Notes under the pieces: model-generated
Seen by the model: only the letters and a program-made list of their open reading frames with translations
Told to the model about the DNA's origin: nothing
The model's database searches: none
Assembly (NCBI GenBank): GCA_013042375.1
Contig: JABDQH010000116.1
Location: forward strand, 24,926-88,925
Length of the DNA stretch: 64,000 nt
From: Woeseiaceae bacterium
GTDB taxonomy: Bacteria; Pseudomonadota; Gammaproteobacteria; Steroidobacterales; Woeseiaceae
Reading direction: 5' to 3'
In this document: piece by piece, positions 1-64,000 of the stretch
How positions within the stretch are numbered: position 1 is the stretch's first letter
Layout: each line of letters begins with the position of its first letter
Translations under genes and position numbers: made by a program

Positions 1-876
1 GATGACGTTTGCGCGCGAGCGCTGGATGACCTCGATTGCGAGGGCCGGCTTGCCGTTGAGGCGCGCGACGCTTTCCGCATCCTTGTAGGTGCGACGCACC
101 TCGGCGATGTCGCGAAAATGCACGACACGATCGCCAACCGCCTTGATCGGCATGTCGAGCACGTCCGCCGAGGTTTCGAACACGCCCGGCACCTTGACCG
201 GGAACCGGCCTTCGCTGGCGTGCAGCGCACCGGCGGCGACCAGCCGGTTGTTGCGGCTGACGAACTGGATGATCTGTGCCTGGTCCAGCCCGTAGCTTTC
301 CATGGCGAGCGGGTCGACGACGACTTCCATGAGTTCCTCGCGCGTGCCGACGAGGTTCACTTCGAGCACGCCGGGCAGCGCCTCGAGCTTTTCTTCGAGG
401 TCTTTCGCAACGTTGGTCAGCGTGCGTTCGGGAACGTCGCCCGCGAGATTGAGCACGAGCATCGGGTCGAAGCGCGACATCTTGACCTCGTTGACGGTCG
501 GCTCGTCCGTTTCGCCGGGCAGTTTCGCCTGTGCGAGGTCGACTTTCTCACGGACATCCTGGAGCGCGCGCTTGGTGTCGATGCCGGCGTCGAATTCGAG
601 CTGCACGTTCGCGCCGCCCTCATAGGCGTTCGCGGTCATCTCCTTGACGCCCTCGATCGAGCGCAGCTCCTGTTCCATCGGCCGCACCAGCAGGCGTTCG
701 GAGTCCTCGGGCGAGATACCGTCGTGCTCGATACTGACGTAGACGATCGGAATCTCGATGTCCGGTTCGGCCTCCTTCGGGATGGTCAGGTACGCGACGA
801 CGCCGCTGACCAGGATGACAAGCAGCGACAGGACAACGGTTCGCGATCGCCGCATGGCGAGCTCGATGACGTCCAT
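1..876 (-). CDS. RND efflux transporter, inner-membrane pump subunit (5' part, runs off the window)
   Basis: The first 292 codons of an AcrB/MexB-superfamily proton-driven exporter. The reading frame opens at 876 and is still open at base 1. An N-terminal membrane helix (about residues 10-32) is followed by the family hallmark IPKEAEPDIEIP and by periplasmic porter-domain sequence. The start codon overlaps the stop of the membrane fusion protein gene by one base (TGATG), so the two are translationally coupled. The PadR regulator upstream probably controls both. No outer-membrane channel gene is visible; it may lie beyond the edge or be supplied in trans. The substrate cannot be told. The family call is firm. 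Confidence 0.93.
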   Translation of the reverse strand, partial: MDVIELAMRRSRTVVLSLLVILVSGVVAYLTIPKEAEPDIEIPIVYVSIEHDGISPEDSERLLVRPMEQELRSIEGVKEMTANAYEGGANVQLEFDAGIDTKRALQDVREKVDLAQAKLPGETDEPTVNEVKMSRFDPMLVLNLAGDVPERTLTNVAKDLEEKLEALPGVLEVNLVGTREELMEVVVDPLAMESYGLDQAQIIQFVSRNNRLVAAGALHASEGRFPVKVPGVFETSADVLDMPIKAVGDRVVHFRDIAEVRRTYKDAESVARLNGKPALAIEVIQRSRANVI

Positions 877-2003
877 CAGTCGGCGTCCTGCTCGTCCTTG
901 ATTGCCACGGCCGTCGGAATGTCGCTTTCCGCAACGGCATCGACGACCGTACCGCTGGCCACGTAGCCCTGTCCGACCGTGATAATGGTCGCGGTTTCGG
1001 GCAGCCCGGTCAGCCAGACGCCGTCGTTGGTCGACAGTGCGATGTCCGCGACGACGAAGCTCACGCGACCTTCATTGTTGACGATCTTGACGCCGACGTT
1101 GCCCGCGTCGTCGAGGGTGAGCAGGGAAGGAGAGACGCGATGCGCGAGGACTGTCTCCGCTGGAATACGCAATTCGGCCGTTCCGCCGATGCGCAATGCG
1201 CCGTCGCTGTTATCGACTTCGAGTTCCACCCTGAACGTCCGCGTCGCTTCTTCCGCCACCGGGGCAACATAGCGGATGCGACCCTGCACGGTTTCGCCCG
1301 TGGCGAGAAAGGCGGCGGCCTCGTCGCCGACGTCGACGAAGCGGGCGTCGAACTCCGACAGGTCGGCGCTGACGATGATCGTGCGATTGTCGACGTAGCT
1401 CGCGATGGGGTCGCCGCGGGAAACGAAGTCACCGAATTCGACCACGCGCTCCTGCAGCGCGCCCGCGAACGGGGCGCGGATCGTCATGTAGCCAAGGTCG
1501 AGCCTGGCCCGCGTCAGTTCGGCCCGCGCCGACTCGAGCAGCGCGACGGCTTCCTGCAGCTGTGCTTCCGATACGTAGCTCTCGGACTCGAGGCGCTTGC
1601 GCGCCTCGTACTCGACTTCGCGCTGCCGCACAAGCGCTTCGGCCTGCGCAAGACGTGCCGAGCGATCGCGTTCGTCAAGGCGTAACAGCACGTCGCCGCG
1701 TTCGAGCGCGGCGCCGCGCTCGGCGCCGATGTAAACGACGCGCCCGTCGGTTTCGGCGGACAGTTGTGCAAGCCGCGCCGGCGCCGTGTTGCCGTTGACG
1801 ATAATAAGGCGCTCGATTTCCTCGGCCGATTGCGTGCGTACGCGCACGGCGTTCTTTGCCGTTGCCACGTCAGCGACAGGCATGGCAACAACATCGCCAG
1901 ACGCGTCGTCGAGCTGGCCGGAAGCAAGCCACAGCGCAATCACGACGACGATGCCGGCCGATACCAGCCAGGACTTGTGGCGCACCACCTGTTCGATGTT
2001 CAT
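876..2003 (-). CDS. RND efflux periplasmic adaptor (membrane fusion protein, HlyD/AcrA family)
   Basis: A 375-residue periplasmic adaptor joining the pump encoded downstream to an outer-membrane channel. It has an N-terminal anchor (residues about 12-28), a lipoyl/barrel-sandwich half starting near ARLAQLSAETDGRV, a short Ala/Glu-rich coiled-coil hairpin in the middle, the returning lipoyl half TIRAPFAGALQERVV, and then beta-barrel and membrane-proximal domains. Its length is normal for the family. The gene sits 13 bp after the PadR gene and overlaps the pump gene by one base, so the three probably form one self-regulated operon. Confidence 0.93.
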   Translation of the reverse strand: MNIEQVVRHKSWLVSAGIVVVIALWLASGQLDDASGDVVAMPVADVATAKNAVRVRTQSAEEIERLIIVNGNTAPARLAQLSAETDGRVVYIGAERGAALERGDVLLRLDERDRSARLAQAEALVRQREVEYEARKRLESESYVSEAQLQEAVALLESARAELTRARLDLGYMTIRAPFAGALQERVVEFGDFVSRGDPIASYVDNRTIIVSADLSEFDARFVDVGDEAAAFLATGETVQGRIRYVAPVAEEATRTFRVELEVDNSDGALRIGGTAELRIPAETVLAHRVSPSLLTLDDAGNVGVKIVNNEGRVSFVVADIALSTNDGVWLTGLPETATIITVGQGYVASGTVVDAVAESDIPTAVAIKDEQDAD

Positions 2004-2016
2004 CGTTTCCGTTTCC

Positions 2017-2556
2017 TCAGCCGGTCGCGGCCTTCGCGTCCCATTCTTCCGTCAGCAGATGACGGTTTTCTTTAATGTAGGCTTCCTTTGCCTCGGTGAT
2101 CGCCTTGCCGAAGCCCAGCACGAATTTCATCCCGGCCGGCCAGTCGCCCATGCAGTCCGAGAGTTCGGCGAAAAGTTCCTGGTAGCGTCCGATCTCGTCG
2201 AGGCGATGTTCGACGACGGCCTCGACATCTGCGGGCCGCATCAGGTGCGCGAAACACAGCATCGCCAGGAACTCCGAGCGTATCTTGTGGCAGGGCGTCG
2301 TATTGCGCAGGGCTTCCAGCAGGTGCTGCCGGCCGGCGTCACTGATGCAATAGACCTTGCGGTCGGGCTTCCCCTCCTGCGGGATTTCCTCGCAGTCGAC
2401 AAGGCCCTGCTCGGCCAGCGATGCGAGGGCCGGATAGATCGAGCCGTAACCGGCCGCGAAGAAATGGGCAAAACTCGACTCGAACTGTTTCTTGAGGTCG
2501 TAGCCCGAGGCCGGGCCCTCGGTCAGCATCCCGAGACAAACGGTCTTTACATCCAT
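2017..2556 (-). CDS. PadR-family transcriptional regulator
   Basis: A 179-residue regulator. The N-terminal winged helix (about residues 5-80) carries the typical PadR core GPASGYDLKK and SIYPALASL. The C-terminal half is a helical dimerisation domain of the Vir_act_alpha_C type. PadR proteins usually repress adjacent transporter genes and are released by small aromatic or drug-like ligands. It is the first gene of the unit with the RND pump, so local autoregulation is likely. The ATG at 2556 is preferred over an upstream GTG at 2565 because the conserved domain starts right after it. Confidence 0.9.
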   Translation of the reverse strand: MDVKTVCLGMLTEGPASGYDLKKQFESSFAHFFAAGYGSIYPALASLAEQGLVDCEEIPQEGKPDRKVYCISDAGRQHLLEALRNTTPCHKIRSEFLAMLCFAHLMRPADVEAVVEHRLDEIGRYQELFAELSDCMGDWPAGMKFVLGFGKAITEAKEAYIKENRHLLTEEWDAKAATG

Positions 2557-2586
2557 AAGGCACACGCAACGCGGCAGACGCCGCCC

Positions 2587-2623
2587 ATATATCGATGCGA
2601 TGCATAATATCAGTTCGATATAT
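2587..2623. promoter_or_regulatory. Candidate PadR operator: 9-bp inverted repeat in an AT-rich island
   Basis: ATATATCGA at 2587-2595 is matched exactly by TCGATATAT at 2615-2623, with a 19-base spacer. The element lies 31-67 bp upstream of the PadR start, in an AT-rich patch that stands out against the GC-rich surroundings. Its position over the expected promoter fits an autorepressor site. Binding by this PadR is inference. Confidence 0.5.
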
Positions 2624-2652
2624 AAATGCGAGCTTTTTCTAGCGGCGCGCGC

Positions 2653-4002
2653 TTATTCGAAACATTGCGACAGGAACGGGTTGAGGAGGCGCCCGTGCGG
2701 GTCGAGCTGGCTGCGGATCTTGCGGAAAAAGGCCAGGCGGTTGCTGTACAGGTCCCGGGCGTACTCGGCGCGCAGCGCTCTCGAATGGCTGAACAGCGGC
2801 ACGCCACCCCAGTGCTCGGCGAACTGGTCGAGGTCGATCACGAAATCCTCCCAGCCCTTGCGCTGCGTCGACACGACGTTGAGGGCAACCATGGGTTCGT
2901 CGAACGACGGTGACATCATGGCCGCCGTGTCCTGCGCAACGCCGAAGCCCACGGCCGGCAGATCGGTGCGATAGCCCGACTCTGCGAGCGTCTTGCGGCA
3001 GAACTCCCGGTAGGCCTTGACGACGACGGCGAAATCGCACGCCGGGAAGCACCAGGTCGAGTGCAGCAAGTCGCGTGGCTCGCGCCGGCGGCGACCGCTC
3101 GCCATCACGTTGGTCCCGTTGGTCACGAAACGCGAATTGACGAGGTCGTGTGTCGCGGTACTGAGCCTGTCCATGAGGCGGTAGCGCACCGAGGGGATCG
3201 GCACGATGCGATTGAGCGACTTGAAGACGTGCGGCAGGACCGTGCTCTCGCCCCAGTCCTTGAGCTTCCACGGCACGCGATGCGCGTTACCGGGCGATGC
3301 CTCGTAGCGCCGCAGATCGAGATAGACGCGATCCTTGTGCGGCAGCAGGTAGAATTTCAGGCCGACATCACGCGTCGCGAGGCGATCGACGACGTCGGCG
3401 AACGTGTCGAGGTCGATGCTGCGATGGCTGGCCGAAAACGTGCTGATCAGGCACACGCGCAGCGTCACTTCGTAGATTGCACCGAGCATGCCGTAGCTCA
3501 GGCGTAAGGCATTGAGCAGGTGCTTCTGCTGCTGCGACACTTTCATCAGCCTGCCGTCGGGTGTGACGAGCCTGATGCTGATCGCCTCGCTGGAGAGAAA
3601 TGACGAACGGTCGCCGATGCCGGGCGCCATGCAGGGCGATGCGATCGCACCGCCCACGGTACGTTCGGGCTGGTCGTAATTCGCGGCGAGCTCGAGCCCG
3701 TGCGGTGCCAGCGCCTCGACCAGCGTGCCGAGGCGAACGCCGGCCTGTACGGTAACCGTCAGGCGGTGAGTGTCGATCGTCCCGATGCGATCGAGCGCAG
3801 TCATGTCGACAATCGTGCCCGAGTCGTTGGTATTGCAGTCCGTCGATGCCGTGCCGGCACCGCGAATGCGGATCGGTGTCGCCGCCCGGCTCTCGGGATC
3901 GAGATAGCGCATCAGGTCGGCGAGATTGCCGGGCCTCAGTATCTTTGCAGTAGCAGGCCGTCGGACGTAGCGGCCCGTATCACGAAATCTCGGTGAAGGC
4001 AT
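2653..4002 (-). CDS. FAD-binding oxidase related to D-arabinono-1,4-lactone oxidase
   Basis: A 449-residue flavoprotein. The N-terminal half is a PCMH-type FAD domain (FAD_binding_4): IRIRGAGTAST, VTVQAGVRLGTLVEAL and TVGGAIASPCMAPGIG are the usual nucleotide-loop motifs. The C-terminal half resembles the ALO substrate domain and ends with HGRLLNPF, typical of that family. It probably oxidises an aldonolactone or sugar-like alcohol; the substrate is unknown. The ATG at 4002 has GGGAG about 6 bp upstream and is preferred to an in-frame TTG at 4041. It reads towards the PadR gene, but an AT-rich operator region separates them, so it is probably a separate unit. Confidence 0.83.
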   Translation of the reverse strand: MPSPRFRDTGRYVRRPATAKILRPGNLADLMRYLDPESRAATPIRIRGAGTASTDCNTNDSGTIVDMTALDRIGTIDTHRLTVTVQAGVRLGTLVEALAPHGLELAANYDQPERTVGGAIASPCMAPGIGDRSSFLSSEAISIRLVTPDGRLMKVSQQQKHLLNALRLSYGMLGAIYEVTLRVCLISTFSASHRSIDLDTFADVVDRLATRDVGLKFYLLPHKDRVYLDLRRYEASPGNAHRVPWKLKDWGESTVLPHVFKSLNRIVPIPSVRYRLMDRLSTATHDLVNSRFVTNGTNVMASGRRRREPRDLLHSTWCFPACDFAVVVKAYREFCRKTLAESGYRTDLPAVGFGVAQDTAAMMSPSFDEPMVALNVVSTQRKGWEDFVIDLDQFAEHWGGVPLFSHSRALRAEYARDLYSNRLAFFRKIRSQLDPHGRLLNPFLSQCFE

Positions 4003-4126
4003 CCTTGCTCCCGGCACATCCCCCACGTGATCCTGACACAAGCGGACAGGAAGCTGCTGTGACGCAGTTCCACCCGGCCTGTTTTGTCAAATTGCCATCG
4101 CGACGCGAGACCTCCAAACTGGACGC

Positions 4127-5632
4127 ATGGGGATGTTTTCGACACTCGTCGGCAGCCGTTTGCCGCCCAGGTACCAGCGATTCTTCAAGCTGCCGGAGCG
4201 CGTGGAGTCCTACAAGGTGACGGACACGGCGTCGACGGCACTGGGTCGATCGGTCCGCGCGTGGTTTGCCGGTCGCGATGCGACGGCCGCCGTGTATCGG
4301 CTGGACTCGGGCATCGACGCGCTCAGTGCGCGCGTCGGCCTGATCGATCGTGCCGAACGCACGATCGATATGCAGAGCTTCCTGCTCAAGGACGACGTCA
4401 GTGGCAACCTCGTGGCGTTGCACCTGGCGAAGGCCGCCGATCGCGGCGTGCGTGTGAGGCTGCTCATGGACGACGCGCTGACCGAGCTCGTCGACCCCGG
4501 ACTATTGTCGCTGGACGAGCACGAAAATATCGAAGTGCGCGTTTTCAACCCGTTTCCGCGGCGACGGTCGCGCTTCATCAGCCTGCTCGCCAACTACAAC
4601 ATCCTCAATCGCCGCATGCACAACAAGTCGCTCACGGTCGACAACGAGGCGACGATCGTGGGCGGTCGCAACATCGCCGACGAGTACTACCAGACCGGCG
4701 GCGAAAGCGAGTTCATCGACGAAGACCTGCTCGCCATCGGGTCACCCGTCGACGTCGTGTCCGACGGTTTCGACGAGTACTGGAACTCGCCCGAAGCCAT
4801 CCCCATGGGGGCTTTTGACAATCTTGTCGCGCACGGCGGCGTCGTGGAGTCGGTCGCCGAGGCGCGCAAGCTCATCGACGCGCATCGCGGCGGACCGTTT
4901 CTCGATGGCGTCGATGGGCGCCTTGTCGATCGGCTGGTCGCCGGCACCCTGCAACTGGTTCCGGCCGAGGTCGAGGTCGTGCTGGATCGCCCCGACAAGG
5001 TGCGCTATTTCAAGCTCAGCCGGACAAGCGTGACGAGCGATTACCTGCAGCGGCTGGCCACCGCCGCAGTGCGCGAACTCATCGTCATCTCGCCGTACTT
5101 TGTTCCGCGCAAGGAAGGCGTCGACTTCTTCGCGGCGCTCGTGAAGAGGGGCGTCAACGTCATCATCATTACCAATTCGCTCGCTTCGACCAATCACGCC
5201 AGCGTACACGCGGTTTACGCACGCTATCGCAAACCGCTGTTGCAGCACGGCGTGCAGTTGTTCGAACTGCGCGCGCGCTCGGAGTCGGCGGAAGCACGCA
5301 CCAAGTTGACCTTGCATTCAAAGGTCGCGACCGTGGACCGGCAACGCCTGTTCGTCGGTTCGTTCAACCTGGATCCGCGCTCACTCTACCTGAACACCGA
5401 GATGGGCATGATGGTCGAGTCATCGGAGCTCGCCGAATCGATGGCGACGAGCATCCTGGTCTCGCTCCCGGAATCGTCCTATCGACTGCGCCTCTCGGAG
5501 CGCGGCAAGCTGCAATGGGTGTTGCAGACGACGGACGTCGAGGAAGTCATCACGACCGAACCCCAGAGCGGGGCCTGGCTGCGATTCAGGACGTGGCTGC
5601 TGGGTCTCCTGCCCATCGAGGAACAGATGTAG
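4127..5632 (+). CDS. Phospholipase D-family protein, cardiolipin synthase-like
   Basis: A 501-residue protein with two complete HKD motifs: HNKSLTVDNEATIVGGRN around residue 165, and HSKVATVDRQRLFVGSFN in the C-terminal half followed by the usual NTEMG segment. Two HKD halves form one active site for phosphatidyl transfer or phosphodiester hydrolysis. The lack of N-terminal membrane helices separates it from ClsA and places it with ClsC/YmdC-like enzymes. It starts a plus-strand run, divergent from the FAD oxidase. The real substrate (phosphatidylglycerol or another phospholipid) is inferred. Confidence 0.87.
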   Translation: MGMFSTLVGSRLPPRYQRFFKLPERVESYKVTDTASTALGRSVRAWFAGRDATAAVYRLDSGIDALSARVGLIDRAERTIDMQSFLLKDDVSGNLVALHLAKAADRGVRVRLLMDDALTELVDPGLLSLDEHENIEVRVFNPFPRRRSRFISLLANYNILNRRMHNKSLTVDNEATIVGGRNIADEYYQTGGESEFIDEDLLAIGSPVDVVSDGFDEYWNSPEAIPMGAFDNLVAHGGVVESVAEARKLIDAHRGGPFLDGVDGRLVDRLVAGTLQLVPAEVEVVLDRPDKVRYFKLSRTSVTSDYLQRLATAAVRELIVISPYFVPRKEGVDFFAALVKRGVNVIIITNSLASTNHASVHAVYARYRKPLLQHGVQLFELRARSESAEARTKLTLHSKVATVDRQRLFVGSFNLDPRSLYLNTEMGMMVESSELAESMATSILVSLPESSYRLRLSERGKLQWVLQTTDVEEVITTEPQSGAWLRFRTWLLGLLPIEEQM

Positions 5633-5661
5633 AATGAGCGGCCACTACACGAGGATCGGCG

Positions 5662-6519
5662 ATGCGTTGGCGAGGCAGAAGGCGTAGCAGCAATATCGAA
5701 GACCGGCGCGGCTCCCGCGCGCCGAAGCTGGTCGGCGGCGGCATCGGCACGATCGCTCTGGTGCTCGTGGCGATGTACTTCGGCGTGGACCCGGCGCCGC
5801 TGCTGCAGGGCATGCAAGGCACGGGCGGTAGCGCGTCGTCGAGCGGCACGCGCCCGACCACGGCAGACCTGGAAAACGATCCCCTGGCCGACATGATCTC
5901 GGTGGTCGTCGCCGATACCGAGGATGTCTGGACCGAGCTGTTCGCGGCGCAGGGCAGGCGTTACAAGGCACCGTCGCTCGTGATGTTCAGCGGCGCGACG
6001 CAATCGGCGTGTGGCCTCGGCCAGGCCGCCATGGGTCCTTTTTATTGCCCGGCCGACCAGAAGGCCTACATCGATCTGGCCTTTTACGACCAGATGCGCA
6101 CGAAATTCCGGGCGCCCGGTGACTTTGCGCAGGCCTACGTCATTGCGCACGAGGTCGGCCACCACGTGCAGAACCTGCTGGGGATATCGGGACAGGTCCA
6201 CCAGATGAAGCAGCGCGTCAGCCAGGGCGAGGCCAACGCGCTGTCGGTGCGGCTCGAGCTGCAGGCCGACTGCCTCGCCGGCGTCTGGGCGAATCGTACG
6301 CAAAAGGCGCACAACTTCCTCGAGCGCGGCGATGTCGAGGAGGCGCTCAAAGCCGCGAGCGCCATCGGCGACGATACGCTGCAACGCCAGGGTCGCGGCA
6401 CCGTCGTTCCCGAGTCGTTTACGCACGGCACCTCGGCGCAACGGCAGCGCTGGTTCATGGTCGGCCTCGACAGCGGCGACCCGGACAGATGCGACACGTT
6501 CAGCGCCGATCGCCTGTGA
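5662..6519 (+). CDS. ypfJ: Putative neutral zinc metallopeptidase (YpfJ family)
   Basis: A 285-residue protein of the Zn_peptidase family (PF04228). The basic N-terminus is followed by one membrane helix (about residues 28-46) and a periplasmic catalytic domain. The zinc site is HEVGHHVQ around residue 164, with the downstream conserved LELQADCLAG providing the further ligand region. Length and architecture match E. coli YpfJ, whose substrate is unknown. The stop overlaps the start of the amidohydrolase by one base (TGATG), so the two are probably co-translated. Confidence 0.9.
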   Translation: MRWRGRRRSSNIEDRRGSRAPKLVGGGIGTIALVLVAMYFGVDPAPLLQGMQGTGGSASSSGTRPTTADLENDPLADMISVVVADTEDVWTELFAAQGRRYKAPSLVMFSGATQSACGLGQAAMGPFYCPADQKAYIDLAFYDQMRTKFRAPGDFAQAYVIAHEVGHHVQNLLGISGQVHQMKQRVSQGEANALSVRLELQADCLAGVWANRTQKAHNFLERGDVEEALKAASAIGDDTLQRQGRGTVVPESFTHGTSAQRQRWFMVGLDSGDPDRCDTFSADRL

Positions 6520-7856
6520 TGCGTCGATTCTGGCCGCTTGTCGCTTTACTGGCGGGCGCGCCGGCCGTCGCCGCGGACACGACGGCCTTCATCAACGTCA
6601 ACGTCGTGCCGATGGACACGGAACGCGTCATCGCACAGCAGACCCTGATCGTGCGCGACGGACTCATCGATGCGATCGGGAGCGTCGACGACGTACCGAT
6701 CCCCGAGGGGGCTACCGTCGTGGATGGCACGGACCGCTACCTGATGCCGGGCCTCGCGGAGATGCACGCACACGTTGCGGCTGCCGACTCACCGTTGCTG
6801 GCGCGCTATTTCGACCTGTACGTTGCGAACGGCGTGACGACGATTCGCGGCATGCTCGGGCGCGAGTCGCACCTCGGGCTGCGCGACGACCTCGAGACAG
6901 GCAGCCGGTTCGGCCCGCGGCTCGTGACCTCCGGGCCGTCGCTAAACGGCCGGACCGTCGGCGGCGTACAGCAGGCACGGGACATGGTCGCGGCGCAGCA
7001 TGCGGCGGGTTACGACTTCATCAAGATTCACCCGGGGTTGACGGCTGACGAGTTCGACGCCGCCGCAAACACGGCCAACGCACTCGGCATGCCGTTCGCG
7101 GGGCATGTCCCGGTTGCGGCCGGCGTCAGCCGCGCGCTCGAACTCGACATGGCGTCGATCGACCACCTGGACGGCTATTTCGCGGCATTACTGCCGCCGG
7201 ACAGCCACGGCCGGGGAGGGTTCGGGGGCTTTTTCGACGTGTTCCTCGCCGACGAGATCGACGCCGACCGCATCGCCGATATCGCAGCGGCGACGGCGGA
7301 GGCCGGTACCTGGAACGTACCGACCGAGGTGCTGATCGAGCAGCTCGTCGACGCGACACCGGTGAACGAATTGCGCAATCGACCCGAAATGCACTACATG
7401 CCGGCGGCCACCGTGGCCGATTGGGTGCGCGCCAAGGAATCGCAGCTCGCAGATCGCGACTACGACGCGGAAGTCGCCGCACTGGCCGTCGAGCTGCGCC
7501 GCAAGCTGATTCTCGAGTTGCAGCGCGCCGGCGCCGGGTTGCTTCTCGGTTCGGATTCGCCACAGATATTCAATGTGCCGGGTTTCTCGCTGCACCGGGA
7601 GCTGGACACGCTCGTGGCGGCCGGCCTGACTCCCTGGGAAGCCCTGTACTCGGGCACCGTTGCCGTCGCCGCGTACCTCGGGAGCAACACGGGCATCGTC
7701 GCCGTTGGGCGTGCCGCCGACCTCGTGTTGCTGGACGCCAATCCTCTTGACGATATCCGCAACAGCCGCCGCATCCACGGCGTCGTGCTGCGCGGCGCCT
7801 GGTTGCCGGCCGCAACGCTCGAGAACCGCATGGAGCGCTGGCGCGACGACCGGTAA
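6519..7856 (+). CDS. Secreted amidohydrolase family protein
   Basis: A 445-residue metal-dependent hydrolase of the amidohydrolase (imidazolonepropionase/prolidase-like) superfamily. A signal peptide MRRFWPLVALLAGAPAVAA precedes the composite beta-sandwich. The metal motif appears as MPGLAEMHAHV, where canonical members have D-x-H-x-H, so E replaces the usual G/D before the histidines. Later motifs are GHVPV, SIDHLDGY and the C-terminal LLGSDSP with its metal-site aspartate. The ATG at 6519 overlaps the preceding stop and places the signal peptide at the true N-terminus; an upstream in-frame ATG at 6489 adds ten unlikely residues. The substrate is unknown. Confidence 0.87.
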   Translation: MRRFWPLVALLAGAPAVAADTTAFINVNVVPMDTERVIAQQTLIVRDGLIDAIGSVDDVPIPEGATVVDGTDRYLMPGLAEMHAHVAAADSPLLARYFDLYVANGVTTIRGMLGRESHLGLRDDLETGSRFGPRLVTSGPSLNGRTVGGVQQARDMVAAQHAAGYDFIKIHPGLTADEFDAAANTANALGMPFAGHVPVAAGVSRALELDMASIDHLDGYFAALLPPDSHGRGGFGGFFDVFLADEIDADRIADIAAATAEAGTWNVPTEVLIEQLVDATPVNELRNRPEMHYMPAATVADWVRAKESQLADRDYDAEVAALAVELRRKLILELQRAGAGLLLGSDSPQIFNVPGFSLHRELDTLVAAGLTPWEALYSGTVAVAAYLGSNTGIVAVGRAADLVLLDANPLDDIRNSRRIHGVVLRGAWLPAATLENRMERWRDDR

Positions 7857-7919
7857 CCTCGCCCTCGTCTGCTAGAATCAAGGTAAGACCTTAGCCGTCG
7901 CCGATAATGGGGTAGCCGC

Positions 7920-8348
7920 ATGAAGCTCGTTCAGCATTTGCTCGATATGAAGGGCAGGGACCTTATCTCGACTCACCGCGATGCGTCGGTGTTCGACGCG
8001 ATCAAGCTCATGGCCGATCATGCCGTGGGCTCGCTGCTCGTCATGGACGGTGATGCGCTGATCGGGATCGTTACCGAGCGCGACTACGCGCGCAAGGTGA
8101 TCCTCAAAGGGCGGTCTTCGGACGAAACGCCGGTCGGCGACATCATGACGAAGAAGGTCATCACATCGCGACCGGAGCAGTCCGTGAAGCAGTGCATGGA
8201 GCTCATGTCGGAGCGACGTATGCGGCACTTGCCCATTGTCGTGGACGACAAGGTCGTCGGGATTATCTCGATCGGCGATCTCGTGCAGGCCATCATCGCG
8301 GACCAGCAGGAGGAGATCGAGCAGCTGGAGCAATACATCAGTGGCTGA
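7920..8348 (+). CDS. CBS-domain pair protein
   Basis: A 142-residue cytoplasmic protein made of two tandem CBS motifs (about residues 10-65 and 75-130) forming one Bateman module: VGSLLVMDGDALIGIVTERDYARK and RHLPIVVDDKVVGIISIGDLV. Stand-alone proteins of this kind bind adenosine nucleotides and modulate partner proteins. No partner is evident in the neighbourhood. A TAGAAT hexamer at 7873-7878, 42 bp upstream, could be the -10 element of its own promoter. Confidence 0.9.
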   Translation: MKLVQHLLDMKGRDLISTHRDASVFDAIKLMADHAVGSLLVMDGDALIGIVTERDYARKVILKGRSSDETPVGDIMTKKVITSRPEQSVKQCMELMSERRMRHLPIVVDDKVVGIISIGDLVQAIIADQQEEIEQLEQYISG

Positions 8349-8425
8349 CCGCCTCCGATAAGCGGAACTTGCGGCGTCGGCAGCGATCTATTCGTGATGA
8401 AAGTGTAAATCCGACGGGGTCTGGA

Positions 8426-8980
8426 ATGAATAGCAGAATGCTGGCTGTCCTGAGCATCCTGGCCGGCGCGGGGCTGCTATGGTCGCCTGTTGTTGCGGCA
8501 CAGAAGAGCGCTGTGCAGGGCCCGACGACCGTCATCGGGCCACGTAACCCGTGGCTGGCGTCAGGGGCCCGTGCGATCGAAGACGGCAATCCCCAGCGAG
8601 GTGTCGAGCTCACGGAAATCGGGCTTGCCAACGCGCAGGGTAGTTACGAGCGCAAGGCCGCCCTGTCGAATCTCTGCGCGGGCTATCTCCTGATCGATAA
8701 ACCCGAGCATGCGCTCGATTACTGCAACCGCGTGATCGCAATGGACACCAATTTCTGGCGTGCGTACAACAATCGTGCGCTGGTTTACCTCGCGCTGGGC
8801 CGCTATGCGGAATCCGAGGCCGACATCAAGACGGGCCAGGCCCTGCGCCCCGGATCGTCGAAGCTCAAGGACACCAAGGCGATGTTCCTCGACACGGTCG
8901 CGCCGGTTGAACCAATCGTCGAGATCGACGAGCGTCGGGCGCACGTCGAGGACAAGCGCGGCGATGACGAATCGAAGTGA
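8426..8980 (+). CDS. Secreted TPR-repeat protein
   Basis: A 184-residue protein with a signal peptide (MNSRMLAVLSILAGAGLLW up to about residue 25) and two or three TPR-like helical repeats between residues 45 and 145, including FWRAYNNRALVYLALGRYAE. It probably acts as a periplasmic scaffold. The start at 8426 is set by the signal peptide; an open extension back to 8192 would overlap the CBS gene. The last 17 bp overlap the TonB-C gene, so the two are co-expressed and may work together. Confidence 0.8.
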   Translation: MNSRMLAVLSILAGAGLLWSPVVAAQKSAVQGPTTVIGPRNPWLASGARAIEDGNPQRGVELTEIGLANAQGSYERKAALSNLCAGYLLIDKPEHALDYCNRVIAMDTNFWRAYNNRALVYLALGRYAESEADIKTGQALRPGSSKLKDTKAMFLDTVAPVEPIVEIDERRAHVEDKRGDDESK

Positions 8981-9356
8981 GGCAACGCTGATCGTCGCCC
9001 TCCTGGCGCTGGCAATCCCGGCGCTGGCTCAGCAAGACGACGATCCGGTCGACGCGATGGATTCGAAGACCGAGCGCATGCCGGTCAACACGATCGTGCC
9101 CGAGTATCCCGAGGCGGCGCGGCGCGAGCGTATCGAAGGCGAGGTCCAGGTCTGTTTCGACATCACGCGCTCGGGGATGCCGCGCCGCATCGCCGTGCGG
9201 CGCAGCTCGCATCGCTATTTCGAGAAGCCGGCGCGCGATGCCGTACGGCGCTCTACCTGGCGGGCCGTTCCGCCCGGTGAGAAAGCGCCCAATATCAAGG
9301 CCTGCAGGACGTTTCGTTTCAGGCTGGAGCGGATTCCGCTCGACGAGCGAGACTGA
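8964..9356 (+). CDS. Small periplasmic TonB C-terminal domain protein
   Basis: A 130-residue protein with a signal peptide (ATLIVALLALAIPALAQ) followed almost directly by a TonB_C-type domain: VPEYPEAARRERIEGEVQVCFDI, here split by the conserved YP-x-A-A-R core, then the variable hairpin and a C-terminal strand. It lacks the usual Pro-rich linker and membrane anchor, so it cannot work as a classical energy transducer. Such orphan TonB_C modules are thought to bind envelope proteins. Two cysteines (in VCFDI and KACRTF) may form a disulphide. Confidence 0.75.
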   Translation: MTNRSEATLIVALLALAIPALAQQDDDPVDAMDSKTERMPVNTIVPEYPEAARRERIEGEVQVCFDITRSGMPRRIAVRRSSHRYFEKPARDAVRRSTWRAVPPGEKAPNIKACRTFRFRLERIPLDERD

Positions 9357-9362
9357 CGCGGA

Positions 9363-9965
9363 CTAATACTCAAGCAGGTCGAGCATCCGTGTCGCCGCCT
9401 CTTCGAGCGTCGTGCCGAAACTGACCAGGCCGTCTTCGTGGCCGCCCATCACGGCGACGCCGGCCTCCTTTAGCCCGCCCATGCGGTAAAGGCGATCGAA
9501 TTCACGCGCCATCTCGGGCGTACCGTAGGGGACGTCCGGGTCGGTCGTTGGCAGGTCACCTTGCCGATCGCGCCACAATTCCCGGCTGTGTACGTGCACG
9601 ACGGCACCGATCGCGTCACCGAGATTGTAGATTGCCGCATGCGTCAACGCTTCGGATGAGGCCTGGATCGGCCCACTGCAGCGGACGATGCCGCTGCGAA
9701 TGTCGCAATCCGTGACCAGCGAATAGTGGCGCTCATCCGTCGCAGCAAGGTGTCCTGTCTGCGTGCCGCTGATCAGGAACAAGCCGCTCGAGCCGCGGCT
9801 CACGCTGATGTTCCCGTAGCCTACGCCGATGTCTTCGTACTCACCGATGAGGCCGGCTTCGTACAATGGTCTTCGCCAGGATTCGAGCAGCCGCGTCGCT
9901 TCGACGTGCGTTGCCGGGCCCGGCGTCCAGTGGCTCTCATACTTGATGTAGCCTTCGTCGATCAC
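9363..9965 (-). CDS. Class II aldolase/adducin-family protein (MtnB-like or methylthioribulose-phosphate aldolase-like)
   Basis: A 200-residue class II aldolase fold enzyme. It shows the nucleotide/phosphate loop GYGNISV, the glycine-rich segment ISGTQTGHL, and the metal motif VVHVHSRELW with a further histidine near GGHEDG. Its start overlaps the end of mtnA by 4 bp, so it very likely acts on MtnA's product, 5-methylthioribulose 1-phosphate, or a deoxy-analogue. Family knowledge allows two roles: MtnB dehydratase of the methionine salvage pathway, or the aldolase of the DHAP shunt (Ald2 type). No mtnC or mtnD is present in the window, which leaves the choice open. Confidence 0.75.
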   Translation of the reverse strand: MIDEGYIKYESHWTPGPATHVEATRLLESWRRPLYEAGLIGEYEDIGVGYGNISVSRGSSGLFLISGTQTGHLAATDERHYSLVTDCDIRSGIVRCSGPIQASSEALTHAAIYNLGDAIGAVVHVHSRELWRDRQGDLPTTDPDVPYGTPEMAREFDRLYRMGGLKEAGVAVMGGHEDGLVSFGTTLEEAATRMLDLLEY

Positions 9966-11056
9966 GAGCGGTCCCGCATCTCCGGAAACAACCCGAGCAG
10001 GCCATCCTCTGAGGCAGCGCAGATGCCACGTTCCGTGATCAGTCCCGTGACGAGGCGGGCGGGAGTGACGTCGAACGCGTAGTTGCTGATCGGCGTACCT
10101 GGTGCCGTCGTCCTGACCATGGTTGGCGCACCCTCGCGCATGCCGTGGACATGACTTACCTCTTCGGCATCGCGTTCCTCAATGGGGATCTCGGCGACGC
10201 CGTCGCAGCTGCGCCAGTCGATTGTCGTGGATGGCAACCCGACATAGAACGGGATGTCGTTGTCGAAAGCCGCCAGCGCTTTGAGATACGTGCCGATCTT
10301 GTTGGCGACGTCTCCACAGCGCGTCGTGCGGTCGGTGCCGACGATCACGATGTCGACGAGCCCATGCTGCATCAGGTGGCCGCCGGCGTTGTCGACGATG
10401 AGGGTGTGTGGCACGCCGCTTTGGGCGAGTTCCCATGCCGTCAGCTGCGAGCCCTGGTTGCGCGGCCGGGTCTCGTCCACCCACACGTGCACGTCGATAC
10501 CGCGCTGTTGCGCGATGTAGACGGGCGCCGTCGCCGTGCCGTAGTTGATGGTCGCGAGGGCACCCGCATTGCAGTGCGTGAGCACGTTGACGGGTTCACC
10601 CGGCTTGCGTGCCGCAATCGCCTCGAGCAGCGCGACGCCATGTTCGCCGATGCCGCGGCTGATCTCGACATCCTCGTCGCAGATCGCCTGCGCATCCCGG
10701 CGGATCTCGTCGGCAAGCTCGCCGCCGGCGTGCGCATCGACGACGCGCATGATGCGCTCGATCGCCCAGCGCAGGTTGACGGCTGTCGGCCGCGCGGCCA
10801 GCAAACGGTCCGCGACGGCGTGCATCGCAACGGACTCGGGGCTCTCGAGCGCCGCGAGGTAGAGACCCCAGGCCGCAGTCGCACCGATCAATGGCGCGCC
10901 GCGCACGTACATGTCGGCGATGGCGGTCTCGGCGTCCTGCCAGCTGCCAAGGTCGTGCAGCTTGAATTCGTGGGGCAGCAGGCGCTGGTCGATGATCTTT
11001 ACGACCGACGGATCGTCGGCGTCCAGCCAGATGGTCCTGAAGGTCTCAGCCGTCAC
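9962..11056 (-). CDS. mtnA: S-methyl-5-thioribose-1-phosphate isomerase
   Basis: A 364-residue enzyme of the eIF2B/MtnA isomerase family that converts 5-methylthioribose 1-phosphate to the ribulose form. Recognisable motifs are [16 protein letters not shown] near the N-terminus, the catalytic-cysteine segment [10 protein letters not shown], the aspartate-bearing [18 protein letters not shown], and [19 protein letters not shown] at the C-terminus. Length is standard. It overlaps folD upstream (4 bp) and the aldolase downstream (4 bp), giving a tight three-gene operon. Confidence 0.96.
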
Positions 11057-11958
11057 GCGGTCGCCTGGTCCTCTAACCCGGCGGACAGGCGCGCCGAGCG
11101 CAGCGTGTTGAACATGAGCATCGTGATCGTCATCGGTCCGACGCCGCCCGGCACCGGTGTGACCGCGCCGGCCGTCTCGATGACGTCGTCGTAGTCGACG
11201 TCGCCGGTCAGTTTGGTCTTCATCTCGCCGTCGACTTGCCTATCGACGCGGTTGATGCCGACGTCGATGATGACGGCACCCGGCTTGATCCAGTCGGCCT
11301 TGACCATGTCGGGCCGGCCGACTGCCGCGATGACGATATCGGCATTGCGCACGACGCCGGGCAGGTCTTTGGTCCTGCTATGCGTCATCGTGACCGTTGC
11401 ATTGCGCTGCAGCAGCAGCGCGGCCATGGGTTTACCGACTATATTGGAGCGCCCGATGACGACCGCGTTGAGGCCCGACAGATCGCTGCCGAGTTCGTCC
11501 TCGATCATGAGCATGCAGCCCGCCGGCGTGCACGGCACGAACGCATCGTCGGTGTGGCCCGCCGTCAGCTTGCCGATATTGACGAAGTGAAAGCCGTCGA
11601 CGTCTTTCTGCGGCGAGATCGACTGCGTGATGGACTGCTCGTCGAGATGGCCGGGCAGGGGCAGCTGCACGAGGATGCCGTGAATTGCATCGTCGTGGTT
11701 GAGCTTGTCGACGAGCGCGAGCACCTCCTGTTGCGCCACGTCATCGGGCAGCGAGTGCTGTACCGAGTGGAAGCCGCAGGCTTCGGCACGGCGTCCCTTG
11801 TTGCGCACGTACACCTGGCTGGCCGGGTCCTCGCCGATGATGACGACGGCGAGCCCGGGCTTGATGCCGTGCTCTTCGAGCAGCGCGGCAGTCTGTTGCG
11901 TAATGGACGTGGCGAGTTGTTCGGCTTTCGCCTTACCGTCGATTCGTTTGGCGGTCAT
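11053..11958 (-). CDS. folD: Bifunctional methylenetetrahydrofolate dehydrogenase/cyclohydrolase
   Basis: A 301-residue enzyme interconverting methylene-, methenyl- and formyl-tetrahydrofolate. The family signatures are [11 protein letters not shown] and the Rossmann segment [17 protein letters not shown], followed by [14 protein letters not shown] at the C-terminus. The ATG at 11958 is chosen over an in-frame upstream start at 11994 because MTAKRIDGK is the usual FolD N-terminus. It is first in the operon with mtnA and the aldolase; linking one-carbon metabolism with methylthioribose recycling makes sense through methionine/SAM. Confidence 0.97.
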
Positions 11959-12098
11959 CGGTGCATTCCGTCGGTGGATGGGAGCGGGCCGCATGGTAAC
12001 GCCTGCCCAAACCGGAATCTACTCGGGACATTCCGTAACGGACGACCGGCCCGGCACTTCAGGCTAGAATGTGGGGTCTTTGCGTTGAGCCTTAGTCA

Positions 12099-13031
12099 AT
12101 GAGCACGCTTCTTCGGACCATTCGCGGCATTCTCGTGTTCGGCGTCATAGCCCTGAACACGCTGTTCTGGTTCGTGCCGCTCATGATCCTGGCCGTCGTC
12201 AAGGTATTGCTGCCTTTCAAGCTCGTCCGCAAGCCGCTTACGCAGGCCCTGACGGCGATCGGCGAGAGCTGGGTCGGCGTCAACACGGCGCTGTTTCGTA
12301 CCGCGTGTTCGATCGACTGGCGCCTCGAAGGCGATACGGATCTGCGCCGGGACGAGTGGTACCTCGTCATGGCCAACCACCTGACGTCGATCGACATACT
12401 TGCCATGCAGGCCCTGCTCAACCGGCGCATCCCGTTCCTGAAGTTCTTCATCAAGCAGCAGCTGATCTGGGTGCCGTTCATCGGCCTCGGCTGGTGGGCG
12501 CTGGACATGCCGTTCATGAAGCGCTACTCGGCGTCCTACCTGGCGCGTAAGCCGCACATGAAAGGCAAGGACTTCGAGACGACGCGACGCGCCTGCCAGA
12601 AATTCCGCGACATGCCGACGTCGGTCATGAACTTTGTCGAAGGTACGCGCTTCACGGTCGAGAAGCGTGACCGTCACAAGGATCCGTATCGCCACGTGCT
12701 GAGACCCAGGGGCGGCGGATTCGCCGTCGCCATGTCGTCGATGGGCGATATGTTCGGTGCCATCCTCGACGTGACGCTCGTGTACCCGAACGGCCCTGCG
12801 AGTCTCTGGGCGCTTTGCTGTGGGGAGCACGTCGAGACCGTGGTGCACATACGGCAACGCGCCGTAGAACCCTGGCTCATCGACGGGGACTACGAGAACG
12901 ATCGTGCCTGGCGGCGCCGGGTGCAGGAGTATCTGGGCGATATTTGGCACGAGAAGGACGAACTGATACAACAGTACTCACGGTCTGTTAACGTCACTGG
13001 AACGGGTCCTGAACAATCGAGCATCCCATGA
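12099..13031 (+). CDS. Membrane acyltransferase, PlsC/YihG family
   Basis: A 310-residue lysophospholipid acyltransferase-type enzyme. An N-terminal hydrophobic segment (about residues 9-38) is followed by the NHxxxxD box as NHLTSID, the FIKQQL and GWWALDMPF segments, and the substrate motif FVEGTRFT. The order and length match YihG-like 1-acylglycerol-phosphate acyltransferase homologues. It lies divergent from folD with a 140-bp gap; TAGAAT at 12065-12070 is a possible -10 element. Its stop overlaps the next start by 4 bp (ATGA). Confidence 0.87.
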   Translation: MSTLLRTIRGILVFGVIALNTLFWFVPLMILAVVKVLLPFKLVRKPLTQALTAIGESWVGVNTALFRTACSIDWRLEGDTDLRRDEWYLVMANHLTSIDILAMQALLNRRIPFLKFFIKQQLIWVPFIGLGWWALDMPFMKRYSASYLARKPHMKGKDFETTRRACQKFRDMPTSVMNFVEGTRFTVEKRDRHKDPYRHVLRPRGGGFAVAMSSMGDMFGAILDVTLVYPNGPASLWALCCGEHVETVVHIRQRAVEPWLIDGDYENDRAWRRRVQEYLGDIWHEKDELIQQYSRSVNVTGTGPEQSSIP

Positions 13032-13399
13032 TCGGTAGCCGCCAGTACGACACGGTCGCATTCGACGTCCGCGACAATGCGACGATGCTGTTCTTCGCGA
13101 AGACGACGGACACGGGCGATATTCTCGATTACCTGCTGCTCATGCGAACTGTCGAAGAAGACTTCGATGAATCGATCTATATCGAGGTCAACGAGCAACA
13201 GTTCGGCGGCCACAACCTGATCAGCGAAGCGAGCCTGACCGGTAATGTGTTGACGCTGCGCCTCCACGAAGCTGCCGAGCAACTCGGCGGCGCGACCGAG
13301 ATCGTCCTGACCTGGTCGGAGACTACCGAGAATCTCGACAGCATCGAGGCCGGCGTATTCCGCGTTCTCGGCGACACGCTGACGGGCGGCCATGCCTGA
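13028..13399 (+). CDS. Hypothetical protein, translationally coupled to the acyltransferase
   Basis: A 123-residue acidic protein I do not recognise. It has no signal peptide or membrane helix. Its pattern of alternating short strands suggests a small beta-rich fold. The start overlaps the acyltransferase stop (ATGA) and the end overlaps the GIY-YIG start by 8 bp, so it is a genuine middle cistron with consistent codon use. No function can be given. Confidence 0.7.
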   Translation: MIGSRQYDTVAFDVRDNATMLFFAKTTDTGDILDYLLLMRTVEEDFDESIYIEVNEQQFGGHNLISEASLTGNVLTLRLHEAAEQLGGATEIVLTWSETTENLDSIEAGVFRVLGDTLTGGHA

Positions 13400-13715
13400 C
13401 GCGGCGCGGACGCGCCCTGAATACAGCCTGTACATTGTGCGCTGCGCGGACGGCAGCCTGTACACAGGCATCGCCACCGACGTGGACAGGCGATTCGATG
13501 AGCATGTATCAGGTGTGCGCGGGGCCCGCTTCCTGCGCGGCAAGGGGCCGCTCGAGATCGTCTTCTGTGCAAGAGCCGGTGATCGGGCAGCCGCTTCGCG
13601 GCTCGAGTATCGGGTCAAGCGCCTGAACCGCGCGCAGAAACTGGCCCTCGTCGCCGGCAGGTTCCGCCTCACCGACCTCGTCGATGATCAGGTGGTCGAG
13701 GACGGCGGAACGTAA
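13392..13715 (+). CDS. GIY-YIG nuclease-superfamily protein (YhbQ-like)
   Basis: A 107-residue single-domain protein. The family signature is YSLYIVRCADGSLYTGIATD (the GIY and YIG equivalents are LYI and YTG), followed by the conserved arginines in DRRFDEH and a late glutamate in SRLEYRVK. YhbQ-type proteins are small structure-specific endonucleases thought to act in DNA repair. The last 28 bp overlap the end of the convergent MBL-fold gene. Confidence 0.9.
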   Translation: MPDAARTRPEYSLYIVRCADGSLYTGIATDVDRRFDEHVSGVRGARFLRGKGPLEIVFCARAGDRAAASRLEYRVKRLNRAQKLALVAGRFRLTDLVDDQVVEDGGT

Positions 13716-14704
13716 ACGGCGATGCGCCGGCCGAAAGCCGGTTTGTACAGCCGCGTGTCGAGATCCCATGTATCGCGGAACGATTCGAACCATGCCGCCG
13801 CCTGTTCGATGTCGTCGAGCACGCGCGGGAACGGCACGACCTCGCCGAAGGGACGCGTGAAATCATCGAAGTGCATTGGCATCACGGCGCTCGCACCGGT
13901 CGTTGTGACCATTTCCTGCCAGTAGTCTTGCGCGTAGTCGCGGCCGAGCGACGACAGGCCGTAGCTGCACAAGAGGACGAGATCCGCCTGCACGCCCTCC
14001 AGCGCGCCCGCAACGAATCCGGAGCTGCCCTGCACGAGAATCGTGCCCTGCGGGTGCTCTATGACGATCGACAGCGCGGCGCCGAGGCGCATGGACTGCA
14101 GCGGCGCAGGCAGCGTCAACGGCTCATCGATGGTGCCGTCGAGTGGCACGCTACCGCGCCAGCCTATCGGACCGTGCCGTGTCGGCACGAGGCGCACGCT
14201 GAATTGGCCGAACTCGTAGGTCTCGCCGTCCGCGACGATGACCTGGTCCTCGGGAACGCCGGCACCCCGCGCGATGTTGGCCGTCGACTCGGTGCCAAGC
14301 ACGGATGCTTTGCTGCGCCTGGCGACGGCGCCGATGTCCATGGCGTGGTCGAAATGCGAATGCACGGGGATGATGGCCGCCAGTCGTCGTATGCCGTACT
14401 CGTGCAACGCATAGTTGATCGTGGCGGCATCGTTGTCGACGGGGCGGCGCAGCAGACCCTCGGCGAGTGACGGCCGCGAGAAGAAACCGTCGATCAGGAT
14501 CTGCGTTTCGCCATCGTCGACCAGCACCGTGGTAACGCCGAGCCACGTCGCGGCGAGTCCGCCGTCGACGGCCTCGGGCCCCGGAGCCCAGGCCAGGCTG
14601 GCGAGGCTGGGCCGGTCGTGCCACAACAGCGCGACGACGAGCGCGGCGGCAGCCACTGCGATGGCCGCGACGATTACGACCCGTCTTGCCCGCCGCTTCC
14701 ACAT
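13688..14704 (-). CDS. Membrane-anchored MBL-fold metallohydrolase
   Basis: A 338-residue protein with an N-terminal anchor (about residues 8-29) and a metallo-beta-lactamase fold. The metal motif is PVHSHFDHAMD (H-x-H-x-D-H form) and GPIGWRG follows a distal histidine in PTRHG. The best guess for family is the UlaG/YcfU-like or lipid-phosphodiesterase MBL group; the substrate is unknown. It lies 2 bp after the DUF819 permease gene, so the two are probably one transcript, and its 3' end runs 28 bp into the convergent GIY-YIG gene. Confidence 0.85.
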   Translation of the reverse strand: MWKRRARRVVIVAAIAVAAAALVVALLWHDRPSLASLAWAPGPEAVDGGLAATWLGVTTVLVDDGETQILIDGFFSRPSLAEGLLRRPVDNDAATINYALHEYGIRRLAAIIPVHSHFDHAMDIGAVARRSKASVLGTESTANIARGAGVPEDQVIVADGETYEFGQFSVRLVPTRHGPIGWRGSVPLDGTIDEPLTLPAPLQSMRLGAALSIVIEHPQGTILVQGSSGFVAGALEGVQADLVLLCSYGLSSLGRDYAQDYWQEMVTTTGASAVMPMHFDDFTRPFGEVVPFPRVLDDIEQAAAWFESFRDTWDLDTRLYKPAFGRRIAVYVPPSSTT

Positions 14705-14706
14705 AT

Positions 14707-15918
14707 TTACTGCCCGACGGCCATCCTGGCCAGGTGGCCCGTCAGCGGCGCCAGGTAGTTACCGAGAGCGTAGCCGAGCAAGGCCAGCAGGATCGACGCA
14801 GGGACGAGGTTCGGCCGATGGTGCGCTGCGACGATCGGTGCCGATGCGGCGGCCCCGATGTTGGCGGCGGACGCAATAGCGACGCTATGCACGTCGACGC
14901 GGAAGATCCACGCCCCGGCCAGCATGAACAGGCCGTGGATGAATATCCAGATGAAGGCGCCGAGCACGAAGGCGGGCGCATCGGCGAGCCCCGCGACGTC
15001 GGCGCGCGCGCCCATACCCGCGACGAAGATGTAAATGAGCGCGGTGCCCATGGCGGTCGAGTTCGGCAGCTCGGAGACGCGCGTCGCGGACAGCAACAGC
15101 GCGATCGTCGTGATGAGCAGGATGCGCACCGTGGTCTCGGAAAAGACGCCGGTCAGTGCGGGAAGCGATTCCCTGATCCAGTTCGCGATGCCGGGCGCGA
15201 GTGTGTGGCCGATCGCCGCGACGCCGAGGACGACGGCGGCGAGGAAAAGGTACTGCGGCATCGTCGGTGGGTGATCTTCCTCGGCGTGTATCTCGGCCGC
15301 TGCATCCATCGCCGCAAGCCGGTCGGCCGGGACGCGTGCCCAGGCGTTGAACTTGTCCGCGAAATCGCGGGACATCAGGAGCAGCGGCAGCCAGACGATA
15401 TAGACGAGGTTGTCGGCGACGACGGCGAGTCCGAGCTGCGCGTCCGAGGCCTCGAGCATTTCCTTGGTCGCGAGCATGTTGGCCGTGCCGCCGATCCAGC
15501 TGCCGGCGAGCGCGCCGAAGCCGCGCCACGAATCCTCGGGCAGCCACCGGTGCACGATAAAGTATGCGACGACGCCGCCCACCATGACGCCGGCCGTGCC
15601 CATGAGCATGACGAGCACGCCCTTGCCCATGACCTTGACGACCGCAGGCACGTTGACCTTGATCAACATCAGGACGATGAAGACGGGCAGGACGTATTTG
15701 CTGAGCCCCGAATAGATGATCGAGGAATTGGGCAGGACCGTCTGGCCGCCGAATTTCAGGTTGCTGAGGAAAACGGGCGTTGCGTAGATGAACAACAGCG
15801 GTGGCACGTACTGGAACAGCCGGGCCTTGGTGCCCTCGGCCACCAGGAAGAAAAACGCGGCCACGATGCACAGTACGGCGAGTACACCTATTGGTGCGGT
15901 GATCATTACGTTTTCCAT
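14707..15918 (-). CDS. DUF819-family integral membrane protein (YjcL type)
   Basis: A 403-residue protein with about ten predicted membrane helices. A central hydrophilic loop lies near KFNAWARVPADR to EEDHPPT. Conserved DUF819 stretches include WIGGTANMLATKE, VADNLVYIVWLPLL and the C-terminal IASAANIGAAASAPIVA repeat-like half. The symmetrical halves suggest a transporter of the BART-like superfamily; the substrate is unknown. The ATG at 15918 follows a GGGGGAAC ribosome-binding stretch; an open extension upstream is rich in Arg and Cys and is not credible. Confidence 0.88.
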   Translation of the reverse strand: MENVMITAPIGVLAVLCIVAAFFFLVAEGTKARLFQYVPPLLFIYATPVFLSNLKFGGQTVLPNSSIIYSGLSKYVLPVFIVLMLIKVNVPAVVKVMGKGVLVMLMGTAGVMVGGVVAYFIVHRWLPEDSWRGFGALAGSWIGGTANMLATKEMLEASDAQLGLAVVADNLVYIVWLPLLLMSRDFADKFNAWARVPADRLAAMDAAAEIHAEEDHPPTMPQYLFLAAVVLGVAAIGHTLAPGIANWIRESLPALTGVFSETTVRILLITTIALLLSATRVSELPNSTAMGTALIYIFVAGMGARADVAGLADAPAFVLGAFIWIFIHGLFMLAGAWIFRVDVHSVAIASAANIGAAASAPIVAAHHRPNLVPASILLALLGYALGNYLAPLTGHLARMAVGQ

Positions 15919-15976
15919 GCGTTCCCCCGGAGCCCCTGGACTGGCGCCCGAGTATAAAGCATGGGGAAAGCGGCGT

Positions 15977-16732
15977 TCAGCCGAAACTGATTTGCGCGTC
16001 GAAGTCCTTGCGCGCCGCCTCGTCGCGCAGGATTGCCGAGCGCACACTGAGCCACACGGCGTCCCAATCCTCGATCCGGCTCGGGCCGAACACATGCCTG
16101 GCGACATAGCTCTCGAGCTGATCGACGCGAATGACATTTTGCGCAGGCGGCGCCGGAAATTCGACCGCGCCTGTGAAAATGACGAGATTGTCGACCGGCA
16201 CGCCGGGAACGATCCGGCGCAAGGCGCGCGCGCGTCCTTCGTTACGAATCAGCGGATTGAGGAAGCGTCGCCGATGCACGCCGTCGACGTTGGTCCACTG
16301 GGCTTCGTCCTTGCCGCCGAAAACCATGCCGTTGCAATGTTTGCTCTCGATGCAGAGGATGCCACCTGCAGTGAAGATGGCGTGATCGATTTTCGCGAGG
16401 CCGCCGTGGGCACCCGGGATGATGAAGTCGTGCAGGACGTGCTTGCTGTGCTGTGCAAGTGCCCGGCGGATGCGGAACACGCCGATCCGGCTCGTTACCC
16501 AGGTGACAATGCGATTGGCAGCGGAGCGAAACACGAGCACCAGTAACAGCGCGCTCGCGATCGTGAACAGGAACATGGCCGGTCCCACACTCGTGATACC
16601 GGTTTGCGTGCCGGGATCGGCCGCTATTGCCGGCACGGCGACGAGCGGCGTGCCCGTGATGAATCTGCGGATCGGCCTCAACATAACGTTAGGGTACGCC
16701 TTCCCCTTGAGGATGGGCGAGTAACGCGTCAC
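15977..16732 (-). CDS. NERD-domain membrane protein
   Basis: A 251-residue protein with an N-terminal membrane helix (about residues 50-70) and a NERD nuclease-related domain: GGLAKIDHAIFTAGGILCIESKH carries the D and the ExK pair of restriction-endonuclease-like folds. The NERD role is unproven in general; nucleic-acid processing is inferred from the fold. The GTG at 16732 overlaps the ABC stop (GTGA); an ATG at 16684 is the alternative start. It is last in the MATE-ABC-NERD operon. Confidence 0.83.
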   Translation of the reverse strand: MTRYSPILKGKAYPNVMLRPIRRFITGTPLVAVPAIAADPGTQTGITSVGPAMFLFTIASALLLVLVFRSAANRIVTWVTSRIGVFRIRRALAQHSKHVLHDFIIPGAHGGLAKIDHAIFTAGGILCIESKHCNGMVFGGKDEAQWTNVDGVHRRRFLNPLIRNEGRARALRRIVPGVPVDNLVIFTGAVEFPAPPAQNVIRVDQLESYVARHVFGPSRIEDWDAVWLSVRSAILRDEAARKDFDAQISFG

Positions 16733-17541
16733 GTTTCCTGGTGCGGGTCCGGGTAGGCGAAAAAGTACCCGTCGATTTCCCGGACGCGCACGCTTACCCC
16801 ATAGGCGCGGCTCAGGTGTTCGTCCGTGAGGATGTCGCGCTTGTTGCCGTCCCCGACAATGCGGCCTTCCTGCAGCAGGATGATGCGTTCCACCTCGGGC
16901 GGAATCTCGTTGAGGTGATGCGTCACGATGACGATGTTGTGTCCCGATGCCGACAGGGCTCGGATACGCGCGAGATAGTCGAAGCTCGCCGCGAAGTCGA
17001 GGCCCGCGGTGGGCTCGTCGAGGATCAGCGTCTGCGGCCGATGCACGAGCGCGCGCGCCAGGATGCAGCGTCGCTGCTGTCCCGTAGACATTGATTTGAG
17101 CGGCGTGGCGGCGAGTTCGCCGATGCCGACGTCGGTGAGCGTGGCACGGGCGGCGCCGACCTGTTCTTCGCTCACGCGATCCGCGAGGATACCGTGAACG
17201 CCAATACTCGAATGGAAGCCCGAGACGACGACTTCGAGTGCCGTCGTCGTCGGCGTGTAGCGTTGCTGCAGGTCCTGCGACACGACACCTACGCGTTTCC
17301 TGAGCTCCCAGACATTCCAGCGCTCGCGTCCGAGAATGCGAAAGGTCGTGCCGGGATCGACGACAGGGTACAACTCGCGGTTAAAGGTCTTGAGCAGCGT
17401 TGTCTTGCCCGAGCCGTTGGGGCCGACGATCGCGACACGCTCATGCTGTTCGATCACGAGATCGAGGTTGTCGAATACGAGTGTCGATCCCCGCCAGATG
17501 GTCGCGCCGCCAATCTCGACGAGCGGTGGCTCAGGCCTCAT
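16729..17541 (-). CDS. ABC transporter ATP-binding protein
   Basis: A 270-residue ATPase with Walker A GPNGSGKTT, Q-loop SQDLQQ, signature motif SMSTGQQRR (an STGQQ variant of LSGGQ), Walker B LILDEPTAG and the switch histidine THHLNEIP. It resembles ModF/YlmA-type soluble ABC proteins, for which no membrane partner is known; none is encoded here. The ATG at 17541 overlaps the MATE stop by 11 bp. An upstream in-frame start at 17574 would run further into MATE and is less likely. Confidence 0.9.
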   Translation of the reverse strand: MRPEPPLVEIGGATIWRGSTLVFDNLDLVIEQHERVAIVGPNGSGKTTLLKTFNRELYPVVDPGTTFRILGRERWNVWELRKRVGVVSQDLQQRYTPTTTALEVVVSGFHSSIGVHGILADRVSEEQVGAARATLTDVGIGELAATPLKSMSTGQQRRCILARALVHRPQTLILDEPTAGLDFAASFDYLARIRALSASGHNIVIVTHHLNEIPPEVERIILLQEGRIVGDGNKRDILTDEHLSRAYGVSVRVREIDGYFFAYPDPHQET

Positions 17542-18970
17542 GGGTCTTCCAGCCGCCGCGACGGAATACGACAACGCTGAGGACAGTCAACAGCGATTCG
17601 GACAGGACGATAGCGATGAACGCGCCCTCGGGGCCGAGCGCGGTGCGCGTCGCCAGCATGAATGCCAGGGGGATCTGCACCAGCCAGAAGCTCACGAGGT
17701 TGAGGGTCATCGGTGTCTCCGTATCGCCGGCGCCGTTCATCGCCTGTACGACGACCATGCCGACAGCATACAACGGAAAGCCGAGCGCGAGGATCCGCAT
17801 GCAGTGTGTGCCGATGCGTAATACCTCTGCGTCGTTCGTAAACCAGCCCGTGATGACGGCCGCGAAGACAATCAGGAAGACTGCCGTCACGCCCATGAAG
17901 ATGGCGTTGTACTTCGAGGCTTGCCACGCCGAACGCTCCGCCCGGTCAGGCCGTCCGGCTCCGAGGTTCTGGCCGACGAGTGTCGCGGCCGCATTGCCCA
18001 GGCCCCAGGCGGGAAGGTAGATGAACTCCATGGCGCGCAGCGCGATCGTGAACGCCGCGATAGCCGGGCTGCCGAACATTGCGACGATCCGCATCACGCC
18101 GATCCAGCTCGCAGTCGCGATCAGGAACTGGCCGATGCCGCCCAGCGAAATGCGCAGCAGGCGCCACGCGAGCGAGGGAATGAAACGCAGGTGCCGGGTA
18201 GCAAACGCGAGTCGGCCGCTGCCTCGCAGCAGGTACCAGAGCTGGTAGGCCACGCCGATGCCGCGGCCGATGGTCGTTGCCACCGCGGCGCCCGTCACGC
18301 CCATCTCGGGGAACGGTCCGAGGCCGAATATGAAACACGGGTCGAGGACGATGTTGCAGCCGTTTGCGATCCACAGCGAACGCAAAGCGACGGTCGCATC
18401 GCCCGCGCCGCGAAACGCCGCATTCAGCAGGAACAGGAAGATGATGCTGAAGCTGCCGCCGAGCAGCACGGTCGTGAAGCCCGTGCCCTGCTCGATCACG
18501 CTGTCGGACGCGCCCATGAGGACCAGCAGGTCGCGTGCGAACATCACGCCAAGTACGCCGACGCCGACCGACATGAGTACCCCGATCCAGATCGACTGCC
18601 CCGTGACCTCGGCCGCACCCTGGGCGTCCCCGGCACCGATACGGCGTGACACCATTGCCGTGATACCCATGCCGAGCCCGATAGCGGCCGCGTACAGTAC
18701 CGTGATCAACGCCTCGGTGATCCCGACCGCGGCGACGGCGTCGGTTCCCAGGCGCGACACGAAGGCGATGTCGACGACGGCGAAGATCGACTCCATCGCC
18801 ATTTCCAGCATCATCGGAATAGCAAGCAATCCGAGCGCCCGGCCGATAGGCCCCGATGTGAAGTCCTCGTCGTTGTCGCGCAGCGCTTCGGCGAGAAACA
18901 GCCGCGCGCGCCGCAGCGCCGTGGTTCGTTCGCTCACGCGCGGCCCGCCGGTGCTATGCTCATCGAACAT
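17531..18970 (-). CDS. MATE-family efflux transporter
   Basis: A 479-residue multidrug/toxin extrusion protein with twelve predicted membrane helices in two homologous halves. Family-typical segments include AIPMMLEMAMESIFAVVDIAFVSRLG (first helix with its Asp), MVSRRIGAGD and TLVGQNLGAGRPDRAE. It exports cationic or amphipathic compounds using Na+ or H+ gradients; specificity cannot be read. Start options are ATG 18970 (used) and GTG 18937. It is first in the operon with the ABC and NERD genes and divergent from a small membrane-protein gene. Confidence 0.93.
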   Translation of the reverse strand: MFDEHSTGGPRVSERTTALRRARLFLAEALRDNDEDFTSGPIGRALGLLAIPMMLEMAMESIFAVVDIAFVSRLGTDAVAAVGITEALITVLYAAAIGLGMGITAMVSRRIGAGDAQGAAEVTGQSIWIGVLMSVGVGVLGVMFARDLLVLMGASDSVIEQGTGFTTVLLGGSFSIIFLFLLNAAFRGAGDATVALRSLWIANGCNIVLDPCFIFGLGPFPEMGVTGAAVATTIGRGIGVAYQLWYLLRGSGRLAFATRHLRFIPSLAWRLLRISLGGIGQFLIATASWIGVMRIVAMFGSPAIAAFTIALRAMEFIYLPAWGLGNAAATLVGQNLGAGRPDRAERSAWQASKYNAIFMGVTAVFLIVFAAVITGWFTNDAEVLRIGTHCMRILALGFPLYAVGMVVVQAMNGAGDTETPMTLNLVSFWLVQIPLAFMLATRTALGPEGAFIAIVLSESLLTVLSVVVFRRGGWKTHEA

Positions 18971-18991
18971 CCGCACTGGAGGCATCGCGCA

Positions 18992-19150
18992 ATGCCCAAA
19001 GGCCTGCTCGTCCTGCTCGTTCTCATTGCTGTCGTCATCGTTTATACGATCGCGAGGGTCGTGAGCCTGAACCGCCTAAGTCAACAGCAATGGGAGGAGG
19101 TAGACAAGAGCAAGCTCAAGGAATGGGACGACGACGACACATGGGACTAG
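18992..19150 (+). CDS. Small single-span membrane protein (52 aa)
   Basis: A 52-residue protein with one N-terminal helix (LLVLLVLIAVVIVYTIARVV) and an acidic cytoplasmic tail ending in EWDDDDTWD. A clear Shine-Dalgarno GGAGG at 18978-18982 lies nine bases before the ATG at 18992, which supports this start over one at 18956. No homologue is recognised. The gene is divergent from MATE and 22 bp ahead of the dienelactone hydrolase ATG, so it may lead that unit. Confidence 0.7.
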   Translation: MPKGLLVLLVLIAVVIVYTIARVVSLNRLSQQQWEEVDKSKLKEWDDDDTWD

Positions 19151-19172
19151 TCGCCCGTGTTTGGACTACACT

Positions 19173-20120
19173 ATGGCGGCCAATACTGAGCTGGTCATGC
19201 ACATGATGATTGCGAACAAACGAATTCCAATGGGGCTCGCCGCGCTGCTTGCAGTAGTTCTGCTGGTCGGAGGCTGCGGTAAAGACGGTGCGTCTCCCGC
19301 CGATGGCGAGACGGCGGCAGCGCGGGACAACGTCGATGCCATGTCGCGCGAGCATGCAGACGACACGACCGACCCGAGCCCGGCTGCCTGGCTGGCCCCC
19401 AGGCGCGCAGTCGAATCGGACCCGCGCATGCCGTATGCCGAGTTGGGTGACGACCTGGTGTACGGTTACTTCGCGGCGCCGGCGGACGTCGTCGAACCCC
19501 TGCCGGCCCTGATCCTGATCCACGAGTGGTGGGGACTCAACGACAACATCCGTGCCGTGGCTGACCGGCTTGCCGGTGAGGGCTACATGGTGCTGGCTGT
19601 GGACATGTACGGCGGCAGGACTGCCAGCAATGCCAGCGAGGCCAGGCAGTTGATGCTCGAGGTGGTCGAGGAGCCCGAGCTTGCGAACGAAAATATTCGC
19701 TCTGCATACCAGTTCCTCGAGGAGGTGGCCGGTGCGCCGAAGATCGGCTCGCTCGGCTGGTGTTTCGGTGGCGGCTGGTCATTGAATACGGCGCGGCTGT
19801 TTCCCGCCGATCTCGATGCCAGCGTGATCTACTACGGGCGCGTAACGGCTGACGAAGAGATTCTGCGCCCGGTTAATGCACCGATACTTGGCCTGTTCGG
19901 CGCCGAGGACACGGGCATTCCGGTTGCCTCGGTCGAGGCTTTCGGTGATTCGCTGGAGCGCTTGCGCAAGGATTACGAAATTTACATCTACCCCGATGTC
20001 GGGCATGCGTTCGCCAATCCCTCCGGGAGGAACTACGACGAGGACGCGGCGACCGACGCGTGGAACAAGACCCTCGAATTTCTCGCGCGTCACCTGTCCG
20101 GTTCGCCGGGTTCTTCCTGA
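19173..20120 (+). CDS. Dienelactone-hydrolase-family lipoprotein
   Basis: A protein of about 315 residues with a lipoprotein signal (LLAVVLLVGGC lipobox) and an alpha/beta-hydrolase domain. The catalytic triad is visible: nucleophile Cys in GWCFGGGW (Cys, as in dienelactone hydrolases), Asp in FGAEDTGIP and His in DVGHAF. IHEWWGLND is the family N-terminal motif. Starts at 19173, 19197 and 19206 are all possible; 19206 gives the most ordinary signal peptide. The 3' end overlaps the convergent secreted-protein gene by 31 bp inside a 21-bp tandem repeat. Confidence 0.87.
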   Translation: MAANTELVMHMMIANKRIPMGLAALLAVVLLVGGCGKDGASPADGETAAARDNVDAMSREHADDTTDPSPAAWLAPRRAVESDPRMPYAELGDDLVYGYFAAPADVVEPLPALILIHEWWGLNDNIRAVADRLAGEGYMVLAVDMYGGRTASNASEARQLMLEVVEEPELANENIRSAYQFLEEVAGAPKIGSLGWCFGGGWSLNTARLFPADLDASVIYYGRVTADEEILRPVNAPILGLFGAEDTGIPVASVEAFGDSLERLRKDYEIYIYPDVGHAFANPSGRNYDEDAATDAWNKTLEFLARHLSGSPGSS

Positions 20121-20647
20121 GGTGCATCGGGTTCTTCCTGAGGTGCATCGGGCTCGCGTGCGCAGCTCAGCCTGAGTTGCAGCGGCGCGCTGGCAAAATG
20201 CAGCGACTCGACGTCGCCGTTCATACAGCGCAGCGACGCATGCGCGGTCGTGAATCCCGGTAGCAACAGCTCGTCAGACGTAGCCCTGTCCTCTGCGATG
20301 CAGAAGCCGTCGTGGGCGGCGAGTGCCAGCTGACCCGCCGCAACCTCGACCGTGGCCTCGGCGGCGCGTTTGTCCAGCAACGCATCACGCCCGATCGTCG
20401 TGAACGTGTCGGCGATGCTCAACGTAACTGACACGGGTTCCCCCTTACACTGGATTGCGGCGCGCAGGGCGAACCCGACAGCGGGCAGGTTGACGACGTC
20501 GAGGCCCGCGGCGCGGGGCGCAACCGCCACCGAGGTCTCCCTGGCGGCCACGACGATATTGTCGTCTGCCCTGGCCGGGGAAAAGATGCCCGTCGTGACT
20601 ACTATTGCCGCAATCGGCGCTAGAATAGGGAGTCTTTGCCGCCTCAT
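20090..20647 (-). CDS. Hypothetical secreted protein with duplicated acidic Pro-rich tail
   Basis: A 185-residue protein with a signal peptide ending near PARADD, then a beta-rich domain containing three Cys (QCKGE, FCIAED, RCMNGD) plus a late LSCAR. The C-terminal tail carries a heptad DAPQEEP twice, produced by a 21-bp DNA duplication. I do not recognise the family. The start at 20647 is chosen for the signal peptide; an earlier one at 20704 is possible. It lies convergent with the dienelactone hydrolase and divergent from the PGPGW gene. Confidence 0.7.
   Translation of the reverse strand: MRRQRLPILAPIAAIVVTTGIFSPARADDNIVVAARETSVAVAPRAAGLDVVNLPAVGFALRAAIQCKGEPVSVTLSIADTFTTIGRDALLDKRAAEATVEVAAGQLALAAHDGFCIAEDRATSDELLLPGFTTAHASLRCMNGDVESLHFASAPLQLRLSCAREPDAPQEEPDAPQEEPGEPDR
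20108..20149. repeat. Tandem 21-bp duplication at a convergent gene overlap
   Basis: Two exact copies of a 21-bp unit occupy 20108-20128 and 20129-20149, followed by three matching bases. The unit length is a multiple of three, so it adds seven residues in frame to the minus-strand protein. The stop codon of the plus-strand hydrolase lies in the first copy (20118-20120), so the second copy does not affect that protein. Confidence 0.95.
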
Positions 20648-20706
20648 CGGGTCCAAGGCTACGGCAAGGCGGAGCAAAAGCGAAGGGTCAGGGCCCGGAC
20701 ACACTC

Positions 20707-20955
20707 ATGATCAGGCGAGCAGTACATTTCACTTACAAGGCGGCGCGGCGCATCGTTATCGGCGTCGTCGGCGCAACGGTGCTGATCATTGGCGTCATCA
20801 TGCTCGTAACGCCCGGCCCGGCGCTCGTGGTCATCCCGGTGGGCCTCGCCATTCTCAGCATCGAGTTTACGTGGGCGCGGCACTGGCTGCGTCGACTGCG
20901 CGAGTCGATCTCGAACAACAGCTTCAACAGCCGGCAAAAAAAAGGCGCCGGATGA
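20707..20955 (+). CDS. PGPGW-family small membrane protein
   Basis: An 82-residue protein of the putative transmembrane PGPGW family (PF09656). Two helices (about residues 16-35 and 38-55) flank the signature LVTPGPALVVIPVGLAIL, and a basic amphipathic tail follows. The function of the family is unknown. The ATG at 20707 is divergent from the secreted-protein gene. Its stop codon lies in the loop of the downstream hairpin. Confidence 0.85.
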   Translation: MIRRAVHFTYKAARRIVIGVVGATVLIIGVIMLVTPGPALVVIPVGLAILSIEFTWARHWLRRLRESISNNSFNSRQKKGAG

Positions 20956-20965
20956 CCGGCGCCTT
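20936..20965 (-). terminator. Hairpin with A-tract, probable terminator for the minus-strand gene
   Basis: AAGGCGCCGG at 20942-20951 pairs with CCGGCGCCTT at 20956-20965 around a 4-base loop ATGA. Eight A residues at 20936-20943 become a U-tract on the minus transcript, so it should stop transcription of the small secreted gene from 21409. The PGPGW stop codon (20953-20955) sits in the loop. The plus-strand T-tail is weak. Confidence 0.75.
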
Positions 20966-21121
20966 ATAGTTTACGGCAAGGGGGAATGCCGCCGGACCTT
21001 CCTGGTCCGTTTACGCCGGACTCCGCCCGGCGTTGTGTCCGGTGGTGTCGGCCGGGAGTTCAGGGGGGAGAGATTCCCGACCAAGCGGCCACCGGAAGGG
21101 GGTCTGTTGCGGGTACCGCCC

Positions 21122-21409
21122 TCAGGGCTGACCCGCTATCAATTGAGATCTGCGGTCTTCCAGGCGAATTTCAAGCTCCACCCAGTTCTGGCGGGCCAGC
21201 GACTGTGCCGCCCGTTGAGCGGCTTCTGCATTCGCCGCGGCCGCGATCTCGAGCGTAGCGTCGGGCACCGTGTGAATCGCGACAGCTGTCGCGTTTATTG
21301 TTGGGCTTTCCTGAGCGAAAGCGTCCCCGGCGGCCGACGACACGCCGATAAGCACGACCAGCGCCGCGAGAAGCGCGAGGCGTTCCTCGGTAATCCTGGT
21401 TTTCATCAT
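21122..21409 (-). CDS. Small secreted protein under a predicted sigma-54 promoter
   Basis: A 95-residue protein with a signal peptide (RLALLAALVVLIGVSSAAGDAFAQ) and a mature part of about 62 residues with an Ala-rich helical centre (ATLEIAAAANAEAAQRAAQ) and a charged tail. I recognise no family. The ATG at 21409 is backed by AAGGA eight bases upstream and by a -24/-12 element whose start point would fall near 21438; an in-frame start at 21442 would precede the transcript. It is divergent from the sigma-54 activator gene. 20966-21121 downstream holds no gene, only short hairpins. Confidence 0.75.
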   Translation of the reverse strand: MMKTRITEERLALLAALVVLIGVSSAAGDAFAQESPTINATAVAIHTVPDATLEIAAAANAEAAQRAAQSLARQNWVELEIRLEDRRSQLIAGQP

Positions 21410-21448
21410 CGTGTCCTTTGTAAAGAAAGTTAAAGCTGCCACAGTAAA

Positions 21449-21465
21449 TGCACAACTCGTGCCAA
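21449..21465 (-). promoter_or_regulatory. Sigma-54 (-24/-12) promoter
   Basis: The minus strand reads TTGGCACGAGTTGTGCA from 21465 to 21449. Against the RpoN consensus TTGGCACG-N4-TTGCA it differs at one base, and the invariant GG and GC dinucleotides are exactly ten bases apart. Transcription would start near 21438 and give a leader of about 29 bases before the small secreted gene. Confidence 0.8.
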
Positions 21466-21512
21466 CTTGACAAATTCATAAGAATCAACGGGTTGTGCAA
21501 TATCAGGCGATA

Positions 21513-21563
21513 ACGGAAATCCGTGAATAACGAATTATCGTAGGCGGAATTACGAAATTTCGT
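21513..21563. promoter_or_regulatory. Three 12-bp palindromic sites, candidate activator-binding sites
   Basis: ACGGAAATCCGT (21513-21524), ACGAATTATCGT (21530-21541) and ACGAAATTTCGT (21552-21563) share the pattern ACGRAWWWYCGT; the third extends to a perfect 14-bp palindrome. They lie roughly 60-110 bp upstream of the -12 element, a normal distance for enhancer binding proteins, and the last ends 13 bp before the activator's own ATG. Binding by the adjacent regulator is inference. Confidence 0.65.
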
Positions 21564-21576
21564 ATATAGTCCGCCG

Positions 21577-23376
21577 ATGATTACGCAGCAAGACTATGAA
21601 TGGCTGTTCCGGCGCCTGCCGGTGATGTCGACCCTGATCGCGGCGGACGGCGCCTGCCTCGACGTCAACGACACGATGCTCGAGCGGCTGGGCTATACGC
21701 GCGAGGACATGGTCGGGCACCGGCCCGAGGAGTTCATGACGCCCGAGTCGGCGGCGCGCGTGACGAGCGAGCTGCGCCCGGCGCTGCGGCGTCGCGGCAA
21801 ACTGGAGGACAAGTACATCAGCTTCGTCACGGCCGGTGGCGACGTCGTCGACTGCATCACCAATGCGCTCGTCGAGTACGATCGCTCGGGCGAGTTCCTG
21901 CGGACCGTGGGCATGTACATGGAGGTGTCGGACCAGGCGCGTGCCAACTTCAAGTATCGCACTCTGTATCGCTCGACCCCGGCCATGCTGCATACCGTCG
22001 ACGGTGACGGCCTGCTCGTTACCGTGACCGATCACTGGCTGGCCAAGCTCGGGTACCGACGCAAGGACGTGCTCGGCCGGCCGGTTACGGATTTCATGAG
22101 CGAGGCCGACCAGAAGAAGTACGCCGACGGACGTCTCCAGGAACTGATCGCCGCGGGCGATTTCAACAACGTCGAGCGCCAGATGGTGCGCAAGGATGGC
22201 ACAACGATCGACCTCGTCATGTCCGCTATCGCAAACCGGGACGAATCCGGCGAGGTCGACCGCATGCTGGTCGCATCCAAGGATGTGACGGAGCGCAATC
22301 GCGCGGAGCGCGAGTTACGCCGCGCGCTCGCAGAGAACGCGAAGTTGCGCAAAGAACTCGAACGCGAACGTGACTACCTGCGCGAAGAAGTCAACGTGGC
22401 GCTCAACTTCGGGCCAATTGTCGGCACTAGCACGGCGCTCAAGCGAATGCTCAAGCGTGTCGAGGCCGTGGCCGAGACGCCTGCAAGCGTCCTGCTGCTC
22501 GGCGAATCCGGCGTGGGCAAGGAACTCGTGGCGCGCGCCATCCACGCGCGCAGCCCGCGGGCCGATGGACCGCTGGTCAAGGTGAACTGCGCCTCGATAC
22601 CCAAGGAGTTGTTCGAGAGCGAGTTCTTTGGACACGTCAAGGGCGCCTTCACCGGCGCGCACCGGGATCGCGTGGGGCGGTTCCAGCTGGCCGACGGCGG
22701 CACGATCTTCCTCGACGAGGTCGGGGAGATCCCGATGGAATTACAGGGAAAGCTGCTGCGTGTCCTGCAGGAAAGCGAGTTCGAGCGCGTCGGTGATGAC
22801 GTGACCCGCTACGTCGACGTGCGCATCGTCGCGGCAACCAACCGCAATCTCGAAAAGCTCATGGTCGAGGGCAATTTCCGGGAGGACCTGTTCTACCGAC
22901 TCAGCGTGTTCCCGATCGACGTTCCGCCATTGCGGCAACGCGGCGGGGACATCGTCCAGTTGGCGCAGCACTTCCTCGAGCAGACCTGCAAGGACTTCGG
23001 CCGCGAGCCGATGACGCTGACCCGGTCGCAGGCCGCGGATCTCAAGGCCTACGACTGGCCGGGTAACGTACGCGAACTGAAGAACGTCATCGAACGCGCC
23101 GTGATCCTGTCGCCTGGCCAGGTGCTGCGCCTGGACCTGTCGATGCCGGGCGCACGGCCCGAACCGGTGATAGTCGCGTCATCCGAGCCCGTGCGGACTG
23201 ACATACTGACGGACAATGAGATGCGCGCATTCCAAAAAGGCAATATTGTAAAAGCGCTCGAGCGAGCCGCGTGGAAAGTCTCCGGCAAGGGGGGCGCGGC
23301 CGAGTTGCTCGGAGTCCGGCCGACGACGCTGGCAGACCGCATCAGGACCCACGGGATCAAGCGACCGACACGATGA
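21577..23376 (+). CDS. Sigma-54-dependent transcriptional activator with two PAS domains
   Basis: A 599-residue NtrC-type enhancer-binding protein. Two PAS sensor domains (about residues 8-115 and 125-245) replace the receiver domain, followed by a coiled linker and an AAA+ domain with Walker A GESGVGKE at 309, an intact sigma-54-contacting GAFTGA at 356-361 and Walker [11 protein letters not shown] Fis-type helix-turn-helix is at about 555-597 ([18 protein letters not shown]). The presence of PAS domains without a receiver suggests direct sensing of a ligand, redox state or light. The PBP4 gene overlaps by 4 bp; the divergent secreted gene has a sigma-54 promoter. Confidence 0.95.
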
Positions 23377-24797
23377 AACCGACAATCACGTTCCTGTTCA
23401 TACTGCTCCTTTTCGCGGCGTGGGCCGACGCGGCGGCGGAGATTCCCGCCGGCGTGCGCGGTGTGTTGCAGACGCGGCAGGTCCCTGACTCTTCACTGAG
23501 CATCTATGTCGAAGACCTCGATTCGGGCGAGGTTGTTTTGGACTGGCTGGGCGACGTCCCGAGGAACCCGGCGTCGACGATGAAGCTGCTGACGACCCTC
23601 GTCGCGCTCGATGTCCTCGGGCCGGCATACCGCTGGAGAACCGACGTGTACGCGCTCGGCGAAATCGCGGACGGCAAGCTCGACGGTGATCTCCTTGTCA
23701 AAGGTCACGGCGATCCATTCCTCGTCGCCGAACGCGTCTGGCGGCTGTTGCGGCAAATCCGGTACAAGGGCATCGACGAGATCACGGGCGACCTGCTCAT
23801 CGATGACAGCTGGTTCGACGTCGGGGACTATGACCCCGCCGCTTTCGACAACCAGCCACTTCGGGCCTACAACGTCGCGCCCAACGCCCTGCTCACGAAT
23901 TTCAAGGTCGTCCGTTACTGGTTCGAGCCCGACGGCGAGCGCGTGCGCGTGCGCATGGATCCCGAACTCGACAACCTGCGCATCGATAACCGCCTTAGTG
24001 TTCGGCAAGGCTACTGTCGCGGGTTCCAGCGCGGCATCGCGGTCAACGTGAACGGCAACAATGACGAGGTCATCTTCTCGGGCCGCTTCCCGAGCGGCTG
24101 CGAGCGCTACGCGATGGATCGTACGGCCTTGTCGCACAATGCGTTCACCTACGGGCTGTTTCGATCGCTGTGGGAGGAGTCGGGTGGAGTGCTCGAGGGT
24201 TCGTGGAGCAACGTGCTCAAGGACGATCTGGTCAAGGACGAGGAAACCGAGCCGCTTGTTTCCTTCCGGTCTCCGCCGCTCGTCGAGATGATCGCGCGCG
24301 TTAACAAGCACAGCAATAACGTCATGGCGCGGCAGGTCCTGTACACGCTTTCCGCCGAGGTCAATGGGCCGCCAGGCACAGAGACGGGCGGGCGCGAAGT
24401 CATCGAGACCTGGCTCCAGCAAAACAAACTCGGCTCGTGCAAGATGGCGCTCGAGAACGGCGCCGGGCTGTCGCGGGAGACGCGCATCTGCGCATCGGGC
24501 ATGGCCGCGATGCTGCGCTTTGCGTGGCATCAGCCATACATGCCGGAATACCTTGCCTCGATGTCGCTGAGCGGCCTTGACGGCACTCTGCGGCGCAGGT
24601 TCACCGGCAGCGAACTCGTGGGTACAGCGCACCTGAAAACGGGCTCGCTGGATCATGTCGCGGCAATCGCGGGCTACCTGCAGGCGCGCTCGGGCAGGCG
24701 CTTCGCAGTCGTCGCACTGCACAACCACGACGACATTCATCGCGGCTATGGCGAAGAAGTCCAGGAAGCGCTGCTGCGCTGGCTCTATGATCAGTAG
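23373..24797 (+). CDS. dacB: D-alanyl-D-alanine carboxypeptidase/endopeptidase (PBP4 type)
   Basis: A 474-residue peptidoglycan hydrolase of peptidase family S13. The signal peptide ends near AADAAAEIP. The active-site motifs are STMK (Ser 68, Lys 71), SNN (Ser 314, in KHSNNVMA) and KTG (Lys 422, in [10 protein letters not shown]). The long insertion between the first two motifs is typical for PBP4. The ATG at 23373 overlaps the activator's stop (ATGA). It trims D-Ala and cleaves cross-links in the periplasm; cotranscription with a sigma-54 activator is unusual. Confidence 0.94.
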
Positions 24798-24827
24798 TAC
24801 ACTCCCGGCGGGCACCGGAGTTCGATT

Positions 24828-25415
24828 ATGCGTCTGATCATTGCAGTTCTTCTTTTTGCGCCGCTGCTGGCGGCTGCCGAAACGGCGTACGTGACCGACA
24901 ACCTCAGGCTGGGACTGCATCGGTCCGCGGACACGAGCGACAGGGCGTTTCGTTTCCTCGATAGTGGGCAGGCAATGGAAATCCTGACGCGCGATCGACT
25001 CTACGCCAATGTGCGCCTGCCCGACGGCGCGCAAGGCTGGGTGAAGTCCGCCTATCTCGTCGACGAGAAGCCGGCGAAACTGATCGTTGCCGAGACGATG
25101 GCCGAACGTGACGCACTCGCGACCGAGCTCGAGGAGGCCAGAGCCGCGTTCGCGGAACCGGCCGCGACGATCGAGCAGCTGCGCAACGAGGCGTCGGACC
25201 TGACGGCGCGGCTCGAGACGGCGCAGGCGGAAATAGCCGCGCTGCGCGAAGAGGGCGCTTCCGTGCAAAGGCTAAAGGAGCAATACCGCGGCAGCGTGCC
25301 GATCGCCTGGGTCGGCGGCGTGATACTCGTATGCCTGGTCCTCGGCTTTCTCGCGGCTCAGTGGTGGGTCGACTACCGGAGCCGCAAGCGCCACGGCGGC
25401 ATACGCGTCTACTGA
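24828..25415 (+). CDS. SH3-domain membrane protein (TIGR04211 type)
   Basis: A 195-residue protein. After a signal peptide (MRLIIAVLLFAPLLAAA) comes a bacterial SH3-like domain (YVTDNLRLGLHRSA to GWVKSAYLV), a coiled coil (about residues 88-150) and a C-terminal membrane helix (IAWVGGVILVCLVLGFLAAQWW) with a basic tail. This architecture matches the gammaproteobacterial TIGR04211/YgiM family, an envelope protein of unclear role. It lies 30 bp after dacB with a GGAG ribosome-binding site and is convergent with cysB. Confidence 0.9.
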   Translation: MRLIIAVLLFAPLLAAAETAYVTDNLRLGLHRSADTSDRAFRFLDSGQAMEILTRDRLYANVRLPDGAQGWVKSAYLVDEKPAKLIVAETMAERDALATELEEARAAFAEPAATIEQLRNEASDLTARLETAQAEIAALREEGASVQRLKEQYRGSVPIAWVGGVILVCLVLGFLAAQWWVDYRSRKRHGGIRVY

Positions 25416-25449
25416 GGCTCGCAAGGCAATGCGACGGGTAGCGGAGGCG

Positions 25450-26460
25450 TCAGGCGGCAACCGTTACCTGTTCGCCACACGCGCCGCGCAGCGGTAGTTC
25501 GGACTTGTCGAACAGCGCGTCGATATCGGCCTGATTGCCGGCGCGGCGCAGTTGGTCGAGCTGTCGCGATGTAATGTGCGGCGCGAATCGCTGAATGAAC
25601 TCGATCATGTAACGGCGCAGGACCGAGTCCTTGCGGTAGCCGATCCAGGTCGTGACGCGCGGAAAAAGTCCCTCCGCATCGAGGACCCGCAGGTCATTAT
25701 CGTCAGAGCAATCCGCGGCCATGCTCGCGACAATGCCGACTCCGAGCCCCATGCGCACATAGGTCTTGATGACGTCGGCATCGCGCGCCGTGAAGCCGAC
25801 ATTGGGTTCGAGCCCTTCTGCGGCGAATGCGCGCTTGAGCGACGACTCACCGCTGAGACTGAAAACATAAGTGACGAGCGGATACTCGACGAGATCGTGC
25901 AGCGTTATCTTGCGATCGAGCCGGGCCAGCGCGTGCCCCTTCGGCACGATGATGGAACGATCCCAGCGATAGCTCGGCACGAGCAGCAGGTCGGCAAAGA
26001 GATCCTGTGCGCCCGTTGCGATCGCAAAATCGATCTGGTTTGCGGCCACCATGTCGGCGATCTGCTCCGAGGTACCCTGGTGCAGGTCCAGCGTGATGTT
26101 CGGATAGCGTTCGCGAAATCCCGTGATCACCTCGGGCAGCACGTAGCGGGCCTGTGTGTGTGTCGTTGCGATTGACAGCGATCCTCTCTGCTCCTCGAAG
26201 TACTCGGCTGCATGGCTGCGGATATTGTCTACCTCCCGCATGATGATGCGAGCCCGCTCGATCACCATCTCGCCGGCCGGCGTGATACCGCCCAGGCTCT
26301 TGCCCTTGCGCGTGAACAGCTGCATACCGAGCTCCTCCTCGAGCAACTTCAGCTGCTTGCTGACGCCGGGTTGCGACGTGTACAGGCGCTCGGCCGCGGC
26401 CGTGATGTTCAGGCCGTTGTCGACGATCGCGATCAGGTACTTGAGTTGCTGGAGTTTCAT
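25450..26460 (-). CDS. cysB: LysR-type regulator of sulphur assimilation
   Basis: A 336-residue LysR-family regulator. The N-terminal helix-turn-helix (MKLQQLKYLIAIVDNG, with AAERLYTSQPGVSKQ as the recognition part) and the effector domain with TTHTQARYVLP match CysB/Cbl closely; that threonine-rich segment binds the sulphate/acetylserine effector. CysB activates cysteine-biosynthesis genes on N-acetylserine binding. It is divergent from the cysteine synthase gene across a 214-bp region. The ATG at 26460 gives the standard N-terminus. Confidence 0.94.
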   Translation of the reverse strand: MKLQQLKYLIAIVDNGLNITAAAERLYTSQPGVSKQLKLLEEELGMQLFTRKGKSLGGITPAGEMVIERARIIMREVDNIRSHAAEYFEEQRGSLSIATTHTQARYVLPEVITGFRERYPNITLDLHQGTSEQIADMVAANQIDFAIATGAQDLFADLLLVPSYRWDRSIIVPKGHALARLDRKITLHDLVEYPLVTYVFSLSGESSLKRAFAAEGLEPNVGFTARDADVIKTYVRMGLGVGIVASMAADCSDDNDLRVLDAEGLFPRVTTWIGYRKDSVLRRYMIEFIQRFAPHITSRQLDQLRRAGNQADIDALFDKSELPLRGACGEQVTVAA

Positions 26461-26611
26461 CGCTTCCCGTTGGAGCAATCCACGCGGTCATTAATCAGAC
26501 CGCACAGATTCGAATCAGTTTCAGGCTGCCCCGCATCATAGCGCCCACGGGTACGGATCCGGAAATCGCCAGTCGCCGCCGCGGACTCTCGCGTGCGCCA
26601 CGGGCGGGATC

Positions 26612-26639
26612 ATTGGGCAATCGCCAGTATTGTGCCAAT
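26612..26639. promoter_or_regulatory. Possible CysB-responsive control region of cysK
   Basis: Within the 214-bp cysB-cysK divergent gap, an imperfect dyad ATTGGGCAAT ... ATTGTGCCAAT (26612-26621 and 26629-26639) lies 36-63 bp upstream of the synthase ATG, where an activator site would be expected. CysB sites are degenerate, so the assignment rests on position and symmetry only. Confidence 0.3.
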
Positions 26640-26674
26640 ATGCCCCGATCAGCGCTCAGCAGGGGGATAAGACA

Positions 26675-27628
26675 ATGATCTACAATAATATCCTGGAAAC
26701 AATCGGTAACACGCCCGTGGTGCGACTCAATCGCATGGGCCCCGACCATGTCGAGATGTACGTCAAGGTCGAATCGTTCAACCCGATGGCCTCGGTCAAG
26801 GACCGCCTCGCTCTGGCCATCATAAAAGACGCGACGCAAAAAGGCGCGCTGCAGCCGGGACAGACGGTCATCGAGGCGACCTCGGGCAATACCGGCATTG
26901 CTCTGGCGATGGTGTGCGCGGCGACAGGTCATCCGTTTGTCGCGACCATGGCGGACTCGTTTTCGGTCGAGCGCCGCAAGATCATGCGCGGCCTCGGTGC
27001 CAGGGTCATACTGACGCCCGCCGCCGAGCGCGGCTCGGGCATGGTCCGCAAAGCCGCAGAACTGGCCGAGGAGCATGGCTGGTTTCTTGCCCGGCAGTTC
27101 GAGAACCCGGCGAATCCCGCGTACCACCGCAGCACGACGGGCCCCGAAATCCTCATTGATTTCGCGGGGCGGCGCCTCGACTACTGGGTCACGGGATATG
27201 GAACGGGTGGGACGATGACGGGTGCCGGGCAGGTGCTCAAGGCCGCTCGCCCCGATGTCAGGATCGTTGCAACCGAACCCGAGGCGGCGAAATTGCTGGC
27301 CGGCGACGACTGGCAGCCGCACAAGATCCAGGGCTGGACGCCGGACTTCGTTCCCGACGTGCTCGATCGCGACGTGTTCGATGAACTGCGAGCGGTTTCC
27401 GACGGCCGTGCCATCGAGGTCTCACGCGAGCTCGCACACAAGGAAGGCATATTCACGGGCATCTCAGCGGGCGCGACACTCGCCACGGCGCTCGACGTCG
27501 CCGAGGATGCGCCCGAAGGGGCGGTCGTTCTCGCGATGCTTCCCGATACGGGTGAGCGTTACCTGAGCACGCCGCTGTTCGAGGGCGTGAACGAAGGATC
27601 CGACGACGAGTGGCTCGGAGGGCTCTGA
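26675..27628 (+). CDS. cysK: Cysteine synthase (O-acetylserine sulfhydrylase)
   Basis: A 317-residue PLP enzyme making L-cysteine from O-acetylserine and sulphide or thiosulphate. The PLP lysine is Lys 42 in NPMASVKDRL; the substrate loop is EATSGNTG and the phosphate cup is GTGGTMTG. The C-terminal SAGATLATAL and LPDTGERY are family-standard. It could be CysK or CysM type; the MASVKDR lysine context and overall pattern lean slightly to CysM-like thiosulphate users, so the symbol is provisional. AGGGGG precedes the ATG at 26675. Confidence 0.92.
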   Translation: MIYNNILETIGNTPVVRLNRMGPDHVEMYVKVESFNPMASVKDRLALAIIKDATQKGALQPGQTVIEATSGNTGIALAMVCAATGHPFVATMADSFSVERRKIMRGLGARVILTPAAERGSGMVRKAAELAEEHGWFLARQFENPANPAYHRSTTGPEILIDFAGRRLDYWVTGYGTGGTMTGAGQVLKAARPDVRIVATEPEAAKLLAGDDWQPHKIQGWTPDFVPDVLDRDVFDELRAVSDGRAIEVSRELAHKEGIFTGISAGATLATALDVAEDAPEGAVVLAMLPDTGERYLSTPLFEGVNEGSDDEWLGGL

Positions 27629-27762
27629 TTTAGCGACGAAACCGCTCGTTTCGGCCGAGTCGCTGCGTCAGAATATCGGAGCTGAGACCTGAGTCACATC
27701 GCAGTCGCACCGGGGCTGGCAAGGTTTGCAGGTAGCGCGTTAAGTCGTGAACCGGAGCCCGT

Positions 27763-29979
27763 GTGGCCGCAAACCCGCAATCGCTGGAGGTCAAGAACAA
27801 TGTCAGCAAGGCGCAGGCCTTGCTGCACTCGCTCGTGCCACGAGCGCAATGCTTCTGCTATTACGACAATGCCCGCGACTGCGGCTGGAGCTCCGACGGC
27901 GTGCAGGATCACGAGCTTCACGATTTCATCACGGAGCTGCCCGATGAATTAATCGAGGGGCTCGCCGATGCAGACGAACCGCTGCGCAGGTCGCTGCCGT
28001 CGGGTCGTATCGTCATTATACTGCCCGTGGATGGCCGGCAAGGCGAGCGCCTCGGCATGCTTGTTGCCCTGTTCTCGAAGGATGCCGGCAAGTCGGCATC
28101 GTTCAACCCGGGACTGATTCGCAACATACTCGTGCCCGCGATCGATGTTATTGCCGAGAGTCTCCATATCGCGAGCAGGCTCGGGTTGATGGAGCGCGAG
28201 GTTGCGAGGGCCAGGGCGGAACTCGATATCGTCTACGATATCGACGAGAAGATACATGGTGCCAGGACACGCCAGTCCAGCCTCGGGCAGCTCGTCGGGC
28301 AAAGCGGGCGTTTTCTCGGCATCGGCTACAGCGTGCTTATGATTCCCTCGAAACGCATTCGCATAAGTGCCACGCATTCGAGCTGGAAAAACGTCAACCG
28401 TAAGGTGCTCAACCGGTATCTCGTCGAACAGCTCTTCGCGCAGGTCGAAGGTGAGCGCGCACCGGTCATCTTCCAGATTCCGTCGGTCGAAGGATCCGAC
28501 GTCGCAGCCGCACATGGCTACGAGGCGTTGCTGAGCCCATTGCTGGACAGCCAGGACAACGTCGAGGGCGTGCTCGCGCAGATCGGCCGCGTCGAGCAGC
28601 AGCCGTTCAAAAAATCAGACATCCGCTTTATGGCGAATGTCGTCCGCAAGGTTACGCATGTCATCGACGAGTCCTTCGATACGATGACCGGCTTCATGAA
28701 CCGGTCCGGCTTCGAAGATCAACTCAACGAAGTCAGCGAGGAGCTGGAACCGGGCGACGAGGCGCACCAGCTGATTTATTTCGATCTCGATAATCTGCAG
28801 CTCGTCAACGATACCTTCGGGCGTGAGGCGGGTGACGAAGTCATCATGCGCGTCGCGCGCCTGCTCGAGCAAGACCTGCCTAAGACCGGTGTCGTTTCGC
28901 GACTCGCGGGTGACGAATTCTGCATGCTGCTGACGCGCACGGACCTGACGATGGCGCTCGATCGCGCCAATAAGATTCGGGAACAAAGCGGCAGCCTGCG
29001 ATATCTCGAGGGTGACAAGTCCCTGCAGGTAACGATGAGCATCGGCGTTGCCGAATTGAATTACGAGACGAACGCGAGGGGCAGCGCATTGACCCACGCC
29101 CGCATGGCATGCCAGGCGGCAAAGGACCGCGGACGCGACAGGGTCGAGGTGTACGACGAAGACGACCAGAGCATCCTGCGTCGCTACGACGACATGCAGC
29201 TCGTATCCGAGATTCAGAGGGCGATCGACGGGCAGGGTCTCGAGCTCATGGCACAGCCCATCAAGTGCCTGACCTCCAAAAACCACAATCCCCGATGCGA
29301 GGTCCTGCTGAGGATGGTGGACTCTCACGGCGAGCGAGTGGACACGGGCGCCCTGTTCTCCGCGGCGGAGCGGTATCGCCTGATGCCGCAGATCGACCGC
29401 TGGGTCGTGTCGTCGACGATCGCGACGCTGGTCGCGGCTCGCGAACAGCTCGAGGAACAGTCGGCCGTAATCTCGATCAACCTGTCGGGCCAGTCGCTCG
29501 GTGACAAAGAAATTCTCGAATTCATCGAAGGGGAGATCAAGCAGAGTGGCCTGTCGCCCGGGCGCCTGTGCTTCGAAATCACCGAGTCGGCGGCCGTGGC
29601 GAAACTCGACAGGGCACAGGTCTTCATTGACCGGCTGCGCCAACTCGGCTGTGGCTTCTCGCTCGACGATTTCGGCGCGGGCCTGAGTTCCTTCGCGTAT
29701 CTGAAGAATTTCAAGGTCGATATGCTCAAGATCGACGGTGGTTTTGTCCACGACATCACGACCAATCGAATCTCGGAATCGATGGTTGCGGCGATCACGC
29801 AGGTGGCCAAGGTCATGGAGCTCGAAACTGTCGCCGAGTACGTCGAAGACGAGGCGACGCGCGAGCTTGTCGCAAGTCTCGGCGTCGATTATGCGCAGGG
29901 CCACAGCATCGGCAGACCGGTCCCGATTCGGGAAGCACTGGCATCGATGTCGGAGACGTCGGAGTCTCGCTCGGACTGA
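27763..29979 (+). CDS. GGDEF-EAL protein, predicted c-di-GMP phosphodiesterase
   Basis: A 738-residue protein. The N-terminal half (to about residue 315) is GAF-like with no membrane helix. The GGDEF domain has a degenerate signature, RLAGDEF instead of RGGDEF. The EAL domain starts as EVLLR and keeps the metal and catalytic residues: N in SINLSGQ, E in CFEITES, DD in SLDDFGAG, K in DMLKIDG, E in ETVAEYV and Q in YAQGHSIG. It should therefore hydrolyse c-di-GMP, with GGDEF either weak or a GTP sensor. Translation starts at GTG 27763 with GGAG upstream. It could influence pilus function encoded elsewhere in the window. Confidence 0.92.
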   Translation: MAANPQSLEVKNNVSKAQALLHSLVPRAQCFCYYDNARDCGWSSDGVQDHELHDFITELPDELIEGLADADEPLRRSLPSGRIVIILPVDGRQGERLGMLVALFSKDAGKSASFNPGLIRNILVPAIDVIAESLHIASRLGLMEREVARARAELDIVYDIDEKIHGARTRQSSLGQLVGQSGRFLGIGYSVLMIPSKRIRISATHSSWKNVNRKVLNRYLVEQLFAQVEGERAPVIFQIPSVEGSDVAAAHGYEALLSPLLDSQDNVEGVLAQIGRVEQQPFKKSDIRFMANVVRKVTHVIDESFDTMTGFMNRSGFEDQLNEVSEELEPGDEAHQLIYFDLDNLQLVNDTFGREAGDEVIMRVARLLEQDLPKTGVVSRLAGDEFCMLLTRTDLTMALDRANKIREQSGSLRYLEGDKSLQVTMSIGVAELNYETNARGSALTHARMACQAAKDRGRDRVEVYDEDDQSILRRYDDMQLVSEIQRAIDGQGLELMAQPIKCLTSKNHNPRCEVLLRMVDSHGERVDTGALFSAAERYRLMPQIDRWVVSSTIATLVAAREQLEEQSAVISINLSGQSLGDKEILEFIEGEIKQSGLSPGRLCFEITESAAVAKLDRAQVFIDRLRQLGCGFSLDDFGAGLSSFAYLKNFKVDMLKIDGGFVHDITTNRISESMVAAITQVAKVMELETVAEYVEDEATRELVASLGVDYAQGHSIGRPVPIREALASMSETSESRSD

Positions 29980-30047
29980 GGCCCGGCCGGGGGCTGTGTG
30001 CCTGATTTGTGCCGGAGCCGCCGCATTTTTTCGATAGACTGCGGGCC

Positions 30048-32873
30048 ATGGATTCCGATCCCTCGTCGCTGCCCGACGCGCTCCGTGAGCCGGTCGGGAA
30101 CTGGCTCGAACGATACGGCGAGCAGCCTCATGCCGATACGTTGCAGCGGCTCGCTGCCTGCAGCGAGTTCGCCGGCGCCCTCGTGCTGCGCGATATCGCA
30201 TGGTTCCTCGAAAACGTCGGGAGTTTCGATCAGCCGCCGGATGCGGCTGGGCTCGAGTCGCTCGTCGACGACGCCGGCGATGTCGAGTCCGTCAAGCGAA
30301 CCCTGAGGCGTTATCGCAATCGCTTCATGCTGCATATCCTGTGGCGCGAGGTCTTTGGCCTGGCGAGCCTGGATGAGACGCTGCAGTCTCTTTCGTCGCT
30401 TGCGGACCGTATGCTCGACGTCGCGACGCGCCGCGCGGAGCGCGCCCTCGAACCGCGCTACGGCAGCCTGCGCGATCGTGACGGACGCAGGGTGCCGCTC
30501 GTCATCCTGGGCATGGGTAAGCTCGGCGGGCGTGAACTCAATTTCTCATCGGACGTCGACCTGATATTCCTGTATCCCGATGACGGCGAGACCGACGGCG
30601 CCAAGTGCATCACAGCCCAGGAGTATTTCGGCCGCCTGACGCGCCAGGTTATCGCGTTACTCGACGAGACCACGGTCGATGGCTTCGTATTTCGCATCGA
30701 CACGCGCCTGCGACCGTTCGGCGACAGCGGGCCGCCCGTTGTCAGCTTCGGCGCGCTCGAGTCCTACCTGCTGCAACACGGGCGCGATTGGGAACGATAC
30801 GCCTACGTCAAGGCACGCATCGTCGGACCGTGGCCGGGCGACGATGTTGCCGAAGACCTGTACGGCAACCTGATCCGGCCGTTCGTCTATCGTCGGTACA
30901 TCGACTACGGCGTTTTCGAGTCGCTGCGGGAGATGCACGCGATGATTGCCGAAGAAGTACGCAGGCGCGAGCTGCAGGACAACGTCAAGCTCGGCCCGGG
31001 CGGCATTCGCGAGGCCGAGTTCGTGGTGCAATCCCTGCAACTCGTCCGCGGTGGCAGTGACGCTACGTTGCAGACACAGGCGCTGCAGGACGCACTCCCG
31101 AGCCTGGTCAACAGTCGCGGACTCACCGCTGCCGAAGCCGATCGGTTGCGGGAAGCGTATCGATTTCTGCGTCGCGTCGAAAATTTCATCCAGGCAATGC
31201 AGGACAGGCAAACGCACGACTTGCCGCGAGACGCGGTGGGCCGGAGCCGCCTGTGCGTGGCTATGCGCTACCCGGACTGGGAGACGCTGGCCGCCGAGAT
31301 CGATGTGCAGCGTGGCGCAATTGCGGCGCAATTCGACCGCGTGGCGTTTCGCGACACCGACCAGGATGCGCCGCTGCTCGAGCGCCTCGAGCGCGCCTGG
31401 GAGACCGGTCTTGCCCGCGAGTCCTGGAACGAACTCCTCGACAACGAAGGATTCAGAGATGCGCCCCGGCTTGCGGCCACGCTGGCCGCGTTTGCTGGCG
31501 CGGCCGGGACCCGGCAGCTCGATGCGACCTCACGCGCGCGGCTCGCCCGCTTCCTGCCGCGCCTGCTGGTCGAGGTCGGTGCATCGGACACGCCCGGCAC
31601 GGCGCTGACGAGATCGCTCGGCGTCGTCGAGCGCATCCTGCGCCGCAGCGCCTACCTGTCGTTGCTCAACGAGAACCAGGGCGCGCTGGCGCGTCTCGTC
31701 GGCATGTGCGCGCGCAGCAGCTATGTCGCGGATCAGCTGGCGCGGTTCCCGGTGCTGCTTGACGAACTGCTCGACCCGCATTCGTGGACGGCGTCGGTCA
31801 CGCGCGAGGATATCGTCAGGGACCTCGACGCGCGCCTTGCCGACGAGGATGACGACAGTGAAGGCCGCATGCAGGCGATCGGCCAGTTCCAGCGTGCCTC
31901 CATGTTCCGTATCGCGGTCGCCGATTTCAGCGGCAACCTGCCGATCATGAAGGTCAGCGACGGGCTGACGTGGCTGGCCGAAGCGGTCCTCGCCGAAGCG
32001 CTGCGCGTCGCGTGGCAAGATCTGACCTCCCGGCATGGCGTGCCGTGTTATCTCCTCGACGGCGTGGAACACGAGGCGGGCTTCGGCATCATTGCCTACG
32101 GCAAGCTCGGCGGTCTCGAGCTGTCCTACGGGTCCGACCTCGACATCGTGTTCCTGCACGATTCGCGCGGCAGCAGGCAAAACACCGACGGCGGCAAGTC
32201 GCTCGATAACGGTCTTTTCTTCGGCCGGCTGGTGCGCCGCCTGGTCCATTTCCTGACGATGCAGACGGGCTCGGGGCAGCTCTACGAAATCGATACACGC
32301 CTGCGGCCGGACGGGCGCTCCGGCCTGCTCGTCACCAGCACCGAGGCGTTCGAACGCTACCAGGTAGACAACGCGTGGACCTGGGAGCACCAGGCGCTGC
32401 TGCGGGCGCGACCGGTCGCGGGCAGCGCGGCGATCGCGGACGACTTCACACGCATACGGCGCGAAACGCTGGTCGGGCGTGTGCGGCGCGACACGCTGCG
32501 CGACGATGTCAACTCGATGCGGCAGCGCATGCGCAAGAATCTGGACCGCAGCGACGCGCAGCTGTTCGATCTCAAGAACGGCCGGGGCGGAATCGGTGAC
32601 ATCGAGTTTCTCGTGCAGTTTCTCGTGCTCGAGAATGCCCGTGAGCAACCCGACGTTATCTTCTGGTCGGACAACATCCGTCAGCTCGACGCGCTGGTTG
32701 CCGCCGGCTGCATCGAAAAGCGCGACGGTGACGCGCTCCAGGATGCGTACCGGGCGTACCGCCGGCGCGCGCATCACCTCGTGCTCGACGAACGCCCGCC
32801 GCTTGTTCCCCTGGCCGAGTTCGCGTCGTCGCGCGACTTCGTCGCCCAAAAATGGGACGAGTGGCTGGGTTGA
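30048..32873 (+). CDS. glnE: Bifunctional glutamine synthetase adenylyltransferase/adenylyl-removing enzyme
   Basis: A 941-residue enzyme that switches glutamine synthetase activity by adding or removing AMP, under control of PII. Two nucleotidyltransferase domains are visible, each with GKLGG-x-EL-x-x-x-SD-x-D: GKLGGRELNFSSDVDLIF in the N-terminal half and GKLGGLELSYGSDLDIVF in the C-terminal half. Helical PII-binding regions separate them. Length matches E. coli GlnE (946). The ATG at 30048 fits the family N-terminus better than a GTG at 30009. Confidence 0.96.
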   Translation: MDSDPSSLPDALREPVGNWLERYGEQPHADTLQRLAACSEFAGALVLRDIAWFLENVGSFDQPPDAAGLESLVDDAGDVESVKRTLRRYRNRFMLHILWREVFGLASLDETLQSLSSLADRMLDVATRRAERALEPRYGSLRDRDGRRVPLVILGMGKLGGRELNFSSDVDLIFLYPDDGETDGAKCITAQEYFGRLTRQVIALLDETTVDGFVFRIDTRLRPFGDSGPPVVSFGALESYLLQHGRDWERYAYVKARIVGPWPGDDVAEDLYGNLIRPFVYRRYIDYGVFESLREMHAMIAEEVRRRELQDNVKLGPGGIREAEFVVQSLQLVRGGSDATLQTQALQDALPSLVNSRGLTAAEADRLREAYRFLRRVENFIQAMQDRQTHDLPRDAVGRSRLCVAMRYPDWETLAAEIDVQRGAIAAQFDRVAFRDTDQDAPLLERLERAWETGLARESWNELLDNEGFRDAPRLAATLAAFAGAAGTRQLDATSRARLARFLPRLLVEVGASDTPGTALTRSLGVVERILRRSAYLSLLNENQGALARLVGMCARSSYVADQLARFPVLLDELLDPHSWTASVTREDIVRDLDARLADEDDDSEGRMQAIGQFQRASMFRIAVADFSGNLPIMKVSDGLTWLAEAVLAEALRVAWQDLTSRHGVPCYLLDGVEHEAGFGIIAYGKLGGLELSYGSDLDIVFLHDSRGSRQNTDGGKSLDNGLFFGRLVRRLVHFLTMQTGSGQLYEIDTRLRPDGRSGLLVTSTEAFERYQVDNAWTWEHQALLRARPVAGSAAIADDFTRIRRETLVGRVRRDTLRDDVNSMRQRMRKNLDRSDAQLFDLKNGRGGIGDIEFLVQFLVLENAREQPDVIFWSDNIRQLDALVAAGCIEKRDGDALQDAYRAYRRRAHHLVLDERPPLVPLAEFASSRDFVAQKWDEWLG

Positions 32874-32915
32874 GCATATAATTCGCGACCACGGCACGAC
32901 GACGAGAGGAATCAC

Positions 32916-33146
32916 GTGAGCCCCAGAACTGGAACCGTCGACCAGGACCTGATCCCGGCCAACGCGCAGAACCGTTACGGCGTCCGGAAATCCGACCTGC
33001 CCCTGAGCTGCCCCATGCCCGGCATGTACCTGTGGAATTCGCACCCCAAGGTGTTCATCCCGGTTGCCGCGACGGGCGAGGCCAAGTGTCCCTATTGCGG
33101 CGCGCAGTACTACATGCTGGATGACGCTGGCGGCAGTGCTTCCTGA
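32916..33146 (+). CDS. CHCC-type zinc-finger protein
   Basis: A 76-residue protein of the zf-CHCC family (PF10276; homologous to the NDUFS6 zinc domain). Metal ligands are the Cys of LSCPMP, the His of NSHPKVF and the CPYC pair. Translation begins at GTG 32916 after a GAGAGGA site. Its last base is the first base of the hldD start (TGATG), so it is coupled to heptose synthesis genes. The function of bacterial members is not established. Confidence 0.88.
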
Positions 33147-34099
33147 TGTACGTCGTTACCGGGGGCGCCGGCTTCATCGGAAGTAACCTGGTTCATGCGC
33201 TCGCGGAGCGTGGGCACGATGTCGTTGTCGTCGATGATCTCGAGGACGGGCACAAGTTCGTCAACATCTCGGATCTGCCGATTGCCGACTATCTCGATAA
33301 AGACGATTTCCTGAATCGTCTCGAGACGGACAGGGCGTTCGCGAAGCACCTCACGGCCGTGTTCCACCAGGGCGCCTGCTCGGCGACGACCGAATGGGAC
33401 GGTCGCTTCATGATGCGCAACAACTACGGCTATTCACAGACGTTGCTGCATCACTGCCTCGAACACCATACGCCTTACATTTACGCATCCTCGGCCGCCG
33501 TTTACGGGGGCTCGCAGAAATTCGTCGAGGACCCGCGCTACGAAAATCCGCTCAATGTATACGGATACTCGAAACTGCAGTTCGATCGTTACGTGCGGCG
33601 CGTCGCGGCAAATCCAGACAGCCAGGTCGTCGGTCTGCGTTATTTCAACGTGTACGGCCCGCGCGAGCAGCACAAAGGCTCGATGGCGAGCGTCGCATTT
33701 CACTTCAGCAACCAGGTGCTCGTGGACGGCGAGGCACGGCTCTTCGAGGGCTCGGGCGGTTACGACGATGGCGGCCAGCTGCGTGACTTCGTCTATATCG
33801 ATGACGTCTGCGAAGTGAATCTCTGGTTCCTCGATCACCCCGAGGTCTCCGGTATCTACAATACGGGCACGGGCCGCGCGCAGAGTTTCAACGACGTTGC
33901 CAATGCCGTGATTGCGTGGCACGGCAAGGGCAATATTCGCTACGTGCCGTTCCCCGAACACCTCGAAGGCGCATACCAGAGTTATACGCAGGCCGACCTG
34001 ACGGCCTTGCGCGCATGCGGTTGCGACGTCGACTTCCGACCGGTTGAACAGGGCGTGCCGGCGTACCTGGACGAACTTTGCGGACCACGGCAACGCTAG
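33146..34099 (+). CDS. hldD: ADP-L-glycero-D-manno-heptose 6-epimerase
   Basis: A 317-residue short-chain dehydrogenase/epimerase that makes ADP-L-glycero-beta-D-manno-heptose for the LPS inner core. It has the NAD(P) loop GGAGFIGSN, catalytic YGYSKLQFD (Tyr and Lys), the substrate-site AAVYGG, and the HldD-specific [13 protein letters not shown] and [13 protein letters not shown]. Length is standard. It overlaps waaF by 22 bp. Confidence 0.96.
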
Positions 34100-35079
34100 T
34101 CGTCGGGCCGTCATGGGTCGGCGACATGGTCATGGCCCAGTCGCTGCTGCGGCTCCTCAAAGCGCGCGACCCGGAGCGGGCGCTCGACGTGCTGGCCCCG
34201 GCATGGTCGCTGCCGATCGTTTCCCGCATGCCCGAAGTACGCCGGGGCATCGCATCCGAAACCGCGCACGGCGAGATCGGATTCGCGAAACGTCGGCGCA
34301 TTGCCGCCGGCCTGCGTGGCGACTACGACACCGCCATCGTTATGCCACGCTCCTTCAAGGCGGCGTTGATCCCCTGGTTCGCCCGCATACCGCGGCGCAT
34401 CGGCTTTCGTGGCGAATCGCGGTTCTTCCTGATCAACGAGGTGCGTCCGTTCGACCCGATCGTCCTCGACCAGACCGTGAAACGCTTCGTTGCGCTCGGG
34501 CTCGATGCGGGGGAGGAGCTGCCGGGCGCAGTGCCCCTGCCGTCACTCAAGGTCAACGATGAAAACCGCGAGCGCGCACTGCGCGCGCTCGGCCTGTCTG
34601 TCGATCGACCCGTTGTCGCAATGATGCCCGGCGCCGAGTACGGGCCGGCCAAGTGCTGGCCGCTCGAGTACTTCGCCGCACTGGCGCGGCGGCTCGACGA
34701 CGCGGGATACGCCGTGTGGATCCTCGGGTCGGACAAGGATCGCCCGGCCGGCGACGCCATCGCCGCTGCCGCCACGGCTGTAAATCTCTGCGGACGGACC
34801 TCCCTCGAGGACGTTATCGACCTCCTCTCTGCCTGCGAGCGGGCCGTGTCGAACGATTCGGGCCTCATGCACATCGCGGCGGCCGTCGGTACGCACGTTC
34901 ACGGCATTTATGGCTCATCTTCGCCGAAATTCACGCCACCGCTCACGAAAAGTCGCGATATTCACGAAATTCACCTGGATTGCCGGCCTTGCTTCGAACG
35001 CGAGTGCCCGCTGGGCCACACGAAGTGCCTTCGCGACCTCTACCCCGACGCTATTTACGATAAAATAGCGGAAAAATAA
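34078..35079 (+). CDS. waaF: LPS heptosyltransferase II
   Basis: A 333-residue GT9 glycosyltransferase adding the second heptose of the inner core. Family motifs are [17 protein letters not shown] at the N-terminus, [13 protein letters not shown], and the ADP-heptose site [25 protein letters not shown] is a conserved C-terminal feature. The start is probably TTG at 34078: the conserved PSWVGDM begins eleven residues later and no ATG or GTG precedes it in frame near there. It overlaps hldD by 22 bp and ends 2 bp before the convergent GT9 gene. Confidence 0.94.
35049..35070. other. Hairpin in the 3' end of waaF
   Basis: CGCTATTT (35049-35056) pairs with AAATAGCG (35063-35070) around a six-base loop, just before the waaF stop and 12 bp from the convergent stop. 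A short A-rich run follows. It could work as a weak transcript boundary in the 2-bp gap between two convergent genes; there is no good U-tract, so a terminator call is not made. Confidence 0.4.
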
Positions 35080-35081
35080 CG

Positions 35082-36146
35082 CTAATTGCCGCGATCGTCG
35101 AAGAAAAGGTCGATCTTTTCAACGACGTCGGCGACCGTGATCAGGTCCATTGCATCGGCATGACGGACCCTTTGGCCCCAACGAAGATCGGCGACGTTCT
35201 TACCAAGATAGCGGGATATCGCGTCCGGATAGCGATTTATCGTGTACTTTTGCGACAAATAAGGGCCGGTCCGTGACGGATTCGATGTGGCGTACAGGCC
35301 GACAACGCCGGTTCCGAGGGCTGTCGCGATATGGGCAGGACCGGAGTCCGGGCAAATGACGAGGTCGGCCTCGGCGATCAGCGCCGCCAGCCGCTTGAGA
35401 GTCGTCGCGCCGACGAGGTTGTCGACGCCCTCGGCCGAGGCCAGTCGACTGCCGTATTCGATCTCGAGATCCGACGGTCCGCCCGTGATCACGACGCGGG
35501 CGCCGTAACGGCGCGAGAGGTGGTCGATGATCGCGGCGAAATTGGCGGCGCCCCAGTTGCGGTAGTTGCGCGCGCGCTGGCTGGTGCAGGGGCTGATCAC
35601 GACCAGCGGCCTGCCACTGGCCCGGTAGCCTGCGGCGAACGCGCGGTCGGCCTCCGGTAGCGGGATGTCCCAGCGCAAGGCGTGCTCCCCGGCGCCGATG
35701 GCCGTCGCGAATCCCATCATGGCCTCCATCGCGTGCTCGCCCCGGGCGGGCGCAATGCGGCGGCTCGTGAGCAGCCACTGGAAGTCCCTGGCCCGTCGAC
35801 GATCGAAGCCGAGGCGAACGTCGGCAGGCAACAGGCGAATGAGGAAATTGGCGCGCATCGAGGCATGCATGCACAGCGCGACGTCGAAGTGCCTGCCGGC
35901 GAGCGCCGCCCGGACGTCGTGGTAGGCGGCGCGGCCACGGGACTTGTCGAACACGACAAAATCGATATCCGGAATATCCGACATCAGCCCGGCCTCGGTC
36001 CGGCCGATAATCCAGGTTATGTCACTGTCGGGCCAGGTGTCCTGCAGCCGCCGGATGACGGCAAGTGCGTGGCAAGTATCGCCAATGGCCGACAGGCGCA
36101 ATACGCAGATGCTACGAGGCTTCGATTGCAGGTCCAAATCAGGCAA
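35082..36146 (-). CDS. Glycosyltransferase family 9 protein, heptosyltransferase I-like
   Basis: A 354-residue GT9 enzyme with the N-terminal CVLRLSAIGDTCHALAVIR (GD heptosyltransferase motif) and the nucleotide-sugar site ICPDSGPAHIATALGTGVVGLYA. By context it should be the heptosyltransferase I (WaaC) partner of WaaF, adding heptose to Kdo; a RfaQ-like role cannot be excluded. It is on the opposite strand from waaF and convergent with it, unlike the usual waaF-waaC operon order. Confidence 0.88.
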   Translation of the reverse strand: MPDLDLQSKPRSICVLRLSAIGDTCHALAVIRRLQDTWPDSDITWIIGRTEAGLMSDIPDIDFVVFDKSRGRAAYHDVRAALAGRHFDVALCMHASMRANFLIRLLPADVRLGFDRRRARDFQWLLTSRRIAPARGEHAMEAMMGFATAIGAGEHALRWDIPLPEADRAFAAGYRASGRPLVVISPCTSQRARNYRNWGAANFAAIIDHLSRRYGARVVITGGPSDLEIEYGSRLASAEGVDNLVGATTLKRLAALIAEADLVICPDSGPAHIATALGTGVVGLYATSNPSRTGPYLSQKYTINRYPDAISRYLGKNVADLRWGQRVRHADAMDLITVADVVEKIDLFFDDRGN

Positions 36147-36181
36147 TATCCGGGCACGTGATGCTGTAAGGAAAAGGTCCG

Positions 36182-36913
36182 TTGACCGAAACCGTCGAGA
36201 CGACCGCGACCGGCGCCATCCTATACGATAAGGCCATTATCAATCATATAACGGAAGCGCACTTCGCGACCGGGGGGTGGCCGCACGCCGAGGTCCTGAC
36301 CGGTTCGCTGCGGTCGAGCGGCCGCGGCAATACGCTGTATGTTGGCAATGTCCCGCGTCAGTTCGTGCTGCGTCATTACGTGCGCGGTGGCCTGATCGGC
36401 AAACTGATCCGCGACACCTACGTGTTTTCGGGTGCGGACAAGACGCGTTCGTTCATGGAATGGCGCCTGCTCGACAAGCTCGCTGCGAACAACATGCGTG
36501 TGCCGCGCCCGGCCGCGGCGCGCTACGTTCGCCGCGGCACGCTCTACACGGCCGATCTGATCACGGTGCGCGTCCCCGGTATCGTGCCGCTGTCGCAGTA
36601 CATCGCCGACAATGATCCTGACGAGTCGTTCTGGCGGGATTGCGGCGCGGCCATCTACGAGTTCCACGCGGCCGGCGTCTATCACGCCGACATGAATGCC
36701 TATAACGTCCAGATCGATAGCGATGGTACGTTGTGGCTCCTTGATTTCGACAAGGGGGCGCTGCGGTCTCCGGGTCCCTGGCAACAGGAAACGCTGGGTC
36801 GTCTGCACCGTTCTCTGCTAAAGATCGTCGGGCTCGAACCGCGGCTCAGCTTCCGTTCGCCGAACTGGAGGCAGCTGCTCGACGGCTACTTCGACGCGTC
36901 GAGATCGGCGTAG
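36182..36913 (+). CDS. kdkA: 3-deoxy-D-manno-octulosonate (Kdo) kinase
   Basis: A 243-residue protein of the KdkA family with a eukaryotic-kinase-like fold. The catalytic loop is YHADMNAYNVQI (HxD....N) and the metal motif is LLDFDKG. RQFVLRHYVRGGL and AYNVQID are typical for KdkA, which phosphorylates Kdo at position 4 in the LPS inner core. Translation starts at TTG 36182 behind AAGGAAAAGG; no good ATG exists upstream of the conserved part. Its end overlaps the convergent lpxL-like gene by 28 bp. Confidence 0.92.
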   Translation: MTETVETTATGAILYDKAIINHITEAHFATGGWPHAEVLTGSLRSSGRGNTLYVGNVPRQFVLRHYVRGGLIGKLIRDTYVFSGADKTRSFMEWRLLDKLAANNMRVPRPAAARYVRRGTLYTADLITVRVPGIVPLSQYIADNDPDESFWRDCGAAIYEFHAAGVYHADMNAYNVQIDSDGTLWLLDFDKGALRSPGPWQQETLGRLHRSLLKIVGLEPRLSFRSPNWRQLLDGYFDASRSA

Positions 36914-37821
36914 TAGTCGGGATAGCCCGCCGGCAGGTCCTTGAACTTGCGGTGAATCCAGAAGTACTGCTCAGTCGCCTTGCGGATGTGCTCCTCCAGC
37001 AACGCCACGTAGCGCTTCGTATCGGCAACCGGGTCATCGCTCGGGAAGTTCTCGAGCGGCGGCAGCAGGGTCATCTCGTAGGTACCGTCTCTCTTGCGCA
37101 ACGGGAAGAACGGTATGGTGACCGCATTGCCGAGGCGCGCCAGCGTTGATGTCGCGGTCGTGTGCAAGGCCGGGATACCAAAGAACTCGATAACTTCCGA
37201 ACCCTTGCGGTTGTAACTCTGGTCCGGCGCGTACCAGACGGCGCGCCCGTTGCGCAGGCTGCGCACCATCTTCTTGATGTCACGTTTCTCGATCGTGGAT
37301 TCGGCCGAGACTTCGCGGCCGCTGCGCTGCAGCTCCGTCATGAACTCGCTGCGGTTCTTGCGAAACACGGCATCGAAGGGCGGGATCTCGGTGGCCAGAA
37401 CCCGACCCATGATTTCGAGCGTCGTGAAGTGAGCGCTCAACAGGATGACGCCTTGTCCGGACTCGAGCGCATCGTTGACGTGTTCAACGCCGGTTAGCGT
37501 CGTAATGGACCGCAAGCGCCGGTCGCTGGCCCAGCGACCGAGACCCGTTTCGATCAACATCATGCCAAGCGCCTCGAAATGCTCGCGCGTCAGGTCGTCA
37601 AGCTGATTCTCCGGCATGGCGCGAAAACAAAGCGCGAGGTTTCGCCGGACGACCTCGCGCCGAGACCCGGCAAACCTGTATGCGAGACGACCGATGACCC
37701 GGCCGATCCACAGCGCGACGCGGTGTGGCAGCAAGCAGACCAGCCTGAGCAGGCCCATGCCGATCCACACGGGCCAGGTGCCCGGCGACCGGTAACTGGA
37801 CAGGGGTTTGCGCATGCTCAT
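36886..37821 (-). CDS. lpxL: Lipid A late acyltransferase (LpxL/LpxM family)
   Basis: A 311-residue membrane-anchored acyltransferase of the HtrB/MsbB family that adds a secondary acyl chain to Kdo2-lipid A. The catalytic H-x4-D/E box is SAHFTTLEIMG; further family motifs are VFRKNRSE, WYAPDQSY and the C-terminal QYFWIHRKFK. One N-terminal anchor is present (WIGMGLLRLVCLL). Whether it is LpxL or LpxM in acyl order is not decidable. It lies 12 bp after the aspartoacylase-like gene. Confidence 0.93.
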   Translation of the reverse strand: MSMRKPLSSYRSPGTWPVWIGMGLLRLVCLLPHRVALWIGRVIGRLAYRFAGSRREVVRRNLALCFRAMPENQLDDLTREHFEALGMMLIETGLGRWASDRRLRSITTLTGVEHVNDALESGQGVILLSAHFTTLEIMGRVLATEIPPFDAVFRKNRSEFMTELQRSGREVSAESTIEKRDIKKMVRSLRNGRAVWYAPDQSYNRKGSEVIEFFGIPALHTTATSTLARLGNAVTIPFFPLRKRDGTYEMTLLPPLENFPSDDPVADTKRYVALLEEHIRKATEQYFWIHRKFKDLPAGYPDYYADLDASK

Positions 37822-37833
37822 GCGAGCAGGATT

Positions 37834-39135
37834 CTACTCGGACATGCCGTCCACGTAACCACCGCGCTCGCGCTGCGGCGCGACGTCGGCGGCCGCTTCG
37901 TCTTCGACCTCGAAATCGTCGGCCTGGATAGCGATGTGGAACGCCGCGTTTCCCGGCATCACGACCTGGTTGCGCGCCATGCCGATGACGCGGCCCGACC
38001 AGGGCGAGCGCACCTCGGTGCGGGCATTGTTCATCGGGTCCGTAATCGTGCCGAGGAGGTCGCCCTTGCGCACGGTGGTGCCAAGGCCGACGTCGGCAAG
38101 CAAGATGCCGCCGTTGTCGGCGCGCACCCAGGACGAGCGGTAGTAGACTGGTTCGGGATCGCTCCAGCGACGCCGTTTCTTGACCATGTCGAGCGCAGCG
38201 AGCAGCGTATCGATGCCCTCGACGCCACGCTTGACCTCGGCGAGCTCGAGTTCGGACGGCCCGCCCGCTTCGACGGTCACGGCAGGAATTCCCGCGAGCG
38301 TCGCCGCATGACGCAGCGTGCCCGCGGTCGGTTTGCTGTGCAGTACGACCATCGCGCCGAAGCCCAGCGTCAGCGTCACGACGTCCGGATTCCTGAGGTC
38401 GGCGCGAATCTGGGGCAGGTTGGCGCGTTCGAACGAGCCGGTGTGCAGGTCGACGAGCGCATCGCAATGCGCGATCACCTGCGTGAACAGCGAGTGGGCA
38501 ATGCGCGCCGCCGCGCTGCCATTCGGGTTGCCCGGAAAATAGCGATTCAGGTCGCGTCGATCGGGCAGGTAGCGCGAACCGCGGCGAAAGCCCTGGACAT
38601 TGACAATGGGTACGCCGATCACGGCACCGGACAGTCGCTCGGGATTGATGTCGTGCAGCACACGGCGCACGATTTCGATGCCGTTGAGTTCGTCGCCGTG
38701 GACGGCCGCGGTAAGGCACAGCGTCGGTCCGGGCAGCGCACCGTTGACCGCGAGCACCGGCGTGGATACAGGCACGCCCTCGAAAAGCTGGGTCGCCGAC
38801 CACGACAGCCGGGCGGCGGAACCCGGCTCGACGCCGGTGCCGAGAATCCGCAGAGGCTCGGCCCGTCCGTCGGCCGTGGTCACGGCATCGGCGAGCGGCA
38901 CATCGTGTTCGTGTTCGGCCACGGCATCGACCAGTTCTTCGGCGACGGCTGAAGTCTCGCTGGAACGCGCGTCACCCTCATCGGTCGAATCCTGCATGAG
39001 GTCGACGCCGCCGTCCGAGCGCTCCACGGACGTCTCACCGGCCAGTGCGGCACCAGGCAGTCCGGAGATGCACCAGGCGGCCAGTGCGACGGGCAGCGGC
39101 CCGCAACTGGCGAGTTGTCGACGAATTGCGCGCAT
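37834..39135 (-). CDS. Secreted succinylglutamate desuccinylase/aspartoacylase-family protein
   Basis: A 433-residue M14-type metallohydrolase. A signal peptide (LPVALAAWCISGLPGAALA) and an acidic, low-complexity stretch (about residues 35-80) lead to the catalytic domain. Zinc ligands are seen in AAVHGDELNG and the later DLHTGSFERAN, with the glutamate in VTVEAGGPSELE. A C-terminal lipoyl-like beta domain (SPWSGRVIGMARNQVVMPGN) is typical. Members cleave N-acyl amino acids or peptides; this one's location in the periplasm suggests a wall-peptide or amide substrate, which is inference. The start at 39135 is set by the signal peptide. Confidence 0.87.
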   Translation of the reverse strand: MRAIRRQLASCGPLPVALAAWCISGLPGAALAGETSVERSDGGVDLMQDSTDEGDARSSETSAVAEELVDAVAEHEHDVPLADAVTTADGRAEPLRILGTGVEPGSAARLSWSATQLFEGVPVSTPVLAVNGALPGPTLCLTAAVHGDELNGIEIVRRVLHDINPERLSGAVIGVPIVNVQGFRRGSRYLPDRRDLNRYFPGNPNGSAAARIAHSLFTQVIAHCDALVDLHTGSFERANLPQIRADLRNPDVVTLTLGFGAMVVLHSKPTAGTLRHAATLAGIPAVTVEAGGPSELELAEVKRGVEGIDTLLAALDMVKKRRRWSDPEPVYYRSSWVRADNGGILLADVGLGTTVRKGDLLGTITDPMNNARTEVRSPWSGRVIGMARNQVVMPGNAAFHIAIQADDFEVEDEAAADVAPQRERGGYVDGMSE

Positions 39136-39217
39136 ACGATGACTTAAATTACGGCAAAATAGCCGCACCTTCCGTGAAGCAAGCAAAGATTTTCGATTGA
39201 AACCTGAATTACGTCAA

Positions 39218-41101
39218 ATGACAAGCATGCGTCTGTGCCTCGCGTTTTTCGTCGTGCTCGGCGCTGGAACTGTGAGCGCGAGCGACGTGTTTCCGCAGCC
39301 GCCCGAGCTGCGGCCTGACGTCGATTTCTGGGTATCGATATTTACCGAGTACTCCACCGAAGAAGGCGTGCTGCACGACAACCGTAAGCTGGGTGTCGTC
39401 TACGCTCGCGTTGCGGTGCCGGCCGCGCTCTCGCGACGCGAGCGCAATCGGCGCATCGCCAAGCGCCGCAAGGAACTGCAGTCCGTGCTGCGCACGCTGG
39501 CGGCGGGCAAGCGCGACAATCTCAGCGACGAAGAAGCGCGCGTCCTCGCGCTGTGGCCTGCCGGCGTCACCAACAAGACGCTGTCCACCGCCGTCGGCCG
39601 CATTCGTTTCCAGTTGGGTCTCAAGGATCGTTTCCGGCGCGGCCTCGAGCGCTCGGGACGCTGGCGCGACTATGTCAATGACCAGTTCACGGCGCTCGGC
39701 GTGCCGGTCGAACTCGCGGCACTGCCGCACGTCGAGTCGTCCTACAATCCGGCGGCGCGCTCGCACGTCGGCGCTTCGGGCATCTGGCAGTTCACGCGCA
39801 GCACCGGCCGCCGCTACATGCGTGTCGACCATGTCGTTGACGAGCGCAACGATCCGTTCGCGGCGACGCGTGCCGCGGGGCGCCTGCTCGCCTACAACTA
39901 CTCGATCACGGGTAACTGGCCGATGGCGATTACGGCTTACAACCATGGCCTGTCGGGGGTACGCCGGGCAATGCGCCGCCATGGCGACGATGCGCTCGTC
40001 GATATCCTGCGCAACTATAACGGGCGCACCTTCGGTTTCGCGTCGCGCAACTTCTACGTCGCATTCCTCGCCGCTATGGAGGTCGACCAGAATCCGGACA
40101 AGTACTTCCCGGGCGTCATGCCGGACGATCCGACCGAATACGCGGCCGTCAAACTGACCAGCTACGTGTCGGCCGACGGGCTGAGCGAGGCGACGGGCGT
40201 GTCCGAGCGGCAGATCGCGCGCCATAACCCGGGCCTGCAGGCAACGGTCTGGGAGGGCAGCAAGCACTTGCCGAAGGGTTATGAACTGAGGCTGCCCGTG
40301 GCGGCGACGTCGTCGCCCCTCGCAACGCTGATCGCCAGGCTCCCCGACGATGCGGCCTTCGACAAGCAGCTGCCCGACCTTTTCCACACGGTCTCGCGCG
40401 GCGACACGCTGTCCCAGATCGCCGCCGCTTACGACACACGCGTGTCGACACTGGTCGCGCTCAACCAGCTCAGCAGCAGCCACCGTATTCGCGCGGGACA
40501 GCGCCTGCGGCTGCCGGCGGCAGGCCCGCTGCCTGCCGCGCCCGAACCGGCATCGCCCGAACCCGTCGTCGTGGCCGCGACGGCACCGGCCGTCGAGGAG
40601 CCGGCACCGGTGGCCGTCGAGGTTACGAGCCTGCTGCCGGGCACGGTCCGGACGGCCCTGTTATCGGACCCGAGCGACTACACGGTCGCTGACGATGGCA
40701 CGATCGAGGTGCAGCCGCTCGAGACACTCGGGCACTACGGCGACTGGCTCGAGATCAAGACGCAGCGACTGCGTGACCTGAATGGCCTTGCGTTTCGCAC
40801 GCCCGTGGAGCTCGGCCAGCGGATTCGGCTCGACCTCGGCACGGTCGACGCGAAGTCGTTCGAGGAGCAGCGCGTCGCGTATCACCGCGCCCAGCAGGAC
40901 AGGTTCTTCCGGCGCCACGTCATCAGCGATGTCATCGAGCACACGATTCGCCGCGGCGAGTCGATCTGGATCGTTGCGCTAAGGCGGTACGAAGTGCCCA
41001 TGTGGCTGTTTCGCCAGTACAACCCGGGTCTCGACATGCACAATGTGCGCCCGGGAATGCGCGTGCAAATTCCGGTGTTGGCAGACGCAAGCTCGGGTTG
41101 A
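39218..41101 (+). CDS. mltD: Membrane-bound lytic murein transglycosylase D, LysM-containing
   Basis: A 627-residue periplasmic protein. A signal peptide (MRLCLAFFVVLGAGTVSAS) precedes the SLT domain around residues 145-290, with catalytic Glu in LPHVESSYNP and the fold motif SGIWQFTRSTGR, YNYSITG and AYNHG. LysM modules follow near residues 390-435 (HTVSRGDTLSQIAAAY) and at the C-terminus (HTIRRGESIWIVALR). It cleaves glycan strands to 1,6-anhydro products. The ATG at 39218 or 39227 is used; an upstream TTG at 39197 is less likely. The stop overlaps the next start by one base. Confidence 0.93.
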   Translation: MTSMRLCLAFFVVLGAGTVSASDVFPQPPELRPDVDFWVSIFTEYSTEEGVLHDNRKLGVVYARVAVPAALSRRERNRRIAKRRKELQSVLRTLAAGKRDNLSDEEARVLALWPAGVTNKTLSTAVGRIRFQLGLKDRFRRGLERSGRWRDYVNDQFTALGVPVELAALPHVESSYNPAARSHVGASGIWQFTRSTGRRYMRVDHVVDERNDPFAATRAAGRLLAYNYSITGNWPMAITAYNHGLSGVRRAMRRHGDDALVDILRNYNGRTFGFASRNFYVAFLAAMEVDQNPDKYFPGVMPDDPTEYAAVKLTSYVSADGLSEATGVSERQIARHNPGLQATVWEGSKHLPKGYELRLPVAATSSPLATLIARLPDDAAFDKQLPDLFHTVSRGDTLSQIAAAYDTRVSTLVALNQLSSSHRIRAGQRLRLPAAGPLPAAPEPASPEPVVVAATAPAVEEPAPVAVEVTSLLPGTVRTALLSDPSDYTVADDGTIEVQPLETLGHYGDWLEIKTQRLRDLNGLAFRTPVELGQRIRLDLGTVDAKSFEEQRVAYHRAQQDRFFRRHVISDVIEHTIRRGESIWIVALRRYEVPMWLFRQYNPGLDMHNVRPGMRVQIPVLADASSG

Positions 41102-41502
41102 TGGACACGCGCCGCAAGTACCTCCTGCTGCGTCTGGCACCGGTCTTGCTGGTCGCGGCCGCGGCCGCACTCTGGTTCGCCGACGTGCAGCAGGGCGGCC
41201 CGTGGGTCGCGAGGAATCTGGTCCCGCTCGTCGTCCTGGTGGCGCTGGCCTGGGCCACACTGCGGCGCGGCGACGGGCGATGGTCCGGCGCGGGTCTGCG
41301 CATGCCGCTCGGCACACTCGGCTTTGCGGTGCCGGCTCTCGGCCTGTCGGCCTACCTGCACTATGCGTATGCCGTTAACCTCAACGACATGTTCAGCGAT
41401 GCAGAATACCCGGACCGGGTGTTCCGCTTCCTGCCGGCGTATACGCTCGTGGCCGGCGGCATTGGTTTCGCGATCGGCTGGATCGCGGGTCGCAATGTGT
41501 GA
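41101..41502 (+). CDS. Small multi-pass membrane protein of unknown function
   Basis: A 133-residue protein with four predicted helices (about residues 8-24, 36-51, 67-84 and 108-127) and a short acidic loop (NLNDMFSDAEYPDR). I recognise no family. The ATG overlaps the mltD stop (TGATG), so it is co-translated with the transglycosylase and may help localise or regulate it. Confidence 0.78.
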   Translation: MDTRRKYLLLRLAPVLLVAAAAALWFADVQQGGPWVARNLVPLVVLVALAWATLRRGDGRWSGAGLRMPLGTLGFAVPALGLSAYLHYAYAVNLNDMFSDAEYPDRVFRFLPAYTLVAGGIGFAIGWIAGRNV

Positions 41503-41547
41503 AACGTCCCTTTTTTGTCAGCTTCGAGGTTTGCTAGTCTAGCTGCC

Positions 41548-42039
41548 ATGAGATTGTTCGCCGTCATCGTCATCTGCCTGCTCGCGCCCGGACTGATCCA
41601 GGCCGGCAACTTCCCGGTCGCGGATTTCGTGGTCATCGAGAAGAACGCGCGCAAGCTGCACCTGTTGCAGGGCGGCGAGATATTTCGCACTTTCCGCGTC
41701 GCGCTCGGGCTGCAACCGGTGGGTGACAAGAGACAGGAAGGCGATTTCCGAACGCCCGAGGGGCGTTACCTGCTCGATCGGCGCAACCCGAACAGCGAAT
41801 TTTTCCTGTCGATCGGTATATCGTACCCGGACGCCCGGGACCGCAGCGAAGCCGCGGCACAGGGCGTCAGCCCCGGCGGCGCGATCATGATTCACGGCCA
41901 ACCCAATGCGCCCACGCGCTCCGAGGCCTACTACCGCACGCGCGACTGGACCAACGGCTGCATCGCCGTCTCGAATTCCGACATGATCGATATCTGGCTG
42001 ATGACCGGCGAGAACACACCGATCGAAATCCGTCCCTGA
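41548..42039 (+). CDS. L,D-transpeptidase (YkuD domain)
   Basis: A 163-residue protein with a signal peptide (MRLFAVIVICLLAPGLIQA) and one YkuD catalytic domain. The active-site motif is intact: IMIHGQPN followed by DWTNGCIAVSNSDM with the catalytic cysteine. Small YkuD proteins of this size are often of the ErfK/YafK type and act in peptidoglycan 3-3 crosslinking or cleaving Lpp attachment. The ATG at 41548 is preferred over a TTG at 41515. Its stop abuts ppnN with zero spacing. Confidence 0.92.
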   Translation: MRLFAVIVICLLAPGLIQAGNFPVADFVVIEKNARKLHLLQGGEIFRTFRVALGLQPVGDKRQEGDFRTPEGRYLLDRRNPNSEFFLSIGISYPDARDRSEAAAQGVSPGGAIMIHGQPNAPTRSEAYYRTRDWTNGCIAVSNSDMIDIWLMTGENTPIEIRP

Positions 42040-43407
42040 ATGGCACCGCAATTCGTCGATGCCGAGGTTTGGCCGGAGGGCAGCCTCGAGGTTTTGTCCC
42101 AGTTCGAGATCGATCAGCTGCAGTCGAGCGGTTCGGGCGGGCTGTACCCCTTGTTGCGGCGCTGCATGCTCGCGGTCCTGAATTCGGACAGCGACGTCGA
42201 CGATGCAGGCCTGCTGCTCGAGCGATTCCGCGATTTCGAAGTCGGTTTCATTCGCCAGGACCGGGGACTCAAGGTAACGCTCAGGAACGCGCCGGCCGAG
42301 TCCTTCGTCGATGGCCGCATGATTCGCGGCACGCGCGAACTGCTGTCGGCCGTGTTGCGCGATATTGTCTTTACGCGTAACGACATCGTCGACAGCGGTC
42401 GCTTCGACCTGTCGGCCTCGGACGGCATCACCAATGCCGTGTTTCATATCGTGCGCAACGCCAGGCTGCTCAAGCTGCCGGCGACGGCCAATCTCGTCGT
42501 CTGCTGGGGCGGACACGCCATCAGCCGCGAGGAATACGACTATTCCAAGAGGGTCGGCTATGAACTCGGGCTGCGCGGTTTGAACGTGTGTACGGGATGC
42601 GGACCCGGGGCGATGAAGGGCCCGATGAAAGGCGCGACCATCGGTCACGCGAAGCAGCGCATCCGCCGCGGGCGTTACGTCGGCATCACCGAGGCCGGCA
42701 TGAGCGCCGCCGAGTCGCCCAACCCGATCGTCAATTCGCTCGTCATCATGCCCGACATGGAAAAGCGCCTCGAGGCTTTCGTGCGCGTCGGCCATGGCAT
42801 CATCGTCTTCCCGGGCGGCGTCGGCACGGCCGAGGAAATCCTGTTCCTGCTCGGGGTGCTGCTACACCCGGAGAACGAGACGTTGCCGTTTCCGCTCGTG
42901 ATGACCGGGCCCGCGTCATCGGAGGCGTATTTCCGGCGCATCGACGAGTTCGTCGGCGCGACGCTCGGGCCCGAGGCGCAGCGGCGCTACGAGATCATCG
43001 TTAACGACCCGCCGGCCGTCGCACGGGCGATGAGCCGGAGCCTCGAGGACGTGCTCGCGTATCGCAAGGAACACAGCGATGCCTTCTATTTCAACTGGCG
43101 CCTTAAGATCGACGAGCATTTCCAGAACCCCTTCACGGCAAACCACGCGTCGATGAGCAGCCTGCGTATCGACGAGGACATGCCGCGCCATGAGCTGGCG
43201 GCCAACTTGCGGCGCGCATTTTCCGGCATCGTGTCGGGAAATGTCCGTGAGGACACCGCCGCACTCATCGAACGCGAAGGGCCGTTCGAAATCCGCGGGT
43301 CGCGTCGCATCATGAGTCTGCTTGACGACATGCTGGCGGCATTCGTTCTCCAGAACCGCATGAAGATATCGCGAGGCGACTACGCGCCCTGCTACACGAT
43401 TAAGTAA
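42040..43407 (+). CDS. ppnN: Pyrimidine/purine nucleotide 5'-monophosphate nucleosidase
   Basis: A 455-residue protein of the YgdH/PpnN family, a LOG-like Rossmann enzyme. The nucleotide/ribose motif is FPGGVGTAEE, with WGGHAIS and CTGCGPGAMKGPMKGA as further conserved stretches. PpnN cleaves NMPs to base and ribose 5-phosphate and is stimulated by (p)ppGpp in E. coli. Length matches E. coli PpnN (454). The start follows the L,D-transpeptidase stop directly. A near-copy of the stop-codon region (GATTAAGTAAA) recurs 21 bp downstream. Confidence 0.95.
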   Translation: MAPQFVDAEVWPEGSLEVLSQFEIDQLQSSGSGGLYPLLRRCMLAVLNSDSDVDDAGLLLERFRDFEVGFIRQDRGLKVTLRNAPAESFVDGRMIRGTRELLSAVLRDIVFTRNDIVDSGRFDLSASDGITNAVFHIVRNARLLKLPATANLVVCWGGHAISREEYDYSKRVGYELGLRGLNVCTGCGPGAMKGPMKGATIGHAKQRIRRGRYVGITEAGMSAAESPNPIVNSLVIMPDMEKRLEAFVRVGHGIIVFPGGVGTAEEILFLLGVLLHPENETLPFPLVMTGPASSEAYFRRIDEFVGATLGPEAQRRYEIIVNDPPAVARAMSRSLEDVLAYRKEHSDAFYFNWRLKIDEHFQNPFTANHASMSSLRIDEDMPRHELAANLRRAFSGIVSGNVREDTAALIEREGPFEIRGSRRIMSLLDDMLAAFVLQNRMKISRGDYAPCYTIK

Positions 43408-43429
43408 AGCCGTCGCATGATTAAGTAAA
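43398..43429. repeat. Direct repeat of the ppnN stop-codon context
   Basis: GATTAAGTAAA occurs at 43398-43408 and again at 43419-43429, a 21-bp period. The first copy contains the ppnN stop (TAA at 43405-43407). The bases between the copies differ from those after, so this is a short imperfect duplication. Confidence 0.7.
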
Positions 43430-43547
43430 ACAGAAACGCAACTTTTTGTTTTAGAAGGGAAAGTGCCGTTCCGCACTGTGATGCAGTTCCTGTGAATCTG
43501 CCCTGTATCGACCTACTCTTTGTCCAAAGGATCGACTGGGCAAGGCA

Positions 43548-43823
43548 ATGCCGGACAGCAAACGCGTGAGATGGGAAGACCGCTTCGGTACGGATACCGG
43601 ACGTGTCGCCAAGATCGAAAACGGGAGTGTCGGAAAAGACCAACCCGCCGCCAACGATGCGGATGGCTGGGACCAGTATCGTCAATGGATATCCAAGGCG
43701 CCGGTACCGGGCACGAAGAGGTCCGGCATCGATCCGTCGCTGTATTCCTGGAAAGGTTACCGGGACTGGACGGACAAGGTGCGTCGCAACTGGTCGAAAG
43801 ACCCCGACGACGACCAGCAATAG
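43548..43823 (+). CDS. Hypothetical small hydrophilic protein
   Basis: A 91-residue, Trp- and Asp-rich soluble protein without signal peptide (RVRWEDRFGTD, WDQYRQWISK, SWKGYRDWTD). I do not recognise a family. It is chosen over the other overlapping frames because of its plausible composition, and because a plus-strand terminator follows 22 bp after its stop. AAGG lies close before the ATG. The 140 bp ahead of it hold no other gene. Confidence 0.6.
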   Translation: MPDSKRVRWEDRFGTDTGRVAKIENGSVGKDQPAANDADGWDQYRQWISKAPVPGTKRSGIDPSLYSWKGYRDWTDKVRRNWSKDPDDDQQ

Positions 43824-43845
43824 GTACCCGAAACTGATTGATCTG

Positions 43846-43870
43846 AACGCCGGCTTTTGCCGGCGTTTTG
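43846..43870 (+). terminator. Rho-independent terminator
   Basis: AACGCCGGC (43846-43854) pairs with GCCGGCGTT (43859-43867) around a TTTT loop, followed by a T-run GTTTTG. This closes the transcript of the small gene ending at 43823. The remaining bases to 43988 show nothing coding. Confidence 0.9.
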
Positions 43871-43988
43871 TCATATGTAAGCGGCCCGTTGCGGGCCCGC
43901 TGCGAAGCTCGGTGAGACTGTGAGCCACATCCCCGCTTACAACGGAACTGCGTCGAAAAATTGCGTTTGCCCGGGCGGTCTAAAAGCA

Positions 43989-44040
43989 AGCTGTGAACAA
44001 CCTCACAGCTATTTTCTCTGCCGTTTTTAGAATGCAATAC
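43989..44040 (+). promoter_or_regulatory. CRP/Vfr-like box with class II spaced -10 element
   Basis: TGTGA (43992-43996), six bases, then TCACA (44003-44007) is the exact CRP half-site pair; the symmetry extends to AGCTGTGA/TCACAGCT. TAGAAT at 44028-44033 is a good -10 hexamer and places the start near 44041, 41.5 bases from the box centre at 43999.5. That is the classical class II activator position, and no -35 element is needed. The hairpin could alternatively act in RNA, as it is followed by ATTTTCTC. Confidence 0.65.
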
Positions 44041-44068
44041 ACGGTTCACAGCAACAGCTTTTCCAAGT

Positions 44069-44260
44069 ATGTCAAAGAAGGTCAAGGACAACCCGGACGG
44101 CATCGATTTCCTGAAGAATGAGTCTGCGCGGCAACGCTGGGAGCTTTTTCATCGCGCGATCGCTCATGCCAAGGAATCCAACAATTCCGATCTCGACGAT
44201 GCCGATATCGTGAGCACCGACGCCGAATACGCCGGGCCGCTGTTGACCATCGTGAAGTGA
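44069..44260 (+). CDS. Small hypothetical protein (63 aa) behind a CRP-like promoter
   Basis: A 63-residue soluble protein with a basic start (MSKKVKDN), a central amphipathic helix (NESARQRWELFHRAIAHAKE) and an acidic second half. It has no recognised family. It follows the CRP-like promoter by about 28 bases and is 7 bp ahead of a small membrane protein gene, suggesting a two-gene or longer unit. The Shine-Dalgarno is weak. Confidence 0.6.
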   Translation: MSKKVKDNPDGIDFLKNESARQRWELFHRAIAHAKESNNSDLDDADIVSTDAEYAGPLLTIVK

Positions 44261-44267
44261 GTCCGAG

Positions 44268-44513
44268 ATGGAATGTCTGCTCCTGTATCTCGATAACCTG
44301 GACGATCTGTACGGCGCCGTCGGCCTCGTCTGGGAGGATGTAAGGAACGCCATTGCGCTGGTCGCCAGCGCACTGCTGGTCCTCCTTACAGCCACGTCCG
44401 CTTTCCTCCTGGCATGGTCGTACCCGCCGCTCGCCCTTGGCGTTGCAGCGCTCCTGCTTGTCGTTTTCCTGCTTCGCTCGGTCAACACCCCGGCCTTGAA
44501 ATCCTGGGCCTGA
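44268..44513 (+). CDS. Small membrane protein (81 aa)
   Basis: An 81-residue protein with an acidic N-terminus (MECLLLYLDNLDDLYG) and two predicted membrane helices (about residues 29-47 and 53-70). No family is recognised. It lies 7 bp after the 63-residue gene and 39 bp before htpG, so it may belong to the same CRP-controlled transcript. GAG-rich sequence before the ATG serves as ribosome-binding site. Confidence 0.6.
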   Translation: MECLLLYLDNLDDLYGAVGLVWEDVRNAIALVASALLVLLTATSAFLLAWSYPPLALGVAALLLVVFLLRSVNTPALKSWA

Positions 44514-44552
44514 TCCCCATCGTCTCTGCTTTCTGGCGGAGAGGTTTGGGGC

Positions 44553-46415
44553 GTGGCCGAAAACAAGGAAACCCTGGGGTTCCAGACGGAAGTGCGTCAG
44601 CTGCTCAAGCTGATGGTGCATTCCCTTTATAGCAACAAGGAGATCTTCCTTCGCGAGCTGATTTCGAACGCATCCGATGCGGCCGACAAGCTGCGTTTTG
44701 AGGCGCTCGCGAAACCTGCGTTGCTGGGTGAGGATGAGCTCACGATTCGTGTCGAGCTCGACAAGGACAAACGGCGGCTGGCGGTCGTCGATAACGGCAT
44801 CGGCATGTCGCGCGACGAGCTGATCGATAATCTCGGCACAATCGCCCGGTCGGGCACCGCCGAGTTCCTCGAGCAGATGACCGGAGATCAGCAACACGAC
44901 TCGCAGCTAATCGGCCAGTTCGGCGTCGGGTTTTACTCCGCGTTTATCGTTGCCGACAAGGTGACCGTCGACACGATGCGCGCGGGCGACGACGCGGCCG
45001 TGCGCTGGGAATCGGATGGCGAAGGCGAATTCACGATCGAAAACGGCGCTCGCAAGGAGCGCGGCACGCGCGTGACCCTGCACCTTCGCGAGGACGCATC
45101 GGAGTTTCTCGAGCCGTTGCGGATAGAGGCGCTGATCCGCAAGTATTCCGATCACATCGGCTTCCCGGTCGTATTGCAGGTTGCGGACGAGGACGAGGAT
45201 AAGCTCGTGAACTCGGCGACGGCCCTGTGGACACGCTCGCGCAGCGACGTCTCCGACGACGAATACAAGGAATTCTACAAGCACCTGTCGCACGATTTCG
45301 CCGATCCCCTGACGTGGAGCCACAACCGCGTCGAGGGCAAGCGCGAGTACACCAGCCTGCTCTACATACCGGCGACGGCGCCGTTCGACCTGTGGAACCG
45401 GGACGCACCGCGCGGGCTCAAACTGTACGTACAGCGCGTCTTCATCATGGACGATGCCGAGCAGTTCCTGCCGCTGTACCTGCGATTCGTCAAAGGGGTC
45501 GTGGATTCCTCGGACCTGCCGCTCAACGTATCGCGCGAGCTGCTGCAGCAGAGCCCCGATCTCGCCGCGATGCGCAGCGCGCTGACCAAGCGTGTTCTGG
45601 ACATGCTGAAGAAGCTCGCCCAGGGCGACGACTACGGGCCGTTCTGGAACGAGTTCGGGTCCGTGCTCAAGGAAGGCGTGATCGAGGATCACGCGAACAA
45701 GGAGAAACTTGCCGGTCTGCTGCGATTCGCGACTACCCATGGCGGCGGTGATGTCCAGGACCAGTCGCTGGACGAGTACGTCGCGCGCATGAAGGAAGGT
45801 CAGGACAGGATCTACTATATTCTCGCGGAGAGCCACGCGACGGCCATAGCGAGCCCGCACCTCGAGCAACTGCGCGAGCAGGGCATGGAGGTGCTGCTGC
45901 TCACCGATCGTATCGATCCATGGCTGACCGATGCGCTGCACGAGTACGACGGCAAGGCGCTCGTCGACGTTGCGCGCGAGGCGCTCGACCTGCCCGGCGG
46001 GGATGGTTCGATCAGCCAGGACGCCATGAACGAAGAGCACAAGCCGTTGCTCAAGAAGGTGCGCAAGGTTCTCAGGGACCGCGTCGAGTCCGTCAACGTC
46101 AGCCGGCGGCTCGTTGACTCGCCGGCCTGCGTCGTTTCCGGCGACAGCGATCTCAGCCCGCAGATTCGGCGGATGCTCGAGGCGAGCGGGCAGGCGCTGC
46201 CGGAATCGAAGCCGATTCTCGAGATCAATGCCGACCATCCGCTGGTGGCGCGGCTGTCGGCCGAGAAGGACGAGCAACGCTTCGAAGAGCTGTCGCACAT
46301 CGTGCTCGATCATGCGCTGCTGGCCGAAGGGTCGCAGCTCGACAACCCGGCGGCGTACGTGCATCGTATGAACAAACTGTTGCTCGACATCGAGGGGCAT
46401 GCGCACAGTGACTGA
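44553..46415 (+). CDS. htpG: Molecular chaperone HtpG (Hsp90)
   Basis: A 620-residue Hsp90 homologue. The GHKL ATP-binding N-terminal domain has [25 protein letters not shown] and [11 protein letters not shown]. Middle-domain catalytic and client-binding segments include [11 protein letters not shown] and NVSRELLQQ, and a C-terminal dimerisation domain follows. Translation starts at GTG 44553. Length fits the bacterial family (E. coli 624). msrB overlaps its end by 17 bp. Confidence 0.97.
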
Positions 46416-46797
46416 TCGCGACCATGAGCTGAAAGACAGGCTGACCGACGAGCAATACCAGGTCACGCAATGCTCGGCGACCGAACCGCCGTTCAGCGGC
46501 AAATACGTGCAGCACAAGGATGACGGGACCTATTGCTGCATCTGCTGCAACGCGCCGTTGTTCAGTTCCGAGCATAAGTACGATTCCGGATCGGGCTGGC
46601 CGAGTTTCTGGTTGCCGCTGGCGGGCGAGGCCGTGCAAACCCGGCGGGACGTAACGCACGGCATGGTTCGCACGGAAGTCGTCTGTGCCAGGTGCGAGGC
46701 GCACCTCGGCCACGTGTTCGAGGATGGCCCGCAACCGACCGGCCTGCGATACTGCATCAATTCCGCTTCCCTGGATTTCGAGGACACCTCCGAATGA
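46399..46797 (+). CDS. msrB: Peptide methionine (R)-S-oxide reductase
   Basis: A 132-residue MsrB repairing R-methionine sulphoxide. Two zinc pairs are CCICC (CxxC) and CARC, and the catalytic Cys lies in [18 protein letters not shown] is the substrate pocket. The ATG at 46399 overlaps htpG by 17 bp; a GTG at 46408 with better-placed GAGGGG is an alternative. Pairing with htpG and an FKBP suggests a protein-quality or stress unit. Confidence 0.95.
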
Positions 46798-47300
46798 AGA
46801 TCAGCAAGCTGTTCCTTGCGGTGGCAGCCGTAACCCTGGTTTCCGCCTGCGGCCCGGCAGACGAACCGCCTGCCGAAAGCGATGCCGTGCAGGACGCCGT
46901 CGCCAATTGCCCGAAGCCCGATGCCAATGGCGTGGTCGAGATCGAGGACGGGCTCGTTGCAACGATCGTCAAGCGCGGATACGGGCGAGCCGCACAGAGC
47001 AGGGACTATGCCGACGTGCACACGACGCTGTGGCTCTACGACGAAGCCGCCGAAGGCGGCCGCGGCACCGAAATCTGGACGTCGGGCGGCGCGCAGCCGT
47101 TCCAGTTCCAGATCGATGCGGGGCAGGTCATCGCCGGGTGGGACCTGGGCGTCAAGTGCATGCTGATTGGCGAGACGCGCGAACTGCGTATCGCTCCCGA
47201 GCTCGGCTACGGCGAGCGCGGCAAGCCACCTGTGCCGCCCAATGCGACGCTGCTGTTCGAGGTCGAACTGGTGCGACTCGTATCCCCTGACGAAACGTAG
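46794..47300 (+). CDS. FKBP-type peptidyl-prolyl isomerase lipoprotein
   Basis: A 168-residue lipoprotein ([12 protein letters not shown] lipobox) with one FKBP domain: [32 protein letters not shown] and [13 protein letters not shown] carry the usual pocket residues. It accelerates proline isomerisation in envelope proteins. The start overlaps msrB by 4 bp (ATGA). Its last 94 bp lie antisense to the end of the OmpA-domain gene, the longest convergent overlap here. Confidence 0.93.
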
Positions 47301-48196
47301 CGCGCCCCTGACCTTTGCTGTGGATTCGACCATCCGGTCGACCAGGGCGGATACGAAAACCCGATCACGATACGGCGGTTCAAACTGCGGCCGTAACGGG
47401 TCTCGTTGTCGGCGATCGGCTCGGACGATCCGGCGCCGTGCGCGAGTATTCGTTCGCTGGCGATGCCGCGCGACTCGAGATGTGCAGCCACGGCGCGGGC
47501 GCGTGCCAGGCTGAGCTGGCGATTCTGTTCCTCGTTGCCCGAAGAGTCCGTGTGGCCCGTGATCGAGACCAGCGCATCGCGGCAGGCGTCGGCCAGGGCG
47601 ACGACGCGATCGAGTACCGGGATGGCCGAGCTGCGCATGGCGGTTCCCGATTCCTCGAAGTTGACGGCGCCGTGCTCGAAGTTCGCGAAATGTCGCTCGC
47701 ACGATGCTCGTGCCGCGACGCCGGCGCCGGCCGGCACCAGTGCGAGGTGCATCTCGACGGTTTCCGGCAGCGAATTTCTCAGTGCGTGCAACGGGGCGGC
47801 GCTGGCGGTTTCCGCATCGACGAGTGCGGTGACGCGCAGCGTGTCGGCCGAGAGTCTCGCGCTGGGCGACACGGTTCGCGCCAGCGCGGCGACAAGTTCG
47901 CTGGTCGCCTGTTCCCACCAGTTCGGGACGAGACCCAACGGTCGAAACTCGAAACGGGGCTCGAGACCGGGGAATGCGCGAACGGTAGCCTCGCGAATTC
48001 GCGCTTCATGTTCGAGGGACGGTGAATCGCCCGCGACCGTGATGCGGTTGCGTCGCACGGCAATCGAAAAGTGTGGTGAGAAATCGGCTGTCGCCGCAGC
48101 GGGCGAGGTGTCGCGGCGTGCCTCCTGCAGCGGCACGCTCAGCAGGATTCCCGCAAGCAGGGTAACGGTGAGGGCGATAGTGCGCGGGGCGTACAC
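47207..48196 (-). CDS. OmpA-C-domain envelope protein
   Basis: A 329-residue protein with an N-terminal signal/anchor (TIALTVTLLAGILLSV), a middle part with BON-like features, and a C-terminal OmpA peptidoglycan-binding domain (SITGHTDSSGNEEQNRQLSLARARAV, ending NRRIVI). About 45 residues after the domain are Ser/Thr/Gly-rich and are coded in the 94-bp overlap with the FKBP gene, so this tail may be non-essential. It lies 6 bp after the acidic helix-hairpin-helix gene and is probably co-transcribed with it. Confidence 0.85.
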   Translation of the reverse strand: MYAPRTIALTVTLLAGILLSVPLQEARRDTSPAAATADFSPHFSIAVRRNRITVAGDSPSLEHEARIREATVRAFPGLEPRFEFRPLGLVPNWWEQATSELVAALARTVSPSARLSADTLRVTALVDAETASAAPLHALRNSLPETVEMHLALVPAGAGVAARASCERHFANFEHGAVNFEESGTAMRSSAIPVLDRVVALADACRDALVSITGHTDSSGNEEQNRQLSLARARAVAAHLESRGIASERILAHGAGSSEPIADNETRYGRSLNRRIVIGFSYPPWSTGWSNPQQRSGARYVSSGDTSRTSSTSNSSVALGGTGGLPRSP

Positions 48197-48202
48197 CGGG
48201 AC

Positions 48203-49396
<1,194 letters not shown>

Positions 49397-49420
49397 GTGA
49401 GGCTTCCGTGCTCGGCTCTA

Positions 49421-49510
49421 GGGCGTCCGTCTCAACACGACGGGCAGCGGGTGGTAATTGTGTGCACAATACTGCTCTTCAAGCTGGATCGTGTTGTTCA
49501 TTGAGACGCC
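49421..49510. promoter_or_regulatory. Nested inverted repeats in a divergent promoter region
   Basis: CGTCTCAA (49428-49435) mirrors TTGAGACG (49501-49508), CAACACGA (49433-49440) mirrors TCGTGTTG (49489-49496), and between them ATTGTG-TG-CACAAT spans 49457-49470. The inner two share nearly the same centre (about 49464). The region separates the acidic helix-hairpin-helix gene (minus) from the hydrolase (plus) and may be a dual operator or an extruded structure. Confidence 0.4.
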
Positions 49511-49548
49511 GCCGCTTCTGTAAGGCCTTATTTTATAGCGAAATTGTG

Positions 49549-50184
49549 ATGCCGAAACACCCCGTAAACGAAAAGCTGTTCATTGACGGCCCGGTCGGGC
49601 GGCTCGAAGCGGCACTCGACCGTCCGGGTGAGGGCCCGTTGCGCGGCTGCGCGGTCGTATGCCACCCGCATCCGCAGCACGGCGGCACCATGCATAACAA
49701 GGTCGCTCACACCCTTGCGCGCGCATTCGTCCGGTCCGGGCACGAGGTTCTGCGGTTCAACTTTCGTGGCACGGAGAAGAGTGCCGGGCATTATGACAAC
49801 GGCGTCGGCGAACTCGACGATGCGCTCGCCGCCATCGAGTTCATGCGGGCGCGGCACGCATCGTATCCGCTGTGGCTCGCGGGCTTTTCGTTCGGCGCGG
49901 CGATCGCGGTCAGGGCGGCGATTTCGACGCACGTGGACGGCCTGATCAGTGTTGCACCCGCAATCAGCCGCTTCGCGAGCGGCCTCGAGTCGCAACCGGC
50001 GTGCCCGTGGCTGGTCGTGCAGGGCGATGAGGACGAGCTCGTCGATATCGACGAGATCCTCGCCTGGGTGGATGGCCTCGAGCCGGGGCCCGAGTTGCTG
50101 GTCGTCAACGGCGCCGAACATTTTTTTCATGGTCGCCTCACCGAATTGCGCGAAGCTGTAATGGATTTCGTCGACCGAAATTAG
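49549..50184 (+). CDS. Alpha/beta hydrolase (COG2945 type)
   Basis: A 211-residue serine-hydrolase fold protein without signal peptide. CHPHPQHGGTMHNKV is the family signature after the first strand, FNFRGTEKSAG the next loop, the nucleophile sits in GFSFGAAIA (Ser), the acid in GDEDELVD and the histidine in GAEHFFHG. The COG2945 group has no clear substrate. The ATG at 49549 is preferred; the open extension upstream is Arg/Cys-rich and non-conserved. Confidence 0.9.
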   Translation: MPKHPVNEKLFIDGPVGRLEAALDRPGEGPLRGCAVVCHPHPQHGGTMHNKVAHTLARAFVRSGHEVLRFNFRGTEKSAGHYDNGVGELDDALAAIEFMRARHASYPLWLAGFSFGAAIAVRAAISTHVDGLISVAPAISRFASGLESQPACPWLVVQGDEDELVDIDEILAWVDGLEPGPELLVVNGAEHFFHGRLTELREAVMDFVDRN

Positions 50185-50197
50185 GTGCCGGTCACCA

Positions 50198-50227
50198 TAA
50201 AAAAAGCCGGGCAGTGCCCGGCTTTTT
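50198..50227. terminator. Bidirectional rho-independent terminator
   Basis: GCCGGGC (50206-50212) pairs with GCCCGGC (50216-50222) around AGT, flanked by an A-run (50198-50205) and a T-run (50223-50227). It can stop the hydrolase transcript on the plus strand and the HU transcript on the minus strand. Confidence 0.9.
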
Positions 50228-50229
50228 CT

Positions 50230-50283
50230 GGGGACAGTGACCGTAATTCGGAAGTCGCAACTTCCGTGGGTCAATTCGTCCCC
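50230..50283. repeat. REP-like three-part palindrome
   Basis: GGGGAC (50230-50235)/GTCCCC (50278-50283), TGACC (50238-50242)/GGTCA (50269-50273) and CGGAAGT (50249-50255)/ACTTCCG (50260-50266) nest around a CGCA loop. The 54-bp element sits in the gap between two convergent genes next to a terminator, the usual place for REP/BIME elements. The GGGGACAGTGACC arm resembles palindromes mobilised by RAYT-type transposases; none is encoded here. Confidence 0.6.
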
Positions 50284-50304
50284 GGATTTAGGGTCACCGT
50301 GCCC

Positions 50305-50631
50305 TTAGACCATGTCCTTCAGGCCTTTGAGGGCTGTCACCTTGACGACCTTGGAAGCGGGTTTGGCCGCGACGTCCATCAGCTCGCCCGGCCTGAAAGG
50401 ATTGGGTACGCCCTTGCGAGCCTTGCGGGCCGGCTTCTTCACAACACGCATCTTGAGAAGGCCCGGAATGGCGAAAAGGCCCGGCGCGCCACGTCCGCCA
50501 AGGTTCTTCTTGATCTGACCGTTAAGCGATTCGAAAACGGCTGCAACGTCCTTCCGCGTCAGACCCGTGTCATCGACGATCTTTGCGTAGATTTCGGACT
50601 TGGTGGGTGGCTTCTTGGTATTCGCTGCCAT
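50305..50631 (-). CDS. HU-family DNA-binding protein
   Basis: A 108-residue histone-like protein. The helical half (TKSEIYAKIVDDTGLTRKDVAAVFESL) and the beta-arm half (with NPFRPGELMDVAAKPASKVVKV) follow HU/IHF order. The usual arm proline sequence RNPATG is replaced by VPNPFRPGE, and an N-terminal Lys/Thr tail and longer C-terminus make it longer than the 90-residue HU. A CAGGAG site precedes the ATG. The 190 bp upstream hold an HU promoter region and a hairpin but no gene. Confidence 0.88.
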   Translation of the reverse strand: MAANTKKPPTKSEIYAKIVDDTGLTRKDVAAVFESLNGQIKKNLGGRGAPGLFAIPGLLKMRVVKKPARKARKGVPNPFRPGELMDVAAKPASKVVKVTALKGLKDMV

Positions 50632-50772
50632 GGAAAACTAACTCCTGAAAACATAAAGAAACGGGCATCGCCCGCTGTGAAAGCGTGGCGACGATACCAC
50701 TTTTCGTGCGCCGTGGTAAGCGCTGAAAGGCCTTTATTTCCAGCATATTTTGCTGTAGTGCCGCATACGCGA

Positions 50773-50794
50773 AACGGGCGCCGCAGCGCCCGTT
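50773..50794 (-). terminator. Hairpin downstream of the DUF4426 gene
   Basis: AACGGGCGC (50773-50781) and GCGCCCGTT (50786-50794) form a perfect nine-pair stem with a four-base loop, 28 bp beyond the DUF4426 stop on the minus strand. On that strand it is followed by a TTTCG tail, so termination is likely but may be weak. Confidence 0.6.
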
Positions 50795-50821
50795 GTGGTT
50801 CTTGTGCAAATGCGATTCGGC

Positions 50822-51307
50822 TTACGAGTCGGTGTAAAACTCGCGTTTGAAACGAACTTCCCAGAGCGTGCCCGATCCTTCGGGTGCCACGCTGATATCG
50901 AATACCAGGGTTTCGCGATTAGCGACCGGTGTCTCGCCAATGTAATAGATTGCGACGACCTCACCGGGCTCGGTGATCTCGCGCATCGTGATGTTCTTGA
51001 GCTGCCCGGTCAGGTTGACCGTCTTGACCCTGACGGTGCCTGCGACCGGTTTTCCATCCGATGCACGGATAATCGACACGTTGAGCATCGCCCGATTCTT
51101 GCTGCGCAGGATGTTGTAGGCCTTGGCGACGTCGGGCGGCAGCTGATCCGTTGTCTGCGCGCTGAAGTGCACGACGTAGTCGCCGATGTCCGCCGAAGTA
51201 GCGTCAGCAGGTTGCGCCTGGGGTACGGTTGCCGAGTCGCCCGGGCCGCCGCAGGCAGCGGCAAGCGCCAGCGGCAAGGAAAAAATCAGAATTCTCGCCA
51301 GTTTCAT
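50822..51307 (-). CDS. DUF4426 lipoprotein
   Basis: A 161-residue lipoprotein (FSLPLALAAAC lipobox) followed by a DUF4426 domain: GDYVVHFSAQTTDQLPPDVAKAYNI, SKNRAMLNVSI and AIYYIGETPV fit this gammaproteobacterial family of unknown role. In related genomes it sits, as here, behind yggS-proC-yggT. The ATG at 51307 gives the standard signal; an upstream start at 51322 adds five residues. Confidence 0.88.
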   Translation of the reverse strand: MKLARILIFSLPLALAAACGGPGDSATVPQAQPADATSADIGDYVVHFSAQTTDQLPPDVAKAYNILRSKNRAMLNVSIIRASDGKPVAGTVRVKTVNLTGQLKNITMREITEPGEVVAIYYIGETPVANRETLVFDISVAPEGSGTLWEVRFKREFYTDS

Positions 51308-51411
51308 GCAACCACCCCTCACTGTTCTTTTTGACTATAGACCATTTTGCGCGCTCGACGAGCAAATGTCTCTGTCGCCGTGGCTGGAGGTGTAAGTCGC
51401 TGTTTCGAGGA

Positions 51412-51978
51412 CTAAAGTGGCAGCAGTTTCAGCCCGAAGACCACGATCCTGAGCGCCTGCAGGGTAATAATCGCAAACAGCGGAGAGAGATCGATGCCTC
51501 CGGCGCTGGGAATGATGCGCCGGAATGGTCGCAATACGGGGTTCGTTAGCGAGTGGATCAGCGCGAATGCCGGATTGTAGCCGCCCGGCGCAATCCAGCT
51601 GGCAATAACCTGGATGATGATGGCGAAGGTGAACAGGTTGAGCGCCAGTATGACGAGGTTGACGAGTGCCGTGACCGCAATATTGGCGATCGTCGCCATG
51701 GCCGTGACGCCCAGGATTGCCGCGAGAACGAGGATCTTCAGGTATTCAATGGCGAATGCCACGAGCAGGGTCGCTGTGTCGACTTTGCCGATTGGCGGAA
51801 CGATGCGGCGCAGCGGCACGACGACGGGGGAGCTGAGCCTGAGGATCGCCTGCGCGATCGGGTTGCGGAAATCCGCGCCTGCCCACGGCAAAAAGAACCG
51901 CAACAGGAGCACCAGTACGTACAGCTGCACGAGGGCATTGACGATGAAGACGAGTGCGCTTGCGATGTTCCCTGGCAT
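51412..51978 (-). CDS. yggT: YggT-family membrane protein
   Basis: A 188-residue inner-membrane protein made of two YGGT repeats, each a helix pair with conserved RFFLPWAGADFRNPIAQ or IIQVIASWIAP and a PLRRIVPPIG / PFRRIIPSAGGIDLSPL motif. Members are linked to osmotic tolerance and potassium uptake. It follows proC with a 3-bp gap, the common order yggS-proC-yggT. Confidence 0.93.
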   Translation of the reverse strand: MPGNIASALVFIVNALVQLYVLVLLLRFFLPWAGADFRNPIAQAILRLSSPVVVPLRRIVPPIGKVDTATLLVAFAIEYLKILVLAAILGVTAMATIANIAVTALVNLVILALNLFTFAIIIQVIASWIAPGGYNPAFALIHSLTNPVLRPFRRIIPSAGGIDLSPLFAIITLQALRIVVFGLKLLPL

Positions 51979-51981
51979 GTC

Positions 51982-52821
51982 CTAGTCCTTGCCTGCTTCG
52001 TGCGCCATGTCGGCGAGCTCGGCGGCGCGATCGCGGGCCGCAACGACGGCTGCCGTGAAGATATCACGAAATTCCGTGCCGTCCAGATGGTCGAACGCGG
52101 CGGCGGTCGTGCCGCCCGGCGAACGCACGCGCGCGATTAGTGAGTCCATGGTTTCGCCCGACTGTTCGGCCATCTCACCGGCCCCGCGTGCCGTCTCGAG
52201 GACCAGCGTCTTCGCATCGTCGTGTCCAAGGCCGAGCTCGACCGCGACGTTAACGAGCATATCGACGAGCAGGTAGAAGTAGGCCGGGCCGGTTCCCGAC
52301 ACGGCCGTGATCGTATCGATGTCGGCTTCGCTGTTGACCCGTACGACGGGCCCGGTCGTGGCAATGATGCCGGTCGCCACGCGCCGCTGTTCGTCCGACG
52401 TGTGTTCGTTCGCATACAGGCCGGAAATGCCGAGGCGCAGCAACGCCGGCTGGTTCGGCATGATGCGCACGACTGACAGGTTGCCGCCCAGCCAGGTCTC
52501 GATGTCGCGTGCGCGAACCCCGGCCACGATCGAGATGACGAGCGGCCGCGTCGCCTGCAGCAACGGTGCCAGTGGTTTGCACACGTCGGCGAGAATTTGC
52601 GGTTTGACCGCCAGGATCACGCAATCGGCGTCGCGCACCGCGTCCTCGTTGCGTTCGAAGATCGCGGCCCCCGGCAAGTCGCGTGCGAGGCTCAGCCGAT
52701 GCCCTTCGAGTGGTTCGGACACGGAGATGAGGCTCGACTCGTAACCGGCAGCGAGCATCCCGCCCGCCAGCGCCCTCGCCATGTTGCCGCCGCCAACGTA
52801 GGTGACCCTTCCGTAATCCAT
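51982..52821 (-). CDS. proC: Pyrroline-5-carboxylate reductase
   Basis: A 279-residue enzyme of the last step in proline synthesis. It has the NADP loop YVGGGNMARALAGG, VILAVKPQ, and the C-terminal proline-binding signature VSGTGPAYFYLLVD and RSPGGTTAAAFD. The start at 52821 gives a standard N-terminus; an open extension to 52896 overlaps yggS and is rejected. It lies 7 bp after yggS. Confidence 0.96.
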   Translation of the reverse strand: MDYGRVTYVGGGNMARALAGGMLAAGYESSLISVSEPLEGHRLSLARDLPGAAIFERNEDAVRDADCVILAVKPQILADVCKPLAPLLQATRPLVISIVAGVRARDIETWLGGNLSVVRIMPNQPALLRLGISGLYANEHTSDEQRRVATGIIATTGPVVRVNSEADIDTITAVSGTGPAYFYLLVDMLVNVAVELGLGHDDAKTLVLETARGAGEMAEQSGETMDSLIARVRSPGGTTAAAFDHLDGTEFRDIFTAAVVAARDRAAELADMAHEAGKD

Positions 52822-52828
52822 GGGTTCT

Positions 52829-53512
52829 CTATCCTCTGCTTCCGAATATTGCCGTACCGATGCGCACGATCGTAGCCCCCTCGAATATCGCCGCACGAAA
52901 ATCTGCCGTCATACCCATGGACAGGGTATCGGTTTCGATGCCGTCCCGCCGCAGCTGCTCCGCCAGTGTGCGCAGCGCGGCAAACGGCACGCGCTGCGCG
53001 TCGATATCCTCGCGGATCGCGGGCAGGCACATCAGTCCACGAAACGCCAGGTTGGGCAGGTCGGCGCAGGCCGCGGCAAGTTCGGGCACCTCGTGCGGAG
53101 CGATCCCGGACTTCGTCGCCTCGCCGTCGACGTTGACCTGCAGGCAGACGTTTAGCGGCGGCATCCCGGCCGGGCGCTGCGCGGACAAGCGCCGCGCCGT
53201 CTTTAATTTGTCAATAGTGTGCACCCAGTCAAAGTTCTCGGCGACCACTCGTGTTTTATTGCTCTGCAGGCGCCCGATGAAGTGCCAGGTGAGGTCGCAG
53301 CCGGCCAGTGCCCGGATTTTTTCGAGGCCCTCCTGGACGAAATTCTCGCCGAAGTCGCGCTGCCCGGCGGCAAGCGCTTCGCGAATCTTGTCGACGGGTT
53401 GTTTTTTGCTCACGGCGAGCAAGCGGACATGTGCGGGGTCGCGCCCGGCGTCAGTGGCCGCCTGGCGCAGCAAATCGCTGAGAAAGCTTAAGTTTTCCGT
53501 GACTGTGATCAC
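52829..53512 (-). CDS. yggS: PLP homeostasis protein (YggS/PLPBP family)
   Basis: A 227-residue single-domain alanine-racemase-fold protein that buffers pyridoxal phosphate. The PLP lysine is in LLAVSKKQP; GENFVQEGLEK, WHFIGRLQSNK and SMGMTADFRAAI are family-conserved. It has no racemase activity in characterised members. It is first in a yggS-proC-yggT-DUF4426 operon and divergent from pilT. Confidence 0.96.
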   Translation of the reverse strand: MITVTENLSFLSDLLRQAATDAGRDPAHVRLLAVSKKQPVDKIREALAAGQRDFGENFVQEGLEKIRALAGCDLTWHFIGRLQSNKTRVVAENFDWVHTIDKLKTARRLSAQRPAGMPPLNVCLQVNVDGEATKSGIAPHEVPELAAACADLPNLAFRGLMCLPAIREDIDAQRVPFAALRTLAEQLRRDGIETDTLSMGMTADFRAAIFEGATIVRIGTAIFGSRG

Positions 53513-53533
53513 GTTTTGGCCCGCTTGCTTCGC

Positions 53534-53539
53534 TATACT
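53534..53539 (+). promoter_or_regulatory. Possible -10 element of the pilT promoter
   Basis: TATACT lies 57 bp ahead of the pilT ATG in the 84-bp yggS-pilT divergent gap. The -35 region is poor, so the assignment rests on the -10 match and position. Confidence 0.4.
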
Positions 53540-53596
53540 AGGTCAAATACAGGTCCGGGTTATGGTAAGTCCGGTCTTCGTTAACGAGGGAGATTT

Positions 53597-54637
53597 ATGG
53601 CCGTCGACGTTGCTCAACTTTTGTCTTTCACGGTGAAGAACAATGCGTCCGACCTGCACCTGTCGGGCGGCGTACCGCCAATGATTCGCGTCGATGGTGA
53701 CATCAAGCGAGTCAACATGCCGTCGCTGACCCACAAGGATGTCAATAGCATGATTTACGACATCATGAATGACAAGCAGCGCAAGGACTATGAAGAGTTT
53801 CTCGAGACCGATTTTTCCTTCGAGATTCCGAAACTGGCCCGTTTCCGCGTCAACGCCTTCAACCAGAACCGCGGCTCGGCTGCCGTGTTTCGTACCATTC
53901 CCTCGGATATTCTCACGCTCGACGACCTCGGCGCGCCGCCGATCTTCAAGGATATCTCGATGCACCCGCGCGGCATCGTGCTCGTGACCGGACCGACGGG
54001 CTCGGGCAAGTCGACGACGCTGGCCGCGATGGTCGACTACATCAATGACAACAAGCCGGACCACATCCTGACCATCGAGGATCCGATCGAATTCGTGCAC
54101 GAGTCGAAAAAGTCGCTCGTGAACCAGCGGGAGGTTCATCGTGACACGCTGGGCTTCAACGAGGCCCTGCGCTCGGCGCTGCGTGAGGATCCCGACATCA
54201 TCCTCGTGGGCGAGTTGCGTGACCTCGAGACGATTCGTCTCGCGCTCACCGCCGCAGAAACCGGTCACCTGGTGTTCGGCACCCTGCATACGAGCTCGGC
54301 GTCGAAGACCATCGACCGAATCGTGGACGTCTTCCCGGCCGCCGAGAAGGAGATGGTGCGCGCCATGCTGTCCGAGTCGCTGCGCGCCGTCATTTCGCAG
54401 ACGCTGCTCAAGAGGGTCGGTGGCGGTCGTATCGCGGCACACGAGATCATGATCGGCACGCCGGCTATTCGTAACCTGATTCGTGAAGGCAAGATCGCGC
54501 AAATGTACTCGGCGATCCAGACGGGACAGGCGACCGGCATGCAGACGCTCGATCAGAACCTCGCCGAACTCCTCGGCAACGGCCTGATCAACAAGGAAGA
54601 GGCACGCTTCAGGGCTGTCAACAAGGAGAGCTTCTAG
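53597..54637 (+). CDS. pilT: Type IV pilus retraction ATPase PilT
   Basis: A 346-residue hexameric motor that depolymerises pili for twitching. Order: PAS-like N-terminal domain (ASDLHLSGG), Walker A GPTGSGKST, the Asp box EDPIEFVH, Walker B IILVGELRDLETI and the His box GTLHTSSA. The C-terminal AIRNLIREGK retraction motif is present. GAGGGAG precedes the ATG. It leads a run of three paralogues with gaps of 11 and 20 bp. Confidence 0.97.
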   Translation: MAVDVAQLLSFTVKNNASDLHLSGGVPPMIRVDGDIKRVNMPSLTHKDVNSMIYDIMNDKQRKDYEEFLETDFSFEIPKLARFRVNAFNQNRGSAAVFRTIPSDILTLDDLGAPPIFKDISMHPRGIVLVTGPTGSGKSTTLAAMVDYINDNKPDHILTIEDPIEFVHESKKSLVNQREVHRDTLGFNEALRSALREDPDIILVGELRDLETIRLALTAAETGHLVFGTLHTSSASKTIDRIVDVFPAAEKEMVRAMLSESLRAVISQTLLKRVGGGRIAAHEIMIGTPAIRNLIREGKIAQMYSAIQTGQATGMQTLDQNLAELLGNGLINKEEARFRAVNKESF

Positions 54638-54648
54638 GAGCTGACATC

Positions 54649-55806
54649 ATGGAACGCGAACAAGCCGTACGACTGACGCAAAACCTGCTCAAGAAGATGG
54701 TCGAGCGCGAAGGTTCCGACCTGTTCCTGACGGCGGGCTTTCCGCCTGCGATCAAGGTCGACGGCACCATCCACAAGGCCACCGACTCGCCGCTCAATGC
54801 GGAGCAGGCGGCGATGATGGTGCGCTCGATCATGAACGATAAACAGATCAAGGAATTTGACGCGACCAAGGAATGCAACTTTGCCATCGCGCCGAAGGGT
54901 ATCGGGCGCTTCCGTGTCAGTGCATTCATCCAGCAAGGCATGCCCGGGGCCGTGCTGCGCACGATCACGACCGAGATTCCGACGCTCGAGGAACTGGATC
55001 TTCCGCCGATCCTCAAGGACGTCGTCATGAACAAGCGAGGCATGTGTATCGTCGTCGGCGGTACCGGCTCGGGTAAGTCGACGACGCTGGCGGCGATGAT
55101 CGGTCATCGCAACAAGAACTCGCGGGGCCACATCGTCTCGATCGAGGACCCGGTAGAGTACGTGCATCCGCACCAAGGCTGCGTCATCACGCAGCGCGAG
55201 GTTGGTGTCGATACGGAGTCCTGGCACGCGGCCCTGAAGAACACGCTGCGCCAGGCACCCGACGTGATCCTCATTGGCGAGATCCGCGATCGTGAGACGA
55301 TGGAGTACGGCATCCAGTTCGCCGAGACAGGCCATCTCTGCCTCGCGACGCTGCATGCCAACAGCGCTAACCAGGCGCTCGACCGCATCATCAATTTCTT
55401 CCCCGAAGAACGTCGTCAGCAGCTGTTGATGGACCTTTCGCTGAACGCCAAGGCGATTATCTCGCAGCGGCTTATTCCGCGCGAGGGTGGCATCGGGCGC
55501 ATCGCGGCAATGGAAATCATGCTCAACACGCCGCTGATCCAGGATCTCATCTTCAAAGGCGACGTCGGGCAGATCAAGACGATCATGGCCAAGTCGACGC
55601 GGCTCGGAATGCAGACCTTCGACCAGGCGCTGTTCTCGCTCTACGAGGAAGGCATCATCAGTTTCGAGGAGGCCATGCGTAACGCCGACTCGAAGAACGA
55701 GCTCAGGCTGCGCATCAAGCTCGAGAGCAAGCGCGACTCCGCCATCGCGGACCAGCAGGCCGAAAGCCTGCACATCATGGAAGAAGACACGGCTCGGACT
55801 TTCTGA
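54649..55806 (+). CDS. pilU: Twitching motility ATPase PilU
   Basis: A 385-residue PilT-family ATPase with all motor motifs: GGTGSGKST, EDPVEYVHPHQG, LIGEIRDRETM and ATLHANSANQ. The long C-terminal extension ending MEEDTARTF is characteristic of PilU, an accessory retraction motor that works with PilT. It follows pilT by 11 bp. Confidence 0.94.
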   Translation: MEREQAVRLTQNLLKKMVEREGSDLFLTAGFPPAIKVDGTIHKATDSPLNAEQAAMMVRSIMNDKQIKEFDATKECNFAIAPKGIGRFRVSAFIQQGMPGAVLRTITTEIPTLEELDLPPILKDVVMNKRGMCIVVGGTGSGKSTTLAAMIGHRNKNSRGHIVSIEDPVEYVHPHQGCVITQREVGVDTESWHAALKNTLRQAPDVILIGEIRDRETMEYGIQFAETGHLCLATLHANSANQALDRIINFFPEERRQQLLMDLSLNAKAIISQRLIPREGGIGRIAAMEIMLNTPLIQDLIFKGDVGQIKTIMAKSTRLGMQTFDQALFSLYEEGIISFEEAMRNADSKNELRLRIKLESKRDSAIADQQAESLHIMEEDTARTF

Positions 55807-55826
55807 GCGAAAGGAAGGCGCGGTAG

Positions 55827-56885
55827 ATGAACGTCAAACCCCTGCTAAAACTCATGGTGGAGAAAAAGGCCTCGGACCTTTTCTTCGCACCGTTTGCTCC
55901 TGCCAAGATCAAGATCGAAGGCAAGATCATGCCGGTCAACAAGCTCGAAATGTCGCCGAAGATGGTCAAGCAGGCGGCGTACGAGCTTATGAACGAAGAG
56001 CAAATGGACACGCTCACCAAGGAGCTGGAGATAGACTTCGCGCTCTCGGAGGAGGGGCTCGGCCGGTTCCGTGTCAACGTATTCCACCAGCGCGGTAACG
56101 TGGCGATGGTGCTGCGCTTCATCACGTCCGAGCTGCCGACGCTCGACGAACTCGGCATGCCCAAACAGCTCAGGGAACTCGTGATGCTCAAGCGTGGCCT
56201 GATCCTGATGGTTGGTGCCACGGGGGCAGGCAAATCGACGACGCTGGCGGCGATGATCAATCATCGCAACGAGAAGACCTCGTCGCATATCATCACAATT
56301 GAGGATCCGATCGAATTCCTGCATCCGAACAAGCAGTCAATCGTGAACCAGCGCGAGGTCGGGCTGGACACGCGCTCGTATCATCGTGCACTCAAGAGCG
56401 CGATGCGCGGCGCACCCGATGTCATCCAGATTGGCGAGATCCGTGATACCGAGTCGATGCGCGCGGCGCTCGATATGGCCGGAACCGGCCATCTGGTGCT
56501 TGCAACGGTGCACTCTAACAACGCAGCCGAGACGCTCGACCGAATCATCAACCTGTTCCCGCAGGAGCAGCATTCCCAGGTCTATATGGACCTGGCGCAC
56601 TACCTGCGAGCCATCCTGTCGCAGCGCCTGGTGCGGGCACGCAACGGCAAGCGCGTCGCGGCCGTCGAACTCATGCTCAATACGCCGCATATCAAGGACC
56701 TGATCCTCAAGGGCGATATTTCCGGCGTCAAGGAAGCACACAAGGACTCTGGCGAGCAGGGCATGCAGAATTTCGACGACGCGCTGCTGGACCTATACAA
56801 AGACGGCACGATTACGCTCGAGGAAGCAATGTCGCATGCCGATTCGCGCTCGAACCTCGAGGCCAAGGTCAATTTCGGCGGCTGA
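55827..56885 (+). CDS. Third PilT/PilU-family ATPase
   Basis: A 352-residue motor ATPase with intact Walker A GATGAGKST, EDPIEFLHPNKQ, IQIGEIRDTESM and ATVHSNNAAE. By its N-terminus (KPLLKLMVEKKASDLFF) and HPNKQ segment it is closer to PilU than to PilT, but it lacks PilU's long tail. In Pseudomonas the cluster has only pilT and pilU; a third copy directly after them is unusual. It may be an additional retraction motor or a specialised partner. Confidence 0.9.
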   Translation: MNVKPLLKLMVEKKASDLFFAPFAPAKIKIEGKIMPVNKLEMSPKMVKQAAYELMNEEQMDTLTKELEIDFALSEEGLGRFRVNVFHQRGNVAMVLRFITSELPTLDELGMPKQLRELVMLKRGLILMVGATGAGKSTTLAAMINHRNEKTSSHIITIEDPIEFLHPNKQSIVNQREVGLDTRSYHRALKSAMRGAPDVIQIGEIRDTESMRAALDMAGTGHLVLATVHSNNAAETLDRIINLFPQEQHSQVYMDLAHYLRAILSQRLVRARNGKRVAAVELMLNTPHIKDLILKGDISGVKEAHKDSGEQGMQNFDDALLDLYKDGTITLEEAMSHADSRSNLEAKVNFGG

Positions 56886-56936
56886 TTCGTGCACATGCCC
56901 CGGCAGGTCAATGCGCAGGGCTGCGGGTAAAGCGAT

Positions 56937-57830
56937 TTACCAGACGACGCTCGCGGCGTCGAACACGGGCCCGTCCACGCACACGCGTTTCATCGCTTCG
57001 CCTGCGGGCGTCATGATCCTGACCGCACAGCCGGCGCAACCACCGACGGCACAAGCCATGAACTCCTCGAGCGATACCTGGCAGGGCAGGTCGTGCCGCG
57101 CCGCAAGATCCGCGACGGCGCGCAACATCGGCGTTGGGCCGCAGGCGAAGATCTCGGTCTTCGCGAGTGCTTCGAGCGGCAATGCGTCGAGCCACGCGTC
57201 GGCCAGCACGGTCACGTAGCCCTCGAAACACCCATCGTAGCCCTGCAGGCTGGTCAGTCGCGCCGGGATGCCCCAGTCTTCGAGCAACGGCATGGTGCTG
57301 GATACGTCGGCGGGTACGCCCGGAACAACGAGCCGCGATGCCTGTAACTCGAACGGGAACGGGATCTCGGAGCCGAGAATCGCGAACGGCTGCCACTTCC
57401 CCGGTTCGTGCCGCAGGCGCTCGGCGATGAACACCATCGGCGGGATGCCGACGCCGCCGCCGATCAGCAACGTGTTCGGTCGATCCTCGTTGAATTCGAA
57501 CGGTTTCCCGATCGGCCCGAGCACGCTGATCGTGTCGCCGGGCTTCTTGCGCGCCAGCAGGCGCAGGCCTTCGCCGACGATCTTGTAGAGCACATCGATA
57601 CAGTCCTCGTCCGTGCGCATGATCGACAGCGGCCGTCGCATCGGCAATGACTCGTCGCAGGTCAGGTGCACGAAACTGCCGGGCTCGGCATCTGCCGCGC
57701 ATTTCGGTGCGCGAATTCGCATGATGAACTGTTCGCCCGCGAAGGTATCCACGGCGACGACCTCGCCGTCCTCGACGAAGATCGTGTCGCGATTCTCCTG
57801 GGCTTTTTGCTGCGCCGCCGACAGTGCCAT
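56937..57830 (-). CDS. pyrK: Dihydroorotate dehydrogenase electron-transfer subunit-like (PyrK)
   Basis: A 297-residue ferredoxin-reductase-fold protein with the FAD loop RRPLSIM, the NAD-binding GGGVGIPPMVF, and a [2Fe-2S] cluster site of four cysteines (CAVGGCAGC and a later C in RVCVDG). It passes electrons from NADH to class 1B dihydroorotate dehydrogenase; no catalytic pyrD is in the window. It is co-transcribed with ruvX, yqgE and the pyrB relic. A role in another reductase complex cannot be excluded. Confidence 0.87.
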   Translation of the reverse strand: MALSAAQQKAQENRDTIFVEDGEVVAVDTFAGEQFIMRIRAPKCAADAEPGSFVHLTCDESLPMRRPLSIMRTDEDCIDVLYKIVGEGLRLLARKKPGDTISVLGPIGKPFEFNEDRPNTLLIGGGVGIPPMVFIAERLRHEPGKWQPFAILGSEIPFPFELQASRLVVPGVPADVSSTMPLLEDWGIPARLTSLQGYDGCFEGYVTVLADAWLDALPLEALAKTEIFACGPTPMLRAVADLAARHDLPCQVSLEEFMACAVGGCAGCAVRIMTPAGEAMKRVCVDGPVFDAASVVW

Positions 57831-57831
57831 G

Positions 57832-58023
57832 TCAATGCCGTGCCGCTATGGTGCGGGTGGGCAGAGTGCCGGGTGCGGACAGGTAGGTCTCAGCGTCGTC
57901 GAGAATATCGGTGAGCAGGGATTTGTCGAGCCCCTTGAGCGTCAGCAGGTGCCTGAGATTGCCGTCTCGGTCGACCTGCAGCGACGCCTCGTCTCGCACT
58001 ACGTCAGTCGGTTCCGCGTTCAT
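57832..58023 (-). pseudogene. pyrB: N-terminal remnant of aspartate carbamoyltransferase (pyrB)
   Basis: A 63-codon open frame between ruvX and pyrK. Residues 16-49 (LQVDRDGNLRH, LLTDILDDAETYL) match the first 45 residues of Pseudomonas-type PyrB, and the genomic position (after yqgE-ruvX, where pyrR-pyrB-pyrC sit in Pseudomonas) agrees. All catalytic motifs, such as the carbamoyl-phosphate STRT loop, are absent: the frame stops where the second half of the N-terminal domain should begin. pyrK starts 1 bp further on. It may be a degraded gene or a retained leader cistron. Confidence 0.72.
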
Positions 58024-58035
58024 CGCGGCGTGATT

Positions 58036-58461
58036 CTACTCGCTTGCCAGGTATCTTTCAGCGATAAATACCGCCGCCGCGCTGTCGATCTGCTCCTTGG
58101 CGATGCGCCCGCGGGTGCCACTGGCGCGCGCCTCCTTCAGGACGCGCTCGGCCTCGACAGAAGTGTAGCGTTCGTCGACGGTTTCGACGGGGACAGCGTG
58201 GCGCCCGAGCTCCTCGATAAATGCGCGCACGGGTTCCTGCATCGCACTCGCCGATCCGTCCGCATGGGCGGGCATGCCGACGACGAGCAGGTCGGGCTGC
58301 CATTCGCGAATGAGCGCGGCGATCGCATCGTGGTCCACGCCGGACTCGCGGTTGGCGACAACGCCGAGCGGGCTCGCAGATCGGGTCACCGACTGGCCGA
58401 TGGCGACGCCGATGCGTCGCAGACCGAAGTCGAACGCGAGTATCGTTGCCGCTGCGGGCAT
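58036..58461 (-). CDS. ruvX: Holliday-junction resolvase-like/pre-16S rRNA nuclease (RuvX/YqgF)
   Basis: A 141-residue RNase-H-fold protein: LAFDFGLRRIGVAIG is the signature with the first catalytic Asp, VVGMPAHADGSA the second strand with its loop, DERYTSVEAE the glutamate, and QIDSAAAVFI the last Asp. It matures 16S rRNA 5' ends. It directly abuts yqgE (stop at 58462, start at 58461), as in many proteobacteria. Confidence 0.96.
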   Translation of the reverse strand: MPAAATILAFDFGLRRIGVAIGQSVTRSASPLGVVANRESGVDHDAIAALIREWQPDLLVVGMPAHADGSASAMQEPVRAFIEELGRHAVPVETVDERYTSVEAERVLKEARASGTRGRIAKEQIDSAAAVFIAERYLASE

Positions 58462-59025
58462 TCAGGCGTGACCGGCATCCGTGGGCAGGGAGGCGATGTC
58501 GATGCCCAGCGTGCGGGCCGCCGAGTCCCAGCGCTTGTTGAACGGCGTTTCGAAAACGATCTCGGGTGTTGCGGGAACGTTGAGCCACGAGTTCGCGAGC
58601 ATCTCGTCCTCGAGCTGCCCGGCTTCCCAGCCGGCGTAGCCCAGCGCGACGAGTGTATCCTCCGGGCCGTCGCCGAGCGCCATGGCATCGATGATGTCGC
58701 GCGACAGGGTGAGCCGGATATCGTTCGATACGTCCAGCGTGCTCTCGTAGCTGTGGCCGACGCCATGTAACACGAAACCCCGCTCGGTACCGACAGGTCC
58801 GCCCGACATGACGGGCTGTTCCGCGACCCCGGAATCGGCGCCGGCGAGCTCGAGTTGTTCGAACAGTCCGCCGAGCTTGAGCGTCGTGGGTCGATTGATG
58901 ACGATGCCCAGGGCCCCGTCGTCATTATGTTCACAAACGAGCGTCACCGTGGTGCTGAAATTCGGGTCCAGCATGCCTGGCATTGCTATAAGCAACTGAT
59001 TTGTCAGCGAGCTGTCGGACTGCAT
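58462..59025 (-). CDS. yqgE: UPF0301 protein YqgE
   Basis: A 187-residue protein of family UPF0301 (DUF179). MPGMLDPNFSTTVTLVCEH near the N-terminus, GALGIVINRPT and GGPVGTERGFVLH are the family signatures. The function is unknown; the yqgE-ruvX pairing is among the most conserved in gammaproteobacteria. It is 18 bp after the tonB gene. Confidence 0.95.
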   Translation of the reverse strand: MQSDSSLTNQLLIAMPGMLDPNFSTTVTLVCEHNDDGALGIVINRPTTLKLGGLFEQLELAGADSGVAEQPVMSGGPVGTERGFVLHGVGHSYESTLDVSNDIRLTLSRDIIDAMALGDGPEDTLVALGYAGWEAGQLEDEMLANSWLNVPATPEIVFETPFNKRWDSAARTLGIDIASLPTDAGHA

Positions 59026-59043
59026 AGAGACAGTATCGGTCCA

Positions 59044-59949
59044 TCAGTCGCGCTGCACAAGCTGCTCCGTGAACAGGAACTTGTACTCGAACGCGACCGT
59101 ATCGTACTCGGCGGCCATTTCCTCGGGGAACTCGTCGAACGGCGAGGCGCGCTGGATGATGTCGACCGATGCGAGGTCGAGCACCGGGGATCCGCTCGAG
59201 CGGCTGACGTGCGCCTCGATGAGTTCGCCGTTCTCGTCAATGCGTACGAGCATCGTCGGGCTGCCGGTCAGGTTGCCGACATTGCCGAGTTCCGGAAGAT
59301 AGGCGGCACCGACGGTCTCGATGCGGCGTTTCCAGGCATCGAGATACGCCGCGGCGACGGACTCGCGCGTATCGGCCGAAATTATGAGTTGCTGCGGGTC
59401 GTCGTCGGTCAGGAGGAAAGTCGCCGTATCCTCCTGTGGCAACGGCAGCGTGGCCTCCGCGCCGGCCTCCATCGCGATTGCGACACTGTCGTGTGGCTGC
59501 GGTTCGGTGCGGGGATCGATCTCGACCTGGCGGTCGCTCGTGTTTTCGGTCGTGAGCATTTCATCAGCCGTCTGCTCGTGCGCTTTGCTATCGACGATCG
59601 CATTGCCGTCCTCGACGCCGGGGTTGTCGGCCGGCATCGCGCTCTGCAACGGTGCGGACGGACGGATCTGGTCGGTGATGTTGCCGCCGCCCTCCTGGCT
59701 GGCCTGGGCGAGGTAAGTCGATTCGTCGGGCCGATCGATTTGCTGGTCCGGATCCGCAACGATCGTGACTTCGAGGGAGATCGCGTCCGCGTAATCGCCG
59801 GGAATCGGGGCGTTGAACGTAACGCCGATTATCAGGATGCCGTGAATCAGCGCGGCGAGAAACAGCATGGCGGGAAGCCGGTCCGGTACGCCCGGACGAA
59901 ATAATCGCAGCTCGTCGAGTGGATCGACCGGGACGTGGACGTTCGGCAT
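59044..59949 (-). CDS. tonB: TonB-like energy transducer
   Basis: A 301-residue protein with an N-terminal helix (AMLFLAALIHGILIIGVTF), a long acidic linker (about residues 50-205) in place of the classical Pro-rich one, and a C-terminal TonB_C domain (AYLDAWKRRIETVGAAYLPE, SGSPVLDLASVDIIQRASPF). The AWKRRIE segment and VLD are family features. It is comparable with tonB3 in the Pseudomonas pilG locus, which is linked to twitching motility. It lies between gshB and yqgE. Confidence 0.9.
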   Translation of the reverse strand: MPNVHVPVDPLDELRLFRPGVPDRLPAMLFLAALIHGILIIGVTFNAPIPGDYADAISLEVTIVADPDQQIDRPDESTYLAQASQEGGGNITDQIRPSAPLQSAMPADNPGVEDGNAIVDSKAHEQTADEMLTTENTSDRQVEIDPRTEPQPHDSVAIAMEAGAEATLPLPQEDTATFLLTDDDPQQLIISADTRESVAAAYLDAWKRRIETVGAAYLPELGNVGNLTGSPTMLVRIDENGELIEAHVSRSSGSPVLDLASVDIIQRASPFDEFPEEMAAEYDTVAFEYKFLFTEQLVQRD

Positions 59950-59959
59950 ACCCTGAATC

Positions 59960-60913
59960 TTATAACCGGCTTTCGATGGCGTCGAACATGAGGCCTGCGA
60001 TGTTGAGGCCGAACTGCTTGTCGAGTTCCCGGATGCCGGTCGGACTCGTGACGTTTACCTCGGTCAGGCAGTCGCCAATGATATCGATGCCGGCGAATAC
60101 CACGCCCGCATCGCGCAGGACCGGGCCGATCTGTGCGCAGATTTCGAAGTCGCGCTCGGACATCTCCTGTCCGACGGCTACGGCCCCCGCGACGATGTTG
60201 CCGCGATTGTCCTCATCGCTTGGAATGCGCGCGAGTGCGAACGGGACAGGTTCGCCTTCGATCAGCAGTATGCGCTTGTCACCGGCGCTGATCTGGGGAA
60301 TGAACTCCTGCACCATGGCGAACCGCGTTCCGTAATCCGTCAGGGTCTCGAATACGACGTTGGCGTTCTTGTCGTTGCTGGTCACGACGAAGATCGAGCG
60401 ACCGCCCATACCGTCGAGCGGCTTGGCGACGACGTGGCCATGCTCGCCGAGAAAGGCCTTCATGTCCTCCATCGAGCGCGTTATCAACGTGCTCGGCGTG
60501 ATCTCGGGAAACCAGGCCGTGTAGGCCTTTTCATTCATGTCCCTGAGTGCCTGCGGGGCATTGACGACGAGCGCGCCGGCCTGCTCCGCACGGTCCAGAA
60601 TGTAAGTCGTATAGACATATTCCATGTCGAACGGCGGGTCTTTGCGCATGAGAATCGCATCCAGTTCGCCAAGCGCAAGCTCGCCCGTGTCCCCGAGTTC
60701 ATACCAGTCGTCGTCGTTATCGCGAACCTGCAAAAGTGTGGACTGGCCGAGCGCTACGCCCGACGACAAACTGACATGCTTCTGCTCGAAGTAATGGATT
60801 TCGGCGCCGCGGCGCTGTGCCTCGAGCAGCATCGCAAAGGATGAATCCTTGTACGGCGTGATCGAGCCGACAGGGTCCATGATGATGCCGATTCTGAGAG
60901 GGTTCGATGCCAT
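59960..60913 (-). CDS. gshB: Glutathione synthetase
   Basis: A 317-residue ATP-grasp enzyme that adds glycine to gamma-glutamylcysteine. The N-terminal IGIIMDPVGSITPYKDSSFAM and the ATP-grasp segments KPLDGMGGRSIF, RILLIEGEPVPFALARIPS and NVTSPTGIRELD are diagnostic. The start at 60913 gives the standard N-terminus over an open extension to 60952. It is divergent from pilG, as in Pseudomonas. Confidence 0.97.
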   Translation of the reverse strand: MASNPLRIGIIMDPVGSITPYKDSSFAMLLEAQRRGAEIHYFEQKHVSLSSGVALGQSTLLQVRDNDDDWYELGDTGELALGELDAILMRKDPPFDMEYVYTTYILDRAEQAGALVVNAPQALRDMNEKAYTAWFPEITPSTLITRSMEDMKAFLGEHGHVVAKPLDGMGGRSIFVVTSNDKNANVVFETLTDYGTRFAMVQEFIPQISAGDKRILLIEGEPVPFALARIPSDEDNRGNIVAGAVAVGQEMSERDFEICAQIGPVLRDAGVVFAGIDIIGDCLTEVNVTSPTGIRELDKQFGLNIAGLMFDAIESRL

Positions 60914-61071
60914 CGAAGTTCGGAATTCACCGGATTGTGACGAGGCGGCCAACTATACAGCGATTTTGCGCGTAAGCGCCCGAATTCCAGCCCATTTGCG
61001 GTTTGCCATGAGCGTCGTAGCGGCACTTATGTCAATATGGTACAAGTCGGTTTTCTGAGTGGGGATAACAG

Positions 61072-61464
61072 GTGGCAAGCAACGCGCCCAGGTCATTGAA
61101 CGGCCTCAAAATACTCGTTGTGGACGACAGTAAGACGATCCGCCGGACGGCCGAGACGCTGCTGACCAAGGAGGGTTGCCAGGTATTCACAGCCATCGAC
61201 GGTTTCGATGCGCTTTCCAAGATCGCCGACCACCAGCCGGACCTCATATTCGTCGACATCATGATGCCGCGCCTGGACGGCTACGAAACCTGCTCCCTGA
61301 TCAAGCACAATAAGACCTTCCGGGAGACGCCGGTTATCATGCTGTCCTCCAAGGACGGTCTGTTCGATCGGGCACGCGGCCGTATCGTCGGCTCGGAACA
61401 ATATCTGACCAAGCCGTTCACCAGGGACGAATTGATTGGCGCGATCAGCAACCAGATCAACTAG
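61072..61464 (+). CDS. pilG: Pil-Chp response regulator PilG
   Basis: A 130-residue CheY-like receiver. The acidic pair is VVDDSK, the phosphorylation site Asp lies in FVDIMMPRLDGYE, and the switch Thr/Ser and Lys are in MLSSKDG and LTKPF. PilG signals from the ChpA kinase to the extension motor PilB. It starts with GTG 61072 behind GGGGATAA. It begins the pilGHIJ operon. Confidence 0.95.
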   Translation: MASNAPRSLNGLKILVVDDSKTIRRTAETLLTKEGCQVFTAIDGFDALSKIADHQPDLIFVDIMMPRLDGYETCSLIKHNKTFRETPVIMLSSKDGLFDRARGRIVGSEQYLTKPFTRDELIGAISNQIN

Positions 61465-61474
61465 GTGCAGCAGG

Positions 61475-61840
61475 ATGGCCAAAGTACTGATTATTGATGA
61501 TTCACCGACGGAGCTGCACCTGTTCCAGAGCATGCTGGAGAAGGCCGGCTTCGAGACGCTCCTGGCCGACAGCGGTGAGGACGGTATTCGCCAGGCTGCG
61601 GCAACGCAGCCCGACTGCATTCTCATGGATGTCGTCATGCCGGGCATGAACGGGTTCCAGGCGACGCGGGAGCTGACCCGGGACCCGCAGACGTCGAACA
61701 TCCCCGTGATCATGATCACGTCGAAAGACCAGGAAACGGACAAGATCTGGGGCATGCGGCAGGGTGCGGTCGAATATCTGGTCAAGCCCGTCGCGGACAA
61801 GGAACTCGTCGCGAAGATTAATTCGGTGATGGCAGCCTGA
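61475..61840 (+). CDS. pilH: Pil-Chp response regulator PilH
   Basis: A 121-residue CheY-like receiver with IDDSP, the phosphoacceptor in LMDVVMPGMNGF, ITSKDQ and VKPVADKEL. PilH is the second regulator of the Pil-Chp system, acting in phosphate flow and retraction. The ATG at 61475 with GCAGGATG context is chosen over an upstream in-frame start at 61436 overlapping pilG. It lies 10 bp after pilG. Confidence 0.95.
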   Translation: MAKVLIIDDSPTELHLFQSMLEKAGFETLLADSGEDGIRQAAATQPDCILMDVVMPGMNGFQATRELTRDPQTSNIPVIMITSKDQETDKIWGMRQGAVEYLVKPVADKELVAKINSVMAA

Positions 61841-61841
61841 A

Positions 61842-62402
61842 GTGGTGGAGACTTCACTCGCAGCGCTGGTGGAGCGGCCGTTCGAGCTGCTCCAGGCGAT
61901 GGAGCGCCGCAGTCGCGATGCGCATGCGGGCAGGGAGGCCGGAGTCGGGCCCGCGGAGTGGGTCGGCGTCGGCTTCCGTATCGGCGAGGAGCAGTTCGTC
62001 GCTGAGCGTGACCAGGTACGAGAGGTTCTGATGCTGCCGGAAAGCAGCACGCGGGTTCCCGGGGCGCACCGCTGGCTGCTCGGCATTGCCAACCTGCGTG
62101 GGCACTTGCTGCCGCTCGTCGACGTCAAGCTCTTGCTGGGAAGCGGCCGCACGACGCTGCGACGCACGGCCCGTGTGATCTCGGTCAACCACCGCGAAGT
62201 GCCCGCCGGCCTCGTCGTGGATGAGGTGCTGGGCTTTCGGCGTTTCGGCGATCACGAGTATTCGAACGAGGCGGTGGAGACCATCGTTCGTTGCGAGCGG
62301 TTTCTGAAAGGGGCGTACCGGAGGGGCGGGGACTCCTGGCCCGTATTCGACCTGTTCGACTTCGTTGAAAGCAATCTATTTCTGCAGGCCGCTGCGGACT
62401 GA
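61842..62402 (+). CDS. pilI: CheW-like coupling protein PilI
   Basis: A 186-residue CheW-domain protein. After a short N-terminal helix region ([20 protein letters not shown]), the CheW fold has [15 protein letters not shown], the receptor/kinase contact [16 protein letters not shown], and [10 protein letters not shown]. It links PilJ to the ChpA kinase. It starts with GTG 61842, 1 bp after the pilH stop. Confidence 0.93.
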
Positions 62403-62416
62403 GGGTCTGGAAAACT

Positions 62417-64000
62417 ATGGCCATGAAAACAGACAACGCAAGCACATTCAAAATCGTCATCGGCTTGACGGTGCTGGTCCTCATTGTGGCGGCGGTGCTC
62501 GGCTTCCTGCGCTCCGACGGCAATGCCGCCTCGGCCGAACTCGCCGCGCTGTCGCAGGCAATGCCGTCGCAGGCGGCACGCGCGCTGAGCGGCGACGATG
62601 CCTCATTCGATGCCCTGGACGCGAGTGTCAGGCAAGTCGCATCCTTGCGGCGCAGCGGCGCCCCCGGGCGATCTGCGGACTGGCAACAGCTCGAAACGGA
62701 GGCGTCCGCCATACTGGCCGGGCGGACCGAGGTCATGGCAGTCGCCACGTCGGCCGCGCAGATCACAGCGGATGCCGCAGCGTTGCTCGCCGGCTCCGAC
62801 GACTTGCTCGGACTATCGGGCGCCACGGTCGAGATGCAGGAGTTGCAGCGGCGTGCCGACCGCATCCGGCAGACCGCCTCGCGATTGCCCGCTGCTGGCG
62901 ACGATGCGGCTGCATCGATTGCGGCCGACGTCGCGTGGCTGCGAGACGCCATCAACGGGCTGAACGGGGAGCAGACGACGCTCGACATCCTGCCGCTCGA
63001 CGAACGAGGGCGGGAAACGGCCATCGTGCCGCTGCTCGCCGTCATGACGAGTCTCGAGGAACAGTCGGCTTCACTGGGCGCCGGTGTCGGGCAAGTTGCC
63101 GCGCTCACAGAGAGCCGCGCGCGGCTCGATGCCAGCGCAGCGGCGCTGCTGGACACGGCATTCGCCCCGGCCGGCGGGAGCGTCCTGCCAGCAATGCTGG
63201 ATAAGTCGTCAATCCCGCTGGCATTACTCGGCGTTGCGCTATTGCTCGTCGCACTGTTGCAGTACCTTCATTCCCGTGTGGCCGTGTTTGAAGACAAGGC
63301 GAAAGTGCAATCGGCGCAGAACGAGCGCAACCAGCAGGCCATTTTGCGCCTGCTCGACGAAATGGGCAGCCTCGCAGACGGCGACCTGACCGTCGAGGCA
63401 ACGGTGACCGAGGACATCACGGGCACGATTGCCGATTCCTTCAATTTCGCGATCGAGGAGCTGCGCAAGCTCGTGGCCACGGTGAACCAGACGGCGCTCA
63501 TGGTAGATGCCGCGACCAAGCAGACCGAGAATACGGCCGCAAATCTCAGGAAGGCGGCCGACAACCAGGCCAGCGAAATCAATGCCGCGACCGACTCGAT
63601 CGTGTCGATGGCTCATTCTATCGAAGAGGTGTCCGGCAACGCAGAGCGTTCGTCTGATGTCGCGCGGCACTCGGTGGAAGTCGCTCACAAGGGCGGCGAA
63701 GCCGTGCGCCGTACGATCGACGGTATGAACACGATTCGCGAGACTATCCAGGAGACATCGAAACGCATCAAGCGCCTCGGCGAAAGCTCGCAGGAGATCG
63801 GCAACATCATCGAGCTGATCAACGATATCGCGGAACAGACCAATATCCTCGCACTCAACGCGTCGATCCAGGCATCGATGGCTGGCGAGGCGGGGCGTGG
63901 CTTTGCGGTCGTAGCCGACGAAGTGCAGCGACTGGCAGAACGTGCGGGCAACGCAACCCGGCAAATCGAAGTGCTGGTAAAGACTATTCAAAACGACACC
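62417..64000 (+). CDS. pilJ: Methyl-accepting chemotaxis-type receptor PilJ (5' part, runs off the window)
   Basis: The frame opens at ATG 62417 and continues past the window end, giving 528 codons. It has a first membrane helix ([19 protein letters not shown]), an Ala-rich periplasmic helical domain (about residues 36-250), a second helix ([20 protein letters not shown]), a HAMP region and the beginning of the MCP signalling domain, with the tip hairpin [19 protein letters not shown] followed by [19 protein letters not shown]. It senses pilus-related input and controls twitching. Confidence 0.94.

Follow-up and report, generated by a model that had tools for sequence, protein, structure and literature searches.

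A two-PAS sigma-54 activator with a conserved divergent promoter and a candidate dual-function RNA in Woeseiaceae and related gammaproteobacteria

We compared a 64,000-nt stretch of a Woeseiaceae genome (contig JABDQH010000116.1; hereafter the window) with related genomes and found that a two-PAS activator and the adjoining DNA switch, both recognised from sequence, are kept across dozens of related gammaproteobacteria. The whole divergent unit can be read as a sigma-54-dependent dual-function RNA that encodes a microprotein and likely also acts as an anti-Shine-Dalgarno regulator, and we give this reading about even credence. We put forward more tentatively, and rather doubt in its full extent, the idea that such sigma-54-controlled dual-function RNAs form an undescribed, deeply conserved family, in which a self-limited PAS-PAS activator with a leaderless promoter would drive one transcript that joins a membrane microprotein to kissing-type C-loops shutting off mRNAs with G-rich leaders (e.g., those of TonB-dependent receptors), one sensory input rewiring envelope nutrient uptake.

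In the proposed mechanism, the activator would bind three palindromes and, likely helped by an IHF-bent spacer, switch on the divergent -24/-12 promoter, whose RNA would encode a small protein, probably exported or anchored in the membrane, together with a C-loop 3' module. Occupancy of the third palindrome would repress the activator's own leaderless promoter. The 3' module would act in trans, either as part of the intact mRNA or once released from it by processing, and its C-rich loops, predicted to be exposed, would likely block messages with G-rich ribosome-binding sites; messages with G5 at this site, including those of some TonB-dependent receptor genes, may be among the targets. If true, these bacteria would possess a regulatory RNA served by a dedicated activator, and a sigma-54-controlled RNA, a microprotein mRNA and C-rich anti-Shine-Dalgarno loops would be joined in one rigidly conserved locus.

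The PAS-PAS activator and its orthologues

The activator gene (21577..23376, plus strand) encodes 599 aa arranged as PAS-PAS-AAA+(sigma-54)-HTH. As in bacterial enhancer-binding proteins, there is an AAA+ sigma-54 interaction domain, which matches PF00158 (E 9e-71), while the C-terminal HTH_8 match is weak (score 19.9, Pfam cut-off 22). GAFTGA is visible in the translation, two PAS stretches are present and no receiver domain occurs among the 18 Pfam families listed, which bears out the first-pass annotation on each of these points. Of 39 NCBIfam matches, 25 were listed, and the protein fell below the cut-off of every equivalog model in that list; scores against named models were 367 of 528.85 for NifA, 361.9 of 476 for NorR, 287.9 of 800 for LuxO and 242.7 of 763 for GlrR, and the NtrC cut-off was also not reached.

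From the best 80 of 589 activator matches we took 43 orthologues, nearly all of them from metagenome-assembled genomes, which gave 44 loci with the window. These relatives comprise near-full-length matches with at least 56% identity (best segment), L044 (47%) and the truncated L061; L059 (48%), which has a sigma-54-like site and no C5 run, was excluded. Among the remaining 37 of the best 80 matches, 18 showed a sigma-54-like site in the upstream 1.3 kb by a relaxed pattern, and C5 runs followed only in L054, L057, L058 and L069. A later check recovered the promoter, the palindromes, the ORF and a C5+ run in all 10 further orthologue loci, 8 of which were previously unseen.

The downstream dacB, whose product is a Peptidase_S13 (Pfam), had been described as translationally coupled to the activator. 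This holds in the window, where the dacB ATG at 23373 overlaps the activator TGA, but coupling is not a conserved feature, because dacB lies downstream in 35 of the 43 relatives and in 13 of these at a distance of 600-900 nt (counts that omit L030, with an interrupted activator frame and dacB present, and L042, with dacB about 3 kb away). Since the spacing varies, the suggested link to wall remodelling is weak, and dacB was dropped as a member of the unit.

A conserved enhancer-type layout in the divergent gap

As first reported, the minus-strand sequence TGGCACGAGTTGTGCA (21449..21464) differs from the -24/-12 consensus TGGCACGN4TTGCW at a single position; the start is predicted near 21438. 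The motif by itself is not significant (13 window matches at up to two mismatches vs 11.06 expected), but a TGGCA[C/T]-N7-GC promoter was found in 44/44 loci, and the window promoter is credible because of this conservation.

Three exact copies of ACGRAWWWYCGT, also noted previously, begin at 21513, 21530 and 21552. They form the palindromes ACGGAAATCCGT (21513..21524), ACGAATTATCGT (21530..21541) and ACGAAATTTCGT (21552..21563), which sequence and conservation mark as the predicted activator sites UAS1, UAS2 and UAS3. Across the 44 loci, the three ACGRN4YCGT palindromes retain all 24 scored positions in 31, at least 22 in 43 and 19 in L044, with rigid spacings of 17/22 in 28 loci and close variants in 16; symmetry of the two central base pairs was not above expectation. 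At the genome scale, 40 of the 61 genomes of the family contained the 17-nt palindrome pair, 37 of them exactly once per strand and 3 twice, and reversed-pattern controls gave zero in 59/61. The pair thus usually occurs once per genome. The idea of a self-contained sigma-54 circuit with conserved sites is supported, probably with one activator and one target.

Between the promoter and the palindromes lies an IHF-like site, AATCAACGGGTTG (21483..21495, plus strand). The IHF consensus used was WATCAANNNNTTR, and a site with at most one mismatch to it was found in 30/44 loci (shuffled mean 2.48, max 8), at an offset of 17-18 in 27 of the 30. By sequence and conservation, the gap thus has an enhancer-type layout of -24/-12 promoter, upstream sites and IHF-like spacer. 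A palindrome-like repeat, TGCACAACYCGT, flanking the spacer of the window was dropped, as by eye it was absent from the other upstream regions compared.

On the activator side, palindrome 3 abuts a predicted -10, TATAGT (21565..21570, plus strand), 6 nt before the activator ATG. A TANNNT element 5-7 nt ahead of an in-frame start was found in 37/44 loci (shuffled rate 0.015), where the start codon stands without a Shine-Dalgarno sequence behind the predicted -10 and palindrome 3. This arrangement suggests that the activator gene is likely leaderless and self-repressed, and it gives concrete form to the earlier suggestion of feedback on the activator.

A 3' module with predicted C-rich loops

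Downstream of the small ORF on the minus strand, structure prediction gave a series of four hairpins: A (21039..21095), with a C6 loop at 21068-21063; X (21013..21033); Y (20993..21009); and B (20974..20993), with a C5 loop at 20984-20980. An intrinsic terminator, GGCGCCGG-TCAT-CCGGCGCC-T8, occupies 20936..20963 (minus strand). The predicted RNA would be about 500 nt long, starting 12 nt below the -12 element, and a shorter 3' fragment of about 190 nt may also arise. The z-score of the window module was -5.38. The first-pass annotation did not mention this module (21095-20974), the terminator, the IHF-like site or the -10-like element.

A C5+ run was present in the 3' part of 44/44 loci, mostly in hairpin loops and with a terminator after it. 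In 43/44 loci the run lay no more than 250 nt from the ORF stop, compared with 159/2200 random windows of the same loci, and in 36/44 a stem with 7 or more consecutive pairs enclosed it, compared with 28/2200 windows and a shuffled mean of 3.27 (max 8). The sole miss within 250 nt was L021, whose hairpin sits inside its reading frame; with it, the loci predicted to form stable stems topped by exposed C-rich loops number 37. A C5 loop with 7 consecutive pairs was absent in 7/44 loci, and the clearest hairpin of L035 has a C4 loop.

Stem arms are only about 30% identical between loci. With one hairpin A picked per locus by eye after inspecting the sequences (42 loci; L021 and L035 had none and are absent), own arms paired at -30.0 kcal/mol vs -19.5 for mixed arms, and permuted means were never below -21.85. 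The own arm ranked among the best 3 partners in 32/42 loci; in L061 the two arms are a poor match, with 36 of the 41 other partners pairing better. By these comparisons, the C-runs are conserved between arms that pair better with themselves than with the arms of other loci.

For hairpin Y, an alignment of 16 sequences contained 9 cells changed on both sides (0/500 shuffles as high) in 3 pairs (18/500), consistent with compensatory changes; a measure of further pair types was not above shuffles. The paired columns of hairpin B hardly vary. Hairpin Y was also considered as a CsrA/GGA site and rejected: the AGGA-like loop that many loci have is missing from L005, L015, L024 and L028. An RNA model, R1, found matches in 25 of the genus's 27 genomes and, across the family, in 28 of 61; the promoter and palindrome pair were also present at 24 of these 28 loci.

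The small ORF

The ORF at 21122..21409 (minus strand) encodes 95 aa, with a hydrophobic N-terminal segment (signal or anchor) and a variable tail. It had been described as belonging to no recognised family, and indeed we found no Pfam match above cut-off and no NCBIfam match. Over the first 30 codons, differences at the third position numbered 288, vs 167 and 112 at the other two, in 22 overlapping pairs that share members (of 24 pairs, 2 yielded no result), and dN was below dS in most pairs. On this codon evidence, the ORF is under purifying selection. Its putative product is probably membrane-bound or exported. The AlphaFold model was poor (mean pLDDT 59.7, pTM 0.28), and the attempt to derive function from the fold was abandoned.

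These data bear on whether the small protein is itself the output, a sigma-54-controlled exported or membrane microprotein whose mRNA carries hairpins that only stabilise it or end transcription. This refinement of the earlier view accords with an AAGGA-like ribosome-binding site often seen by eye ahead of the ORF, with purifying selection even where the ORF has 30 codons (differences of 3, 5 and 16 by codon position for L016/L017) and with 21 matching protein clusters, the window's own included, none with a Pfam domain. We consider it unlikely, however, since the ORF was not found in L037 and L040, which retain the promoter, the sites, the C-loop hairpin and the terminator; the same two loci speak against a simply secreted factor as first proposed. 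The ORF is only 30-32 aa long in L014, L016, L017 and L030, the tail ranging from none to about 75 residues, and the C-run is kept while the stems diverge, which mere stability would not need. A small-ORF finding can thus mask a conserved 3' RNA: the stem sequences look unconserved, and the RNA shows up in the C-runs and the pairing alone.

Candidate targets of the C-rich loops

Under the dual-function reading, messages with G-rich ribosome-binding sites would be the targets. G5 at the ribosome-binding site was found in 26/71 TonB-receptor genes vs 2/161 other genes. The former came from three genomes (71 of 77 had a usable start and 6 were dropped), through a query itself chosen for its G5 leader, and the background was drawn from the window and loci L004-L030 rather than from all three genomes. 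The TonB-receptor gene at G000:C94 has the leader GGAGGGGGAGACATG.

As a control we examined genus g5, in which the activator was absent from all six genomes searched (E <= 1e-150). G5 ribosome-binding sites nevertheless occurred there in 9 of 30 TonB-receptor genes examined (50 found; several are mutual orthologues). Counts of GGGGGN4-13ATG relative to control were 122 to 61, 138 to 77 and 129 to 54 in g5 genomes and 211 to 105, 303 to 197 and 230 to 132 in the window's genus. Because the G5 excess is as large in g5 without the activator, G-rich leaders occur independently of the C-loop module; they may be a plain translation-enhancer habit, and the TonB-receptor link is weakened as proof of target.

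A stricter pattern, exact GGGGGAG-N2-9-ATG, gave 10, 20, 10 and 8 sites in four genomes (controls 5, 7, 8 and 3) and was dropped as a target list. Of the 48 loci around these sites, 37 have an ATG that opens an ORF of 60 aa or more. The only loci recurring between genomes were the TonB-receptor group and a pair of symporters (L138 of G027 and L158 of G033, 72% identical), and an MFS-type pair recurred inside one genome; these names are presumptive.

The lack of specificity to module-bearing genomes is what would be expected if the C-rich loops acted in cis or bound a protein (a chaperone, a ribonuclease guard, or a ribosomal or cold-shock protein) and not other mRNAs, and in the 33/44 loci with at least two C5 runs no more than 250 nt from the stop, these runs could form a repeated site for a protein. 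Against this, the ribosome-binding site of the window's own small ORF is not G5, and known RNAs with the same loop, UCCCCCU (sX13 loop 3 and HPnc5490), act on G-rich motifs of mRNAs (PMC3771888); we judge action in cis or on a protein to be improbable. Lastly, on average 26.1 of the 44 regions still had a C5 run after dinucleotide shuffling, as a compositional accident of GC-rich intergenic DNA would predict for C-runs and hairpins, but such an accident is very hard to reconcile with the stem counts and the own-arm pairing given above, and with the return of C5+ runs in 8/8 previously unseen loci, where every stem had 6 or more pairs.

Comparison with known regulatory RNAs

RepG of Helicobacter pylori is the RNA also called HPnc5490. 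Its target carries a leader G-repeat (PMC8295292). The Xanthomonas sRNA sX13 has three stable stems with apical C-rich loops, shares UCCCCCU between its loop 3 and the HPnc5490 loop, and has targets with G-rich motifs near translation starts (PMC3771888). The present module resembles both RNAs in its C-rich loops, here on predicted structures. It differs from them as described families in that no Rfam match reached gathering score in 13 loci scanned (the window gave only weak sub-threshold matches), and from sX13, which adjoins polA, in being part of a predicted sigma-54- and activator-controlled transcript that has a small ORF ahead of it. No report of such an RNA was found among the literature matches listed.

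Sigma-54-dependent regulatory RNAs offer a second comparison. GlmY has three activator sites and IHF, and for the Qrr RNAs LuxO acts at upstream sites. Both are switched on by an enhancer-binding protein, which for GlmY is QseF/GlrR at upstream sites (PMC6075780). Unlike here, where PAS domains and no receiver are found, GlrR and LuxO are response regulators, and the window and the 13 scanned loci had no Rfam match to GlmY or Qrr at gathering score. GlnZ is a regulatory RNA from the 3'UTR of the RpoN-dependent, sigma-54/NtrC-driven glnA mRNA (PMC9731577). Our candidate would likewise lie at the 3' end of a predicted sigma-54-dependent mRNA, but the GlnZ parent encodes glutamine synthetase under two-component NtrC, whereas in the present locus these places are taken by a microprotein and a divergently encoded PAS-PAS activator. 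SR1/SR1P of Bacillus subtilis likewise carries a small ORF on the same transcript as a regulatory RNA, as proposed here, in another phylum and with a different ORF and a different RNA.

Conservation of the sigma-54 switch

All the elements listed in the first-pass annotation, among them the -24/-12 promoter (21449..21464, minus strand) and the three predicted activator palindromes (sites 1-3; 21513, 21530, and 21552), were present at the positions it reported, as judged by sequence and Pfam. Taken alone, the promoter match in the window was unremarkable (13 matches at ≤2 mismatches vs 11.06 expected) and the palindromes showed a modest excess (13 matches at ≤1 mismatch vs 5.26 expected, both strands counted); because these counts are weak by themselves, conservation was needed as the arbiter. 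The activator was scanned against the genome_contigs collection (84,980 species) and the best 80 of 589 loci were taken, 43 of which (47-80% identity in the best segment; by record title mostly uncultured Woeseiaceae, plus other gammaproteobacterial bins) formed a set of 44 loci with the window. The divergent gene pair and three-site array, which had been read as a sensory switch, were conserved in these relatives: TGGCA[C/T]-N7-GC occurred on the strand opposite the activator in 44/44 loci, and at least 22 of the 24 palindrome positions scored matched in 43/44, with all 24 matching in 31. Spacing was rigid: the -24 box stood 48 nt away from site 1, followed by steps of 17 and 22 nt, in 27 of the 28 loci listed first, and near variants occurred elsewhere. 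The outer ACG/CGT was almost invariant and the centre variable; across the 132 sites of the 44 loci, pair 4-9 was symmetric in 86 vs 64.2 expected, and the two central pairs were not symmetric above expectation. Between the promoter and site 1, an IHF-like sequence was found at ≤1 mismatch to the consensus in 30/44 loci (shuffled mean 2.48, maximum 8), at offset 17-18 in 27 of them. That the DNA switch is real is all but certain.

The 17-nt palindrome pair was present in 40/61 family genomes (once per strand in 37, twice in 3), and reversed-pattern controls gave zero in 59/61. Since the pair mostly occurs once per genome, the circuit most likely comprises one activator and one target. A fourth exact ACGRAWWWYCGT palindrome (ACGAAATTCCGT) lies isolated at 52066-52077, far from the locus, and is probably due to chance.

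The activator gene and its surroundings

Past site 3, a TANNNT element lay 5-7 nt ahead of an in-frame start codon of the activator gene (21577..23376, plus strand) in 37/44 loci (shuffled rate 0.015). No Shine-Dalgarno-like motif was found in the 16 nt ahead of any of the start positions used, one per locus. Together, these features suggest that the activator mRNA is leaderless and that site 3 would block its promoter. Upstream of the distant homologues L045, L049, and L058 we observed other palindrome-like sequences, with a sigma-54-like site in L049 and L058; in L049, the 600 nt that follow held no C5 run. Sites and targets may have changed within the regulator family.

In several close relatives (L004-L012), a gap of ~700 nt, probably holding an extra gene, separates the activator from dacB. 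On the other side, a PGPGW-family membrane gene (20707-20955), identified by Pfam and in relatives, is convergent to the small ORF and occupies the same place in many relatives. Past it lies a minus-strand gene (20090-20646) for a probably exported protein of unassigned family, which by eye also recurs in many relatives.

A small coding sequence followed by a probable structured RNA

The small ORF (95 aa; 21122..21409, minus strand) was found in 42/44 loci, all but L037 and L040, with its start codon 40-118 nt downstream of the -24 box. The first ~30 residues of the protein are hydrophobic and better conserved than the remainder (MKxxxxENGLALxGALVVLxGVxxAA in many Woeseiaceae), and the ORF is only 30-32 aa long in L014, L016, L017, and L030 and 37-38 aa in L061 and L033. 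Among 22 informative pairs (24 tried, partly overlapping), differences by codon position were 167, 112, and 288 in the first 30 codons and 352, 314, and 493 thereafter; this third-position excess indicates that the ORF is a real coding sequence. A database search with the protein returned 21 clusters, its own among them, none with a Pfam domain, and its AlphaFold model was poor. The first-pass annotation, which had proposed a circuit with a secreted protein as output, was right about the locus and the switch; what it overlooked, the module 3' of this ORF, is the best conserved portion of the predicted transcript.

Beyond the stop codon, hairpin stems vary across loci and the loops keep CUCCCC or a longer C-run. 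A C5+ run occurred no more than 250 nt past the stop in 43/44 loci vs 159/2200 random windows of the same loci; when a stem of ≥7 consecutive pairs was also required, the counts were 36/44 vs 28/2200 (shuffled mean 3.27). CTCCCC was present in 36/44. The sole locus without a C5+ run in this interval, L021, has a hairpin of 8 pairs within the ORF frame, and the weakest loci were L061, with poorly pairing arms, and L035, with just C4 in its clearest hairpin. Hairpin arms shared a mere 31% and 29% identity between loci; mean pairing energy was -30.0 kcal/mol for own arms vs -19.5 for mixed arms, and the own arm was the best partner in 20/42 loci and within the best three in 32/42. In 16 Woeseiaceae sequences, hairpin Y had 9 cells changed on both sides (0/500 shuffles as high), spread over 3 pairs (18/500 shuffles), with further pair types not above shuffles, and the paired positions of hairpin B were almost invariant. 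The window module (20936-21121, minus strand) has a predicted fold of -96.8 kcal/mol (z -5.38), in which the apical loops of hairpins A and B expose their C-runs and a terminator closes the module. A conserved structured RNA very likely exists at this locus.

A covariance model built on hairpins Y and B (R1) matched 28/61 family genomes, including 25/27 in the window's genus. Of the 28 loci matched, 24 also had the promoter and palindrome pair, and 6 of the 28 had already been analysed. A search for the activator in 16 genomes gave 10 orthologues, whose loci all carried promoter, palindromes, ORF, and C5+ runs (L286 without one of the three palindromes by pattern). Two of these repeat earlier loci (L285 = L022, L288 = L026), leaving 8 new loci, which agreed 8/8.

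Comparison with known systems

QseF-GlmY and LuxO-Qrr are precedents for an RNA under sigma-54 control with an activator of its own; the activator here did not reach the cut-off of any equivalog model in the NCBIfam matches listed (25 of 39). The RNA matched no Rfam family at its threshold: the window gave only sub-threshold matches, and 13 relatives gave none at gathering score. The Xanthomonas RNA sX13 has three stems with C-rich loops and represses mRNAs bearing G-rich motifs, and its loop 3 has UCCCCCU in common with an H. pylori RNA (PMC3771888). On paper, our predicted C-rich-loop RNA would work as sX13 does; as in glnA-GlnZ (PMC9731577), it would be embedded in a sigma-54 transcript with an ORF, the transcript here being predicted. 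No description of a sigma-54 switch combined with a small ORF and a C-loop RNA appeared among the literature matches listed.

G-rich leaders as candidate partners

An anti-Shine-Dalgarno action of the RNA is predicted and plausible. Exact GGGGGAG-N2-9-ATG places were few (10, 20, 10, and 8 in four genomes vs 5, 7, 8, and 3 in controls), and those recurring across genomes were a TonB-dependent receptor group and a symporter pair. In a set of related sequences gathered with a TonB-receptor query itself picked for its G5, L173 has G4 only and the start of L169 is uncertain. The symporter-like genes L138 and L158, each from a different genome of the genus and 72% identical to one another, both carry GGGGGAG ahead of the ATG.

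G5 lay no more than 20 nt from the best start in 26/71 TonB-receptor genes with a usable start (three genomes) vs 2/161 other genes (Fisher p 2e-13). The activator was absent from 6/6 genomes searched in the comparison genus g5, where 9 of 30 TonB-receptor genes examined (50 found) had G5, several of them orthologues, and where, genome-wide, G5 before ATG exceeded its control by as much as in the window's genus. Because g5 keeps such leaders without the activator, they characterise this gene group in the family, activator or not. These controls weigh against a simple reading of TonB-receptor genes as targets, and the GGGGG leaders may be a family-wide habit with its own explanation; as candidate partners of the C-rich loops, not proven targets, they are still plausible. 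The loci in question are L177-L253 and L254-L283, TonB-dependent receptor genes that often have GGGGG at the ribosome-binding site, those of the genus lacking the activator included.

Among 44 window genes tested, the cysteine-synthase-like gene starting at 26675 was the sole case with G5 at the ribosome-binding site (CAGGGGGATAAGACAATG, 26655-26675), and it is a possible partner of the C-rich loops.
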